Assembly (NCBI GenBank): GCA_018816555.1
Contig: JAHIVT010000044.1
Location: 1-58,095 of the forward strand
Origin: Pseudomonadota bacterium
GTDB taxonomy: Bacteria > Desulfobacterota > Desulfobulbia > Desulfobulbales > SURF-16
DNA length: 58,095 bases
Direction of reading: 5' to 3'
Under the pieces are notes generated by a model that was not told the DNA's origin, ran no database searches, and saw only the letters and a list, made by a program, of their open reading frames with translations. Positions 1-58,095 of the stretch are shown in pieces. The position numbers and the translations under genes are program-made. Position 1 is the first letter of the stretch. The number at the start of each line of letters is the position of its first letter.

Positions 1-320
1 AGCTGGGGAAATGACAAATAGGGAATGCGAAGTTCTGCCAGGGCAACGGCTTCGGGATTTTTACGGGTAATGACATTACCCACAACAACAAGATCAGGCC
101 GGGGATCGAGATTCTCTGCACGGTATCCCTCAAGAATAGGAATACCGGTACGGGCAAGAAATTCACTCATGGGAGGATAAACATGGCTGTCTGAACCGGA
201 GACGTGGTAACCCTGATTCTTCAGCATACCCGCCATGGCGGCCATTCCTGTACCACACACACCCATGAGATGGATATGCCGAGGGGACTCAGGATAGATA
301 TTCAGAGAGGTATCAAGCAT
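1..320 (-). CDS. mpl: Mpl, UDP-N-acetylmuramate tripeptide ligase (N-terminal part, runs off the window)
   Basis: The visible 106 residues are the N-terminal Rossmann domain of a Mur ligase. The start reads MLDTSLNIYPESPRHIHLMG and continues into a GVCGTGM glycine-rich loop and a SGSD strand end, as in Mpl and MurC. The text around residues 50-75 (PMSEFLARTGIPILEGY) and the VVVGNVITRKNPE stretch are typical of Mpl, which ligates recycled murein tripeptide to UDP-MurNAc in the cytoplasm, rather than MurC; this assignment is by memory of the family. The ATG at 320 has a GAGGGG element just upstream. An in-frame ATG at 344 overlaps the preceding stop as ATGA and is a possible alternative start. 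The C-terminal part lies beyond base 1. Confidence 0.8.
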   Translation of the reverse strand, partial: MLDTSLNIYPESPRHIHLMGVCGTGMAAMAGMLKNQGYHVSGSDSHVYPPMSEFLARTGIPILEGYRAENLDPRPDLVVVGNVITRKNPEAVALAELRIPYLSFPQ

Positions 321-340
321 TGCCCCCTCTTCCGGATAGG

Positions 341-532
341 TCATGACCGAACGGTGCTCAAAACCTTCTTATAAACCTGTTCAAAAGTCTCATCAAAATT
401 AGCAGGAGAAAGCCGACCGCACTCAATAAACTTAACGACTATTTCCTTGGTGACCTTGAGGATCGCCTCATCGGTTATCGGCTTGAACGCTGCCTTGTCC
501 TGCGCGTCACCCTGATTTTTGCCTGATGACAT
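341..532 (-). CDS. Conserved-looking 63-aa hypothetical protein upstream of mpl
   Basis: This is a 63-residue acidic/basic helical protein beginning MSSGKNQGDAQDKAAF, with no membrane segment or cysteine motif. The start ATG at 532 is preceded by CGGAG at a normal distance. The stop TGA overlaps an in-frame mpl ATG as ATGA, so it is probably the first gene of an mpl transcript. The mixed charged and hydrophobic pattern (ITDEAILKVTKEIVVKFIE) looks like a folded helical protein. I do not recognise the family and assign no function. Confidence 0.6.
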   Translation of the reverse strand: MSSGKNQGDAQDKAAFKPITDEAILKVTKEIVVKFIECGRLSPANFDETFEQVYKKVLSTVRS

Positions 533-577
533 GATAAAACTCCGTTAAGGATATATTACCGGTTTACATCAAAGAAA

Positions 578-725
578 ACAAAAAAGCCTCTGCGGTGTAA
601 AAGAAGGCCAATTCTTGAGTACCGACAGAGGCTATCTTTAATATAAGGAAAAACTTATAGGCCCTCCCCGATTAAAGATCCTTATAACTTGTTATCCGGC
701 AGATCGTACCGCAACATTATTAATA
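578..725 (-). ncRNA. Possible small structured RNA or leader between tRNA-Ala and the mpl unit
   Basis: A minus-strand promoter-like pair, TTGATT at 749-744 and TATTAA at 725-720 with an 18-base spacer, is followed by a structured stretch. A perfect 9-bp inverted repeat (ATCTTTAAT at 634-642, ATTAAAGAT at 671-679) encloses a small ATAAG/CTTAT hairpin, and the terminator at 580-633 comes last. The expected RNA is about 135 nt. I recognise no known RNA family. It may instead be tRNA trailer sequence. Confidence 0.3.
580..633 (-). terminator. Intrinsic terminator or attenuator downstream of tRNA-Ala
   Basis: On the minus strand AGCCTCTG-T-CGGT pairs with ACCG-CAGAGGCT across a loop of about 24 bases, and the stem is followed at once by TTTTTT (complement of the A-run at 580-585). 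It would end transcripts that start at the tRNA, and could also act as an attenuator in the leader of the 63-aa gene and mpl, whose start is about 50 bases further on. Confidence 0.65.
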
Positions 726-767
726 TGTATTTTGCGACTCCCTAATCAATATTGTCGCTAAGTAAAA

Positions 768-843
<76 letters not shown>

Positions 844-1169
844 ACACAGCGGTCGAAATTTTGAGCACTTATAATATTAATGAATAATGACTGTCAAGGT
901 TTTTTTCCCCGCCCCACCTAACACATTGAGTAACCACACCTATAAATTCTTGCTGCAAAGCATTTTTCTTGCGAACATTTTTGTTGTTTGCTAAGGTGTT
1001 CTTGTTAAGGCTTAAGTAGTATGAGCGATCAAACATATCTCGCAATTGTTGGGATATTCTTTGAAAGTTTTCCTCTACGTAATCCCATTGCCGGTCTTGC
1101 ATGCTTGTTCATGACCCGGTTCCTGATCATAAATATTTGTCAAATTTAACTACGTAAGGGAGCACATAG
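844..1169. other. Intergenic region between tRNA-Ala and mreB
   Basis: This stretch holds the tRNA promoter and the upstream region of mreB. A weak plus-strand promoter candidate, TTGTTC (1106-1111), a 17-base spacer and CATAAA, precedes mreB. A 77-codon minus-strand ORF (869-1102) is open here, but it lacks a ribosome binding site and its end runs through the tRNA promoter, so I do not call it a gene. Confidence 0.5.
869..897 (-). promoter_or_regulatory. Sigma-70-type promoter for tRNA-Ala
   Basis: On the minus strand a perfect TTGACA (897-892) is followed after 17 bases by TTATAA (874-869). The predicted start lies about 20 bases before the tRNA 5' end at 843. Confidence 0.7.
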
Positions 1170-2207
<1,038 letters not shown>

Positions 2208-2216
2208 TTTATCCTG

Positions 2217-3077
2217 ATGAGAAAAAAAAATAAGAAATCAAAGCAGATCCAGCTTTTTTTCCTCTTCGGCTCCATCCTGACCTTCATCCTCATTCTGATT
2301 GCCTCAACCGTGGGCCGCCAGGAATTAAACGGACCGCAAAGACTTGCTCTCGACCTGATAGGAAAAGGCCAGTATGTTTTTACGCGCCTTACAACCGGCG
2401 TAGCCAATGTCTGGGCTGATTATATCGCCCTCGTTCATATCCGGGATGAGAACAAGAGACTCAGTGAAGAACTTGACAAATTCAAGGAAACCAATATCAA
2501 GTATCGTGAGGCGGTTGCCACCAATGTCCGCTTGAGCAAACTGCTGCAGGTCAAAGATTCTCTGCCTCCCCCCACACTGACTGCCCAGATCGTGGGTCGC
2601 GATCCATCCCTCTGGTTCCGGACCATCATTATTGACAGAGGCAGCAGCGAAGGGGTGGAAAAGGGCATGCCGGTCGTCACCGTTGAAGGGGTAGTTGGTC
2701 AGATACTGGACACGTCACCGAACTATTCGAAAGTTCTTCTGGCCAATGACCCGAACAGCGCCATTGATGTTCTCGTCCAGAAAAACCGGGTACAGGGGAT
2801 TGTCAAGGGAAACGGCAGCAACGGCTTTAACCTTCTCTATGTCTTAAAAAATGCCGATGTTGAAAAAGGTGATGCCATCGTCACCTCCGGCCTGGGTGAT
2901 ATCTTCCCTAAAGGTCTGCCGGTGGGCACGGTTTCCGAGGTCACCAAAAGCAAACGGGGAATGTTTCAGCAAATTGATGTTGAACCGTCGGTAGATTTTT
3001 CGCAGCTTGAATATCTGATTATTATCATGCATGAAAATTCATTGGCAGATCAGGACTTTGGGAAACAATACCATTAA
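2217..3077 (+). CDS. mreC: Rod-shape-determining protein MreC
   Basis: This is a 286-residue bitopic protein. A basic N-terminus is followed by one membrane segment (about residues 10-30), then a charged coiled coil (about 65-95, HIRDENKRLSEELDKFK) and the periplasmic beta-rich MreC core with IVGRDPSLWFRTIIIDRGS and GDAIVTSGLGDIFPKGLPVG. MreC links MreB and MreD in the cytoplasm and membrane with PBP2 in the periplasm. The ATG lies 9 bases after the mreB stop and has no evident Shine-Dalgarno sequence, which suggests translational coupling. It ends 2 bases before mreD. Confidence 0.95.
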   Translation: MRKKNKKSKQIQLFFLFGSILTFILILIASTVGRQELNGPQRLALDLIGKGQYVFTRLTTGVANVWADYIALVHIRDENKRLSEELDKFKETNIKYREAVATNVRLSKLLQVKDSLPPPTLTAQIVGRDPSLWFRTIIIDRGSSEGVEKGMPVVTVEGVVGQILDTSPNYSKVLLANDPNSAIDVLVQKNRVQGIVKGNGSNGFNLLYVLKNADVEKGDAIVTSGLGDIFPKGLPVGTVSEVTKSKRGMFQQIDVEPSVDFSQLEYLIIIMHENSLADQDFGKQYH

Positions 3078-3079
3078 TC

Positions 3080-3616
3080 ATGCCTGTAATTTCCTACTTT
3101 TTCCTTGGCGTTTTTCTGTTGATCCTGCAGACCTCCCTGATGACAATTCTGCCTCAGTGGGTCGGCAGTCCTGATCCTTTTTTTGTGCTCATAGTCTTTG
3201 TGTCCATCCGGCTCAAGTTCATCCATGGTGCCGTGCTGTTACTTCTACTTGGGCTTATTATGGATATTTTCTCCGGAATTTTTCTGGGAATCTACCCGAT
3301 CACCTACCTGTTGCTTTTTTTTCTGCTGCATGGAATTGCGCGAAGGCTGGCCATCCACGAAGCGGTCCATCGCATCCCCCTGGTGATTGTCAGCTATCTC
3401 TTTGTCAATAGCCTTCTTTATACTTTTGCATCATACCTGGCACCGGAAAATGAATTGATATGGAACTGGAAAGAGATCCTCATGCAAATCCTGCTGCTCG
3501 CCATCATTACCTTGCCTCTTTTTACGCTTTTTGAAACATTTTACACCATACTGACTCCTAAAAAAGCAGCCCAGCTTTTTCTCCGGCCAAAAAATAAAAA
3601 CACTTTCAGGGATTAA
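3080..3616 (+). CDS. mreD: Rod-shape-determining membrane protein MreD
   Basis: The product is 178 residues and almost entirely hydrophobic, with about five membrane segments (for example VISYFFLGVFLLILQTSLM at the N-terminus and ILLLAIITLPLFTLFETFY near the C-terminus). Size, topology and position between mreC and the PBP2 gene identify it as MreD; sequence conservation in this family is low. The start follows the mreC stop by 2 bases. The C-terminal tail is basic and probably cytoplasmic. Confidence 0.88.
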   Translation: MPVISYFFLGVFLLILQTSLMTILPQWVGSPDPFFVLIVFVSIRLKFIHGAVLLLLLGLIMDIFSGIFLGIYPITYLLLFFLLHGIARRLAIHEAVHRIPLVIVSYLFVNSLLYTFASYLAPENELIWNWKEILMQILLLAIITLPLFTLFETFYTILTPKKAAQLFLRPKNKNTFRD

Positions 3617-3637
3617 CCCGTTTCCTAATTTCTTATC

Positions 3638-5506
3638 ATGCCCAGAATACGGAGAACAATCGAAAAAATACACAAAATCGATGAGGAAGAGCTGATCATC
3701 CTCAAAAAACGGGTTGATATTGCCACAGCCGTTATCATCGTTTTCATCGCCATTCTCATCGCCAGACTCTGGTTTCTACAGATCAAAAAAGGTGAGGAAT
3801 ACGTAAAACTCTCGGAAAACAACAGAATCCGCATCCAGCAGATCCAGGCACCCCGAGGTAACATTCTTGACCGATTCGGCCGGGTTATCATCACCAACCG
3901 CCCATATTTCAATCTGGTCTGGACCAAGGAAGATGCCCCGAATCCGGACGAGGTGATAAAACGGCTCGCGCAGATCCTGCATGAGGATATTTCCAACCTG
4001 CTGACCTCTATCCGGGAAGCATCAGGCCAGCCTCGCTACATGCCGATCCTGCTGCAAGAGGACATTGACTGGCAAACCCTGGTCTACATCGAAAACCACC
4101 ATTTCGAACTGCCGGGTGTCCGCGTTGAGGCAGTGCCAAGCCGCGATTACCTATACGGCAACATGGCGTCCCATCTGATCGGCTATCTGGGACAGATCAA
4201 CAAGGAAGAGCTGGAAAACCGCAAAGCAAACAAGTATCAGGGCGGTGACCTCATCGGAAAGATGGGAATTGAAAAACTTTTTGAAAAAGAGTTGCGGGGC
4301 GAAAAAGGCTACCGTTACCTTGAGGTTGACGTCCTTGGTTTTGAACAGCAGATACTCCGGCATCAAGACCCCCTGCCGGGGAACGATCTGCAACTGACCA
4401 TCGATACAGACCTGCAGCTGACCGCCGAAAAAGCTCTGGAAGGGGTCGGCGGTGCCGTGGTGGTCATGGATGTCAACACGGGTAAACTGCTGACATTGGC
4501 CAGCTCACCTCCTCTTCAGCTTAATGAGTTCATCGGCGGTATTTCCACCAAGGTGTGGCAGGAGCATCTCAACGACCCTCTGCATCCCTTGATCGACAAA
4601 ACCATCCAGGGTCAGTATCCCCCCGGATCGACATACAAAATTGTTACGGCGCTGGCCGGTTTGGGTGAAAAAATTATCACCCCGCAAACCGTTTTCTACT
4701 GCAACGGCGGGCTCAATATCTATAATCGTCGCTATGGCTGCTGGAAACCATCAGGACACGGCGCGATCAGCCTGCAGAGGGCTCTGGCCGAATCCTGCGA
4801 TGTCTATTTTTATCAGGTCGGACAACGGCTCGGCGTAGATAAACTTGCAGCCTATGCAGAAAGTTTAGGTCTTGGCCAGAAAACCGGCATTGACCTGGAA
4901 AATGAAAAACCCGGGCTCATCCCCACCGCAGCCTGGAAGAAAAAGAAAAAAAATGAATCGTGGCAGGACGGCGAAACCCTTTCCATAGCCATAGGTCAGG
5001 GATTTGATCTTGCGACCCCATTACAGATCTGCCGCATGACGGCGGCCCTGGTTAATGGGGGCAAGCTCTATAAACCCCAGATTATCGAAGCGATCATGGA
5101 CCCTGAGGGCGCTACCATTAAAAAGATTCAACCCGATCTTCTCGGCACGGTCTACGGATCAGCTCAGGACAGGAATCTCATTATAAAGGGGCTCATCGAT
5201 GCGGTGAACACTAAACACGGTACAGCCGGCAGCGCCAAAATGTCATCGATTACGGTGGGTGGCAAGACCGGTACCGCCCAGGTGGTGCGCATGGCGAAAT
5301 TCAAAAGCATACCGCAGTCGCTGCTTCCAAGACAGTACAAGGATCATGCCTGGTTTACCTGCTTTGCCCCTGCGGAGAAACCGGAAATTGCCATAACGGT
5401 GCTTGTCGAGCATAGCGGCCATGGCGGTTCGGTGGCTGCGCCTATTGCCAAACAGGTGCTGGAAGAGTATTTTAAGGATAAGATCGTTGTAGAAACTGAC
5501 CAGTAA
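3638..5506 (+). CDS. mrdA: Penicillin-binding protein 2, elongasome transpeptidase
   Basis: This 622-residue class B PBP crosslinks peptidoglycan during elongation. A single membrane anchor lies at about residues 28-48, followed by the dimerisation/pedestal region with PRGNILDRFGRVI. The transpeptidase domain carries the active-site SxxK (PGSTYKI, Ser about 331), the SCD-type SxN-like motif (AESCDVY) and KTGTAQV (Lys about 543). A lysine-rich stretch (WKKKKKNES, about residues 428-436) lies in a loop and may be lineage-specific. It is 21 bases downstream of mreD in the same operon and is the usual partner of RodA. Confidence 0.96.
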   Translation: MPRIRRTIEKIHKIDEEELIILKKRVDIATAVIIVFIAILIARLWFLQIKKGEEYVKLSENNRIRIQQIQAPRGNILDRFGRVIITNRPYFNLVWTKEDAPNPDEVIKRLAQILHEDISNLLTSIREASGQPRYMPILLQEDIDWQTLVYIENHHFELPGVRVEAVPSRDYLYGNMASHLIGYLGQINKEELENRKANKYQGGDLIGKMGIEKLFEKELRGEKGYRYLEVDVLGFEQQILRHQDPLPGNDLQLTIDTDLQLTAEKALEGVGGAVVVMDVNTGKLLTLASSPPLQLNEFIGGISTKVWQEHLNDPLHPLIDKTIQGQYPPGSTYKIVTALAGLGEKIITPQTVFYCNGGLNIYNRRYGCWKPSGHGAISLQRALAESCDVYFYQVGQRLGVDKLAAYAESLGLGQKTGIDLENEKPGLIPTAAWKKKKKNESWQDGETLSIAIGQGFDLATPLQICRMTAALVNGGKLYKPQIIEAIMDPEGATIKKIQPDLLGTVYGSAQDRNLIIKGLIDAVNTKHGTAGSAKMSSITVGGKTGTAQVVRMAKFKSIPQSLLPRQYKDHAWFTCFAPAEKPEIAITVLVEHSGHGGSVAAPIAKQVLEEYFKDKIVVETDQ

Positions 5507-5538
5507 ATTTAACTATAATACCTTCCTTCCCTGGATGG

Positions 5539-5561
5539 GGCAGGTACTGCTTTAACCTGCC
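5539..5561 (+). other. Hairpin between mrdA and rodA
   Basis: GGCAGGT and ACCTGCC form a perfect 7-bp stem with a 9-base loop in the 102-base gap. Only a short, broken T-run follows (CCCTTTATTTATG), so it is a weak terminator or an mRNA-processing hairpin that could lower rodA expression relative to mrdA. Confidence 0.4.
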
Positions 5562-5608
5562 AGCCCTTTATTTATGATACAGCTTGAGATAAATTTTTAG
5601 CCTTCATT

Positions 5609-6721
5609 ATGTTACGCTTTGACCGACGACTCTTACAGCATTTTGATTGGATTATCCTGATCTGGCTGGCACTTATTGTCACCATGTGCCTGATGAACCT
5701 TTACAGCGCAGTTTATCCGGATAAACCACCGGGCACCCCGGTCTATATCAAGCAGCTCTATTATTTCATTATGGGCATGGGCTTGGTGCTGGCCATCATC
5801 AGTGTCGACTACCGCATCTTCATGGCATGGAACTACCCCATGTACGGCACCATCTGCCTATTGCTGCTTTATGCCCTGATTTTAGGCAAAACCCAGTCAG
5901 GTGCCCAACGCTGGATCAACCTCGGTTTTTTTAATCTGCAACCGTCTGAACCGGCCAAACTCATGCTCGTTATCACCCTGGCAAGTTACTATTCCCGGAA
6001 AGACACAGGCAAGGGATTTACCTTAAAAGAACTGGGAATCCCCATAGCCCTGACACTCGTCCCCTTTCTGCTTATCATGAAACAGCCGGATCTGGGCACG
6101 GCCCTCATGCTTGGCTTTATCTTTGTTTCCATGACCCTCTTTGTCAAACTCAAATGGCAAACACTGAATATTCTGCTGGGCGTCTGCGCCTCTCTCATCC
6201 CCATCGCCTGGAAGTTTGTTCTCAAACCATATCAACGCCAGCGCATTGAAACATTTCTCAACCCGGAGGCAGATCCCTTAAACAGCGGCTATCATATCAT
6301 GCAGTCAAAGATCGCGGTGGGAAGCGGGCTGACGGTCGGTAAAGGATATCTGGCCGGAACCCAGGGGCATCTGGATTTCCTGCCGGAACGTCATACGGAC
6401 TTTGCCTTTTCCATCTGGGCCGAGGAATTCGGTTTTGTCGGCTCTGTTCTGTTTTTATCGATTTATTTTTTTCTCATCCTCTGGGGTTTGAACAGTGCCG
6501 TGTCGTCCCGGGACAAATTCGGCACCCTGCTCTGTATCGGCGTGGTGTCCCTCATCTTCTGGCAGGCATTCATCAATCTTGCCATGGTCATGGGAATGCT
6601 GCCCGTGGTCGGCATGCCCCTGCCCCTTTTCAGCTACGGGGGCTCGTCGCTTCTTACCACCATGGCCGGCATAGGAATCCTCATCAGTGTCAGGATGCGA
6701 CGCTATCAGGTACCCGGTTAG
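5609..6721 (+). CDS. rodA: Peptidoglycan glycosyltransferase RodA (SEDS family)
   Basis: This 370-residue polytopic protein has about ten membrane segments. SEDS hallmarks are the cytoplasmic-side GAQRWINLGFFNLQPSEPAKL, the large periplasmic loop with GSGLTVGKGYLAGTQGHLDF and LPERHTDFAFSIWAEEFGF, and the C-terminal GMPLPLFSYGGSSLLTTM. RodA polymerises lipid II together with PBP2 (mrdA, just upstream). It lacks a clear Shine-Dalgarno sequence. The gene ends in TAG, one of eleven terminal TAG codons I count in this window. Confidence 0.96.
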   Translation: MLRFDRRLLQHFDWIILIWLALIVTMCLMNLYSAVYPDKPPGTPVYIKQLYYFIMGMGLVLAIISVDYRIFMAWNYPMYGTICLLLLYALILGKTQSGAQRWINLGFFNLQPSEPAKLMLVITLASYYSRKDTGKGFTLKELGIPIALTLVPFLLIMKQPDLGTALMLGFIFVSMTLFVKLKWQTLNILLGVCASLIPIAWKFVLKPYQRQRIETFLNPEADPLNSGYHIMQSKIAVGSGLTVGKGYLAGTQGHLDFLPERHTDFAFSIWAEEFGFVGSVLFLSIYFFLILWGLNSAVSSRDKFGTLLCIGVVSLIFWQAFINLAMVMGMLPVVGMPLPLFSYGGSSLLTTMAGIGILISVRMRRYQVPG

Positions 6722-6896
6722 CTCCATATCTTTTCATGCAATTCCGCACCTCAGCAGGGGATGCGTTTTTGATTAAAACCCCTCCCTTACCATTGATATT
6801 GCGTCCTAACACAAGATACAGACTTCTTGCCATTACCCACTCTACCACAGGACCATTTTGTCCTTGTCCCATGAAGAAAAGGATCAATTGTGCCAT
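6690..6896 (-). CDS. Doubtful 68-aa ORF convergent with rodA
   Basis: The ATG at 6896 has a good AGGGG ribosome binding site, and the sequence (MAQLILFFMGQGQNGPVVEW, later GGVLIKNASPAEVRN) is not obviously random. The end overlaps the last 32 bases of rodA on the other strand. No family is recognised and no membrane segment is clear. It may be a small gene or chance reading frame in a decayed region. Confidence 0.25.
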   Translation of the reverse strand: MAQLILFFMGQGQNGPVVEWVMARSLYLVLGRNINGKGGVLIKNASPAEVRNCMKRYGANRVPDSVAS

Positions 6897-7004
6897 TCAT
6901 ATTCCCCTCATTTTATCTAAAATATTTTTGTCATTGAGTACTTTTCCCAGATGTGCTTAAATCATAGATAGGTAGACATACTGATACCCAAGCTCAGCTT
7001 TTAT

Positions 7005-7221
7005 TTATTCATAAATATCGAAGTGTTGGTATGAGGGGGTGGAATCAGTTGAACAGATAAAATTTCTCATTGGAAACTCATGTTACTTCATGCAGGGTTA
7101 CTTCTTTTCTCCGCCCATTTCCCCTGAAGATTTAACTAAACTGTTACAAAATAATGCAGAGTGTACAAATAAAGGGTTATACCGATTTACCAAGGATGTT
7201 TATGCTGTCGCCAAAATCTGA
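7005..7221 (+). pseudogene. Relic of an EAL-domain (c-di-GMP phosphodiesterase) gene, C-terminal end
   Basis: The open frame contains EGVESVEQIKFLIGNSC, then QGYFFSPPISPEDLTKLLQ. These match the EAL-domain end (consensus-like AEGVET.EQL..L..LGC...QGY.FS.P). The strand before it (IEVLV) is in another frame, one base away from EGVES, and a stop lies at 7012-7014 in the EGVES frame. The EAL, DDF and other catalytic motifs are absent upstream. I read it as the last roughly 65 codons of a destroyed phosphodiesterase gene, with no functional product. Confidence 0.55.
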
Positions 7222-7358
7222 GTATCAGGTAACCATCGCCTTGCCGCTCTGTTTTCCTTGCGCGCAGTGAATGAAAAACCAAATCAGACCCACTGGTCGA
7301 GGCCACTCCCCGTAATATCTTATAGATTTTTTTTACGGCAATGAGATATTCCCCTTGT

Positions 7359-7577
7359 TTATCCTGCTATGGCTCCAAAAAAACCCTTCATCACGTCAAC
7401 GATGCCATACTGGACGATGGCACTGCCCAGACATGTCAACCCCCAGGCACCAATCACCGCGCAGATATTGAAAATAGTTCCGGTTCCAACATGACTTGCT
7501 GCTTCAGCAATATCTTCATTGTAGTCGTAGCCGTCGATAACCGAAGTACATGCATGATTTTTGGCTGTATTTTTCAT
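7359..7577 (-). CDS. 72-aa hydrophobic peptide of unknown function under a sigma-54 promoter
   Basis: The ATG at 7577 follows an excellent ribosome binding site (GGGAGGAGAAGCA). The product has a polar N-terminal half (MKNTAKNHACTSVIDGYDYN, then EDIAEAASHVGTG) and a glycine-rich hydrophobic half (TIFNICAVIGAWGLTCLGSA and onwards) that could span the membrane once or twice. It has three cysteines (about residues 10, 39, 49) and no lipobox, double-glycine leader or signal-peptidase site that I can defend. It stands alone between the EAL relic and hemH. Promoter and ribosome site make expression likely. A small membrane protein or a secreted peptide are both possible; I recognise no family. Confidence 0.65.
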   Translation of the reverse strand: MKNTAKNHACTSVIDGYDYNEDIAEAASHVGTGTIFNICAVIGAWGLTCLGSAIVQYGIVDVMKGFFGAIAG

Positions 7578-7636
7578 TGCTTCTCCTCCCTGTATCTCTC
7601 GCAAGATGCGTTGTGTTTGCCTTTTAAATTATATAT

Positions 7637-7652
7637 AGCACCAGACGTGCCA
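7637..7652 (-). promoter_or_regulatory. Sigma-54 (-24/-12) promoter
   Basis: On the minus strand the sequence TGGCACGTCTGGTGCT matches the consensus TGGCACG-N4-TTGCW at all but one position (G for T in the -12 box), with the invariant GG and GC exactly 10 bases apart. The expected start site, about 7626, gives a leader of about 48 bases before the 72-aa ORF. No sigma-54 activator gene is present in the window. Confidence 0.8.
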
Positions 7653-7761
7653 CAAAGAGCAGCACAGGCAAATAAACTGTCAACTTACTGAAAATAAAGA
7701 TTTTATTACTTATTGTCGCACAAGCCGAAAACGCAGAAGTGTAGCAGAAAATGGTGCGCGC

Positions 7762-7790
7762 CACATAATGTGTTGCATACAAATGCTACA
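7762..7790. promoter_or_regulatory. Inverted repeats about 115-140 bp upstream of the sigma-54 promoter (candidate activator site)
   Basis: TGTTGCAT (7771-7778), a 4-base spacer and ATGCTACA (7783-7790) form an imperfect dyad with one mismatch. A second palindrome, CACATAATGTG (7762-7772), abuts it. The distance upstream of the -24 box fits an enhancer site for an NtrC-type activator. The rest of 7578-7959 shows only AT-rich sequence. Confidence 0.45.
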
Positions 7791-7959
7791 TGTGTGCAGC
7801 AGCAAAAAACTCAACGCGCGGAAGTCCAACTGGACGGCGCACTCCTATAATGGCTTTATGTGAGAGTTTTTCCGGGTGGATAATGCGGGATAAGGAGACG
7901 ACAGGTTCTCTCTAGGGAAAAAAGAGACCGCAAAGAGGCTCAGGGAAAAGATGGGAAAA

Positions 7960-8937
7960 TCAGAACAGCCAGTTTTTCTGTCGAGCAGCTGTTTCGACAA
8001 GGTTTTTCAGGCCGGCAATAAAGCGGGGCGTGATGTTAAGGGATTCTGTTCGTTTCAGGGTCATGCCTAATGTTTCCGCCAGTTCCCGGTACTGGATATC
8101 GATTTCATAGAGGGTTTCCACATGGTCGGAAACAAAGCTGATGGGAACCATCAGCACCTTGCTGCACCCCTGTCCCGCCAGTTGTTCCAGCATGTCCGGG
8201 GTTGACGGAGAGAGCCATTCAACCGGGCCGCTTCTGCTCTGAAAGCAGAGATGGCCTTTGATGCCGGTAATTTTTTCCACTGCCTCGATGGTTTTATTCA
8301 TATCATCCAGATAAGGATCCCCTTCCTCAATAAACTGCACCGGCAGACTGTGGGCGCTGTAAACCAGTTGCGCATTGTCACCCCCGTACTGTTTCATGCC
8401 GGCAACAATGGCATCTACCAGACATTGGATATAATCCGACTGGTCCGGCCAGGCGACAATCTCCGTGATATCGAAAAATCCTTTAAAAGAGGCAGCAGCA
8501 TGATGAAGATCATCAAGAGAAGAGCCGGTGGTTGCCTTGGAGTAATGGGGGTAAAGTGTGAGGGCGATGATACGGGAAATATTCTGATCGGCAAATATCT
8601 GCAAGGTCTCATGGGCAAATGGCGGCCAATAGCGCATGGCCATGGCAACCTTGAATCTGCCAACATGGCCCAGTTCTTTCTCCAGGGCCGCACCCTGCTG
8701 CAGGGTAAGACTTTTCAGAGGAGAGCCGCCGCCGATCAAGGCATATGCTTTACGGCTTTTCGGGGCACGGCGTTTAGCGATCATCCAGGCAATGGGCTTC
8801 TGCAGAAAAGCCGGACCCAGCCGGATAATCTGGCGGTCGGAAAAAAGATTGAACAAAAAAGGCTCCACATCCTGCTGCCGTTCCGGTCCGCCCAAATTTA
8901 GCAGAATAACGGCTATGGTCTGCGACTGATCCGCCAT
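7960..8937 (-). CDS. hemH: Ferrochelatase
   Basis: This 325-residue protein inserts ferrous iron into a porphyrin in the cytoplasm. It has the N-terminal VILLNLGGPE strand, the ferrochelatase signature YSAHSLPVQFIEEGDPY with the metal-binding His, and the later VSDHVETLYEID with the conserved Glu. I start at the ATG at 8937, which has GGAGAG upstream; an in-frame TTG at 8952 is less likely. It follows the HD gene by 2 bases and belongs to the hemE cluster. Whether the substrate is protoporphyrin IX or coproporphyrin III cannot be told by eye; the AhbD-like neighbour makes coproporphyrin conceivable. Confidence 0.95.
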   Translation of the reverse strand: MADQSQTIAVILLNLGGPERQQDVEPFLFNLFSDRQIIRLGPAFLQKPIAWMIAKRRAPKSRKAYALIGGGSPLKSLTLQQGAALEKELGHVGRFKVAMAMRYWPPFAHETLQIFADQNISRIIALTLYPHYSKATTGSSLDDLHHAAASFKGFFDITEIVAWPDQSDYIQCLVDAIVAGMKQYGGDNAQLVYSAHSLPVQFIEEGDPYLDDMNKTIEAVEKITGIKGHLCFQSRSGPVEWLSPSTPDMLEQLAGQGCSKVLMVPISFVSDHVETLYEIDIQYRELAETLGMTLKRTESLNITPRFIAGLKNLVETAARQKNWLF

Positions 8938-8939
8938 GG

Positions 8940-9506
8940 TCAAACTCTCCAATCCCGCTTTGACATAATAAGGGAAGCCAGCTGTTCAGGGCTGAAATCA
9001 AGATTTGCAAAAATCCTTTTTTCCATCCTAAGGCATTTGTCGAAATTCTGCTGGATCATGTCATGCCGGACAATATTATTACGGCCATAGCGATCGAGTA
9101 TATAGTCGAGCCGGTCATGGAGACTGACCACCTGATCATGATTAACGCGCTTGTCCGCGTAATAGACAATTTCCTTTTCCGTAATAGGCCCGCTGCCGTT
9201 GCTTTTAAGCACCACATGTTCTGCAACAATATCAGCTATTTCAGCAAAACCGTGTTCCCGGCAGATCTCCCCCCCTACTTTGGCATGGTCACAGCGGTTG
9301 TCAAGACACTGGGTTTTGGCAATATCATGGAGCAGAGAGGCGGAGATGACCAGATCAAGGTTAAGGTTCTCGCCGTTTGTCTGCATGAAGCCACGGGTGA
9401 TTAATTCCGCCACCCGGGCCACCACCCTGGAATGGGCCTTGATGTTGTCCAGCATCCGGTAATCGTCCATCAGCTGCAGACAGGTTTCTATTGTGGGAAT
9501 CTTCAC
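8940..9506 (-). CDS. HD-domain protein (predicted metal-dependent phosphohydrolase)
   Basis: The 188-residue protein carries a single HD domain. A histidine comes early (NIKAHSRVVARVAELI), then the HD pair in SASLLHDIAKTQCLDNRCDH, then a further His/Asp helix (EHVVL, YYADKRVNHD). Such domains hydrolyse phosphoester or nucleotide substrates with a divalent metal; the substrate here is unknown. The start is a GTG at 9506, 18 bases after the hemE TAG, and it ends 2 bases before hemH. The position inside a heme cluster suggests co-expression, not necessarily a role in heme synthesis. Confidence 0.85.
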   Translation of the reverse strand: MKIPTIETCLQLMDDYRMLDNIKAHSRVVARVAELITRGFMQTNGENLNLDLVISASLLHDIAKTQCLDNRCDHAKVGGEICREHGFAEIADIVAEHVVLKSNGSGPITEKEIVYYADKRVNHDQVVSLHDRLDYILDRYGRNNIVRHDMIQQNFDKCLRMEKRIFANLDFSPEQLASLIMSKRDWRV

Positions 9507-9523
9507 GCCTTACCCACCTTGAG

Positions 9524-10552
9524 CTACCTGGCTGACAAACGATGTACCGTATCAACCACGAACTTGGCCTTTTCCGGCGGAGTTTCAGGCAGAATGCCGT
9601 GACCCAGGTTGAAGATATGACCCCGGGCGGCTTTACCTTCCTCGAGTATGCCGGCAATTCTTTTTTCCAGCTTGTCCTCGGGCAGCAGCAGGGCGCAGGG
9701 ATCAAGATTACCCTGTATGGAGACATCCGGGCCGAAAACCTTGATGGCATCGGTGAGATTCACCCGCCAGTCCAGCCCCTGCACATCCGCGCCGCAGGTC
9801 TTGGACAGATTCATCAGGGTGGAGCCATTGTTGGCAAAATAAATCAACGGCACACCGGCTGGCTTCAGGGCATCCATAATCTTCCTGACATAGGGCAGGG
9901 CAAACTCTGAAAAGTCACAGGGGGCAAGGGCGCCGGCCCAGGAATCAAATACCTGCAGGGCCTGGGCGCCGGCCTCAACCTGGGCCTGCAGATAGCTGAT
10001 GGTGCATTCGGTCACCTTGTCAAGCATGGCCCCGTAAAGCTCCGGTTCTGAAAACATCATCTTCTTGGTCTGGAAAAAATTCTTCGAAGACCCGCCTTCA
10101 ACCATGTAGGTTGCCAGGGTAAAAGGGGCGCCGCAAAAACCGATGAGCGGCACCTTGTCGGCAAGTTCCCGGCGCAGCAGGTAGATAGTATCCATGACAT
10201 AGCCCAATTTCTCGATCGGATCAGGCACAATCAGCTTATCAACATCCGCCTTACTGCGAATCGGGGCGGGCAGCACCGGCCCCTGTTTTTCCCGGAACTC
10301 AAGAGGCATCCCCATGGCATCGAGCACCACCAGGATATCGGAAAAGAGGATTGCCGCATCAACACCGAGGATATCAACGGGCTGCAGGGTAACCTCCGCT
10401 GCCAGCTCCGGAGTTTTGCAGAGCTCCAGAAAAGTCACTTTGCCACGGACTTTATGATAGTCAGGCAGATATCGGCCGGCCTGGCGCATAATCCAGATTG
10501 GGGTATGGCTGACCTCTTCTCCTTTGCATGCCTTGAGAAAATTTGTATTCAT
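9524..10552 (-). CDS. hemE: Uroporphyrinogen decarboxylase
   Basis: This 342-residue protein has the UroD signature near the N-terminus (PIWIMRQAGRYLPDYHKV) and the catalytic Asp in AAILFSDILVVLDAMG, followed by GFCGAPFTLATYMVEGG and the C-terminal FNLGHGILPETPPE. It converts uroporphyrinogen III to coproporphyrinogen III. The ATG follows AAGGAAAAAAGA. It ends in TAG; reading past that codon would add seven residues and end at a TGA that overlaps the GTG start of the HD gene, a curiosity noted under findings. Confidence 0.96.
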   Translation of the reverse strand: MNTNFLKACKGEEVSHTPIWIMRQAGRYLPDYHKVRGKVTFLELCKTPELAAEVTLQPVDILGVDAAILFSDILVVLDAMGMPLEFREKQGPVLPAPIRSKADVDKLIVPDPIEKLGYVMDTIYLLRRELADKVPLIGFCGAPFTLATYMVEGGSSKNFFQTKKMMFSEPELYGAMLDKVTECTISYLQAQVEAGAQALQVFDSWAGALAPCDFSEFALPYVRKIMDALKPAGVPLIYFANNGSTLMNLSKTCGADVQGLDWRVNLTDAIKVFGPDVSIQGNLDPCALLLPEDKLEKRIAGILEEGKAARGHIFNLGHGILPETPPEKAKFVVDTVHRLSAR

Positions 10553-10651
10553 TCTTTTTTCCTTGGTATTTGATGAGTGGATTGGCTGATTCGCTAAACG
10601 GTGCAGATGTCTCTGTTATTCAACCAATGAACCAGAGCAGAAATCGTGCGA

Positions 10652-11710
10652 TTATTTTAATTTAGCCGGGACATGGGAACAGAAGGGCTCTTCAGCCATG
10701 TAGTCGCCGTGCATGGCGTAGGCGCGGGCGCGGCATCCGCCGCAGACACTGACGTATTCACAGGAACCGCATTTGCCCTTATAGGCCTTGAAATCACGCA
10801 TATCATGGAAAAGTTTAGAGTTCTCCCAGATATCCTTAAAGGATTTCTCCCGGATATTGCCGGCGCTCATGGGAAAATAACTGCAGGGCAGCACGTTGCC
10901 GTCCACATCGATCAGGCAGATCAATTGCCCGGCAAGGCACCCTTTTGAGCCGCCGGTGGAAAATTTGAGGGTGCGCCGCTGGAAATCATCACCGGTTTCC
11001 TTCTTTTTCTGCAAGACGATCCGGTAGTAACTTGGTGCACAGGTAGGCCGGACCAGAATATCATCCTCCTCCTTTTCCATGTCGTAATGCCATTCAAGCA
11101 TTTTCTCATAATCCTCCATGGATATGAGCTCTTTCATAATCTCCTCGCCTCTGCCGGTGGGCACAATCATGAACATATACCAGGCTGTGGCGCCGATTTC
11201 CTTGGCAAGCTTATATATCTTGGGGATCTCCTCCTGATTTCTCTTGGTAAATGAGGAATTCACCAAAAAAGAGATGCCATGCTTCTTAAACAGGGCGGCG
11301 GCATTCAAGGTGCCGGCAAACGCACCGACCTGATTGCGGAAATTGTCATGTACCTCGGGGGTGGAGCCGTCCAGGCTGAGCGACACCATTTTTATGCCCG
11401 CTTCCTTGATTTTGCCGCAGATTTCTTCGGTGACCAATGTTCCGTTGGTGGCAAGGCACATTCGCAGCCCTTTACTCGTGCCATAGGTGGCAATGTCAAA
11501 AACATCCTTGCGCAGCAGAGGCTCGCCGCCGGAAAGCACCATGACAGGGTTGCCATAGGAGGCGATATCATCAAGAACCCGGCGGGCTTCTTCCAGGGAA
11601 AAATCTGGGTGCCCTATGACCTCAAGCTGTGAAGAAGACCGGCAGTGAACGCATTTGAGGTTACAACGTCGGGTAATCTCCCAGGCAATCCATTTCGGTT
11701 CGAATTTCAT
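10652..11710 (-). CDS. Radical SAM/SPASM protein, AhbD-like (possible heme b synthase)
   Basis: The 352-residue protein has the radical SAM cluster motif CNLKCVHC at residues 16-23, preceded by WEITRR, then [10 protein letters not shown] and [13 protein letters not shown]. The C-terminal SPASM-type region has [11 protein letters not shown] and [18 protein letters not shown] for further Fe-S clusters. The overall pattern is that of the AhbC/AhbD/NirJ group, which removes carboxyl groups from siroheme derivatives or Fe-coproporphyrin. The hemE-HD-hemH neighbours support a heme role. The specific AhbD reaction (Fe-coproporphyrin III to heme b) is inference. About 100 bases separate it from hemE. 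Confidence 0.75.
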
Positions 11711-11763
11711 ATGTTTCTGGTCCTGTTATGTTCGCCATGGCGAACAGTTGCTAAATACCCCTC

Positions 11764-13083
11764 TTACAGATAATCCGCCGCCACACCTGACAGCTGACTC
11801 CGTTCACTTTTCTTCAGGGTGATGTGGCCGTGAATAGGCAACTCTTTTAACCGCTCCACCGTATAGGTCAGTCCGTTACTGCTGGAGTCCAGGTAGGGGT
11901 TGTCGATCTGATAGGGATCCCCGGTCAGCACCATTTTTGTTCCCTCGCCGGCTCTGCTGATGATGGTCTTGACCTCATGGGGGGTCAAATTCTGGGCCTC
12001 GTCGACGATGACAAACTGGCCGGAGATGGAGCGGCCCCTGATATAGGTGAGGGCCTCCATTTCCACGATATGATCCTTCAGCAGTTTATCGACCTTATTT
12101 CGCACGGTTTCATCATCCTGCCGGTTTTTCGGGGAATGTCCGCTGGCCATGAGAAACGTAAGGTTATCAAAAATAGGCTGCATCCAGTGTGACAGCTTTT
12201 CATCCTTATCGCCTGGCATGTAACCCAGATCCTTACCAAGGGGTATGATCGGCCGTGAGACCAGTATCTTCTCGTAGCGCTTATTGATAATCACCTCTTC
12301 AAGAGCGGCGGCCAGCGCCAAAAGCGTCTTGCCGGTACCCGCCTGACCCACCAGTGTTACAAGTTGGACACTCGGATCAAGCAAAAGTTCCAGACACATC
12401 CGCTGCTCCTTGCTGCGGGAGCGAATCTGCCAGGCGGAATCATATTGGGGATTGAGTCTTACCAGTTTTTTCTCGTTGATCGCCCGGGCCAGAGCGCTGT
12501 GCTTGGGGTCAGCCTCATCCTGGAGCAGCACGAATTCATTGGGCAGGAGCTCCAGGCCCTCAGCCTCCACCTCACGTTTTTCATACAGAATATCAATAAT
12601 TTTGCCAGGCACCAGCTGCTCCCGGTACCCGGAAAAAAGCTCATCAAAATTGATCTTCTGCTTCTCAAAATCCATAACGCCGATGCCCAGGGCATCCGCT
12701 TTCAGACGGGCGTTGATATCCTTTGAGACGAAAATGACTTTTTCACCTTGTTTAAACAGGGTATAGGCCACTGCAAGAATCCGGTTATCCGCCACCTTCA
12801 TATTCAGCCCGGGGCAGACGATATCATCCCCTTCGGTGACAATTTTCAATATCCCGCCGTTTTCCATCTCCACACCTTCCGCCAGTCGGCCATGACAGCG
12901 GAGATGATCGAGATCCCTGATAACTTTGCGGGCATTGCGGCCAAGTTCATCACTGCGGGATTTAAACTTGTCAAGTTCCTCGATAACCGACATGGGTAAC
13001 ACAACATAATTGTCGGAAAAAGAACTGATGGAATCAGCATTATGCAGTAATACGTTTGTATCAAGGACAAAATATTTGCGCAT
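11764..13083 (-). CDS. PIN-domain/PhoH-like ATPase
   Basis: This 439-residue fusion has an N-terminal PIN nuclease-like domain (FVLDTNVLLHNADSI with the first acidic residue, later FVSKDINARLKADALG) and a C-terminal PhoH ATPase with Walker A GQAGTGKTLLALAAALE and Walker B FVIVDEAQNLTPHEVK, followed by MVLTGDPYQID. PIN-PhoH proteins are thought to act as ATP-driven RNA helicase/nucleases. The ATG has GAGG about 9 bases upstream. It is transcribed away from nadE and toward the radical SAM gene, from which it is separated by 53 bases. Confidence 0.92.
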   Translation of the reverse strand: MRKYFVLDTNVLLHNADSISSFSDNYVVLPMSVIEELDKFKSRSDELGRNARKVIRDLDHLRCHGRLAEGVEMENGGILKIVTEGDDIVCPGLNMKVADNRILAVAYTLFKQGEKVIFVSKDINARLKADALGIGVMDFEKQKINFDELFSGYREQLVPGKIIDILYEKREVEAEGLELLPNEFVLLQDEADPKHSALARAINEKKLVRLNPQYDSAWQIRSRSKEQRMCLELLLDPSVQLVTLVGQAGTGKTLLALAAALEEVIINKRYEKILVSRPIIPLGKDLGYMPGDKDEKLSHWMQPIFDNLTFLMASGHSPKNRQDDETVRNKVDKLLKDHIVEMEALTYIRGRSISGQFVIVDEAQNLTPHEVKTIISRAGEGTKMVLTGDPYQIDNPYLDSSSNGLTYTVERLKELPIHGHITLKKSERSQLSGVAADYL

Positions 13084-13227
13084 GAAGGAATGCCTCGTTT
13101 TGGCTCAGGATTACAGGAAAATTAATGGTGCAAACAAGATTAGTATGAAACATGCTGATACCGCAAGCAAAACTTGCCCAAAAATTGATGCGGCATGAGC
13201 CATTTTATTATGCTATAAATAACAACC

Positions 13228-14865
13228 ATGAAACTCGCCCTGGTACAAATAAACCCGGTGATCGGTGATTTTACCGGCAATATAGCCAATATTGCCCGGC
13301 AGATCGAAACAGCCAAAAACGCCGGTTGCCAGCTTGCCGTATTTCCCGAACTGGCCATCAGCGGTTATCCGCCCCAGGATTACCTGGAGCACGAGGCCTT
13401 CCTGACCCAGCAGCAAGCCGCCATTCACAGCCTTGTTGCAGAAGCGCAGGGCATCGGCGTGCTCTGCGGGGCCATCACCCGCCACAGCGGCAGCACCGGC
13501 AAACCCCTGCATAACAGCGCCCTGCTCTTTGAGGACGGCAATATTCTTTTCAGCGCCCACAAACGTCTGCTGCCCACCTATGATGTTTTTGACGAAGCCC
13601 GCTATTTTGAACCGGGACAGGCCAGCAGCCCATTTACTTACAAGGGACTTCGCCTGGGGATCACCATCTGCGAAGATATCTTTAACGACGAGGACAGCTT
13701 TCCCCATCCGCTTTATCAGGCCAACCCCGTGGCCGACCTGATGCATGGAGGAATCGATCTGCTCATCAATATTGCAGCCTCCCCTTTCACCATCGGCAAA
13801 CAACAGTTGCGGCGGACAATTTTCTCCCAGCTCTGCGGCAAATATCATATTCCACTGGTCTATGTCAATCAGGTTGGCGGTCAGGATTCCATTCTTTTTG
13901 ATGGGGCCAGCATGGTGCTGGGCAGTGATGGTGGACTCTGCCATCAGGCCAGGTCATTTTGCAAAGACATACTCATCATTGACACGGAGCAGCTTCATGC
14001 TGCCCAGTCCCCCTGCGAATATGATGAAACAGCCCTTGTTTTCCAGGCCCTGGCCATGGGCTGCCGGGACTACATCAGAAAATGCGGTTTTTCCAGGGTG
14101 CTGCTGGGATTAAGCGGCGGTATCGATTCGGCCCTGACCTGCGCCATTGCCTGCGAGGCACTGGGCCCGGAAAACGTTACCGGCGTGGCCCTGCCCTCCC
14201 CCTACACCTCACAGGAGAGTATTGATGATGCCAGGACTCTTGCCGCAAACCTTGGCATCCGTTTTGAAATCATTCAAATCTCAGACACCTTTGCCTCATT
14301 CCGCCAGACTCTCTCCACCCTTTTCGCCGGACTAAAAGAGGACGTAACCGAGCAGAATATCCAGGCCCGTATCCGCGGCACCCTGCTCATGGCCCTGGCC
14401 AACAAATTTAACGCCCTTCTTCTTTCCACCGGCAACAAGTCGGAAATGGCGGTGGGCTACTGCACCCTTTACGGCGATATGGCAGGCGCCTTGTCTCTGC
14501 TGTCCGATGTTCCCAAACAAATGGTCTATGCCCTTGCCCGTTTTGTCAACCGGCAGCAGGAAATCATTCCGTCCCGCACCATAATCCGCGCCCCCACGGC
14601 AGAGCTGGCACCGAACCAGAAAGACCAGGATGACCTGCCCCCATACGAAATGCTTGATCCCATTCTCAGCGCCTATCTTGAGGAGCATCTTTCCATCGCT
14701 GAAATCGTCAGCCGAGGCTTTGACAAAGATATTGTGGAAGATATTATTCGTCGCATCAAGCGCAATGAATACAAACGGCAGCAGGCAGCCATGGGACTGA
14801 AAGTCACCTCCAAGGCCTTCGGCTTCGGCCGCCGCTATCCCATAGCCCAGATCTTCAGTGAATAA
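13228..14865 (+). CDS. nadE: Glutamine-dependent NAD+ synthetase
   Basis: The 545-residue protein has two domains. The N-terminal nitrilase-type glutaminase domain shows the Glu-Lys-Cys triad in FPELAISGYPP (Glu41), HKRLLPTYD (Lys112) and GITICEDIF (Cys148). The C-terminal synthetase domain has the ATP pyrophosphatase loop LSGGIDSALT (about 295-304), STGNKSEMAVGYCTLYGD and PTAELAPNQKDQDDLPPY. It amidates deamido-NAD using glutamine. The stop abuts the start of the multiheme cytochrome, so the two are likely co-translated. It opens the nadE-cytochrome-hisD-rsmG run. Confidence 0.97.
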   Translation: MKLALVQINPVIGDFTGNIANIARQIETAKNAGCQLAVFPELAISGYPPQDYLEHEAFLTQQQAAIHSLVAEAQGIGVLCGAITRHSGSTGKPLHNSALLFEDGNILFSAHKRLLPTYDVFDEARYFEPGQASSPFTYKGLRLGITICEDIFNDEDSFPHPLYQANPVADLMHGGIDLLINIAASPFTIGKQQLRRTIFSQLCGKYHIPLVYVNQVGGQDSILFDGASMVLGSDGGLCHQARSFCKDILIIDTEQLHAAQSPCEYDETALVFQALAMGCRDYIRKCGFSRVLLGLSGGIDSALTCAIACEALGPENVTGVALPSPYTSQESIDDARTLAANLGIRFEIIQISDTFASFRQTLSTLFAGLKEDVTEQNIQARIRGTLLMALANKFNALLLSTGNKSEMAVGYCTLYGDMAGALSLLSDVPKQMVYALARFVNRQQEIIPSRTIIRAPTAELAPNQKDQDDLPPYEMLDPILSAYLEEHLSIAEIVSRGFDKDIVEDIIRRIKRNEYKRQQAAMGLKVTSKAFGFGRRYPIAQIFSE

Positions 14866-14866
14866 G

Positions 14867-16603
14867 ATGTCCTCGTCCCGCCTTGTCCTGTTCTTCATTC
14901 TGCTCTGCGTTCTCCTGCTGGTTATCCGGGAAAACATGACCAATCGTCCGGATCGACTCTACCAGACCACCTCCGGCCAGGTGGAAATGTGCCTGAGCTG
15001 CCATAAGACGGAGAAACTCGACGCAGCCCATGACCGCCTGGTGGTGGGGTGCTCCCCCTGCCATCTGGGTGATTTCCTGGCCATTGACAAAGAAAAGGCA
15101 CACCAGGGCATCGTCAAAAACCCGGGGGATCTGCGGGTGGTGGAGAAAACCTGCGGTATTGAGGGCTGCCATGCCGCTGACGTGAAAAAGGTCAAGAATT
15201 CCCTGATGGCCACCAACCGCGGCATTCTTGCCACCCTGCTCTATTACTGGGGCGAAGCCCCGGACCAGAACGGCGACTATTCGGTGGAAAAACTCATTGC
15301 AAGCGGCCAGACCTCCCTTGCCCTGGACTATTTCCGCAAACTGTGCGGCACCTGTCATCTGTGGAAACAGAAAGGGGATCTTCCCGGCTTTTTTGGTGAA
15401 AAGGGCGGCGGCTGCACGGCCTGCCACTTCATCAAGGACGAAAATCTCTCCGCCGAGGCGGCCGGCAAAATTCACCCGCAGATCATCAAGAAAATACCGA
15501 TAAACAACTGTATCCGCTGTCATAACCGCAGCGGCAGGATCGGCATATCCTATACCGGCGTGTACGAATCTGAAAACTACGGCACTCCCTATAAGAAGGG
15601 CGAGATGTCTGAAAAAAGGCTGCCGGGTGACCGCTATTATCTCAACCTGCCGGCTGACATCCATTATCAACAGGGCATGTCCTGTATTGACTGCCATACC
15701 AGAAACGAGATCATGGGTGACGGCACGAACTACGCCCACTATGAGCAGCAGCTTGAGATCAGCTGCGGCACCTGCCATGTCAGCACCAGCCTGCAGCAGG
15801 CCGGACAGGTGCCTGGCACGACCCGTAAAAATGAAAAATTGAATAATATCATCGAGGAAGGAGAGGCCTGGTTTATCAATAACAAGATCAACGGGAAAAA
15901 ACATCCCTTACGACCACCCAAAGCAGGGGTCTGCGATTTTGCCGGCCACAAGAGGGTGGGCTGCGAGGCCTGCCACTCCACCTGGGTTCCCCAATGTTAC
16001 GGCTGCCATGTCAAACGTGATATGACGGAAACCCATCTCGACAAGCTCACCCTGGAAGAAACCCCGGGCTGGTGGAACGAGGGTCGCTCCTATCTTCGCT
16101 ATGAACGGCCGATGCTGGCCATGTGGAATGACAAAGTGGTTATCGTCACCCCCGGCTGTCAGGATATCGTCACCCTGATCAACAAAGCAGGCAAACCGGA
16201 CAGACAGTTCAACACCCTGACCATGGCGGCCATCAATCCCCATACCACTCAGACCAGAGGCAGGGAATGCGTGGACTGTCACACATCCACCAAGGTACTC
16301 GGTCTGGGTGAAGGCAAGGCCTGGAAAGAAAACGGCACCTGGCACTTTGCCGGAACCGTCCAGGGACTTGCCACCGAAGCCGGACAGACCCCGCCCCTGG
16401 ACGGCTATGTCACCATTGACGGGGTTGCCCTGCAGAAAAGTTCCCGGCCGGAAATTCGGCCGTTCAACAAGGAGGAGCTGGCCCGCATCCTGCGTATCGG
16501 TCTCTGCCTGGAATGTCATCCCGAATATACCGATGCAGCCTATAAAAACTACAGTACGGACACCAGATGTCCGGTTTTTAATGAAGATGAGGTCATCAAA
16601 TGA
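14867..16603 (+). CDS. Membrane-anchored dodecaheme c-type cytochrome
   Basis: The protein (578 residues from ATG 14867; an in-frame GTG at 14858 would overlap nadE) begins with a hydrophobic signal/anchor (RLVLFFILLCVLLLVI). I count eleven CXXCH heme sites (CLSCH, CSPCH, CGTCH, CTACH, CIRCH, CIDCH, CGTCH, CEACH, CYGCH, CVDCH, CLECH) and one CX4CH (CGIEGCH), so up to twelve hemes. It should sit on the periplasmic face and carry electrons. No catalytic family (nitrite reductase, hydroxylamine oxidoreductase, OmcS-like) is clear. Its stop overlaps hisD as ATGA, so it is wedged in a biosynthetic operon. Confidence 0.9.
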   Translation: MSSSRLVLFFILLCVLLLVIRENMTNRPDRLYQTTSGQVEMCLSCHKTEKLDAAHDRLVVGCSPCHLGDFLAIDKEKAHQGIVKNPGDLRVVEKTCGIEGCHAADVKKVKNSLMATNRGILATLLYYWGEAPDQNGDYSVEKLIASGQTSLALDYFRKLCGTCHLWKQKGDLPGFFGEKGGGCTACHFIKDENLSAEAAGKIHPQIIKKIPINNCIRCHNRSGRIGISYTGVYESENYGTPYKKGEMSEKRLPGDRYYLNLPADIHYQQGMSCIDCHTRNEIMGDGTNYAHYEQQLEISCGTCHVSTSLQQAGQVPGTTRKNEKLNNIIEEGEAWFINNKINGKKHPLRPPKAGVCDFAGHKRVGCEACHSTWVPQCYGCHVKRDMTETHLDKLTLEETPGWWNEGRSYLRYERPMLAMWNDKVVIVTPGCQDIVTLINKAGKPDRQFNTLTMAAINPHTTQTRGRECVDCHTSTKVLGLGEGKAWKENGTWHFAGTVQGLATEAGQTPPLDGYVTIDGVALQKSSRPEIRPFNKEELARILRIGLCLECHPEYTDAAYKNYSTDTRCPVFNEDEVIK

Positions 16604-17913
16604 TTATTACCCCCTATACCACCCAGTCAGCCCAGGGAAAAAGCAATTTGTCCAAGCTTGCCTACCGCTTCCAGCTGGCTGATTCGTCCTGCCGCGAGGC
16701 GGTCAGCGCCATTCTGCAGGCAATCAGGGAACGCGGCAATGAGGCCCTGCTCGAATACACCCGTAAATATGACTCGCCCCAAATGACCCTTGACCAGCTC
16801 CAGGTGTCGGAGACGGAACTGCAGGAGGCATACTCCCAGGTGGACGCCAAACTGATGCAGAGCCTGCAGCTGGCAAAAGATCGCATCTGGACCTTTCATG
16901 AGCGGGAGATGCAGCAGTCCTGGATTCTGACCCGGGACGACGGCTCCATCACCGGCAGACTGGTGCGCCCGGTTTCCTATGCGGGACTGTACGTGCCGGG
17001 CGGTCAGGGGGGCAAGACCCCGCTTGTTTCATCCGTGTTGATGAACGGTATCCCGGCCGCCATTGCCGGGGTCAAACACCGGATCATGGTCACCCCGCCC
17101 AATGCCCAGGGCATGGTGCATCCGGCCCTGCTTGTGGCGGCCCAGGAAATAGGCATCCGGCAGATTTATAAAACCGGCAGCGCCTGGGCCATCGGTGCCC
17201 TGGCTTACGGCACAGAGACCATTCCGGCGGTTGATGTCATTGTCGGGCCGGGCAACCAGTATGTCACCGAGGCCAAACGCCAGGTGACCGGCCGGGTGGG
17301 AATCGACATGATCGCCGGGCCAAGCGAGGTGCTCATCGTTGCCGACCACACAGCAAAACCGGCCTTCATTGCCGCCGACATGCTGGCCCAGGCCGAACAT
17401 GATCCCCAGGCCCTGGCCATTCTGGTAACCACCAGCCAGGACATTGCCGACCGAACCATAGTGGAGCTGGAAAAACAGCTGAAACTGCTGAGCCGTGAGG
17501 ACATTGCCCGCAAATCCCTGGCTGATCGCGGCACGATTCTGGTCTGCGGCAGCCTTGACGAGGCCATGGACATTGCCAACGATATTGCCATCGAGCATCT
17601 GGAGCTCATGGTGACTGATCCCTTCAGCTGGCTGCCCAGTATCCGGCATGCCGGGGCGATCTTCCTCGGTGATTATTCTCCCGAGGCATGCGGCGACTAT
17701 GTTGCCGGACCAAATCATGTTCTGCCCACCATGGGCACCGCCCGCATCTCTTCAGCCCTTGGCGTGGAAACATTTCTCAAAAAAAGCAGCCTGATTTCCT
17801 GCTCCCGCAGGGCCTTTCTGGCTGATGCCGAGCACATCCAAAACCTGGCCAAGCTTGAGGGACTTACCGCCCATGCCCGCTCTGTGGCGGTAAGGCTTGA
17901 TGAGGAAAAGTGA
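16600..17913 (+). CDS. hisD: Histidinol dehydrogenase
   Basis: This 437-residue enzyme performs the last two oxidations of histidine synthesis. The family signature runs through GTETIPAVDVIVGPGNQYV, then AKRQVTGRVGIDMIAGPSE. Zinc and catalytic residues are visible in AQAEHDPQA, IAIEHLELM and GPNHVLPTMGTAR. It begins with an ATGA overlap on the cytochrome stop. It stands apart from other his genes. The motif usually read GGAQAIAALAYGT is KTGSAWAIGALAYGT here, a minor deviation. Confidence 0.97.
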   Translation: MIITPYTTQSAQGKSNLSKLAYRFQLADSSCREAVSAILQAIRERGNEALLEYTRKYDSPQMTLDQLQVSETELQEAYSQVDAKLMQSLQLAKDRIWTFHEREMQQSWILTRDDGSITGRLVRPVSYAGLYVPGGQGGKTPLVSSVLMNGIPAAIAGVKHRIMVTPPNAQGMVHPALLVAAQEIGIRQIYKTGSAWAIGALAYGTETIPAVDVIVGPGNQYVTEAKRQVTGRVGIDMIAGPSEVLIVADHTAKPAFIAADMLAQAEHDPQALAILVTTSQDIADRTIVELEKQLKLLSREDIARKSLADRGTILVCGSLDEAMDIANDIAIEHLELMVTDPFSWLPSIRHAGAIFLGDYSPEACGDYVAGPNHVLPTMGTARISSALGVETFLKKSSLISCSRRAFLADAEHIQNLAKLEGLTAHARSVAVRLDEEK

Positions 17914-18584
17914 TTTGCGTCATGGCCTGCCGGGAGATCATAGAACAGGGCTGTAAAGAGTTGGGTATTATTCTCCGCCATGAAGAGAGCATCAACAGAC
18001 TTTTTTGCTACTACACGGAACTTGTCAAATGGAACAGGAGGATGAACCTTGTCTCCCAGGCGTCAGAACAGGAAATAGTGGAAAGCCATTTCCTGGACTC
18101 GCTCACTCTGCTGCCGCACTTAAACCGTGAAGACAATCCTGAACTTCTGGATGTGGGCACAGGCGCCGGTTTCCCCGGTCTGGTGCTGAAAGCCGCCTGT
18201 CCCGAACTGATTCTGACCCTGGTTGAGCCCCGGGCCAAGAGGGTGACGTTTCTGCGGCATATTGTCCGCAGCCTGCATCTTGAAAACGTCGATATTGTAG
18301 AAAAAAGGCTTGAACCCGGCTTGTCCGGTCAGTTGAAACCCTGTGCCTGCATTACCAGCCGGGCCGTGGCAAATATCAGTGATTTCCTGGAACTTGCCGC
18401 GCCGTTCAGCACCACCCACGGCTCCGTGATCTGCATGAAGGGCCCCAAAGCGGAAGAGGAAATCAGCCAGTGGCGGACTGACCACCCTGCAAGCCCTTAC
18501 ACCCTGGAGAAAATTATCCCACTGACCCTGCCTTTTAGCCGGGCAATGAGAAATCTGGTGATCTTTCGCAAGACAGCAGAGTAA
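17910..18584 (+). CDS. rsmG: 16S rRNA (guanine527-N7)-methyltransferase RsmG
   Basis: The 224-residue SAM-dependent methyltransferase shows the RsmG-specific KWNRRMNLVSQASEQEIVESHFLDSL region in two parts, then the SAM loop DVGTGAGFPGLVL and VEPRAKRVTFLRHI. It methylates G527 in 16S rRNA. A GTG at 17910 overlaps the hisD stop as GTGA; an ATG at 17922 is an alternative with GAGGA further upstream. It ends the nadE-to-rsmG run and converges on the chemoreceptor gene. Confidence 0.94.
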   Translation: MICVMACREIIEQGCKELGIILRHEESINRLFCYYTELVKWNRRMNLVSQASEQEIVESHFLDSLTLLPHLNREDNPELLDVGTGAGFPGLVLKAACPELILTLVEPRAKRVTFLRHIVRSLHLENVDIVEKRLEPGLSGQLKPCACITSRAVANISDFLELAAPFSTTHGSVICMKGPKAEEEISQWRTDHPASPYTLEKIIPLTLPFSRAMRNLVIFRKTAE

Positions 18585-18626
18585 AAACTTTTTTTTCGGG
18601 TTGCTCAACCACCCGATACCTGCCTG

Positions 18627-20756
18627 CTACAAACGGAATTTATCCACCTGCCCCTGCAGTTCGGTGGCAAAAGTAGACAACTCACTGGCAGCGCTTTTGA
18701 TGACCGCCGCATTCTGGGCACCGGCCCCACATACCCTTTTAATGCCATTGATATTTTCTGAAATTTCTCCGGCTCCGACAGCCGCGCCTTTGATACTGGC
18801 AATGACCTCCTGCTCAAGATTGATGGAAAGCTGACGGATATTGCCGGAAACACCGTCAACGCCGAGGGCGGTGCCGGCAATGGTGCGGGCGATCTCGCCC
18901 ACCGTGGCGGTCTGCTGTTCAACCGCGGCGGCAATGGTGGTATTGATCTCATTGATATCCTCATTGATATGGGAAACCTCCTCGATCACATCAACCACGG
19001 ACCTGGTCCTTGACTGCATATCCTGAATCTGCCGGGCAATATTTTCCGTGGCCTCGGCTGTCTGCTTGGCCAGATCCTTCACCTCATTGGCCACCACGGC
19101 AAAACCTTTACCCGCCTCGCCGGCCCGGGCCGCCTCAATGGTGGCGTTCAAAGCAAGGAGTTTGGTCTGCTCGGTTATCTCGGTAATGACGTTTACCACA
19201 TTACCGATATCCCTTGCCGCCTGATCAAGCTCGGCGATCAGAATCTTGGAGGCATCACTTTTATCCTTGCCGTTGCTGGAAAAAGTCTGGGCCTTGGTGC
19301 AGTTCTCAGCCACCTCCTTTATCGAGGTGGACATCTCCTCAATAGCGGCAGCCACGTTGTTGACATTGGCCGACATCTCGCCGGCCGCAGCGGAAATTTC
19401 CTGGGTTTTGGCAGACATCATAACTGCAGTATCAGAGACAGCCTGGATATTGGCAGTGATCACTTCCGTGGCGCTGGCGGTTGACGCAGTTTCTTCCTTT
19501 AATTGCCCGGCGGCCCCGGACAGTTCTTCGGAAGCGGCAAAAAGCTCTTCCGAAGATGCGGTCACCTGACCGCTTTTTTCGGCAATACTGCCCATAATCA
19601 ACCGCAGTTTGGCAGCCATACCGTTCAGCGCCTGGGCCAGCTTGCCGACCTCGTCATTTTGCTCAATTTCCAGCTTCTCCCGCAGATCACCGTCGGCGAT
19701 CTTTCCGGCAAAAGCAACCCCCATGACCAGGGGGCCGGCAATCTTTCTGGCGATGAGAACGGAAAGAACAACACCTGAACAGATCGTTATCAGGGCGATA
19801 AGCAGGACATTGCGCTTTGCCTTGGTGGCGCTGTCCAGCATGATGGCATCCGTCATCATATTGGCATCAACCTCATTCTTGACTTTGGCCAGTGCCTCCT
19901 GCACCTGAGCCAGGGCGGGAAGGGTGCGCTGCACGTATATATCGTTGGCCGTTTTCATGCCGGCAAGATCTTTAACGGCTTCGCTTCGGACACCACCAAG
20001 GATATGTTCGATTTCATGGAGGGCGGGCAGGGTGACGGTGGTCAGTATCTCGCGACTGCGTACTTTGTCATTCTCATGCCAATATTTCTTGAGATCCAGC
20101 ACCGACTGATGGAGTTTTTCATGGGGCGCGATGAGGCTTTTTATGGCAGGTTCAAGTTCCGGTCCAATGGCGATGGCATTACGTGCGCCATCCCCGTAAA
20201 GCCAGACACCAAGCCCGCATTTATGGGGATCCGTCTCCACATCAAAATCTGCGGCAACGCCGTTGAACACATCATTGATCTTATCGATGAACCGCAGATG
20301 ATCAATCTCCCGCTCAGCCAGAACAGACGGCAGGTTGGGATCGGCCAGGTGGAAATTCTTTTTTATGTCGGCGGCTGAGGTATGCAGGTCGTAGTGCACA
20401 TTTTCAATTGCCTTCAGATAAGGGGCAATGGAGGGAACCCTTTGTTCCGCTTCCTTGCGGTGTTCTCCATAAAGCCATTGACCAAAGGCGCACTTGTGGT
20501 CATCAACCTGCACATCCAGCTCCTGCTTGCTGTTTTCCGTCAAAAAGGAACTGACTTTTTTCATCCAGTTGAGGTGGGCGATTTCCGCCGCAGCAATATC
20601 AGCCCGCATGCTGTTGCCTTCAATAACCTCATGGGCGTTAAAGACAATATTCTTGATACCGGCATAGGAGACCAGGCCGATAACGGCTGTCATGACTAAA
20701 ATGAGTCCAAACGCCACGCCAAGCTTGAGAGAAAGCGAGAGATCCTTCCACCGCAT
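18627..20756 (-). CDS. Methyl-accepting chemotaxis protein with two CZB modules in the sensor region
   Basis: The 709-residue receptor has a first membrane segment at about residues 11-32 and a second at about 318-340 ([19 protein letters not shown]), then HAMP and a full signalling domain with the hairpin tip [20 protein letters not shown]. The region between the membrane segments holds two CZB-like zinc-binding repeats: HLNW...[13 protein letters not shown]...HYDLH and HLRF...[13 protein letters not shown]...HEKLH. CZB is usually cytoplasmic and C-terminal, so this placement is unusual. The ATG at 20756 follows AGGAGG. The gene ends in TAG after a typical [10 protein letters not shown] tail. 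Confidence 0.93.
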
Positions 20757-20799
20757 CAACTTATCCTCCTGGAATGCATTAAATTTTGATTGCCCAACA

Positions 20800-20829
20800 A
20801 GGATATCACAGAAAAAAACGGAAAATCAA
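20800..20829 (-). promoter_or_regulatory. Sigma-70-type promoter for the chemoreceptor gene
   Basis: On the minus strand TTGATT (20829-20824) is followed after 18 bases by TATCCT (20805-20800), about 45 bases upstream of the ATG. The rest of the gap 20757-20931 shows nothing else that I can name. Confidence 0.45.
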
Positions 20830-20931
20830 TTTTTTACCTGCAAAATAGTCGCGTCAGGCTTTTTTAACCCTATTCGCTTCTCTTAAATGATTGGATTTTC
20901 ATCACCCGCCAAACTGATGCCACACAAAATA

Positions 20932-21420
20932 CTAGTCAAGCAGCGGCACGAGCAAAACCGGAACTCTGCTTTTGCGCACCACTCTTTTCGCTACGCTGCC
21001 CAGAAAGGTATATTCCAGGGCACCCTTGCCATGGGTGCCCATGACAATCACATCGGCATGGAGCTGGTCGGCCACCTGGAGAATCACGGCGGCGGGATGC
21101 CCATGTTTCACCATGACGCTGCTCAACCTCTGCAAACCCTCGGGCTCTTCGGCCTACTCTTCCCTGGCAAATTTCTCCAGTCTTATCTTGATGAGGCTGC
21201 GCGCTTTCTCCTCGTGCTGTTGCTCGAACCTGTCGAGGCTTCCCGCTCCCATGATGGTGGAAACATAGCCGCGGATCGAGGCATCCACCTCGGGGACTAC
21301 GTGCAGCAACTGAAGTTGTGCATTGCTCAGGCGGGCCATCATCACCGCGTGCTGAAAGGCAAAAACGGAATTCGGCGTAAGGTCGGTGGCAACCAGGATG
21401 TTGCGGTAATTCTGCAGCAT
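20932..21420 (-). pseudogene. UspA-family protein interrupted by one in-frame TAG (TRAP-associated)
   Basis: Read through, the frame gives 162 residues of a universal stress protein. The N-terminal half has NILVATDLTPNSVFAFQHAV and the C-terminal half has VIVMGTHGKGALEYTFLGSV with the ATP-binding G-2x-G-9x-G(S/T) pattern. A single TAG (21156-21154, codon 89) follows KFAREE and precedes AEEPEGLQRL in the same frame, with no other lesion. The gene has a good GGAGA ribosome site and lies last in the TRAP operon, like TeaD with TeaABC. It may be a recent nonsense mutation, a sequencing error, or suppressed. It also ends in TAG. Confidence 0.8.
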
Positions 21421-21503
21421 GGGAATCTCCTCGAAACTGCGAAAAAAGGGTAAGACAAGGGAAAATCCTTCAGCTTATCATCAAATTGAACGGCCCGGAA
21501 AGT

Positions 21504-21530
21504 AAAGGGGAGACACAAATGCCTCCCTTT
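21504..21530 (-). terminator. Weak terminator-like hairpin between dctP and uspA
   Basis: On the minus strand GGGAG and CTCCC, extended by A:T pairs on the outside, enclose a 10-base loop, and CTTTACTTT follows. It lies just after the dctP stop and could reduce read-through into uspA. Confidence 0.35.
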
Positions 21531-21552
21531 TTTGATCTGAGAAAAAAATTCC

Positions 21553-22533
21553 TTATTTGCCGGCCGCCAGAGCGCCCTCAATCAGATCCTTGCCGATGCT
21601 GTCATAAAACTCCGGATAGATGGCCATCAGCTTGTCTTTCCAGGCCTGGCGCTGTTCCTGGGTCAGGTCGATCACCGTGGTGCCGGCCGTCTTGATCTCG
21701 CCCAGATATTTTTCGTCAAGTTCCACGGCCAGTTTGTTGGCATAAACGGTTGATTCCTTCATGGCCTGGGTGATGAGTTCACGCTGCGGGTCGCTCAGTT
21801 TTTTCCAGAAAAGTTTGCTGGCCACCACCATATAACCGAGATAGCCGTGGTTGGTCATGGTCAGATCCTTCTGCACCTCATAGAACTTCTGGGTATAAAA
21901 GTTGGACAGTGGATTTTCGCAGGCATCAACCACCCCCTGCTGCAGGGCGCTGTAAACCTCGGAAAACGGCAGCACCTGGGGATTGGCATTGAGCGCCTTG
22001 AACTGGGCCTCAAGCACCTTGGAGGACATGATACGGAACTTCAGGCCGGCCGCATCCTCGGGTTTGATCAAGGGCTTGTTGGCAGACATCTGTTTGAAAC
22101 CATTGTCCCAGTAAGCCATGCCGACAATCCCTTTCTTTTCCACCATTTTGAGCAATTTCTGGCCGACGTCGCCGTTCAGCACCTTATGCAGATGATCATT
22201 GTCGTTGAACAGAAAGGGCAGATCGAAAAGCTCGAGTTGCGGCACAAAGGTGGTGAATTTGGAGAAGCTTGGCGCCGCCATCTGCAGGGCGTTCATGGTG
22301 ATGGCTTCCAGGGCGGCGCGATCGTCATAAAGGGACGCATTTGGATAGACCTCAACCTTGATTTCACCCTTTGAGCGTTCTTCCACCAGCTTTTTGAAGT
22401 ATTCGGCGGCCTGTCCCTTGGGAGTATCCACCGCAACGACATGGGCGAACTTAATAACCAGCGGCCCGGCACATACCGGGGATGCGGCCAGCAGCACTAT
22501 CATCAGACCGACAAGAAAATCAAATTTACGCAT
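21553..22533 (-). CDS. dctP: TRAP transporter solute-binding protein DctP (C4-dicarboxylate type)
   Basis: The 326-residue protein starts at the ATG at 22533 after AGAGGAGG and has a signal peptide (FLVGLMIVLLAASPVCAG). The mature part has the DctP hallmarks VIKFAHVVAVDTPKG, LKFRIMSSKVLEAQ with the substrate-carboxylate Arg, and the conserved LQQGVVDACENPLSNFY followed by VQKDLTMTNHGYLGY. It binds a dicarboxylate-like acid in the periplasm for the DctQM membrane subunits. A longer open frame exists upstream to the dctM stop, but signal peptide and ribosome site fix this start. Confidence 0.93.
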   Translation of the reverse strand: MRKFDFLVGLMIVLLAASPVCAGPLVIKFAHVVAVDTPKGQAAEYFKKLVEERSKGEIKVEVYPNASLYDDRAALEAITMNALQMAAPSFSKFTTFVPQLELFDLPFLFNDNDHLHKVLNGDVGQKLLKMVEKKGIVGMAYWDNGFKQMSANKPLIKPEDAAGLKFRIMSSKVLEAQFKALNANPQVLPFSEVYSALQQGVVDACENPLSNFYTQKFYEVQKDLTMTNHGYLGYMVVASKLFWKKLSDPQRELITQAMKESTVYANKLAVELDEKYLGEIKTAGTTVIDLTQEQRQAWKDKLMAIYPEFYDSIGKDLIEGALAAGK

Positions 22534-22653
22534 TGCATATCCTCCTCTTGAAAGGTTGTTTCCGGCTGCAGACATGATGACTGCAGCAATTGTGAAGGGT
22601 ATTCCCATGAATTTTTTATGCGGAAAAGAATAAGCTGCCGGCAGACAGACTGG

Positions 22654-23925
22654 CTAACCTCCGTACATCAGTTTTGGGAGCCACAGGGAGATGAGCGGGA
22701 CGTACGTGACGAAGAACAGACCGATCAGCAGGGCGAAGAACCAGGGAACCGATGCCTTGACCACATCCCCGAGGCTGAGGCCGGAAATGCCGCTGGCCAC
22801 GAAAAGGTTAAGCCCCACCGGAGGGGTGAGCATACCGATCTCCATGTTGACGGTGATAATCACCCCCAGGTGGATCGGATCAATTCCCAGCTTCATGGCC
22901 ACGGGAAAGATAAGCGGGGCGATGATCATGATCAGGCTGGACGGTTCCATGAAGTTTCCCGCCAGCAGGAGCAGCAGATTGACGAAGATCAGAAAGGTGT
23001 ACTTGTTGAGGTTCATGCCGATGATCCAGGCCGCCAGTTGCTGGGGGATCTGCTGAATGGTCAGCAGGTAAGCGAAAAGCATGGCGTTGGCGATAATGAA
23101 CATGATCATGGCCGCAGTGGCTGCCGATGACTTGATCACCTCGGGAATCTGCTTCCAGGTGAGATCCCGGTAAATGAACTTCACCACGAAAAAACCATAC
23201 ATGGCAGCAACGGCAGCTGCTTCGGTGGGGGTAAACAGGCCACCGTAGATGCCGCCGATGATGATGATAATGACGAACAAACCCCAGATGGCATCCTTGA
23301 AAGAGTCCCAGATCTCTCTGTTTGAAGCGCGCTTGGTTTTCTTGAATCCCCCTTTCACCGCGGCGATATAAGTGACCAGCATCAGCATAGCGCCAAGGAA
23401 AATACCGGGGACCACCCCGGCCATGAACAGTTTACCGATGGACTGATCCACAGTAACCCCATAGACGATGAGGATGATGGAGGGGGGAATGAGGATGCCG
23501 AGTGAACCGGAACAGACAATGGCGCCCACGGAAAAATTATCGCTGTAGCCGTCAGCGCGGATGGCGCCGATCATGATCGAGCCTATGGCAGCCACCGTGG
23601 CAGGGGAAGAACCGCTCACCGCGGCAAAGATAATACAGGCAAAAATCGCCGACATCGGCAGTCCGCCGGGCAGGTGACCCACCAGTGCCCGGGCAAAGCG
23701 GATGATACGCTTGGCTGCCCCACCCTAGGAGAGGAAGTTGCCCGCCAGAACGAACAGAGGAATGGCCATCAGAGCGAATTTATCCAGGGAGGTGAACATC
23801 TTCTGGGCAATGATCAGGGTGGGCTGATCGGTAAACAGCAGCATGGTAATGGTGGTGGACAGACCCAGTGCCACGGCAATGGGCACACCAATCAGCAGCA
23901 GACCGAAGAGGACAATGGTTGCCAT
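22654..23925 (-). pseudogene. dctM: TRAP transporter large permease DctM with one in-frame TAG
   Basis: The frame encodes 423 residues, the normal DctM length, with about 12 membrane segments. Landmarks are ALMAIPLFVLAGNFLS near the N-terminus, VSGSSPATVAAIGSIMIGA, and PPVGLNLFVASGISG near the C-terminus. A TAG at 23727-23725 (codon 67) falls between NFLS and GGAAKRIIRFARALVGH in the same frame. All flanking sequence is intact, so the lesion is a point change at most. Family members often have a polar residue at this turn. It begins 4 bases after dctQ and ends in TAG after LPKLMYGG. Without suppression the transporter would be dead. Confidence 0.85.
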
Positions 23926-23929
23926 ATTT

Positions 23930-24442
23930 TCAGTGCTCCTTCATGACCATGTCATAGGAAAACTGGTCTCTCGGGGTTTTCAGGGTCTTGATGATTTTGA
24001 GGATAACCTGATACGAGGCGATGGTCATGGAGACCGGAACACAGGAGTAGATAAGCCAGAAGGGCAGGTTCAGATCAACGGAATTCTGTTCCAGTTCAAA
24101 GTTGAAGACACAGAAGTTATAGCCCCAGACGATCAGGGCAATCAGGTAAGAAACGATGATGATCAGGCTGAAGGTGAGGAGGATTTTGGCTATTTTCGGT
24201 TGCAGCTTCTGGATGACGATAGTCACCCCAAGATGCATGCCGATTTTAAAGCCGTAAGCGGCCCCGAAAAGGGCGCTCCAGATGAACAGGTAAGAGGTCA
24301 TTTCCCCGGCCCAGCTCAGCGACATATTGAAGCCGTAACGAAGCACGTTGATGAAAGCAACCAGGGTCGCCAGAGACATGCTAACCATCATCACCGTAGT
24401 ACTGAAAATCTCGAGATATCTGTCCAATCTTTCAAAAAACAT
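23930..24442 (-). CDS. dctQ: TRAP transporter small permease DctQ
   Basis: This 170-residue protein with four membrane segments matches DctQ in size and in the motif RYGFNMSLSWAGEMTSYLFI, followed by GAAYGFKIGMHLGV. I use the ATG at 24442 (MFFERLDRYLEIF), which has CGGAG upstream; the frame is open up to 24553 but the extra residues look noncoding. It is the first gene of the dctQ-dctM-dctP-uspA operon; this order, with dctP after the permeases, is less common than dctPQM. Confidence 0.9.
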   Translation of the reverse strand: MFFERLDRYLEIFSTTVMMVSMSLATLVAFINVLRYGFNMSLSWAGEMTSYLFIWSALFGAAYGFKIGMHLGVTIVIQKLQPKIAKILLTFSLIIIVSYLIALIVWGYNFCVFNFELEQNSVDLNLPFWLIYSCVPVSMTIASYQVILKIIKTLKTPRDQFSYDMVMKEH

Positions 24443-25070
24443 CAGAAGCCGCTCCGAGTTTGCCGGTTGAAAAAAAGTTTTCCCCCCTTTGTTTGCATAC
24501 TGAACGGTGAGGGTAAAACAACCATTGTTGCCTGCCCTCCGCTCACCCTTCATTCCGAGTGGGCTGGCAGAGCGGGCGATAAAAAGGTGAGCAGACAGAA
24601 AAGAAGGGTGGGAGAAAGGTAATCCCCTTGCCGACCATCTTTAGAAAAACCAGGACAACCCGAAATCCCATATGATGGAAGTTTATCGTCTCCTATCATT
24701 TTATATTGAAAGGGCAATTCATCTGTCAACCACAAATCAATTCTGCTTTGCGCGTTATGCTACGAGAGCGCCGGTAGTCCTCACCGTTAAAATCCGTATG
24801 ATAATCATAAGTTACCGGCTAACCATTCAAATTAATGAGAATATATTTCAATATTATTACCACCTTACCAGACGGATAAATGCCCCTAAAAAGAGAACTA
24901 AATATTCCAAGGCGGCTAAAATGATTGTGCGTTTTTTACAGGGAAATCCATTTTTCTTTTGCATCATCTCATTTTTCAGTGGATACTTGGCCCCTCATTA
25001 AATGGCAAGGCAGCGATGAAACCTTCCTGTCCTGCAAGACGGATCAAAAAAAATCCTGACCAGTAAAAAT
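24443..25070. promoter_or_regulatory. 628-bp intergenic region between dctQ and cobQ with a Fur-like palindrome
   Basis: No convincing gene is seen. ATGATAATCAT (24798-24808) is a perfect palindrome like the core of a Fur box, and it lies inside a 7-bp inverted repeat, GCCGGTA (24770-24776) and TACCGGC (24813-24819). No cobalamin riboswitch boxes are visible before cobQ. The remainder is AT-rich divergent promoter sequence. Confidence 0.35.
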
Positions 25071-26591
25071 ATGCCCCTGTCACTTGCCCAGCTCTTCAAC
25101 AAAAACACAACGGTTCGCACCCCGGCCCTCATGTTCCAGGGCACCTGCTCCAATGCCGGAAAATCAATTCTCACGGCCGCCCTGTGCCGCATTCTCCTGC
25201 AGGACGGTGTATCGGTGGCGCCTTTCAAGTCACAGAATATGTCGCTCAACTCCTTTGTCACCAGAAATGGTGAAGAAATGGGCCGGGCTCAGGCGGTACA
25301 GGCCCAAGCGGCCCGGCTTGACCCGGATGTTCGCATGAACCCTGTGCTGATCAAACCAAACAGCGATACCGGCAGCCAGATCATCGTCATGGGCAGACCG
25401 GTGGGCAATATGAACGTGGCAAACTACCTCGAATACAAACCAGAGGCATTTCTGCAGGCCACCCGGGCTTATGATGCCCTGGCAGCGGAGCATGATGTCA
25501 TCATCATGGAAGGGGCGGGCAGTCCGGCGGAAGTGAACCTCAAGCACCATGACATTGTCAACATGCCCATGGCCCGTTACGCCAGTGCCAAGGTGCTGCT
25601 GGTCGGCGATATCGACCGGGGCGGCGTCTTTGCCTCCCTGCTCGGCACCATGGAAATTCTTGATCCCTGGGAGCGGGCGCTGATTGCCGGCTTTATCATC
25701 AACCGCTTCAGGGGCGATAAATCATTGCTGGACGATGCCCTGGTTTTTACCGAAAAGCGAACCGGCAGGCCGGTGCTCGGGGTGATCGACTATATTGCCG
25801 GACTGGGACTGCCGGAAGAAGACTCCGTGGGTTTTAAAAACGGCATTTATGACGGCCTGCACACAGAAGACAAGGTGCTGGAGATCGCCCTGATCGATCT
25901 GCCCCATATCGCAAATTTCACCGACATTGAACCTTTTCTGGCGGAACCGGATGTCTGCCTGCGCATCATACGCACGTCCGAAGACCTCGACGCGCCGGCA
26001 GCGGTCATTCTCCCCGGCAGCAAAAATGTGGCCACGGATCTCACCTGGCTCAACCACTCAGGACTTGCCGCAAAAATTGCCGCCCTGCGCCGGAAAAGCA
26101 CCCCCATCATCGGTATCTGCGGCGGCTTTCAGATGCTGGGCCGCCAGATCAAAGACCCCCACGGCCTGGAGTCACAGCGACAAAGCATCAATGGCCTCGG
26201 CTTCCTTGACCTGGAGACCGTACTGGCCCGGGATAAGACCTTGACCCGCCAGCAGGGAACGCACCGGCTCTCCGGCCTTTCCATCCGGGGTTATGAGATT
26301 CACCACGGCCAGACCATGTCATCCCATGCCCCCCTTCTCCTATTCTCCGATGGTCGGACCTGCGGCGTTGCATCCGATGACGGCCTGGTCTGGGGTTCCT
26401 ACCTGCACGGCATCTTTGACGACGACCACTTCCGCCGCTGGTTTCTTGACGGGCTGCGCATCAAAAAAGGGCTTGAACCCACTGGCAGAATCTGTGCTCC
26501 TTATGATCTGGAACCTGCTTTTGACCGCCTGGCTGATACCGTGCGGGCACAGCTGGACATGGATCAGGTCTATCGCCTTCTTGGTCTATGA
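25071..26591 (+). CDS. cobQ: Cobyric acid synthase CobQ/CbiP
   Basis: This 506-residue amidotransferase amidates four side chains of adenosylcobyrinic acid a,c-diamide. The N-terminal dethiobiotin-synthetase-like ATPase domain has [31 protein letters not shown] and [17 protein letters not shown]. The C-terminal class I glutaminase-like domain has the Cys nucleophile in [11 protein letters not shown] and the His in [11 protein letters not shown]. The ATG at 25071 has no strong Shine-Dalgarno sequence. It overlaps cbiB by 4 bases. Confidence 0.97.
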
Positions 26592-27532
26592 TGCCGCCGG
26601 CCCTGCAGATCATCCTTGCCGCATTGCTCGACCAGCTGTGGGGCGACCCCCGCTGGTTGCCGCATCCGGTCAGAGGGATAGGCGCCCTTGGCAGCAGTCT
26701 GGAGAATCTTTTCAGAAAAACCGGGCTGCCCCTGAAGGTGGCTGGCATTCTCACCCTTTTGCTCATGCTCGCCGCATCAGGCGGGATTGTGCTGCTCCTG
26801 CTTTACAGCGCCCAAAGCATCCATCCCCTTGCCGGGACAGCCGTGTCCATCCTCATTGTATACACCACCATTGCCGCCCGGGATCTGGCCCGGCACAGCA
26901 GGGCGGTTTATGCTGCCCTGCAGAACCACGACCTTAGCGAAGCCCGGCGCCGGGTGGCTATGATTGTCGGCCGAGAAACAGATAAACTGAGCGAAGAGGA
27001 GGTTGCCCGGGCCGCAGTGGAGAGCGTAGCGGAAAGCATGGTGGACGGGGTGTGTGCGCCGCTGTTTTATGCCTTTATCGGGGGACCGGCGGCGGCGATG
27101 CTTTATAAGGCGATCAACACCGCAGATTCCATGTTCGGCTATAAGAATGAAAGGTACCGGGAATTCGGTTGGGCCGCGGCCCGGCTGGATGATCTGGCAA
27201 ACTTCATCCCGGCCAGGCTCACCGGTCTGCTCGTGCCGCTGGCGGCCCTGCTGCTCGGGCTGGACGCCAAATCATCCTGGCGGATATTCTGGAGGGACAG
27301 GAAGAACCATAGCAGCCCCAACTCCGGTCATGGTGAGGCGGCCGTAGCCGGTGCGCTGGGCATCCGACTCGGCGGCAGCAGCACATACTTTGGCCGGGTG
27401 GTGGTCAAACCGACCATCGGTGATGCCCGGCAGCAGATAGCAGCCGGCCATATCCCGGCAACCAACAGACTGATGCTGCTTACCATGTCGCTCACCCTGC
27501 TGCTGCTCTCTTTATTTTCTTTTCTTCCTTAA
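26588..27532 (+). CDS. cbiB: Adenosylcobinamide-phosphate synthase CbiB/CobD
   Basis: The 314-residue membrane protein attaches the aminopropanol arm to adenosylcobyric acid. Family marks are [18 protein letters not shown] at the start, [38 protein letters not shown] and [17 protein letters not shown]. About four to five membrane segments are seen. The start ATGATG overlaps the cobQ stop, so the two cobalamin genes form a coupled pair. No other cob/cbi gene follows. Confidence 0.96.
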
Positions 27533-27601
27533 CTGAGATAACTGCCGGAAATGCAGGAGAGCACTTGATCAGATCCATTTTCCCGCTTGGTTTAGTCAGC
27601 G

Positions 27602-28318
27602 CTATCTCTTACCCAAGGCCTCTAATGCGGCAAGATAAGGGCCGAACAGTTCGTCATAATCACGGAACCCTTTTTTCAGCACCAGCGGAAAGGCCGAGAT
27701 ATCGGCTTCATTTATTACCAGATTGGCGCTGTTGGATAAGGCCTCCAGATTGTAGAGCGTATTAAATTCCTGCCCTATCAGCACGTAATAGATATATCTT
27801 CTTTTCGGCATGGACATGCCCTGCATATAGGCGTGAACAGTCGATTCGCCCAGATTTCCTTCAAAGCCGGAATGCAGAACCAAAGCGGAAAAATTTGTAA
27901 AACGCATCCGCTCGATGGCATCCTCAGGGGTGTGCGGCAACACGGCCTTATAGCCCATATCATCGAAATACTGAATGATATCGGCCTGGATCTGTTCATT
28001 CTTGACCAGAATCATCACCTGGGGCACATCTTCGAGCACCTCTCCGCTGCCCAGGTCTCCCCGCTCAAGCCAGCTGCGATCAGGTGGGCCGGGAGGCTCA
28101 GGCAGCCCGGGGCCGGCAGGAGTGGAGGAATGCCTTGCCCCCGGCTGGCGCACCCCCTCCCGGTCATCACGTTGCACCTCTATGGGCTTATGGCAATGGG
28201 GGCAGTTAAACTTCAGAGATTTACCAGGCGACAGAGCAGACACAGCATGGTCAATCTTCTGCTGCTGGCCTTCCGTTAAATTGAGTGTCTTGCCACAGTT
28301 GGGACATGCAGAAATCAT
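27602..28318 (-). CDS. Zinc-ribbon protein with degenerate receiver-like domain
   Basis: The 238-residue protein starts with a zinc ribbon (CPNCGKTLNL, then FNCPHCHKPIEVQ), continues through a proline-rich linker (about residues 60-85), and ends in a domain with the rhythm of a response-regulator receiver: PQVMILVKNEQIQADIIQYF, GYKAVLPHTPEDAIERM and FSALVLHSGFEG. The usual phosphoacceptor Asp position reads LVLHSGF, so it is probably not phosphorylated. It lies 70 bases downstream of the PilT-family ATPase on the same strand, which suggests a link to pili or motility, by inference. GAGG precedes the ATG. The stop is TAG. Confidence 0.7.
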   Translation of the reverse strand: MISACPNCGKTLNLTEGQQQKIDHAVSALSPGKSLKFNCPHCHKPIEVQRDDREGVRQPGARHSSTPAGPGLPEPPGPPDRSWLERGDLGSGEVLEDVPQVMILVKNEQIQADIIQYFDDMGYKAVLPHTPEDAIERMRFTNFSALVLHSGFEGNLGESTVHAYMQGMSMPKRRYIYYVLIGQEFNTLYNLEALSNSANLVINEADISAFPLVLKKGFRDYDELFGPYLAALEALGKR

Positions 28319-28388
28319 CGGCTACCTCATATCCTGTTATTTTATCTATCACCAAAATACTGAAAGCTGTCATGAGCAGCTGGAAAGA

Positions 28389-29567
28389 TCAGGAAAATGC
28401 ATCATACTTATCTTTCTTTTCCTCCTCCATGCTCAAGCCGGTAATACCGGTGGTGGTTTCACCCTTGGCGGACTTGATCATGTCAAGACCACGGCCCATG
28501 ACACTTTTGCGTGAACAATAACCCATGGCCGTTTCCTCGGTCACCAGCCCCTTTTCATAAAGCTGCAGAATATACTGATCAAAAGTGGTCATGCCCATGG
28601 CGGTGCCGTCAGTGATAATCTCATAAAATGTTTTGCCTTCCGACTCACCGTTCAAAACAACCTCTCTGATGCGCAGGTTCATACCCATGATCTCAAAGGC
28701 GGCAACCCTGCCTCCCCCTGTCCGGGGCAGCAGCCTCTGGCAGACAACCCAACGGACGGTGTCAACCAGCCGGTTTCTGATCTGGGGCTGCTCATCGTGC
28801 TCGAACATGCCGAGACAGCGGTTGATGGTGGAACCGGCATCCACCGTATGCAGGGTACTGAGTACCAGATGGCCGGTTTCCGAGGCGGTGAGGCCGATCT
28901 CCATGGTTTCCCGGTCGCGCATCTCGCCCACCAGAATCACCTTGGGCGCCTGACGCAGGGCGGCCCGAAGACCATTGGCAAAGGTATCGAAATCATTGCC
29001 CTGCTCCCGCTGGTTGAAGGTGGACTGATGATGGGGATGGACAAATTCTATCGGATCCTCAAGGGTAACCACATGCACCGCCCGTTCATGGTTGATCTTG
29101 TTAAGCAGAGCAGCCAGGGTCGTTGACTTACCTGATCCTGTTGCACCGGTTACCAGAATCAGACCGTTCAGCTCATCCGACATCTTGTTCATCGCCGGCG
29201 GCAGATTCAAGCTCTTGATCGTGGGAATCTCTGTGGGCAATTTTCTTAATACGGTTGAAAGATTGGTTTTCTGGGAAAAGACATTGACCCTGAACCTGGC
29301 CTTTTTACCCAGCCAGTAGGAAAGGTCGCAGGAGCCGGTTGTGGCCAGGTCCTTGAGCAGCCTTTTATTGCCGCCGATGACGTTCAGAGCGAACACCTCG
29401 GACTGAAAGGGGGTAATCTGCGCAACTTCAGGCTTGACCTTTACAGGGGTAAGCACTCCCGATGTTTCCACCTGCAGAGGCTTGTCCACGGTGACATTGA
29501 GATCGGAAACATTGTCATAGGTCTCAAGCATACAGGCAATCCAGTAATCTATTTCAGGCTGTTTCAT
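28389..29567 (-). CDS. PilT/PilU-family pilus retraction-type ATPase
   Basis: This 392-residue hexameric AAA-type ATPase has Walker A GATGSGKST at 141-149, the Asp box VVTLEDPIEFVHPH, Walker B-like VILVGEMRDRETM and the His box GHLVLSTLHTVDAG. These are PilT-family motifs. The N-terminal segment (SDLNVTVDKPLQVETSG) departs from the usual SDLHL...P pattern, so it may be a PilU-like or accessory member. It would act at the cytoplasmic base of a type IV pilus. No pilin genes are in the window. GGAGG precedes the ATG. Confidence 0.9.
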   Translation of the reverse strand: MKQPEIDYWIACMLETYDNVSDLNVTVDKPLQVETSGVLTPVKVKPEVAQITPFQSEVFALNVIGGNKRLLKDLATTGSCDLSYWLGKKARFRVNVFSQKTNLSTVLRKLPTEIPTIKSLNLPPAMNKMSDELNGLILVTGATGSGKSTTLAALLNKINHERAVHVVTLEDPIEFVHPHHQSTFNQREQGNDFDTFANGLRAALRQAPKVILVGEMRDRETMEIGLTASETGHLVLSTLHTVDAGSTINRCLGMFEHDEQPQIRNRLVDTVRWVVCQRLLPRTGGGRVAAFEIMGMNLRIREVVLNGESEGKTFYEIITDGTAMGMTTFDQYILQLYEKGLVTEETAMGYCSRKSVMGRGLDMIKSAKGETTTGITGLSMEEEKKDKYDAFS

Positions 29568-29594
29568 GCTGTCCTCCGAATTTTCATAAAACTC

Positions 29595-30830
29595 CTACAG
29601 GTTCTCTTCTTTTAATAGCAGAAAATACAGGGCCCCGGGCTGCTTCATCACCCCTGCCGCTCTGGCCGCATACGCATCCCCACCGAGAAAGAGATCCACC
29701 CGACCGGGTCCCCTGATGGCTGCGCCGGTATCCTGATTGACCACAAATCGGTGCAATGACTCCCAGCCGGACAGGAATCCATCGTCAGCAAAAACAGGCA
29801 ACTCGGTTTCCAGATAGCCCACCATGGGGGCCGGAAAGCACGTGCTGTCCACGGCAAGGGAACGGCCGACGGTCAGCGGCTGCCCCAGGCTGCCAGCCGG
29901 CCCCTCATTCTCCGTTTCCCCCAGAACAGGGGAGAGCGAAAAAAAAATGTATCTGTCATTATGGTGCAGAATCTCCTGCATCTCATCGGGATGGTCATGC
30001 AGATAGGAGACAATTTTCGGCATGGTTACCTCTTCCAGGGTCATGGCGCCCCGGTCCACCAGCAGCCGGCCGATACTCTGGTAACCTCTGCCGTTACTGG
30101 CGGCAAAATGCACCTTGCGCACAGACCCATCCGGCAGTCTGATTCTGCCGGAGCCCTGCACATGAAGGATAAAAACATCAACCGGGTCAGCCAGATAGAC
30201 AATTTCCCCGCCCTGCAGCAGATTCCCCTTTTCAATCTCCGCCCGGGTCCAATAGGGGACAATACGGCCATCCTCCATCCGGCCGGCCTCATTTCCATCC
30301 TGATTGCCGGATGACACCACCAGATCCGGAGGAACCTGATAAAGAGGATAGATAAAGGGTGCCTTCTTGATCAGGCTGCCGGCAAAAAAAGGCTCATAGT
30401 AGCCGGTAACAAGCATGCGCCCCGCACCATCAGAGCCCTGCGACCGGCAGACATCGAAATTGTCAAAAAGAAACCTCTGGAAATCCGCCTCATTGGTGAA
30501 TGCCTCCACCCCCCGCAAGAATTCGGCCATTGATTTCTGCAACCACGGGGTGGAATAAACACGGCCACACAGGGCAAACTGCTGCTCTCCGTCGATCCTC
30601 TTCAGTGCAGCAGCGCTCCTCTCCACACTTTTCTGCAGATCCTGCAGGCCGGAATCATCCAGCAGGAGAGGCATACTGCCCGGAGCCACCTGCGTGAGTG
30701 CAGTATCGCAGTCCGCTACGCCGATTGCCGGATCGGACAGCAACAGCACGGCGACTGAGATACCAATAAAATATCTCACCCAGTTACCCGGCCGAACATG
30801 TCGCTTATGCCGCAAAAATGGACTGAACAT
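29595..30830 (-). CDS. mltA: Membrane-bound lytic murein transglycosylase A
   Basis: The 411-residue protein has a signal segment (YFIGISVAVLLLSDPAIGVA) and the MltA barrel domain, with MLVTGYYEPFFAGS and the later HVQGSGRIRLPDGS. The C-terminal 3D domain carries the catalytic Asp pair in VVNQDTGAAIRGPGRVDLFL, followed by GDAYAARAAGVM. It cleaves glycan strands in the periplasm. I see no convincing lipobox. It ends in TAG 27 bases before the PilT-family gene. Ribosome binding is weak (AGGCAT). Confidence 0.94.
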   Translation of the reverse strand: MFSPFLRHKRHVRPGNWVRYFIGISVAVLLLSDPAIGVADCDTALTQVAPGSMPLLLDDSGLQDLQKSVERSAAALKRIDGEQQFALCGRVYSTPWLQKSMAEFLRGVEAFTNEADFQRFLFDNFDVCRSQGSDGAGRMLVTGYYEPFFAGSLIKKAPFIYPLYQVPPDLVVSSGNQDGNEAGRMEDGRIVPYWTRAEIEKGNLLQGGEIVYLADPVDVFILHVQGSGRIRLPDGSVRKVHFAASNGRGYQSIGRLLVDRGAMTLEEVTMPKIVSYLHDHPDEMQEILHHNDRYIFFSLSPVLGETENEGPAGSLGQPLTVGRSLAVDSTCFPAPMVGYLETELPVFADDGFLSGWESLHRFVVNQDTGAAIRGPGRVDLFLGGDAYAARAAGVMKQPGALYFLLLKEENL

Positions 30831-31007
30831 ATGCCTGATCGCTTTCCCTACCCGGTGGGGTCAAAACTTTTTTTTGAGATATTTTATCAGGTTGTCTGGA
30901 CCAAAACATGTTGATACCCTTTTCCCATTACTCATCCGTCAGTATAGCAAGAAGAAATCTTTCATTCCAATGCTTCCTGCATTTTGTTTTCCCGATAAAT
31001 TTTCTTC

Positions 31008-31036
31008 TTGACACAAAACAGATGCTCAAGCATAGA
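31008..31036 (+). promoter_or_regulatory. Sigma-70-type promoter candidate for acs
   Basis: A perfect TTGACA (31008-31013) is followed after 17 bases by CATAGA (31031-31036), leaving a leader of about 170 bases before acs. The whole gap 30831-31212 is AT-rich with long T and A runs and shows no credible gene. Confidence 0.45.
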
Positions 31037-31212
31037 GGTTAAGGTTGAAACAGGTAATGCAAAAAAAGACCTCTTTCTCTTTTTTTTAGCTTGACCACAT
31101 GCAACCCCACTGGTTATCAAGGGAAGGCATTTCATAGGTATCTCTACCTTCGGTATGTTTACTGGCATTTTTTTACCTATATTAAAACATAGTAATTTTT
31201 CAGGGAGGCAAA

Positions 31213-33198
<1,986 letters not shown>

Positions 33199-33227
33199 TC
33201 CTCTATTTCAAGGCATTAACGTAAAAA

Positions 33228-33261
33228 AACGGGCCCTCTTTTTTGAGGAGCCCGTTTTTTT
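33228..33261 (+). terminator. Strong intrinsic terminator after acs
   Basis: AACGGGC-CCTC and GAGG-A-GCCCGTT form an 11-bp stem with one bulge and a T6 loop, followed by a T-run; A-runs on the other side could let it also work on the minus strand. Confidence 0.9.
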
Positions 33262-33429
33262 TGTGATAATTTCCTAGCGGGAAACCACTACACATGATTA
33301 TATATTGATAGGATTGCGAATCCTGAAATATTCTCTTTTCCGGTTATTCGTCATGGCATAATTTTCGGCTTCCGGCGCCAACAGAGCCACCTCCAGCCCC
33401 CATTCCCATTTAATCATACAGGATGAAAT

Positions 33430-33774
33430 ATGTCTGAAGATAAAAGAAAACATGAACGATACTCGGCACTGAACCTTTCTTACATCTGCGAGGATAAAGA
33501 TGGGGATCTCCTCTACGAGGGTATGGGCCGGACACTGAATGTCTCCGAGGGAGGCATCCTGCTCGAGACGAATTTCTACATCAGCCCCGACAACAACCTG
33601 ACACTTGAAATTGCCCTGGAAGACACCCTGGTCAACTTACGCGGTCGGGTGATCTACTGCAATGAGCAGGAAGGGAAAAAATTTCACACCGGCCTGGAAT
33701 TGCATGAACCGGATACGAGCAGCCAGGCGACCCTGCAGCAATTCATCAAATTTTTTGAGGAGCAGAAAGGCTGA
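33430..33774 (+). CDS. Single PilZ-domain protein (c-di-GMP receptor)
   Basis: The 114-residue protein is one PilZ domain. The N-terminal RxxxR-type arm reads RKHERYSALNLSY, and the second motif reads TLNVSEGGILLET, matching (D/N)xSxxG. These residues bind c-di-GMP in the family. There is no output domain, so it probably acts by binding a partner. AGGA precedes the ATG. It stands alone behind the acs terminator. A short dyad (AGGATT-GCG-AATCCT) lies upstream, near 33309. Confidence 0.9.
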   Translation: MSEDKRKHERYSALNLSYICEDKDGDLLYEGMGRTLNVSEGGILLETNFYISPDNNLTLEIALEDTLVNLRGRVIYCNEQEGKKFHTGLELHEPDTSSQATLQQFIKFFEEQKG

Positions 33775-33840
33775 TTTGTCTGCCAGGCCGGCAGACTTGA
33801 TTTTCCAGAGAAACTCATGAAACGGGCAGATGATTGATCC

Positions 33841-34041
33841 ATGGCATCAGCTGCCTGCAAAAGTCAGATGGTAAAACGCACCCGTTTACGGGACAAAAAA
33901 CAATACAAAACCGCCTTAGGGTGTTTTGCCCTGCTCGCTGTCGGCACCCTGCCCACCCTCTTTACCAATCCGCTTGAATATCTGATGGGACTTGGTTACT
34001 GCCTTGTCTTTTCCATCGGCATTGCGATTCTTTTATGCTGA
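33841..34041 (+). CDS. Possible small two-span membrane protein
   Basis: The 66-residue frame (or 56 residues from the ATG at 33871) has a basic start (KRTRLRDKKQYK) and two hydrophobic segments, ALGCFALLAVGTLPTLF and YLMGLGYCLVFSIGIAILL, separated by a short polar turn. The pattern suits a small inner-membrane protein. Neither start has a convincing ribosome site, and I recognise no family. It converges on mltB. Confidence 0.45.
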   Translation: MASAACKSQMVKRTRLRDKKQYKTALGCFALLAVGTLPTLFTNPLEYLMGLGYCLVFSIGIAILLC

Positions 34042-34090
34042 ACAACGTTTGAGCGTTCAAAAGATTAGTTGATACCCCGCAGTTCCGGTT

Positions 34091-35128
34091 TTACTTGCCG
34101 GCCAGTTTCTCGGCAAGTTCCGCCACGGCCATGGCGTAGCGATTGGAGTTGTTCCAGGCGGTGATGGCCTGAAAATTTGGATATCCGGCCACGTAACGCA
34201 TGCCGCCATCTTCAAGCTCCAGGCCGACGATGGTCACATTCTTGTTTTCAGGTGCGGGGGGCATAGTCACCCCCTGGGCCTGGGCAACCTCCGCGGCAGG
34301 AACCAAACCCTTTCTCCCCTTTTTATAGGCATTTCCCAGGGTTTCACTTTTTAAGACCGGGCCTATCTCCTGGTAGATGGGCGCATGGAAAACCCAGCCG
34401 AAACGGTGCAGATAATTGGCGATACTTGCCAGCACGTCCGAAGTGGAATTCCAGACATCCCTGTTGCCGTCCTTATCAAAATCAAGGGCATAATCCCGAA
34501 AGCTGGAAGGGATAAACTGGGTCTGGCCGAAAGCACCGCCATAGGAGCCGGTAACCGTCAGAGGATCGACATGATTTTCCCGGCAGAGCAGTAGAAAATG
34601 CACCAGCTGTTCCCGATAAAAATTGCTCCTGCGGGGATAGGCGTCAAACATGGTGTTTAAGGTCTGAAATAGATTGAAAGCCCCTTTGTGCTGGCCGTAA
34701 CGGGTTTCAACTCCCCAGATTGCCACCACGATTTCCCGCTCAACGCCGATTTCCTTTTCAATCTTATCAAGCAGCTCCCTGTTGGCTGCAAGCTTTTCCT
34801 TGCCCTCGGCCACCACTTCCGGGGTGATGAAAAGAGGATAATACAGGTAATAGGGCTTGGCTTCCCACTGGGTGTCCATCAGCTCCAGCACGCGCTGCTT
34901 GATGGTCACGCCGGAAAAAAGTCGGTCAATCTCCTCCTGATTGAAATGATAACGCTCCCTCAGTTCCTTGAACAGATCCTGGTAACGGAGGGAAGCGAGA
35001 TCAATCGTCTGGCCGTCTTGAACCAGGTCTGCGGCCTTGGGTTGGGCAGCCTCAGCGGCCATGGCAACCGGAAGAGAGACAAATACCAGAAACACCAGGA
35101 CCAATAGTAAGCAAACAGTTCTCATCAT
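34091..35128 (-). CDS. mltB: Lytic murein transglycosylase B family protein
   Basis: The 345-residue protein begins at ATGATG (35128) after AAGAGGAA, with a signal peptide (TVCLLLVLVFLVFVSLPVAMA). The slt/MltB domain has the catalytic Glu in VVAIWGVETRYGQHKG, then GSYGGAFGQTQFIPSSF and DFDKDGNRDVW, which match soluble lytic transglycosylase B. It cleaves murein glycan in the periplasm. The frame is open upstream to 35242, but the signal peptide sets the start. It lies 34 bases after the DHH gene on the same strand. Confidence 0.93.
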   Translation of the reverse strand: MMRTVCLLLVLVFLVFVSLPVAMAAEAAQPKAADLVQDGQTIDLASLRYQDLFKELRERYHFNQEEIDRLFSGVTIKQRVLELMDTQWEAKPYYLYYPLFITPEVVAEGKEKLAANRELLDKIEKEIGVEREIVVAIWGVETRYGQHKGAFNLFQTLNTMFDAYPRRSNFYREQLVHFLLLCRENHVDPLTVTGSYGGAFGQTQFIPSSFRDYALDFDKDGNRDVWNSTSDVLASIANYLHRFGWVFHAPIYQEIGPVLKSETLGNAYKKGRKGLVPAAEVAQAQGVTMPPAPENKNVTIVGLELEDGGMRYVAGYPNFQAITAWNNSNRYAMAVAELAEKLAGK

Positions 35129-35162
35129 AGAGGGTTCCTCTTCCTTTTTTCCCACTGGAGTA

Positions 35163-36122
35163 TCACCAGGATTGACGAAAGGTGTCGACAAAGGCATCAA
35201 GTTGCTCCTGCGGCAAGGCATTAATACCGGCTGCCGCTTCACGGCCGCCGCCGGTGGGGAATTTCCGGCAGAGAGAGACGGCCCCCTGTTTATTGATCAG
35301 TGGCGCCCTGACACTTACCAGTAGTGTCCCGTCGCCATTGTCAACGATGAGAGCATGGGCCTTGCCCTCCATTTCCCTGGCCTTTTCGTTACTGAACACC
35401 CCGGCGACCCGGCGGGACCAGGGGGCTTCGGGAAAGGTGAAAATCCTGCCCGTATCATTTTCAGCCAAAGGCGGCACCGAACGCGCCCTGGCCATATCCT
35501 CGGCATATCCCTTCTGCAAACGACCCAACACACCGGATTCACGGTAAAAACCAAAAGGGCTGGCAAAGGGCGATACCGCCTGGAAAAGCTCCTGGGGAGT
35601 GACATGCAGGTCGGCAAGCGCCCGGCCATAGCCATTATAATTCATCAGCTCGCCAAGCTCCTGCAAAGTACCAAGCTCTTTGTCGGTAAGTCCGAGACCG
35701 GCAGCTGTCATGCGGGCAGCCGCGTGCAGATTATCGCCATAGGCGGCCACAATGGCCCACAGTCGAAATTTGCCGCCAAGCAACCGATCAACCAACAGGC
35801 CGGTACAGACCTCCGGACTGGGATCGATGGTTGCCCGCAGATTTTCTGCCGCTGGAATTTCCCCGGCAAAATGGTGGTCAACATAGAAAATGTTGTTGCG
35901 GCGCTGCAGAAGAATACCCAGGGAGTCCTTATTGCTCTCCAGGGAAATATCAAGGACAGTAATCTCTGCCCCCTCCACCTCAGGATTGTCTGCCAGTTTT
36001 TCAAGCAGACGGATATCGCGCTTCACCCCGGAAACAAGTATTGCCTGCCGAGGCTCGGCCAGGCGCAGCTGATGCAGGGAGCAGATGCCGTCAGCATCGC
36101 CGTTAAAGACATCATAATTCAT
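35163..36122 (-). CDS. DHH-family phosphoesterase/exopolyphosphatase-like protein
   Basis: The 319-residue protein has the DHH N-terminal domain with FNGDADGICS (first Asp motif), VLDISLE, and FYVDHHFAGE (DHH motif), and the DHHA1-type substrate domain with CRKFPTGGGREAAAGI at the C-terminus. Manganese-dependent hydrolysis of a phosphodiester or nucleotide is expected. Substrate (nanoRNA, cyclic dinucleotide, polyphosphate) cannot be told; there is no CBS or PAS domain. It lies between mltB and lptD. Confidence 0.85.
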   Translation of the reverse strand: MNYDVFNGDADGICSLHQLRLAEPRQAILVSGVKRDIRLLEKLADNPEVEGAEITVLDISLESNKDSLGILLQRRNNIFYVDHHFAGEIPAAENLRATIDPSPEVCTGLLVDRLLGGKFRLWAIVAAYGDNLHAAARMTAAGLGLTDKELGTLQELGELMNYNGYGRALADLHVTPQELFQAVSPFASPFGFYRESGVLGRLQKGYAEDMARARSVPPLAENDTGRIFTFPEAPWSRRVAGVFSNEKAREMEGKAHALIVDNGDGTLLVSVRAPLINKQGAVSLCRKFPTGGGREAAAGINALPQEQLDAFVDTFRQSW

Positions 36123-36143
36123 GCCCGGCCGTTCTCCTGTCGG

Positions 36144-38420
36144 TTACTGGTCAAAAAGAAAATCGTTGTCGCCTCCGGAATCCAGATCAAGACTGCCCTC
36201 CAGGTCTCCGGCAAAACCAAGGCCCAGAGACTGCCCAAGACCGACAAGGGAAAACATGATTGCCACCCGCTTGTCATCCGAACTCTTCTCCGCAAGAAAT
36301 TTTATGGCCCAGCATTGCTGGTGGTAGGTCAGGCCAAAGGAGGCGCTGGTAATGGTATTTTGATCAAGGGACTGCTTAAGATCAGCCTCCAGGTACCAGG
36401 TATCGGTGAGCCTGGTGATCACCTCGGCATTTAACTGATTGATCTCGGAGCCCTTGGTATAGCGATAGTTAAGGGAAGCACTTTCGCCCTTGGTTGACAA
36501 ATATCTGGTGTAGAGATCATACGTTGTCACCCCATCGCCATAGACGCTGTAGGCTGTCTTGTATCTGGTCTGCCAGCGGGGCAGAGGGTAGAGATTCAGC
36601 TTCAGGGCAACATCGGAAAATGGGTGTTTTTCGTCAGCAGGACCGGCAAGATCCTGGCGGTCCTCATGAATATCATATGACTGGATGATCTTCAGATACC
36701 CTAAATAACGGTCATACTCCTTGTCATCCTTACTGCCTGCCACCCGGAAATAGTTATTCAGACTGTAAGTGATGAGATTTTCCGGAGCAAGCAGATCGAC
36801 CTCGTCAATATCCGGCAACTCATCCTCCTTGTCCAGGGTCCCGTAGCCGTATTCGATCTCCGGCCTGATGGCATGATTGAGCTGCGTAATCGAGCCGATA
36901 TGCATGTCAAAATCCCGGGCAACGGTGGTGGCGATATTGGCATCGAAATCCCAGGCCGTCCGGTTCTGCTCCCGGTCATAGTCCCAGTCAAAGGCATCCG
37001 AGCCATTAGCGTCGATCCTGTAAGCCGTCTCCCGCAGACCGCTTGTAACCGTGCCCTCGATATACTGTCCTAAGGGGAGAGGCGCGGTTAACTGCGGATG
37101 GAGATCAAAGCGCTGCTCGCCAACGCCTTCCTCACGCCAGTAATGCACATATCCCGAGTCCCAGCTGAGACTCAGCGGCATGCTTTCCAGCTCAAAAACC
37201 CCGCTGTAGAGAATGGAAGGCAGGGTATTCACCTGGGTGGGTACATCCTTGACATCCGTCAGGTCATTGATGCCGACCAACTGCCCACCCAAAAATGACG
37301 ACGGCCAGGTCTTGGCCAGCTGCATCTGGGAGGGACGATAAGGGATAGTTTCCTCTGTCAGGCCACGGTTATAATCTCTGAGGAAATTCCTGTCATTGAC
37401 GCTAAAGCCATTGACGCCCCTCTGAAATTCCTCGAGAAAATCCCGGTCAGAGGCCAGATCCAGATCAATCTTGCCCAACAGATCATTGCCGAAATCATGA
37501 TCGAGCTTGCCACGGATCCAGTAACGATTCTGATCCGTGCGCAGATAGTTGTCATCCTTGAAATCATCATCCGCCGTATCCTCTGTTTTATCATGGATAT
37601 AGGTGGCAGCGATGGTCTCCTTGGAGTTAAAATCGGTAACATGGCGAAATTCGACCCCGGCCACCACGCCACGCTTGGACAGATAACCCGGATAAAGGGT
37701 CAAATCACTGCTTGGCGAAAGGTCAATGAAATAAGGGGTAATAAACCCGGTGCCGCTACGCTCCGACTGGGAAATCTCAGGAAAGAGAAAGCCGGTTTTA
37801 CGTTTTGTGTTGGCCGGAACAGCCATATAGGGCAGGTACAGTACCGGCACTCCCTTTACCCGCAGCACCGTATGCTTGAGGACCGCCACCTTTTCCAACT
37901 TGAGGACAGCCTCACCTGAATGAAACTGCCATGGCGGGGATTTGCCTTCCTCCACCTTGCAGGTGGTAAAATCCCCATCTTTGAAACGATAGGTGATCGG
38001 CCCCGTCTTTTCCACCTGGTGGCCGGAGAAGTGGAGATTGTTTTCCGGCACAAATAAAGTGGTGTCCGTCAGAGTGGCGGTTTCATCGTTGAGATCAATC
38101 ACCGCCTCAACCGCATCCACGTCCTGTTCAGCGGTGCGCATGGAAAGATTGCCCCTGGCATAAACCAGCCCGTCATCCACATTGTAACGCAGCCAGTCCG
38201 CCTTGATGGTGAGAGGTTTGGTGCTTTGATCCCCAGACCTGCGCAACACCACATTGCCCTCTGCCACAATATTTTCCGGCTTGGTGTAGCGACTGATCTT
38301 ATCCGCCGTGATATCCCATGGCTCGGAGGTGATATTGCCTGCCGCGCACTGATGTGCCCACAGGCAGGCCACTGACGAGAGCAAGGCTGCGGCTCTATTC
38401 TTACTCAGCAACTTTCTCAT
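36144..38420 (-). CDS. lptD: LPS-assembly outer-membrane protein LptD
   Basis: The 758-residue protein has a signal peptide (AAALLSSVACLWAHQCAAG) and an OstA/LptA-like beta-jellyroll N-domain (ITADKISRYTKPENIVAEGN, then VLRRSGD). The large C-terminal barrel has many alternating aromatic strands and the LptD-typical YLPYMAVPANTKRKTGFLFP. It inserts LPS into the outer leaflet. Cysteines are few (for example TTCKVEEG and QQCWAIKF) compared with the four of the E. coli protein, so disulfide wiring may be simpler. No Shine-Dalgarno sequence is evident. Confidence 0.94.
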   Translation of the reverse strand: MRKLLSKNRAAALLSSVACLWAHQCAAGNITSEPWDITADKISRYTKPENIVAEGNVVLRRSGDQSTKPLTIKADWLRYNVDDGLVYARGNLSMRTAEQDVDAVEAVIDLNDETATLTDTTLFVPENNLHFSGHQVEKTGPITYRFKDGDFTTCKVEEGKSPPWQFHSGEAVLKLEKVAVLKHTVLRVKGVPVLYLPYMAVPANTKRKTGFLFPEISQSERSGTGFITPYFIDLSPSSDLTLYPGYLSKRGVVAGVEFRHVTDFNSKETIAATYIHDKTEDTADDDFKDDNYLRTDQNRYWIRGKLDHDFGNDLLGKIDLDLASDRDFLEEFQRGVNGFSVNDRNFLRDYNRGLTEETIPYRPSQMQLAKTWPSSFLGGQLVGINDLTDVKDVPTQVNTLPSILYSGVFELESMPLSLSWDSGYVHYWREEGVGEQRFDLHPQLTAPLPLGQYIEGTVTSGLRETAYRIDANGSDAFDWDYDREQNRTAWDFDANIATTVARDFDMHIGSITQLNHAIRPEIEYGYGTLDKEDELPDIDEVDLLAPENLITYSLNNYFRVAGSKDDKEYDRYLGYLKIIQSYDIHEDRQDLAGPADEKHPFSDVALKLNLYPLPRWQTRYKTAYSVYGDGVTTYDLYTRYLSTKGESASLNYRYTKGSEINQLNAEVITRLTDTWYLEADLKQSLDQNTITSASFGLTYHQQCWAIKFLAEKSSDDKRVAIMFSLVGLGQSLGLGFAGDLEGSLDLDSGGDNDFLFDQ

Positions 38421-38460
38421 AAATTATCTAAATATTATCGGTGCGGGAAACCCTTCCCCA

Positions 38461-40122
38461 TCATTTAAGGATTGCGCCTGAACTTCCTGAACCGACCATT
38501 CTGGCATAGCGGGCGACATAGCCGGATGTGATTTTCGGTGCCGGCGGCTGCCAGGCTTCCCTGCGTCTGGCCATTTCCGCCTCGTCAATTTCACAATGCA
38601 GCCGTTTGTTGGTGATATCCACGACAATGGTATCGCCTTCCCGGAGAAGGCCGATGGGACCTCCATCCGCCGCCTCAGGCGAGACATGGCCGACGCAGGC
38701 ACCCTGGGTGCCGCCGCTGAAGCGACCGTCGGTGATGAGGGCGACACTCTTGCCCAGGCCCATGCCGATGATTGCCGAGGTAGGCGACAGCATCTCCGGC
38801 ATACCGGGACCACCCTTTGGCCCGCAGTAGCGGATGACAACCACGTCTCCCGGCTTGATGCTGCCGGCAAGGATTGCTGACTGGGCCTCCTCTTCCGAAT
38901 CAAACACCCGGGCCGGGCCGGTATGACACATCATCTCAGGGGCCACGGCAGATTGTTTGACCACCGCGCCCTCAGGAGCGAGGTTGCCGTACAGCACGGC
39001 AATTCCTCCCTGTTTATGGTAGGGATTATCAATCGGGCGGATAATCTCACTGTCACGCACCTTGGCCCTTTTCAGATTCTCACCCAGGGTCTGGCCGGTT
39101 ACCGTCATAACCTGCTGGTGCAAACCGAACTCGGTGCTCAGCAGCTCACGCATGACCGCCTGCACCCCACCGGCCTCATTGAGGTCCTGCAGGCTATGGG
39201 CGCCGCCGGGGATCAGACTGCAGATATGGGGCACCCTTTTACTCACCTCGTTAAAAGTTGCCAAGGGCAGTTCAACCCCCGCTTCCCAGGCGATTGCCGG
39301 CACATGCAGCACCGTATTGGTCGAACAGCCCAGCGCCATGTCAACGGCCATGGCATTCTCAAAGGCCTCCTTGGTGGCAATATCCCGCGGCCTGATCTCT
39401 TCATGGAAGAGATTCATGACCGCCATACCGGCCTGTTTGGCCAGCCGGATACGCGCCGCAGCAACTGCAGGAATGGTGCCGTTGCCGGGCAGTCCCAGGC
39501 CCAGTGCCTCGGTCAGGCAGTTCATGGAGTTTGCCGTAAACATGCCGGAGCAGGAGCCGCAAGTGGGGCAGGCGGCATTTTCAAGCTCGTCCAGCTCCTC
39601 AAGACTCATGGTATTGGCCTTGACCCTGCCCACGCCCTCAAAGACGCTGACCAGATGCACATCCCTGCCCTGAAAACGACCGGTAAGCATCGGCCCGCCG
39701 CTTACCATGACAGCCGGGATATTGAGACGCAGCATGGCCATGAGCATGCCGGGCACCACCTTGTCACAGTTGGGCACCAGCACCATGGCGTCAAAGGGAT
39801 GGGCCTGACCCATAATTTCAACCGAATCGGCAATGATTTCCCTGCTGGCCAAGGAATATTTCATGCCCGTATGATTCATGGCAATGCCGTCACACACACC
39901 GATGGTGGCAAACGCAATGGGCGTACCGCCGGCCATGCGGACTCCGGCCTTCACAGCATCAACTATTTTATCAAGATGGATATGACCGGGAATGATCTCA
40001 TTATGGGCGTGGGCAATACCGATCAGCGGTCTCTGTATTTCCTCGTTGGTATAACCCATTGCCTTGAACAGAGACCTGTGAGGCGCCCTTTCCAATCCTT
40101 TTTTCGCCGCATCGCTTCGCAT
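38461..40122 (-). CDS. ilvD: Dihydroxy-acid dehydratase
   Basis: The 553-residue Fe-S enzyme makes 2-keto acids for valine, leucine and isoleucine. I begin at the ATG at 40122 ([20 protein letters not shown]), which has AAGGA upstream; the frame is open to 40164. Family marks are the cluster cysteines in [11 protein letters not shown] and [39 protein letters not shown], and [11 protein letters not shown]. It is 40 bases upstream of lptD on the same strand. Confidence 0.97.
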
Positions 40123-40297
40123 GAGTGTATCCTTATAATTAAATAATATCAGATTCAGTTTCATTTGAACTTTTGAAACTAACGTTTCGCAATAAAGCGT
40201 GTCAAGGCAAAACTTTCTCTTGCCAACTGATGTCGATTGTTTTTAAGTATATAATTTAAAAATCAGATTAAGTTAACATGAATACTGCTTTCGCTGA

Positions 40298-41236
40298 ATG
40301 AAATATCTGTTTGGACCCGTCAACTCCCGACGACTCGGCTTGTCACTTGGCATTGATCTTCTCCCTGCCAAAATCTGCAACTTCAACTGCATTTATTGCG
40401 AGGTGGGACCAACCACCATTTTGACCTGCGAGAGAAAGGAATACACCCCAACCAGAGAAATCATTGCCGAAGTAGACTCCTTTCTGGCAACATCCGGACA
40501 GGCGAAGCCTATCGACGTTTTTACCATCACGGCAAGCGGCGAGCCCACTCTGCACAGCGGACTCGGCGAGATCATCAACCACCTGAAAGCGAGAACCGCC
40601 CTGCCGGTAGCCGTGCTCACCAACGGGTCTCTTCTCTTTCGAGAAGATGTTCGGCAGGAACTTGAGCATGCCGACATAGTCATTCCATCTCTCGATTCTG
40701 CCGGAGAGGAAAGTTTTCGTAAAATAAACAGGCCGGCACAATGTGTAAAATTACAGGAGATCATTGATGGACTTTGTCTCTTTGCCCGAAATTTCAGAGG
40801 GGAGCTTTGGCTTGAAATCCTGCTGAGCAAAGGCATCAATGACTCTGCGGAAGATCTTGCCGCTTTAAGGCAGGCCCTTATTGATATTAAACCGGCAAAA
40901 ATTCAGCTGAACACGGTCGTTCGTCCTCCTCTTGAGGAGTTTGCCAATCCCTTGACGGAAACCGAACTGGAAGAAATCAGCCGACAGCTTCCCGGAACTG
41001 TTGAGATTATAGCAGATTTCCACAAAAGGAAGAGAGAGAATACCCGATCAGCCCACAAAACAGAATTACTAGAAATGCTGCGAAGACGCCCATGCACCGA
41101 GACAGATATCTGCGAGGCCTTGAATCTGGACGGCAACTCAACCGCCCGGCTCATAAAAGAGCTGACAGCAAGCGGTGAGATTGCTCATTCGGCGCATAGG
41201 GGGAAAATCTACTACCAGACATCGCCAACCGCCTGA
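40298..41236 (+). CDS. Radical SAM protein with C-terminal winged-helix-like segment
   Basis: The 312-residue protein has the cluster motif CNFNCIYCE (about residues 27-35), preceded by GPVNSRRLGLSLGIDLLP, and then ITASGEPTLHSGLGEI and VLTNGSLL. This is the COG0731-like Fe-S oxidoreductase group related to archaeal Tyw1-like enzymes, whose function in bacteria is not defined. Residues from about 245 on (LLEMLRRRPCTETDICEALN, then TARLIKELTASGEI) look like a winged helix. It is followed by rng after 68 bases. Confidence 0.85.
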   Translation: MKYLFGPVNSRRLGLSLGIDLLPAKICNFNCIYCEVGPTTILTCERKEYTPTREIIAEVDSFLATSGQAKPIDVFTITASGEPTLHSGLGEIINHLKARTALPVAVLTNGSLLFREDVRQELEHADIVIPSLDSAGEESFRKINRPAQCVKLQEIIDGLCLFARNFRGELWLEILLSKGINDSAEDLAALRQALIDIKPAKIQLNTVVRPPLEEFANPLTETELEEISRQLPGTVEIIADFHKRKRENTRSAHKTELLEMLRRRPCTETDICEALNLDGNSTARLIKELTASGEIAHSAHRGKIYYQTSPTA

Positions 41237-41304
41237 ACAGCACGTATCATCAGGCCCTCGCACAGACAGGGCTGTTCAGGCAGGTTGACACCTGAAGGAA
41301 AAAC

Positions 41305-42981
41305 ATGAACGACGAAAAAACACCCGAGACCACTAAAGAAGAAAAGGCCGAAACCCCGGTACCTGCCAAAAAACCCAGACCCCGGTCAAGAAAATCACCG
41401 GCAAAAAAAGCAACCCCGGCAAAAAATAAACCGACACCACCGAATAAACAAACACCACCGGAGGATGAGGAAGAAAAATCCAGCGGCGGCGCCCTGAAGC
41501 TTCTCATCAACTCGGAGGAACCGGAAGAAGCCCGCATCGCCCTGCTTGAAAACGGCAAACTGAGTTCATTTCATGTGGAAACCGTTTCCAGCGCCCAGAC
41601 CAAGGGCAACATATACAAGGGCATTATTACCGCAATCGAGCCCAATCTGCAGGCGGTTTTTGTCGATATGGGCATTGAACGCAACGGCTTTCTGCCCTTT
41701 GGCGACATCCATCCGGAATATTACTGCAAGGATGTGTCGCCCTCAACCCACTGGAAGGACCTGAAGATTCAGGAGGTGATCAGAAAGGGGCAGGAGGTGC
41801 TGGTTGAGGTGGTCAAGGAGGCCACGGGCAATAAGGGAGCAAGCATCACCACCTACCTTTCCATGCCCGGCAGGTATGTGGTTCTTATGCCGGGCAGCGA
41901 CAGCCATGGCATTTCGCGCAAGATTGAAGACGAGAGCCTGCGCAGCAAACTCCGGGAAATCGTCAACTCGGCCAATCTGCCCGAAGAGATCGGCTTCATT
42001 GTGCGCACCGCCAGCAAGGATGTCACCAAAACCGCGCTATTCCAGGACATCCGCTATCAGCTCAACCTGTGGAAAGAGATCAAAAGCCGCGGCCAGAGTA
42101 TGTCCGCCCCGGCACTGGTCTATAAAGAGCAGGATGTTACCGCCCGATTCCTGCGTGATCATTTTATCCATGAAATCCAGGAAATACTGGTGGACAATCA
42201 GATCACCTATGAACAGGTGGTTAACTTTCTCAAGCTGCTGCCGGCCCGACAGCGGGTGACAAAGGTCAAACTGCACAAAGGCGCCCGGCCCATCTTTAAC
42301 CTCTATCAGATTGAAGAGCAGATTGAGCAGATTTACCAGCCTTCCGTCACCCTTCCCTCCGGCGGCTCCATTGTCATTAATCCCACGGAGGCCCTGGTGG
42401 CGATTGATGTCAATTCCGGTCGCACCTCAAAAGATAAAAATTTTGAGGAGACCATTTTTCTGGCCAACATGGAAGCAGCCGAGGAAATGGCCCGGCAACT
42501 CCGGCTCAGGGACCTGGGCGGTCTGATCGTGGTCGACTTCATCGATATGCGTGACAAGAAACACATACGGGAGGTTGAAAAGCAGGTCAAGGCCTGCATG
42601 AAACATGATAAGGCCAAGGTGGATATCAGCCGCATCTCAAAATTCGGCCTGATACAGATTTCCCGGCAGAGACTTGGGCCGCCGGTACAGAAAGGAAGCT
42701 ACACCCTCTGCGAACACTGCCAGGGTCTCGGCATGGTCCGTTCGGTGGAAACCATGGCGCTGGCCCAGCTGCGCCGCATCCATACCGGCGCCATTAAAAA
42801 GACGACCGACAAGATCACCTGCCGTTTTCCTCTGGCCATCGCCCAATATATGCTGAATCAGAAAAGGGCTGACCTTGTTGAACTTGAAGAAAAATACAAC
42901 GTTGTCATCAATATTATCGCTGACCCGGACATGAACCCCACTCAATCACAAATCGACTTCCACAAAGGAGCTGAAGAATAG
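41305..42981 (+). CDS. rng: Ribonuclease G/E family endoribonuclease
   Basis: The 558-residue protein has a lysine/proline-rich N-terminal extension (about 65 residues), followed by the RNase E/G core: S1 segment IYKGIITAIEPNLQAVFVDM, catalytic Asp motifs ALVAIDVNSGRTS and GGLIVVDFIDMRD, and the Zn-link CEHCQGLG. The core length suits RNase G; the C-terminal degradosome scaffold of RNase E is absent and the basic extension lies at the N-terminus instead. AAGGA precedes the ATG. The stop is TAG. Confidence 0.94.
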   Translation: MNDEKTPETTKEEKAETPVPAKKPRPRSRKSPAKKATPAKNKPTPPNKQTPPEDEEEKSSGGALKLLINSEEPEEARIALLENGKLSSFHVETVSSAQTKGNIYKGIITAIEPNLQAVFVDMGIERNGFLPFGDIHPEYYCKDVSPSTHWKDLKIQEVIRKGQEVLVEVVKEATGNKGASITTYLSMPGRYVVLMPGSDSHGISRKIEDESLRSKLREIVNSANLPEEIGFIVRTASKDVTKTALFQDIRYQLNLWKEIKSRGQSMSAPALVYKEQDVTARFLRDHFIHEIQEILVDNQITYEQVVNFLKLLPARQRVTKVKLHKGARPIFNLYQIEEQIEQIYQPSVTLPSGGSIVINPTEALVAIDVNSGRTSKDKNFEETIFLANMEAAEEMARQLRLRDLGGLIVVDFIDMRDKKHIREVEKQVKACMKHDKAKVDISRISKFGLIQISRQRLGPPVQKGSYTLCEHCQGLGMVRSVETMALAQLRRIHTGAIKKTTDKITCRFPLAIAQYMLNQKRADLVELEEKYNVVINIIADPDMNPTQSQIDFHKGAEE

Positions 42982-43020
42982 AAGCACCCTGCGCACTGCA
43001 CGGTGCGACAATTTGCCCAA

Positions 43021-43056
43021 TTGAATATCCGTTGTTTTCCGTTTACATATGTAAAC
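43021..43056 (+). promoter_or_regulatory. Promoter candidate with a 16-bp palindrome, upstream of the riboswitch
   Basis: TTGAAT (43021-43026), a 17-base spacer and TACATA (43044-43049) form a sigma-70-like promoter. The -10 box lies inside the perfect palindrome GTTTACATATGTAAAC (43041-43056), a possible operator. The same palindrome followed by AGTTTTTT could alternatively be a terminator hairpin for rng. Confidence 0.45.
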
Positions 43057-43083
43057 AGTTTTTTGCTTTAAAACTTGGAACAC

Positions 43084-43168
43084 ATAACAAGATAAAGCCA
43101 AACCCCGCGTAAGTTGGGGACGGAAAACCGCGGATCTTCCAGTCAAGATTGCCGGGTTGCCTTGTTAT
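43084..43168 (+). promoter_or_regulatory. GEMM-I type (c-di-GMP/cGAMP family) riboswitch aptamer
   Basis: P1 is ATAACAAG (43084-43091) with CTTGTTAT (43161-43168), 8 perfect pairs. P2 (43103-43118) has exactly the length of the Vibrio Vc2 aptamer, is capped by a GTAA tetraloop and is flanked by CAAACC and GGGACG. P3 joins ACCGCGG-ATCTT to AAGAT-TG-CCGGGT. The core A corresponding to A47 and the C corresponding to C92 are kept. By hand alignment, the position of G20 reads C (43098), C45 reads G (43123) and G49 reads A. It precedes a multiheme cytochrome gene, as in Geobacter. Confidence 0.8.
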
Positions 43169-43190
43169 CGCGAGTGACCCGGCTTTTTTT
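43151..43190 (+). terminator. Riboswitch-controlled intrinsic terminator
   Basis: GCCGGGT (43151-43157) pairs with ACCCGGC (43177-43183), followed by seven T. The left arm is also the 3' side of aptamer P3, and the loop contains the 3' strand of P1, so aptamer folding and termination exclude each other. This predicts that ligand turns expression on. Confidence 0.85.
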
Positions 43191-43223
43191 ATGGCCAGCT
43201 CCTGACAAAAAAGAGGATCATAG

Positions 43224-43538
43224 ATGATGACGCGATTGGGGCTCACGGAAAGCGGCGCCGTTATGAAAAAAGCGTTGCAGAAAATTCCCTTGGTCGAGGA
43301 GTGGACCCCGAATATCTCTCCCTTTGCCCTTCCTCTCACCCTATTTTCCGCCCGCTGCATGGACCAACGACTCCCCTTCCAAGGAAAAAACCGAAATTTT
43401 GCCGCCGCAGTAAAAACCGATGAGGCAGATTCACCCATGCAGCCAAATGAAACGATCAATTTGACAAAAAAAGCAACAAGTACTGAGAAAAATGAAGATT
43501 ACACCGGAGGCGCATATGATAAACATTTCCCATACTAA
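43224..43538 (+). CDS. Possible 104-aa ORF between riboswitch and cytochrome
   Basis: The ATG at 43224 has GAGGATC at good spacing. The product (MMTRLGLTESGAVMKKALQK and on) has no membrane segment and a low-complexity polar second half. It overlaps the first 23 bases of the cytochrome gene in another frame, so it might couple translation. The composition is not strongly protein-like, and I recognise no family. Confidence 0.3.
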   Translation: MMTRLGLTESGAVMKKALQKIPLVEEWTPNISPFALPLTLFSARCMDQRLPFQGKNRNFAAAVKTDEADSPMQPNETINLTKKATSTEKNEDYTGGAYDKHFPY

Positions 43539-44625
43539 GAGGAGGATTCTCCTCTATTCGATTCTCACCCTTTCCTTGAGCCTATCCGCCGGCAATGCTG
43601 CAGCAAAAGTGAGCGGTGTCTGCGGTAACTGCCACACCATGCATAACTCCCAGGACGGCGTACCTGCCCTGCATAGCGGAGATGGCGCAGGCTGGGCGGA
43701 CGACGGTACTTTCAACCAAGGGGAGGCCTCGGAGACGCCTGCTAGCTATCTGCTCATCTCCGATTGTGTCGGCTGCCACTCTTCCACGTCCGCAGACAAA
43801 ACGATTATACAGTTAGGAGAGAATCGGATTCCCATTGTCTTTAATACAGTGCAATACCCGAGCAAGGCCTTGGCCGGCGGTAATTTCTACAATGTTTCCC
43901 GAGGTGTTGACTATGATGGTTACGGCCACAATGTCTACGGCATCTCGGAACACGACAGCAAACTGACAACCGCGCCCGGCAATAACAGGTGCGGCAATGC
44001 CAACTCCTGCCACAATACCCTTGCCGTGGCGCCCTCTGCCCAAAACGATTACCGGGGCAGCTGCCAGGGTTGCCATTACAATGTCTATCACCACAAGGAC
44101 AGTAACGCGTACCGTTTCCTCAATTCCCATGATGAACAGTTTGGCGCTTACGTAGAAGGCGTTGAGCATGCCTCCTGGGAATACCCCGACGACACCACAT
44201 CAACTGAACATAATTTCTACAAGGGGGTCGACAGGAATGATATCGGACAAGGCGGCACCCTCGAATTGAAGCAGACACAGAGCATTTCCAGCTACTGCGC
44301 AGGCTGTCACAATACATTTCACAGTATTAACGGCGTAGGCATTGACACATGGCTGCGCCATCCGACAGAAATCGTTCTGCCCGAGACAGGGGAATACGTC
44401 CAGTACAATCCGGTGACCAACTATGAGCTTCAGTCGCCGGTGGCCTGGATTGATCCGGCCACTCCCCAGAGGGACGAGGCCATTGTCATGTGCCTTTCCT
44501 GCCACCGGGTGCATGGTTCAGAGTACCCAGACATCCTGCGCTGGGATTACAGCAAAATGATCGCCAACGACGCAGGCGATGAAGCAGGAAACGGCTGCTT
44601 CGTCTGCCACGCAACAAAAGATTGA
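43516..44625 (+). CDS. Periplasmic or secreted multiheme c-type cytochrome under riboswitch control
   Basis: The 369-residue protein begins at the ATG at 43516, which has GGAGG 6 bases upstream; an ATG at 43492 is in frame but lacks a site. A signal peptide (ILLYSILTLSLSLSAGNAAA) is followed by six CXXCH heme sites (CGNCH, CVGCH, CQGCH, CAGCH, CLSCH, CFVCH) and one odd CGNANSCH. The closing CLSCHRVHGSEY is typical of electron-transfer cytochromes. The riboswitch upstream ties its expression to a cyclic dinucleotide. No OmcS/OmcZ identity can be claimed. A stem-loop follows the stop. Confidence 0.9.
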   Translation: MINISHTKRRILLYSILTLSLSLSAGNAAAKVSGVCGNCHTMHNSQDGVPALHSGDGAGWADDGTFNQGEASETPASYLLISDCVGCHSSTSADKTIIQLGENRIPIVFNTVQYPSKALAGGNFYNVSRGVDYDGYGHNVYGISEHDSKLTTAPGNNRCGNANSCHNTLAVAPSAQNDYRGSCQGCHYNVYHHKDSNAYRFLNSHDEQFGAYVEGVEHASWEYPDDTTSTEHNFYKGVDRNDIGQGGTLELKQTQSISSYCAGCHNTFHSINGVGIDTWLRHPTEIVLPETGEYVQYNPVTNYELQSPVAWIDPATPQRDEAIVMCLSCHRVHGSEYPDILRWDYSKMIANDAGDEAGNGCFVCHATKD

Positions 44626-44632
44626 AAGAACC

Positions 44633-44662
44633 CTGGGAATAGCGCCTTGGCGCTATTCCCAG
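44633..44662. terminator. Perfect 14-bp inverted repeat between convergent cytochrome and gspG
   Basis: CTGGGAATAGCGCC (44633-44646) and GGCGCTATTCCCAG (44649-44662) are exact complements. The right arm contains the last codons and the TAG stop of gspG. Long T-runs are missing right after the stem on both strands, so it may stop transcription weakly or protect mRNA 3' ends. Confidence 0.6.
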
Positions 44663-45111
44663 CTTCCCACATCCGCATTTTCTTTTTCCCCACCCTCTCT
44701 GTTGTCAGCCCCAAGAGAATAGATATCCACTTCACCATGCTCACCCGGATACTGGTAATGGTATTCGTTGTCCCATGGATCCAAGGGCACCCCTTTCTTT
44801 AAATAGGGGCCATCCCATTTATCTTCACCGGGGTTGACCACCAGGGCATCGAGGCCTTCCTGCTGGGAAGGATAATGGCCGATATCGAGTCGATAGGCAT
44901 CCAGTGACGTCATCAGCATGCCGATCTGGGTTTTGGCTGTTTTCTGCTTTGCCGTGCCCAGCTTTTTAAACATTGCCGGGCCGACTAGAGATGCCAGAAG
45001 GCCAAGTATGACCATGACAATCATAAGCTCCATAAGGGAAAAACCGCGCTTATTGCGCAGCCTTTTCCCAGGTTCCCTTTCCTCTCTGTTCGTCAATTCC
45101 GCTTTTGTCAT
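44653..45111 (-). CDS. gspG: Type II secretion major pseudopilin GspG
   Basis: The 152-residue pseudopilin starts at the ATG at 45111, with CGGAGG 6 bases upstream. After an unusually long basic leader (about 25 residues) comes the prepilin peptidase site RG/FSLMELMIVMVILGLLASL. The C-terminal part has DIGHYPSQQEGLDALV, DPWDNEYHYQYPGEHGEVDI and SLGADNREGGE, which are GspG-specific calcium-loop features, ending in GSWE. No other gsp gene is nearby, so it is an orphan copy or part of a dispersed system. Confidence 0.93.
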   Translation of the reverse strand: MTKAELTNREEREPGKRLRNKRGFSLMELMIVMVILGLLASLVGPAMFKKLGTAKQKTAKTQIGMLMTSLDAYRLDIGHYPSQQEGLDALVVNPGEDKWDGPYLKKGVPLDPWDNEYHYQYPGEHGEVDIYSLGADNREGGEKENADVGSWE

Positions 45112-45170
45112 CACAAGCCTCCGCCTGAAACATTTTTTACACATAATGAATTTTATCTTTCATAACTGAT

Positions 45171-46298
45171 TCACTGTTTTTTTTCCAGCGCTGATTCTTT
45201 TGCCGGGAATCTTCTTAGCTTCTGAAAACGGATCACCGCCTTGTTATGGTCCCGCAAATTGGTGGAAAAATAGTGGCTGCCATCGTTTTTTGCGACAAAA
45301 TAGAGATAATCAACATCTGCCGGATGAAGGACGGCAACCAGTGACTCCTTGCCGGGATTAGCGATAGGGCCGGCCGGCAAACCTGTTTTGGCATAGGTAT
45401 TGTAGGGAGAAGGTGCGATCAGATCTTTGCGGGTGATGTTGCCATTGAAATCATCAATCCCGTAGATGACAGTGGGATCAGCCTGTAATTTCATCTTGCA
45501 CTTGAGCCGGCTGAGAAAAACAGCGGCAATTAATGGCCGTTCTTCCGGCAGGGCGGTTTCTTTTTCAACAATAGAAGCCAGAATGACGACTTCATGGGGA
45601 GAATGGATTGGCAGGGCTGAGAGGCTGGAAAGATTAGCCTGGTTGGAAATTTCGGCGTAAACATCGTTAAACCGATGCACCATCATTGAAATAATCTCAT
45701 TAAGCATCTGGCCCCTGGTAACAAAGTAGGTATCAGGAAACAGATATCCTTCCAGGGATGGTACGTCGAGCCCCAACGATTTGATAAACTTCTCATCCCG
45801 CACCTGCCGAAGAAAGTCGCTGCGATCATAACCGAAACCAGCGGCCAACAGATCCCCGATCTGAAAGATATTGAACCCTTCCGGGATGGTCAGCGGACGA
45901 TAATAAACCTCTCCCTTGGCCAGTTTTTCAATAATTGCCTGGTTGGAGAGGTCGGGCGCAAAGCAATATTCGCCGGCCTGCAGTTTACCAATAACTCCCA
46001 TCCTGCGCGCCAGCAGGCCAAAACGGATATCATCATCAATAACATGGTTATCAATCAGTGTTTTTTTTATCGAGGCAAAACCGAAATCAGGGGGAATATA
46101 GACAACGATGGACTCATGATCGCTACCGGATCGCGGCACAGAAGACGCGTAGGATGACACCCACAGACGAAAGCCCAAAGTGATGGCAAGCAAAACAAAC
46201 AAGGCAAGGACAAGCCATTTCTGCCAACGGCGTCCTTGCCTTATCAACGTTGCTAATCCATCGCTAAGCAGCTCCTTGACCTTGTCTCCTTCTTTCAC
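45171..46298 (-). CDS. mltG: Endolytic murein transglycosylase MltG
   Basis: The 375-residue protein has one N-terminal membrane segment (WLVLALFVLLAITLGF), a LysM-like region and the YceG/MltG catalytic domain with the Glu in ILASIVEKETALPEERP, followed by LQADPTVIYGIDDF and the closing PLPAG-like GLPAGPIANPG. It cuts nascent glycan strands at the membrane. The start is GTG at 46298 with AGGA upstream. It lies 59 bases before gspG on the same strand. Confidence 0.95.
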   Translation of the reverse strand: MKEGDKVKELLSDGLATLIRQGRRWQKWLVLALFVLLAITLGFRLWVSSYASSVPRSGSDHESIVVYIPPDFGFASIKKTLIDNHVIDDDIRFGLLARRMGVIGKLQAGEYCFAPDLSNQAIIEKLAKGEVYYRPLTIPEGFNIFQIGDLLAAGFGYDRSDFLRQVRDEKFIKSLGLDVPSLEGYLFPDTYFVTRGQMLNEIISMMVHRFNDVYAEISNQANLSSLSALPIHSPHEVVILASIVEKETALPEERPLIAAVFLSRLKCKMKLQADPTVIYGIDDFNGNITRKDLIAPSPYNTYAKTGLPAGPIANPGKESLVAVLHPADVDYLYFVAKNDGSHYFSTNLRDHNKAVIRFQKLRRFPAKESALEKKQ

Positions 46299-46315
46299 CT
46301 AAATCCTGCATCATG

Positions 46316-46440
46316 ATTCCAAGTCGCCTTCAAACCAATACCTTTGTCGGCTGCGCTGTGCGGCTCCTCGCCGTACTCCATGTACTGTCTCGTCGCTGCT
46401 CGCTTGCCTTCGCGGTCTTGGTCTGAATACAACTTGGAAT
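46316..46440. repeat. MITE-like 125-bp element with 27-bp terminal inverted repeats
   Basis: The left end (ATTCCAAGTCGCCTTCAAAC and on, 46316-46342) and the reverse complement of the right end (ATTCCAAGTTGTATTCAGAC and on, 46440-46414) match at 22 of 27 positions. The GC-rich centre is unrelated to the flanking genes and fills the gap between mltG and lon exactly. No clear target duplication is seen. A dispersed repeat is inferred because no second copy is in the window. Confidence 0.5.
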
Positions 46441-46456
46441 GAGAATGGAACATACT

Positions 46457-48826
46457 TTAAAAAATCTTAGCCAGGAGCTGGTCAACATTTTTTACGGTAA
46501 CAAAATTGATCTGATCCCGCAGAACCTTAGGAATTTCAACCAGATCCGTTTTGTTCTGATCGGGAATAATCACCGTGGTGATTTTGGCGCGCAGGGCAGC
46601 CAGGGCTTTTTCCTTTAATCCGCCGATGGGTAGAACCCGACCGCGCAAGGTTATCTCACCGGTCATGGCAACGTCCTGGCGCACCTTCTTGCCGACTAAA
46701 GCCGAATAGAGCGCAGCAACTATCGTCACCCCGGCAGACGGCCCATCTTTTGGAATGGCTCCGGCAGGCACATGAACATGAACATCGATCTCATCAAAAT
46801 AGTTCTCATCCTTGCCAAGCTTTTCCAAGCGGGAGCGGCAGACGGTCATCGCCGCCTGGGCCGACTCCTTCATCACATCGCCAAGCTGTCCGGTAAGAGT
46901 CAGACGGCCCTTGCCTTTGAGCAGAGAAACCTCAACATAAAGGATCTCACCGCCAACCTCGGTCCAGGCTAAACCGGTGGCCAGACCAGGCTGATCAATA
47001 ACATCAATTTCTGCTTCCGGCTGGTACTTGGGGGGGCCGAGATATTTGTTGAGTGTGCGCACGTTAACTGCGTATGGCCCCTTCCCGCCTTCCGCTATCC
47101 GGCGCGCAACCTTGCGGCAGACCTTGCCGATCTCACGTTCCAGGTTCCGCAGTCCTGCCTCCTTGCTATAGTTGGTGACCATAAGGCTCAAAGTTTCATC
47201 ATCTATGCTGAAGTGCTTCTCCTGAAGACCGTTCTGTTGCAGCTGGCGCGGCACAAGATAGCGTTGGGCTATAACCACTTTTTCCTCCAGGGTATAGCCT
47301 GAAAGACGAATCACCTCCATGCGGTCGAGCAACGGGCCGGGAATGGTGTCCGTCACATTGGCGGTGGTAATAAACATTACCTTGGACAAATCATAAGGCT
47401 GATTGAGATAATGATCGGTAAACTCAAAGTTCTGTTCCGGATCAAGCACCTCGAGCAGCGCAGAAGATGGATCCCCCCGATAATCCGATCCGACCTTATC
47501 GATCTCATCCATCATGAAAACCGGATTATTGGATGCGACAATCTTCAACCCCTGAATGATGCGGCCCGGCATGGCGCCGATATAGGTACGCCGATGGCCG
47601 CGGATCTCGGCCTCGTCCCGCATGCCGCCAAGGGAAAGGCGGTAAAATTTCCTGCCCATCGCCCGGGCAATTGACTTGCCCAGCGAGGTCTTGCCCACGC
47701 CAGGAGGGCCGACAAAGCAGAGAATAGGTCCCTTGGTGGAGCGATTGAGCTTGCGCACTGCCAGATATTCGAGAATACGCTCCTTAACCTTCTCCAGGCC
47801 GTGATGATCCTCATCAAGAACCTGACGGGCAAGCTTCAGATCAAGAAAATCCTTGGTGCTTTTGCGCCAGGGCACATCAAGCATCCAGTCAAGGTAAGTA
47901 CGGACGATGGTTGCCTCCGAGGCATCAGGGTGCATCATCTCCAGCCGCTTCAGCTGCTTCAGGCTTTCCTTCTTGACGTTGGAAGGCATTCTGGCCTTTT
48001 CGATCTTGACCCGCAGCTCTTCGATTTCTTCAGACTTGTCATCGATATCGCCGAGCTCCTTTTTCAGGGCCTGGAGTTGCTCCCGCAAAAAATACTCGCG
48101 CTGGGTCTTGCCCATTTCCTCCTTGGCCTCGGACTGGATCTTGGCCTGCATGGTGGAAACTTCCAGCTCCTTGTTGAGAAATTCAGCCACCTTTTTCAGG
48201 CGGTCGATGGGATCAATCGTTTCCAGAACCTGCTGGGATTCCGCCGTCTTCAAGCGCAGATTGGAGACCACCAGATCCGCCAGTCTCCCAGGTTCCTCGA
48301 TTTCGTTGAGGATGACCATCAACTCAGAGGAAACCACTCCCTTCAGCGACAGGATCTTTTCGGTCTGCTCCCGCACAGTGCGCATCAGCGCTTCGGTTTC
48401 AACGGACACATCCGTGGGTTTTTCTTCAGGGAAAAGCTCAACCTTGGCGGTAAAATGGGGCACTTCCTGCACGACCTTTTTCACCTGGGCCTTATGCAGG
48501 GCCTGCACCAGCACCTTCAGCCTGCCGTCAGGCAGCTTCAGGGTCCTCATGATCATGCAGACCATCCCCACCTTGTAAATATCATCCTGGCCCGGCTCAT
48601 CAATGGTCGAGTCCTTCTGGGTAACCAAGAGCAGCAGCTTATCACCGGCAAGGGCCTCCTGGATGGCATTGACGGATGCCGGTCTGCCGACAAAAAGCGG
48701 GATAATCATATAATTGAAGATGACCACATCCCTCACCGCCATCATCGGCAATATCTCCGGGATTTCCGGCTCTTCCATCTCTGTTATTTCATCCTTGTCG
48801 TGATAGATCGGATCATCATGTTGCAC
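46457..48826 (-). CDS. lon: ATP-dependent protease Lon
   Basis: The 789-residue protease has the N-terminal substrate-binding domain ([20 protein letters not shown]), a coiled-coil middle, the AAA module with Walker [20 protein letters not shown] and Walker [13 protein letters not shown], and the protease domain with the catalytic Ser in [15 protein letters not shown] and Lys in [13 protein letters not shown]. It degrades damaged and regulatory proteins in the cytoplasm. The start is a GTG at 48826 after a GGGG run. The MITE-like repeat lies directly downstream. Confidence 0.98.
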
Positions 48827-48880
48827 AGCATACCCCCCTTCAGCCTATAAAGTATAGAAAGGCCAGTTAATCAAGCTGAC

Positions 48881-48910
48881 ATAACGTCATCACTGTACCA
48901 TTTTTGTCAA
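48881..48910 (-). promoter_or_regulatory. Promoter candidate for lon
   Basis: On the minus strand a perfect TTGACA (48910-48905) is followed after 18 bases by CGTTAT (48886-48881), a weak -10, leaving a leader of about 50 bases before the GTG. A clear heat-shock promoter is not visible. Confidence 0.35.
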
Positions 48911-48987
48911 GATTTTTACACTAAACATTGCACTCATTTAAGTCAAGTAAAGCCAATGAGTGCCGCCCCCTTTTTCCAGAAAATCTG

Positions 48988-49016
48988 TTGAACTTAATGA
49001 CAATTTGCTCCATTAT
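48988..49016 (+). promoter_or_regulatory. Promoter candidate for the beta-helix protein gene
   Basis: TTGAAC (48988-48993), a 17-base spacer and CATTAT (49011-49016) lie about 50 bases before the ATG at 49066. Confidence 0.4.
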
Positions 49017-49065
49017 ATGCCATGGTAAAAAAACCCTTAACTACCAATGGAGATGACATAATCAC

Positions 49066-49863
49066 ATGCTGAAACCAGACTCTTTTTTCGACCTCTCCCT
49101 TTTTGCACATGGTGAAATTTTTTCCTCAGCCGAATATGTTTGGGACGGCCTCAAAAAATTAAAATCCTATATGGACAACCGGAACTACCCTGCCCTGCCG
49201 GATGTTGCAAAAAAAAACGAACCTTTGCTGAAAACCCTTGTCTTTCATGATAATACTTTTCTGGATGGCCATGGGCTGACAATTGATTACGGAGACGCCA
49301 CCAAGGGAAAGCTGAAGGTGTTCAGGGGCAATGAACTTCTGGAAGGGGCCAGTGTCATCATGGCGGGTGCCGTGCTGGTAGGTGATAAGATACAATTCGG
49401 CAAAGGGGTCAAAGTAGAGCCCGGAGTGTTTATCGCCTCACCGACCATCATCGGCGACATGACGGAAATCAGGCAAGGTGCCTATCTGCGCGGCTACTGT
49501 CTGATCGGCAGGAGATGTGTCGTCGGCCATGTTACCGAAGTAAAACACTCCATTTTCCTGAATGATGCCAAGGCCGGCCACTTTGCCTACCTGGGCGACA
49601 GCATACTGGGCAACGAGGTCAATCTCGGGGCAGGGACCAAACTGGCCAACCTTCGCTTCACCCCTGGCAATGTTAAGATCCGCACCCCGGACGGTCCTGT
49701 GGATTCAGGATTACGAAAGTTCGGGGCCATCCTGGCAGACTTCGTCCAGACCGGCTGCAATTCGGTGACGAACCCGGGAACTATTCTCGGCAAAAAGTCC
49801 CTGCTGCTGCCAAACACCACAGCGCCCTCCGGGCTGCATGAAAAAAACAGTCTCATCAGGTAA
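49066..49863 (+). CDS. Left-handed beta-helix protein, sugar nucleotidyltransferase-like
   Basis: The 265-residue protein has hexapeptide repeats of a left-handed beta-helix from about residue 100 on (VIMAGAVLVGDKIQFGKGVK, VEPGVFIASPTIIGDMTEIR, AYLRGYCLIGRRCVVGHVTE). The pattern EVKHSIFLNDAKAGHFAYLG is followed by GNEVNLGAGTKLANLR and resembles the GlmU C-terminal acetyltransferase domain (HVKNS..G..A.HLSYLGD). The N-terminal nucleotidyltransferase domain is absent, replaced by a short helical region. An acyltransferase or pyrophosphorylase-like role in envelope sugars is inferred only. Confidence 0.8.
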   Translation: MLKPDSFFDLSLFAHGEIFSSAEYVWDGLKKLKSYMDNRNYPALPDVAKKNEPLLKTLVFHDNTFLDGHGLTIDYGDATKGKLKVFRGNELLEGASVIMAGAVLVGDKIQFGKGVKVEPGVFIASPTIIGDMTEIRQGAYLRGYCLIGRRCVVGHVTEVKHSIFLNDAKAGHFAYLGDSILGNEVNLGAGTKLANLRFTPGNVKIRTPDGPVDSGLRKFGAILADFVQTGCNSVTNPGTILGKKSLLLPNTTAPSGLHEKNSLIR

Positions 49864-49935
49864 TTGATGGTTTCCATGTACCTTTCGTACGAATTATCAA
49901 ATACCGTTTTCCGTTACTTTCGTTAAGGGGTCTTC

Positions 49936-50805
49936 ATGTTTAGAATCAAAATCCTGTGCATCGGAACGTTCTTCCTGCTGTTTTCCCACAGCCTGCTCCT
50001 GGCCGAAAATCTCCCCAAGACAGATGAGGTCCTGGCCCAAGTAGGCGACAGCAGACTAACATCCTCCCGGCTTGACATGATGATCGACCTGATGCCCCCC
50101 CAGATTCAGGTTATGCTGCGCTCCAATGAACAGATGAAAAAAGAGCTGATCAACCGCTGGGTCGATATCAACCTCATCGTGCAGGAAGCACTGGCCACTA
50201 AAATTGACCAGGATCCGCTGGTAAAGCTCAAAATAGATGAGATGAAAAACAGGGTGCTGGTTGAGACCCTCATCAGCCAACGTCTTGATACCCAGACGCC
50301 TGTCCCCGAGGAAGAGGTTAAAGCATACTACCAAAATCACAGCAGTGAATTCGAACAGGGAGAGCAGGTGCAGGCCCAGCATATTCTGATCCGCCTGGAG
50401 GCAAATGCCAACGCAGAGGACAAGGAAAAGGCCAGAAAATCCATCGACCTGATTCAAGATAAACTGAAAAATGGCGAGTCCTTTGCAACTCTTGCCGAAC
50501 AATTTTCAGAAGATCCGGGATCGAAAAACAAGGGTGGCAACCTGGGCTATTTCGGCAGGGGGCAGATGGTCAAGGAGTTTGAAGACGCGGCTTTTGACAC
50601 AGAGCCCGGAAAAACCAGCCCACCGGTGCAGACAAATTTCGGCTGGCACCTGATCCACGTTCTCGACAGAAAGGCGCCGCAAAAGCTGCCCCTGGAGCAG
50701 GTCAGTAAAGAAATAGAAGCCAGACTCAAAGCCGATCGCAACGAACAGGCATTAAAGAAACTGATTGAAGAGCTGAAGAGCAAATACCCTGTAACTGTCC
50801 AATAA
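49936..50805 (+). CDS. Periplasmic parvulin-type peptidyl-prolyl isomerase (SurA/PrsA-like)
   Basis: The 289-residue protein has a signal peptide (ILCIGTFFLLFSHSLLLAE), a SurA N-like chaperone helix region, and one parvulin domain (about 135-240) with QVQAQHILIRLEANA, FATLAEQFSEDPGSKNKGG, NLGYFGRGQMVKEFEDAAF and TNFGWHLIHVLDR. It assists folding of exported proteins. AAGGGG precedes the ATG. A lipobox is not seen. Confidence 0.93.
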   Translation: MFRIKILCIGTFFLLFSHSLLLAENLPKTDEVLAQVGDSRLTSSRLDMMIDLMPPQIQVMLRSNEQMKKELINRWVDINLIVQEALATKIDQDPLVKLKIDEMKNRVLVETLISQRLDTQTPVPEEEVKAYYQNHSSEFEQGEQVQAQHILIRLEANANAEDKEKARKSIDLIQDKLKNGESFATLAEQFSEDPGSKNKGGNLGYFGRGQMVKEFEDAAFDTEPGKTSPPVQTNFGWHLIHVLDRKAPQKLPLEQVSKEIEARLKADRNEQALKKLIEELKSKYPVTVQ

Positions 50806-50846
50806 CGTTTGAAGGGCCTAAAATACTCGAAGTACTTAAAATGCCC

Positions 50847-50922
50847 TTGTGCCCCCTGAGGGTACCTGTGCCCCTTGTGGGTACTTGTGCCCCTTGTGGG
50901 TACTTGTGCCCCTTGTGGGTAT
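50847..50922. repeat. Four tandem 19-bp hairpin-forming repeats
   Basis: The unit TTGTGCCCCTTGTGGGTAC occurs four times head to tail (50847, 50866, 50885, 50904); the first copy is changed to CCCCCTGAGGG and the second starts with C. Each unit can pair GTGCCC with GGGTAC around a 5-base loop, and the change in copy one keeps the pairing. It lies 41 bases after the parvulin gene. Confidence 0.85.
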
Positions 50923-50986
50923 AAAATTAAAGAAAATACCTAATCCAAAAGTACCGTAACTTCAAGCACTTTATACCCCTACTCCC

Positions 50987-51277
50987 CTATACCTGTCCCT
51001 GATTGAGATAATGATACATGCCGAAAAAAAACTCGGCAATCAGACCAAAGGTCAGATAAATTCTTGCTATGCGATTTTTCGGCAACTTTTGCCCCACCAC
51101 CTTTTGCATTACCGAGACTACCAGAATTGTCGCCGCTATAATATAGGGAACAGAATCCAGCAGATGATTCATCGTGGCCGAAAAAGTTTCCATCGGCCGA
51201 TTCGGGAAATATCTAACGCTAAAAAGCAGATAAAAAAAGATAAGCAAAAATAGAGAAATTTTTTCTTTTGTACTCAT
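50987..51277 (-). CDS. Small membrane protein, three probable spans
   Basis: The 96-residue protein (ATG 51277; an in-frame ATG at 51286 has no ribosome site) has hydrophobic segments ISLFLLIFFYLLFSV, VPYIIAATILVVSVM and IYLTFGLIAEFFFGMYHYL, separated by basic loops (VVGQKLPKNRIAR). It is probably an inner-membrane protein; I recognise no family. Its start overlaps the stop of a 16-codon leader ORF as ATGA, so translation is likely coupled. Confidence 0.7.
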   Translation of the reverse strand: MSTKEKISLFLLIFFYLLFSVRYFPNRPMETFSATMNHLLDSVPYIIAATILVVSVMQKVVGQKLPKNRIARIYLTFGLIAEFFFGMYHYLNQGQV

Positions 51278-51324
51278 GGGACCCATGCCGTTTTAAGATT
51301 TAGAGGCTGCAGCGAAATAACCAT
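51274..51324 (-). CDS. 16-codon leader ORF coupled to the small membrane protein
   Basis: An ATG at 51324 with a strong AGGGGG site 4 bases upstream opens a frame for MVISLQPLNLKTAWVP, whose TGA overlaps the ATG of the next gene (ATGA, 51277-51274). The real gene has no ribosome site of its own, so ribosomes probably arrive by re-initiation. It is not rich in one amino acid, so classic attenuation is not implied. Confidence 0.5.
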   Translation of the reverse strand: MVISLQPLNLKTAWVP

Positions 51325-51511
51325 TACACCCCCTCATGCCGTTCATAGTATTAAGATGTTACAGTTATTTTTTGACAACGGCTTCCCCCTCTTGCCAAAA
51401 AGCCAAGAGCAGCGTAAAGTGCAAATTGCTTTTTTCGGCTATTGTCAAATTTTTTCTTGAGACAATGATTTTGAAATAAACCATCACACCCACGAATTTA
51501 CATAATAAATC

Positions 51512-52630
51512 ATGCTGCCATTAACTGCACTTTATTTTCCCAGGACATCCGTAAGCATCCGGCAAGTCAACCAGGAGCTTATTTTTTTTGATAAAATCTT
51601 CCACTACCTGGCTGCAGAGTCTGAGGAATCAAGCACAGACGAAGCGTATACCGGACTCTTTGAGGGATATCCGCCGGTCCCCTTTCAGGACGACCTGGAT
51701 CGGTTTAGGCAACTTATCAAAGAGCTCAAAGGAAATGAAGCGGAATTTTACAGCGGCCACCTTTCCACCATTACTGCCGGCAATGAAAAAAACCACGATG
51801 AGCAATCGGTCATAAGCCTGATTCAGTCAATTGGAGGAAAATCCGACGCAGAGGCCAAGGAACAATCTGACATAAGAGAAGACCTGTGGCGGGCCCGCCT
51901 GCTGCTTAAGCTTGCCGAAATCCTCTATCAGGAGGAGCTGGATCTGCAAAAGGAACTGGCAACTATTTCCGTAAAAGAGCAGGAACTTTTTGAGGCACTG
52001 AAAGGTGAACCGGAAATTCCATTCACACCTACCCCCTTCCAGCAAATGGAAAGTACCCTGCCCATGAGACCGAAAATTCTTGTCAAGGCGTGGGCGAAAC
52101 TCTTTCTGGCCGACAAGCAGCAAGGTAACTACTCAATGCTGGTCACCGACCAGAGTGATGCGGCTGAACTTCTCTTTGACGCAAACGAAACCTTGACCCA
52201 AAAAAGGCCGGTGCGCCTCTTTCGTATACCTTTGCCCGCAGGCGGGGAAATGGAACTTGATGCCTCTATCCAGGCGAGAACGACATTCAGGGAGGCGGCA
52301 AAAGAGACCCTTGCAAGGTTCGGATCTCTGCTGTCGCAAACCGCAGCACAGGGCACAACCCCCGATACCCTGAAGAATTTTTCCGCTCTTGCCGCAGAAT
52401 GGACCAGGATATTCAATGACAGCAAGGTATGGGGCCACCCTGCAGCCAATCCAGCGCACAAAACAAACTGCCTTGGCGAGCCCCATCTTGAGGTCTATCT
52501 GTGCAACGAGAGCCTGCCGAGTTTACTGGGCCATATCTGCAAAGCAAAGGTTCAGCCCCGGGCAGCAACAAGCAGTAGCCTGGCGCTCATTGCCCTGAAA
52601 TCAAGCAGGAAATCTACCTGTAAGGGTTAA
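51512..52630 (+). CDS. Uncharacterised 372-aa protein
   Basis: The protein begins MLPLTALYFPRTSVSIRQVN and is mostly helical and acidic, with a coiled-coil-like stretch (LLKLAEILYQEELDLQKELA) around residues 133-155, no signal peptide and no membrane segment. It has no nucleotide-binding or metal motif that I can name. The sequence looks well constrained, and the C-terminal third contains two cysteines. It overlaps the 3' end of uspA by 17 bases, convergently. No Shine-Dalgarno sequence is obvious. I do not recognise the family. Confidence 0.75.
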   Translation: MLPLTALYFPRTSVSIRQVNQELIFFDKIFHYLAAESEESSTDEAYTGLFEGYPPVPFQDDLDRFRQLIKELKGNEAEFYSGHLSTITAGNEKNHDEQSVISLIQSIGGKSDAEAKEQSDIREDLWRARLLLKLAEILYQEELDLQKELATISVKEQELFEALKGEPEIPFTPTPFQQMESTLPMRPKILVKAWAKLFLADKQQGNYSMLVTDQSDAAELLFDANETLTQKRPVRLFRIPLPAGGEMELDASIQARTTFREAAKETLARFGSLLSQTAAQGTTPDTLKNFSALAAEWTRIFNDSKVWGHPAANPAHKTNCLGEPHLEVYLCNESLPSLLGHICKAKVQPRAATSSSLALIALKSSRKSTCKG

Positions 52631-53057
52631 TCGTCAATACCGGGCATGGTGAGCGCTTGACAATCTTTTCGGCAACACTGCCGAAAAGAACCTTTTCCAG
52701 TCCCTTGTAGCCATGGGTGCCCATGACCACTAAATCCACCTTCTGCTCCCTGGCATAGTCGAGAATCGTCTCGGCAATGTCACCTGCCATGATCACCCCT
52801 TTGCAGACCATGGCAGGCTCAAGGGATTCCGCCAGAAAGGTCTTCATCCTCTCCCCGGCACTGGCAATCAAATCTTCCTCAAACTGGATAACAGGCATAT
52901 GGGGTTCAAAAAACTCCGAATAATCCTGAAAGGTCTGGGCAACAAAAATAGCCTCCATCTCCGCCCCGAACCGGCCGGCCACATAGGCCCCATACTGGAT
53001 AATACGATTGGCATTTTCCGAGAAATCTACCGGCACCAGAATTTTCTTCACCTGCAT
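52614..53057 (-). CDS. Universal stress protein, UspA family
   Basis: The 147-residue single-domain protein has the strand KKILVPVDFSENANRIIQYG, the helix EKVDLVVMGTHGYKG-like region (VDLVVMGTHGYKGLEKVLFG) and SVAEKIVKRSPCPVLTI, giving the ATP-binding G-2x-G-9x-G(S/T) motif. It is intact, unlike the TRAP-linked copy at 20932-21420. It is divergent from the helicase gene, with an inverted repeat between them. The stop is TAG. Confidence 0.94.
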   Translation of the reverse strand: MQVKKILVPVDFSENANRIIQYGAYVAGRFGAEMEAIFVAQTFQDYSEFFEPHMPVIQFEEDLIASAGERMKTFLAESLEPAMVCKGVIMAGDIAETILDYAREQKVDLVVMGTHGYKGLEKVLFGSVAEKIVKRSPCPVLTINPYR

Positions 53058-53104
53058 AAACCCACCTCCTCATTTTTTCTTTTATTCTATTCTTAAGTTG
53101 CTCA

Positions 53105-53130
53105 GATACAAAGTATTTTTTCTTTGTATC
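53105..53130. promoter_or_regulatory. Perfect 9-bp inverted repeat between divergent uspA and dinG-like genes
   Basis: GATACAAAG (53105-53113) and CTTTGTATC (53122-53130) are separated by 8 bases. The site lies 47 bases upstream of uspA and 43 bases upstream of the helicase gene. It could be an operator for either or both, or an AT-rich hairpin. Confidence 0.45.
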
Positions 53131-53173
53131 TTTATCCTATAGCGGTTATGTAGCATGCAGGATTGACATCAGC

Positions 53174-55159
53174 ATGGATGAACTTCTTGATAAAATCAAA
53201 AATATTTTCTCTCCCGGTGGAATTCTCAGCACGAAACTGCCCGGCTTTGAAGCCCGCACTGGACAGCTGGACATGGCAATGGCCGTGGCGCAGAGTTTTA
53301 CCGGGGATGAATCATTTCCCCCATCTGCAGGATCAGGCTCCATGCTTGCCGTGGAGGCGGAAACCGGAATCGGCAAGACACTTGCCTATCTTGTACCGGC
53401 AGCATTAAGCAACCAGAAGGTGGTGGTTTCAACCGGCACACTGAACCTGCAGGAACAGATTCTCAACAAAGAGATTCCCTTTATCAAGGAGCATATTGCC
53501 CCCCATCTTTCCGCTCTCTGCGTCAAAGGCCGACAAAACTATCTGTGCCTCTACCGCTGGCATCAGCTCTATGACTCCCCGCAGCTCCCCCTTTTCGACA
53601 ACGATCATCTTGACGCCGTTGCCGACTGGCTTGGAGCAACCCATACCGGTGACCGGGCCGAACTTGACTGGCTGCCCGACCATTCTAGTCTGTGGCGGGA
53701 GGTGAGCGCCACCTCCAGTCAATGTCTGGGAACTATTTGCCCGGACAGCGCCGACTGCTTCATCAACCAATTGCGGAAAAAAGCAGCCCGCACCCAGTTG
53801 CTTATCGTCAACCACCACCTCTTTTTTTCAGATCTTGCCCTGCGCCGTTTCGGTTTTGCCGAGGTTCTGCCACGCTATGAATCGGTTATTTTCGATGAGG
53901 CCCATCACATTGAAAATATCGCCACCCGCTATTTCGGCACCAGTGTCAGCCACTTTCAGCTGCTTGACCTGGCCCAGGACATAGAGAAACTGTTGCAGGA
54001 AAATTCCCATATTAAATCCCTTGAAAAGATCTCCTCTGCAGTCAAGGGCTTGGCCGGCGAGGCCGTCCGTTTCCTGCGCATATTCCCCGAAGAACGGGGT
54101 CGCTTCCCCCTTAATCAAGCCGCGGAAAAGATCAGCAACTGGGAGGAAGAGTGCCTGTTGCTGACAGAATCCCTGTCCACTCTCATCGCCCGGCTTGACT
54201 CCCAGGCCCAGAGCAGTGACATATGGACCGGCATGCAGCGCCGGGCCCAGGAGCTCCTGGCAAATCTGCAGATTGTTACCGGACAGCAGCGCAGCTCCTA
54301 TGTATACTGGTATGAGCGACGCGACAAATCGGTTGCCGTTTCCGCCTCTCCCATCGAAATTGCCGAGGATCTGCAAAAATCACTTTTCCCTGAGGCCAGA
54401 ACCGTTATTTTCACCTCCGCCACCCTGACCACCGGCGGCAACTTCAGCTATTTTTTTGAAAGACTCGGTCTACCGGCAACAACAAACACCCTGCGCCTGG
54501 CCTCGCCATTTGACTACGCCGGGCGGACGACCCTGTTTATCCCCGCCAATATACCCGAACCTGCCTCCCCGACTTTCCTTAAGGAACTGCAGCATAGCAT
54601 CCTGGACATCCTGCTGGCATCCCGTGGCCGAGCCCTTGTGCTCTTTACCAGCATCAAGGCCATGCAGTACCTGTTTCATTATCTCGATGAAAGGCTGCCT
54701 TTTCCCATATTCATGCAGGGCAGCGCGCCGAAGCAGACTCTGCTTGACCGCTTCAGCAACGAAACCCATTCCGTGCTGCTGGCGGTTGCCAGCTTCTGGG
54801 AAGGGGTGGATGTGCCTGGTGAAACCTTGAGTTGCGTGATCATTGACAAGCTTCCCTTTGAAGTTCCCAGCGATCCTGTTATCATGGCGCGGATTGCTAA
54901 AATCAAGGAAGAGGGCGGCAATCCTTTCGTGGATTTCCAGATACCCAGGGCCATTCTCACCCTGCGCCAGGGACTTGGCCGGCTCATGCGTTCATCCTCC
55001 GACTCCGGCCTGCTGGCCATCATGGATGTCCGCCTCTTCACCAAACAGTATGGCCGTCTTTTCCTGAAAAGTCTGCCGGACAGCCCGATCATCAGAACCC
55101 TTGATGATGTAACCCGTTTTTTTCATGAAAAAGCGGATACGGAGAGTGTCAATTTATAG
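53174..55159 (+). CDS. DinG-family ATP-dependent DNA helicase (Fe-S XPD-like)
   Basis: The 661-residue superfamily 2 helicase has Walker A EAETGIGKTLAYLVPAAL, the DEAH box VIFDEAHHIENIATRYF, SATLTTGGNFSYFFERLGLP and the closing QGLGRLMRSSSDSG. Four cysteines between motif I and the DEAH box (YLC, CLGTICPDSADC) can hold the 4Fe-4S cluster of this family. It likely unwinds DNA or R-loops during repair. AGGA lies 10 bases before the ATG. The stop is TAG, 49 bases before the polyprenyl synthetase start. Confidence 0.94.
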   Translation: MDELLDKIKNIFSPGGILSTKLPGFEARTGQLDMAMAVAQSFTGDESFPPSAGSGSMLAVEAETGIGKTLAYLVPAALSNQKVVVSTGTLNLQEQILNKEIPFIKEHIAPHLSALCVKGRQNYLCLYRWHQLYDSPQLPLFDNDHLDAVADWLGATHTGDRAELDWLPDHSSLWREVSATSSQCLGTICPDSADCFINQLRKKAARTQLLIVNHHLFFSDLALRRFGFAEVLPRYESVIFDEAHHIENIATRYFGTSVSHFQLLDLAQDIEKLLQENSHIKSLEKISSAVKGLAGEAVRFLRIFPEERGRFPLNQAAEKISNWEEECLLLTESLSTLIARLDSQAQSSDIWTGMQRRAQELLANLQIVTGQQRSSYVYWYERRDKSVAVSASPIEIAEDLQKSLFPEARTVIFTSATLTTGGNFSYFFERLGLPATTNTLRLASPFDYAGRTTLFIPANIPEPASPTFLKELQHSILDILLASRGRALVLFTSIKAMQYLFHYLDERLPFPIFMQGSAPKQTLLDRFSNETHSVLLAVASFWEGVDVPGETLSCVIIDKLPFEVPSDPVIMARIAKIKEEGGNPFVDFQIPRAILTLRQGLGRLMRSSSDSGLLAIMDVRLFTKQYGRLFLKSLPDSPIIRTLDDVTRFFHEKADTESVNL

Positions 55160-55208
55160 TATATACGTCGCATTAAACCAGTCATGCATTGAGATATTGG
55201 AGAATACC

Positions 55209-56231
55209 GTGAATAAAAATGAACTTCTTGCCCTGCTGCAACCTGATATCGAGCAAATCAATGAAACCATGCGCAATGAGATCTCTCAGTGCGGCAATGC
55301 CCAGCTGCAGCAAATTCTGGAATATGCCCTTTTCAATGGCGGCAAAAGGATCCGCCCGATCCTGACCGTGCTGTCGGCCCGACTGTGCGCCTTTAGCCGC
55401 ATGCCGGAGGGGCTGGCGGAGGAGGATGAGCTGAAGCCGCCGGTCAACCTTTACCGGCTGGCCTCGGTTTTTGAATTTCTCCATGGTGCAAGCCTGCTGC
55501 ATGATGATGTGATTGATAACGCCGGCAAGCGCCGGGGAAAGCCCTCGGCCAACAGGGTCTGGGACAATACCCAGGTTATTCTGGCCGGTGATTTTCTCCA
55601 TGCCCGTGCCCTGACCATGGCAGGTACCGTCGGTGATTCCCATACCCTCTCGCTCATCGGCACCGCAACAGCTGCCATGATTCAGGCGGAATTCCTGCAG
55701 ATGCAGGCCGTGCAGGAGCGCAATCTTTCCGAAAAAAATTATTTTTCCGTGCTGCGCGGCAAAACCGGCTGTCTCATCAGTGTAGCCTGTGAAGTCGGGG
55801 CCTATTTTGCCCAAAGCGGCGACGAACATCAAAAGGCCCTGCGGGGCTACGGTGATGCCCTGGGGCTTGCCTTTCAGATCGTTGACGATCTCCTCGATTA
55901 TCAGGGCGACCCGCATAAAACCGGCAAGGCCGTGGGCAATGATTTTGTCGAAGGCAAGATGACCCTGCCTCTCATACATGCCTTGCAGAACTGTGACCGG
56001 CAAGAGTTTGACCACATCATGGATCTGCTCAAGGGAAACGCCTCGGTGAGGGCGGAACAGATCAGTGAAGTTCGTGGATTTATTGAGCAATACGATGGGT
56101 TCACCTATGCCGGACAGGGTGCGGAAACCCTTATTGAAGCGGCTCATGAGGCACTTGCGGTTTTCCCGGACTGCCAGTCGCGTAAAATCCTGGCCGGGCT
56201 GGCCAATTACGTGCTGACCCGGCAGAAATAA
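55209..56231 (+). CDS. Polyprenyl diphosphate synthase (IspA/IspB type)
   Basis: The 340-residue trans-prenyltransferase starts at a GTG (55209) with TTGGAG upstream; the frame is open from 55125. It has NGGKRIRPILTVLSARL, the first Asp-rich motif LLHDDVIDNAGKRRGKPS and the second QIVDDLLDYQGD. Small residues before the first motif (FLHGASLLHDD) suit a medium or long product such as a quinone side chain, similar to IspB, but the exact chain length is not determined. It abuts the next gene with no gap. Confidence 0.93.
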   Translation: MNKNELLALLQPDIEQINETMRNEISQCGNAQLQQILEYALFNGGKRIRPILTVLSARLCAFSRMPEGLAEEDELKPPVNLYRLASVFEFLHGASLLHDDVIDNAGKRRGKPSANRVWDNTQVILAGDFLHARALTMAGTVGDSHTLSLIGTATAAMIQAEFLQMQAVQERNLSEKNYFSVLRGKTGCLISVACEVGAYFAQSGDEHQKALRGYGDALGLAFQIVDDLLDYQGDPHKTGKAVGNDFVEGKMTLPLIHALQNCDRQEFDHIMDLLKGNASVRAEQISEVRGFIEQYDGFTYAGQGAETLIEAAHEALAVFPDCQSRKILAGLANYVLTRQK

Positions 56232-57146
56232 ATGGCCAGAAAAAAAGCTGCCCGTAAAAAGAAAGGCCAAAAACGCCTGTTACTCTGGTTTTCCCTGGTA
56301 TTACTGCTGCTCTGTACTATTGCGGCCACAGCATACCTTGTTTTTCTGCGTCCCGGCACCCTCAAACCCCTTTCCCCTCCCATTGCCTCGGCCCCGAAAA
56401 AAAAGCCGGCCCCTCTTCCTGCAAAACCTGCGTCCCCCCCTCCCCTGGTCGCCCCTCTGGCCGTTAAAAAAACACCAGAACCAGCCCAGCTTCCCATGAT
56501 CAGCATTATCATTGACGACATGGGATTCCAGGATAAAATCTGTGCCGATCTCATCGCACTTGATCTGAATCTGTCGTTCGCCTTTCTGCCTTTCGGACCC
56601 CATACCGCAACCCAGCTGACCGAGGCCCGGCGGAAAAACCGGGATATTCTGCTGCATCTGCCCATGCAAGCCCAGGACAGCAAATGGACACCGGGTCCCG
56701 GGGCGCTCTTGACCAGTATGAGCAGCAGAGAAATTCAGGCAACCCTGGCCAGGGATATTGCCGCGGTACCACATGCCATGGGCGTTAACAACCACATGGG
56801 TTCCAGCTTCACAGAGAATCGCGCCGCCATGCAAAGCTTTCTTGCCGGGCTAAAGGAGCACAATCTTTTTTTCCTGGACAGCCTCACTTCAGCCAGGTCA
56901 GTCGGTTTTCCCATGGCAAAAGAGATGGGACTGAGAACCGCCCAACGGGATATTTTTCTCGATAACAGCCAAGACCCGCAGCAGGTCGTCAAACAGCTTG
57001 ACGCCTTGATCAGTCTTGCCAGGAAGAGAGGATCTGCCATCGGCATCGGCCACCCGCATCAAGCCACCCTTGATGCATTGAAACGGTATCAGAAGCAACT
57101 GCAGGACCGGATACAACTTGTCGGAATAAGCAGGCTGTTAAAATAA
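56232..57146 (+). CDS. Divergent polysaccharide deacetylase family protein (YibQ-like)
   Basis: The 304-residue protein has a basic start, one membrane anchor (LLLWFSLVLLLLCTIAATAYL), a proline/lysine-rich linker, and the DUF610-type domain with ISIIIDDMGFQDK, FAFLPFGPHTATQLTEA, DILLHLPMQAQD, GVNNHMGSSFTENRAAM and FFLDSLTSARSVG. It is predicted to be periplasmic and related to NodB-type deacetylases, with metal-site Asp and His present. Substrate is unknown. Its ATG directly follows the polyprenyl synthase TAA. Confidence 0.88.
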   Translation: MARKKAARKKKGQKRLLLWFSLVLLLLCTIAATAYLVFLRPGTLKPLSPPIASAPKKKPAPLPAKPASPPPLVAPLAVKKTPEPAQLPMISIIIDDMGFQDKICADLIALDLNLSFAFLPFGPHTATQLTEARRKNRDILLHLPMQAQDSKWTPGPGALLTSMSSREIQATLARDIAAVPHAMGVNNHMGSSFTENRAAMQSFLAGLKEHNLFFLDSLTSARSVGFPMAKEMGLRTAQRDIFLDNSQDPQQVVKQLDALISLARKRGSAIGIGHPHQATLDALKRYQKQLQDRIQLVGISRLLK

Positions 57147-57163
57147 CAGGAGCTGCACAAAAC

Positions 57164-57955
57164 ATGACGCCGCTGATAACATTGACTACTGATTTCGGCT
57201 TAAGCGATGAATATGCCGGAGTGATGAAAGGGGTTATCTATACCAGGTGCCCTGGGGCAACCATCGTTGATCTCACCCATGGCATCCGGCCCCAGGAGGT
57301 AGGGCAGGCTGCCCGGGTGATTGCCTCGGCCTATCGGTATTTTCCACTAAACACCATCCATGTGGTGGTGGTTGACCCGGGAGTGGGCAGCAACCGGCGC
57401 ATTATCCTTCTCGAAGCCGCCGGCCATCTTTTCCTGGCCCCGGACAACGGCGTAATGACGCTGCTCCTCCCGCAAACCAGCAAGGCTTACGAGGTCAGCA
57501 ACAGTGATCTTTTTCTGCAACCGGTCAGCCACACCTTTCATGGCCGGGATATTTTTGCCCCGGTGGCGGCCCATCTAGCCTGCAACTTGCCACCCCACAG
57601 CACAGGCCGGGAGATCGCCAGTCAATCACTGGTCAGTCTTGCCCTGCCCACCCCTGCACTCTACGGCAATAGTCTGCAGGGCGCGGTGACGGATATCGAC
57701 CACTTCGGCAACCTCATTACCAATATTGACAGGGAGACGGCCCACCGATTCTGTGCCGGTGACTGGCGGAAACTGCGGGTGAGCGCGGGTGCATTGACAA
57801 TCACGGGAGTGGCTACGGCATACAACGCAGTTGCCATTGACCTGCCTGTTGCCCTGTTCGGCAGCCGTGATCTTCTTGAGATAGGCATCTATCAGGGAAA
57901 TGCTTCCAAAAAGTTGCAACTTGGGCTAGACAGTAAAGTAAGCTTAAGCATATAA
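57164..57955 (+). CDS. DUF62 SAM hydroxide adenosyltransferase (SAM hydrolase)
   Basis: The 263-residue protein belongs to the fluorinase/chlorinase-like DUF62 family. Motifs are LITLTTDFGLSDEYAGVMKG, VDLTHGIRPQEVGQAARV, TIHVVVVDPGVGS and HTFHGRDIFAPVAAHLA. These enzymes generally cleave S-adenosylmethionine to adenosine and methionine using hydroxide; the fluorinase loop insertion is absent. It is 17 bases downstream of the deacetylase gene on the same strand. Confidence 0.93.
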   Translation: MTPLITLTTDFGLSDEYAGVMKGVIYTRCPGATIVDLTHGIRPQEVGQAARVIASAYRYFPLNTIHVVVVDPGVGSNRRIILLEAAGHLFLAPDNGVMTLLLPQTSKAYEVSNSDLFLQPVSHTFHGRDIFAPVAAHLACNLPPHSTGREIASQSLVSLALPTPALYGNSLQGAVTDIDHFGNLITNIDRETAHRFCAGDWRKLRVSAGALTITGVATAYNAVAIDLPVALFGSRDLLEIGIYQGNASKKLQLGLDSKVSLSI

Positions 57956-57973
57956 CTGAAGTTTAGAGTTTCA

Positions 57974-58004
57974 CATCCCCTCCCTTTTATGACGGGGGAG
58001 GATG
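57974..58004 (+). terminator. Terminator-like hairpin near the window end
   Basis: CATCCCCTCCC and GGGGGAGGATG pair at 10 of 11 positions around a 9-base loop, but only AATTTCC follows, so termination may be weak. The last 90 bases after it (58005-58095) show no gene that I can support. Confidence 0.45.
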
Positions 58005-58095
58005 AATTTCCATAACATCGTTCTTTGACAACATAAATAGCTGGGATTCTGGGTCAGCTTGTCCACAATGCCCGACATCTGCTTCAATTGGTGGC

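Follow-up and report, generated by a model that had tools for sequence, protein, structure and literature searches.

Riboswitches of the GEMM-Ib type are already known to place cytochrome genes of Geobacter under the control of cGAMP, as described in PMC6456294 and PMC8835794. The pilM switch of Geobacter metallireducens is, according to PMC9262584, an ON switch, the terminator of which sequesters the ligand-pairing residue C75. In Geobacter, cGAMP controls iron reduction and c-di-GMP matters for growth on electrodes, and cGAMP-making (Hypr) GGDEF enzymes have a serine at a residue that is otherwise aspartate (PMC6456294); PMC12285248 raises the possibility that GEMM-I switches of G. metallireducens respond to c-di-GMP as well. 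Among the open-access papers listed in literature searches, none dealt with GEMM switches in Desulfobulbales, nor did any, outside Geobacter, describe OmcS preceded by a c-di-GMP riboswitch.

The locus described here lies on a 58,095-nucleotide contig (the window) from a relative of the Desulfobulbales. Positions 43084–43190 (+) are a genuine GEMM-I riboswitch element. The original prediction had interpreted them as a GEMM-I aptamer with an overlapping terminator, acting as an ON switch on a multiheme cytochrome gene; this holds up, the ON logic as judged from the anatomy. It had also implied a parallel with the cGAMP switches of Geobacter, which does not. As judged from the sequence, the element is likely to be a transcriptional ON switch, in which binding of c-di-GMP would raise the production of an exported heptaheme cytochrome of the OmcS superfamily.

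The GEMM-I aptamer and its pocket

The covariance model of RF03167 (c-di-GMP-I-GGC) matched residues 43088–43165 (+) with 64.0 bits (E = 7.7e-13 in the 58-kb window), and that of RF01051 (c-di-GMP-I, GEMM-I) gave 57.5 bits. Both scores exceed the curated Rfam cut-offs (59 and 35 bits, respectively), RF03167 being the top-scoring family; the covariance search that had been proposed as a check of the GEMM-type assignment thus came out above threshold. The RNA contains the fold of RF01051, composed of P1, P2 with a GNRA loop, and P3. The 5′ strand of P1 (residues 43084–43091) forms eight perfect pairs with residues 43161–43168, as predicted; it is kept in the relative G004, and the part of it that belongs to the aptamer is also kept in G001. 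P2 (residues 43103–43119), defined by sequence, alignment and folding, carries the expected GNRA loop as a GUAA tetraloop at 43109–43112. P3 (residues 43126–43158), supported by the fold and by covariation, pairs residues 43126–43129 with 43155–43158, and residues 43131–43138 with 43145–43149 and 43152–43154. The joins CAAACC (43099–43104) and GGGACG (43117–43122) are both found where they had been placed.

In an alignment of 36 aptamers, double changes occur in 15 of 17 consensus pairs, with P1 lying outside the consensus pairs. The pair 21–46 shows a clean compensatory flip in this alignment, being CG in 18 sequences and GC in the other 18. The minimum free energy of the aptamer alone is only modestly better than that of shuffled sequences (z = -1.59, with 12 of 200 shuffles as good; z = -1.91 for the whole 112 nt); it is therefore identified by the covariance models and its relatives rather than by its stability.

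The ligand pocket was read from an alignment of 67 aptamers, made up of the full sets of this genome (15) and of G001 (20), 5 of the 6 of G004, and 27 from 24 other genomes (1–2 each); the searches counted 144 GEMM-I matches in total. In the window the pocket consists of the ligand-specifying G20 (43097), the pairs C21–G46 (43098 and 43123) and C22–G45 (43099 and 43122), A47 (43124) and C92 (43160), the expected ligand-pairing residue. A47 and C92 are present in all 67 aptamers. Base 20 is G in 60 and A in 7, and the pair 21–46 is C–G in 40 and G–C in 27. We take G20, A47 and C92 to be the canonical c-di-GMP pocket in GEMM-I numbering, and A at position 20 to be the mark of a cGAMP-type (GEMM-Ib) riboswitch.

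A terminator that excludes the aptamer fold

An intrinsic terminator (residues 43151–43190) overlaps P3, C92 and P1. Its stem pairs residues 43151–43160 with 43174–43183, and residues 43162–43165 with 43170–43173, and is followed by seven T residues (43184–43190). The left arm had been expected to double as part of P3, and GCCGGGT at 43151–43157 indeed serves in both structures; the stem is longer than first given and takes in C43160, which pairs with G43174. The stretch folds at -20.6 kcal/mol (z = -5.3), an energy equalled by none of 200 shuffles. A scan with sigma-70 and terminator consensus rules recovered neither a promoter nor a terminator at the switch; for the latter, the bulge and length of the hairpin presumably lie beyond the scan rule.

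The transcript was folded at successive 3′ ends in 3-nt steps. The fold containing P1 is the minimum free energy structure for 3′ ends from 43165 to 43180 (-21.4 to -25.8 kcal/mol), and the terminator fold from 43183 onward (-32.3, later -38.1 kcal/mol). Because the terminator consumes the 3′ strand of P3, C92 and part of P1, the two folds are mutually exclusive; this sharing of strands supports the predicted ON switch with an overlapping terminator.

The same overlap was sought in 40 aptamers from three genomes of the genus (15, 20 and 5, with one of the six of G004 left out). Under a criterion that sets no energy limit, 31 of the 40 have a hairpin that starts at or before C92, has this residue in its stem and leads into T residues; of these, three start only 1–2 nt before C92 and two are weak (-4.9 and -7.2 kcal/mol). 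When the downstream 70 nt were shuffled, 70 of 400 trials passed.

In the proposed mechanism, the nascent RNA would refold in the absence of ligand as the polymerase reaches approximately position 43183, drawing these same segments of P3 and P1, together with C92, into the strong terminator, and transcription would end at the T run 43184–43190. If c-di-GMP is bound between G20 (43097) and C92 (43160), P1 and P3 would be locked, the terminator blocked, and the cytochrome gene at 43516 transcribed. High c-di-GMP would then lead to more of the exported cytochrome.

The probable target, a multiheme cytochrome

The gene at 43516–44625 (+) encodes a c-type cytochrome of 369 residues with a signal peptide, identified from its motifs and a profile search as a remote relative of OmcS. 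A GGAGG ribosome site before the ATG at 43516 is conserved in G001 and G004. The product contains seven haem motifs, in agreement with the multiheme cytochrome claimed downstream of the switch, of which six are CXXCH and the third is CX5CH; the signal peptide, read by eye, lacks a lipobox. As a single sequence, the protein matched only a doubled-CXXCH domain in Pfam, and nothing significant in the PDB (best E = 0.54). A profile built from 27 relatives matched the filament (nanowire) cytochrome OmcS (6ef8 and 6nef) over most of the chain (79.9 bits, E = 1.7e-21), the next matches being at E = 0.017 and worse and including unrelated proteins. By its sequence, the cytochrome is thus a remotely homologous member of the OmcS superfamily, an assignment that does not imply filament formation; it may serve in extracellular electron transfer. 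Its AlphaFold model is poor (mean pLDDT 49.7, pTM 0.36).

Upstream region and leader

Upstream of the aptamer, the motif GCGACAATTTGCC (residues 43005–43017) is a possible activator site. With up to two changes, it is shared by the upstream regions of 9 of the 15 GEMM-I aptamers of the genome (the window, L002–L005, L007, L008, L013 and L014), where it stands before the riboswitch promoters, and it is perhaps the site of a regulator sharing the regulon. Genome-wide, GCGACAANTTNCC was counted 21 times as a pattern, and its reverse 10 times. The motif GCGACAATTTGCC also stands before a paralogue of the cytochrome (G000:C22:31241 and 31646), a locus at which no aptamer was found.

Sequence and leader comparison point to a -35-like box, TTTACA (43042–43047), with a weak -10 element (CTTTAA/TTTAAA) 18–19 nt after it, which would place the transcription start near 43080; the sigma-70 consensus scan had no match at this box. 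The box lies within GTTTACATATGTAAAC (43041–43056), a perfect 16-bp palindrome that covers the likely -35 element and is conserved in G004. Over 16 nt, the upstream region of G004 could pair with J2/3–P3 of the aptamer, and the window keeps 14 Watson–Crick pairs of these 16 (by eye). A role of this region as an anti-aptamer was considered and dismissed, since the likely transcription start lies downstream of it.

A 325-nt leader (43191–43515), delimited from the sequence and from relatives, separates the terminator from the cytochrome gene. An open frame of 104 codons with a Shine–Dalgarno-like start (43224–43538) begins within it. Open frames that begin at the same start span 73 residues in G001 and 78 in G004, but their sequences diverge and the frames shift. 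The frame was rejected as the regulated gene because it is not kept in relatives, and a real 104-residue protein is unlikely; a short leader peptide is possible, and the start and initial codons show partial conservation in both relatives.

Conservation in relatives

Orthologous switches precede the orthologous cytochrome in G001 (90% amino acid identity) and in G004 (79%), the latter being the MAG Desulfurivibrio sp. SURF_16, of the same genus as the window genome. The aptamers are 98% (G001) and 93% (G004) identical to that of the window, and the leader segment 43224–43490 is 69–79% and 39–69% identical, respectively. In the congener G002 the terminator is kept, the aptamer has decayed (21 bits) and its core is altered.

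Among the best 80 of 492 relatives of the cytochrome in named genomes, several of them without upstream sequence, a strong upstream aptamer was found at three loci, and one more has the weak copy of G002. The three are the SURF_16 orthologue; a locus in a Meg22_46 MAG, in which four consecutive multiheme genes lie behind one aptamer; and a locus in a Desulfobacterales MAG, in which two multiheme genes have one aptamer each. The association between aptamer and cytochrome recurs and is not general, and these counts, with the decayed copy in G002, show that the cytochrome family can do without riboswitch control.

Other GEMM-I loci of the genome and its relatives

The aptamers at L003, L007 and L008 lie before genes for exported proteins, the ends of which resemble PEP-CTERM by eye, and the cytochrome looks like one target within an apparent cell-surface regulon. 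A G20 aptamer lies directly before a GGDEF gene at L011 (G000:C144:3616), where c-di-GMP may regulate its own synthesis. At L005 (residues 1501–1758, G000:C147), a group II intron domain (RF01999, 126 bits) lies 65 nt downstream of a GEMM-I switch with its terminator; the intron was perhaps inserted behind the riboswitch terminator. Two- and threefold tandem arrays of GEMM-I aptamers occur at G003:C478:2436-2632, G014:C78:5817-6298 and G014:C219:1213-1630.

Messenger enzymes

The draft genome that holds the window (97% complete, 4% contamination) contains 32 GGDEF matches, 28 of which are clearly readable at the Hypr position: 27 have Asp, one has Asn, and none has the Hypr serine. The remaining matches are three degenerate domains and one fragment without the site. 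No match to a SMODS synthase was found in the draft genome.

The read-out was validated in genomes in which the serine was found. A Geobacteraceae MAG (G058) has 15 GGDEF matches, 11 of them readable, with a single GS motif (L322), the best PDB match of which is 6d9m, the Hypr domain of G. metallireducens and itself GS. Malonomonas rubra has 46 GGDEF matches in 44 loci or stretches; the motif was read in 41 and is GS in two (L362 and L363), which again match 6d9m best (E = 6.9e-51 and 3.9e-40). G058, intended as a positive control for A20, gave no GEMM-I match.

Base 20 and the presence of Hypr enzymes do not always go together. The window genome itself holds two A20 aptamers (L001, 76.9 bits; L014, 40 bits) with no Hypr serine seen. 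In G021 (84% complete), which has two A20 aptamers before OmcS genes, no Hypr serine was found in 28 readable of 32 matches, and none was found among the 30 of 80 matches inspected in G002, G012 and G035, genomes that likewise carry A20 aptamers.

Ligand and alternative readings

The ligand of the window riboswitch is probably c-di-GMP rather than cGAMP: it is the ligand that best explains the combination of G20, a genome in which no Hypr serine was seen, and a host related to the Desulfobulbales. The same three points undo the implied parallel with cGAMP switches, the host not being Geobacter. An ON switch of identical build that responds to 3′,3′-cGAMP would suit the gene context, which resembles that of the Geobacter switches before cytochrome genes (PMC6456294), and the A20 aptamers L001 and L014 show that such RNAs occur in this genome; with G rather than A at 43097, no serine in the 28 readable GGDEF domains of 32 and no SMODS match, we regard this as improbable. 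Position 20 alone does not set GEMM-I specificity: single changes in the lower part of P2, cited in PMC9262584, affect both affinity and selectivity, and it is there that the lineage of the window has the inverted pair C21–G46. The best Rfam match could also be taken at face value, the aptamer then being a c-di-GMP-I-GGC variant with altered ligand specificity. RF03167 is the best-scoring family not only here (64.0 bits, cut-off 59) but for 9 of the 15 aptamers of the genome, RF01051 being best for the other six. The naming base of that family, however, which in our own reading of the model consensus is a G at the place of A47, is an A in the window RNA (43124), as in all 67 aptamers, and the RF03167 score may perhaps stem from the short P3 common to such RNAs; there is little probability in this reading.

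Equally slight is the chance that the switch is decaying, with a real terminator and with ligand control weak or lost. The orthologous site of G002 is in just such a state, a 21-bit remnant with its terminator kept and its core altered, and no aptamer was seen at 76 of the 80 best cytochrome-relative loci (of 492, some without upstream sequence). In the window, G001 and G004, however, core, pocket and terminator are intact and are better conserved than the leader downstream of them. We therefore retain the c-di-GMP-responsive ON switch as the preferred reading.

OmcS homologues and base 20 across the order

A further member of the 15 aptamers in the genome, L012 (G000:C35:14788), lies 26 nt before a gene for a true OmcS homologue (PDB 6ef8, E = 3.7e-126). 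Counting this genome, 58 genomes of the order were covered, and 9 of them contain homologues of this protein (E <= 1e-30), 17 genes in all (L231–L247). In each of the nine genomes a GEMM-I aptamer lies 26–44 nt before an OmcS homologue, giving 10 aptamers for 17 genes; five of the seven genes without an aptamer of their own are later genes of the same clusters, and those in G016:C17 and G002:C335 have no aptamer. Base 20 is G in eight of the 10 aptamers and A in both of those of G021; A47 was read by eye from the sequences in seven rows. These aptamers leave little room for a terminator, are followed by a GGAGG ribosome site and have CTCC or CCCC at the 5′ end of P1, features that suggest translational control as the likely mode. 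In Malonomonas rubra (Desulfuromonadales), the aptamer (L311) before an OmcS homologue (6ef8, E = 1.3e-46) has A20, and this genome combines it with the two Hypr-type GGDEF proteins.

Tentatively, and with the balance tilted slightly against it, OmcS-type cytochromes (here the true OmcS homologues together with remote relatives such as the window gene) may be c-di-GMP-ON in Desulfobulbales and cGAMP-ON in Desulfuromonadales, the ligand being switched by base 20 and tracking the Hypr GGDEF enzymes. Control of cytochromes by cGAMP and GEMM-Ib in Geobacter is known already; it is the change of ligand before OmcS-type genes that is worth testing. Should Desulfobulbales indeed place this class of cytochrome under c-di-GMP, lineages would differ in the messenger chosen for extracellular electron transfer, and a single riboswitch base before OmcS would constitute a natural experiment on the evolution of ligand specificity.

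Comparison with known systems

The window riboswitch shares with the c-di-GMP-I family (RF01051) its sequence, three-stem fold, GNRA loop, the bases G20, A47 and C92, and its place before a gene for an exported protein. It differs from that family in its short P3 and in the pair adjacent to the pocket, which is C21–G46 rather than the G21–C46 seen in 27 of the 67 aptamers. With c-di-GMP-I-GGC (RF03167) it shares the top score and a short P3 with CCGGG, and differs in having A, not G, at position 47; the Rfam label thus draws in RNAs that lack its naming base. The cGAMP (GEMM-Ib) switches of Geobacter, such as that before pilM in G. metallireducens, have the same ON layout of mutually exclusive aptamer and terminator, a terminator that takes up the ligand-pairing C, and cytochromes among their targets, whereas the window has G20 in place of A20 and no Hypr serine was seen in its genome. 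In comparison with OmcS of Geobacter sulfurreducens, which has six haem motifs, the window cytochrome has seven, and it was found by a family profile but missed by a single-sequence search.
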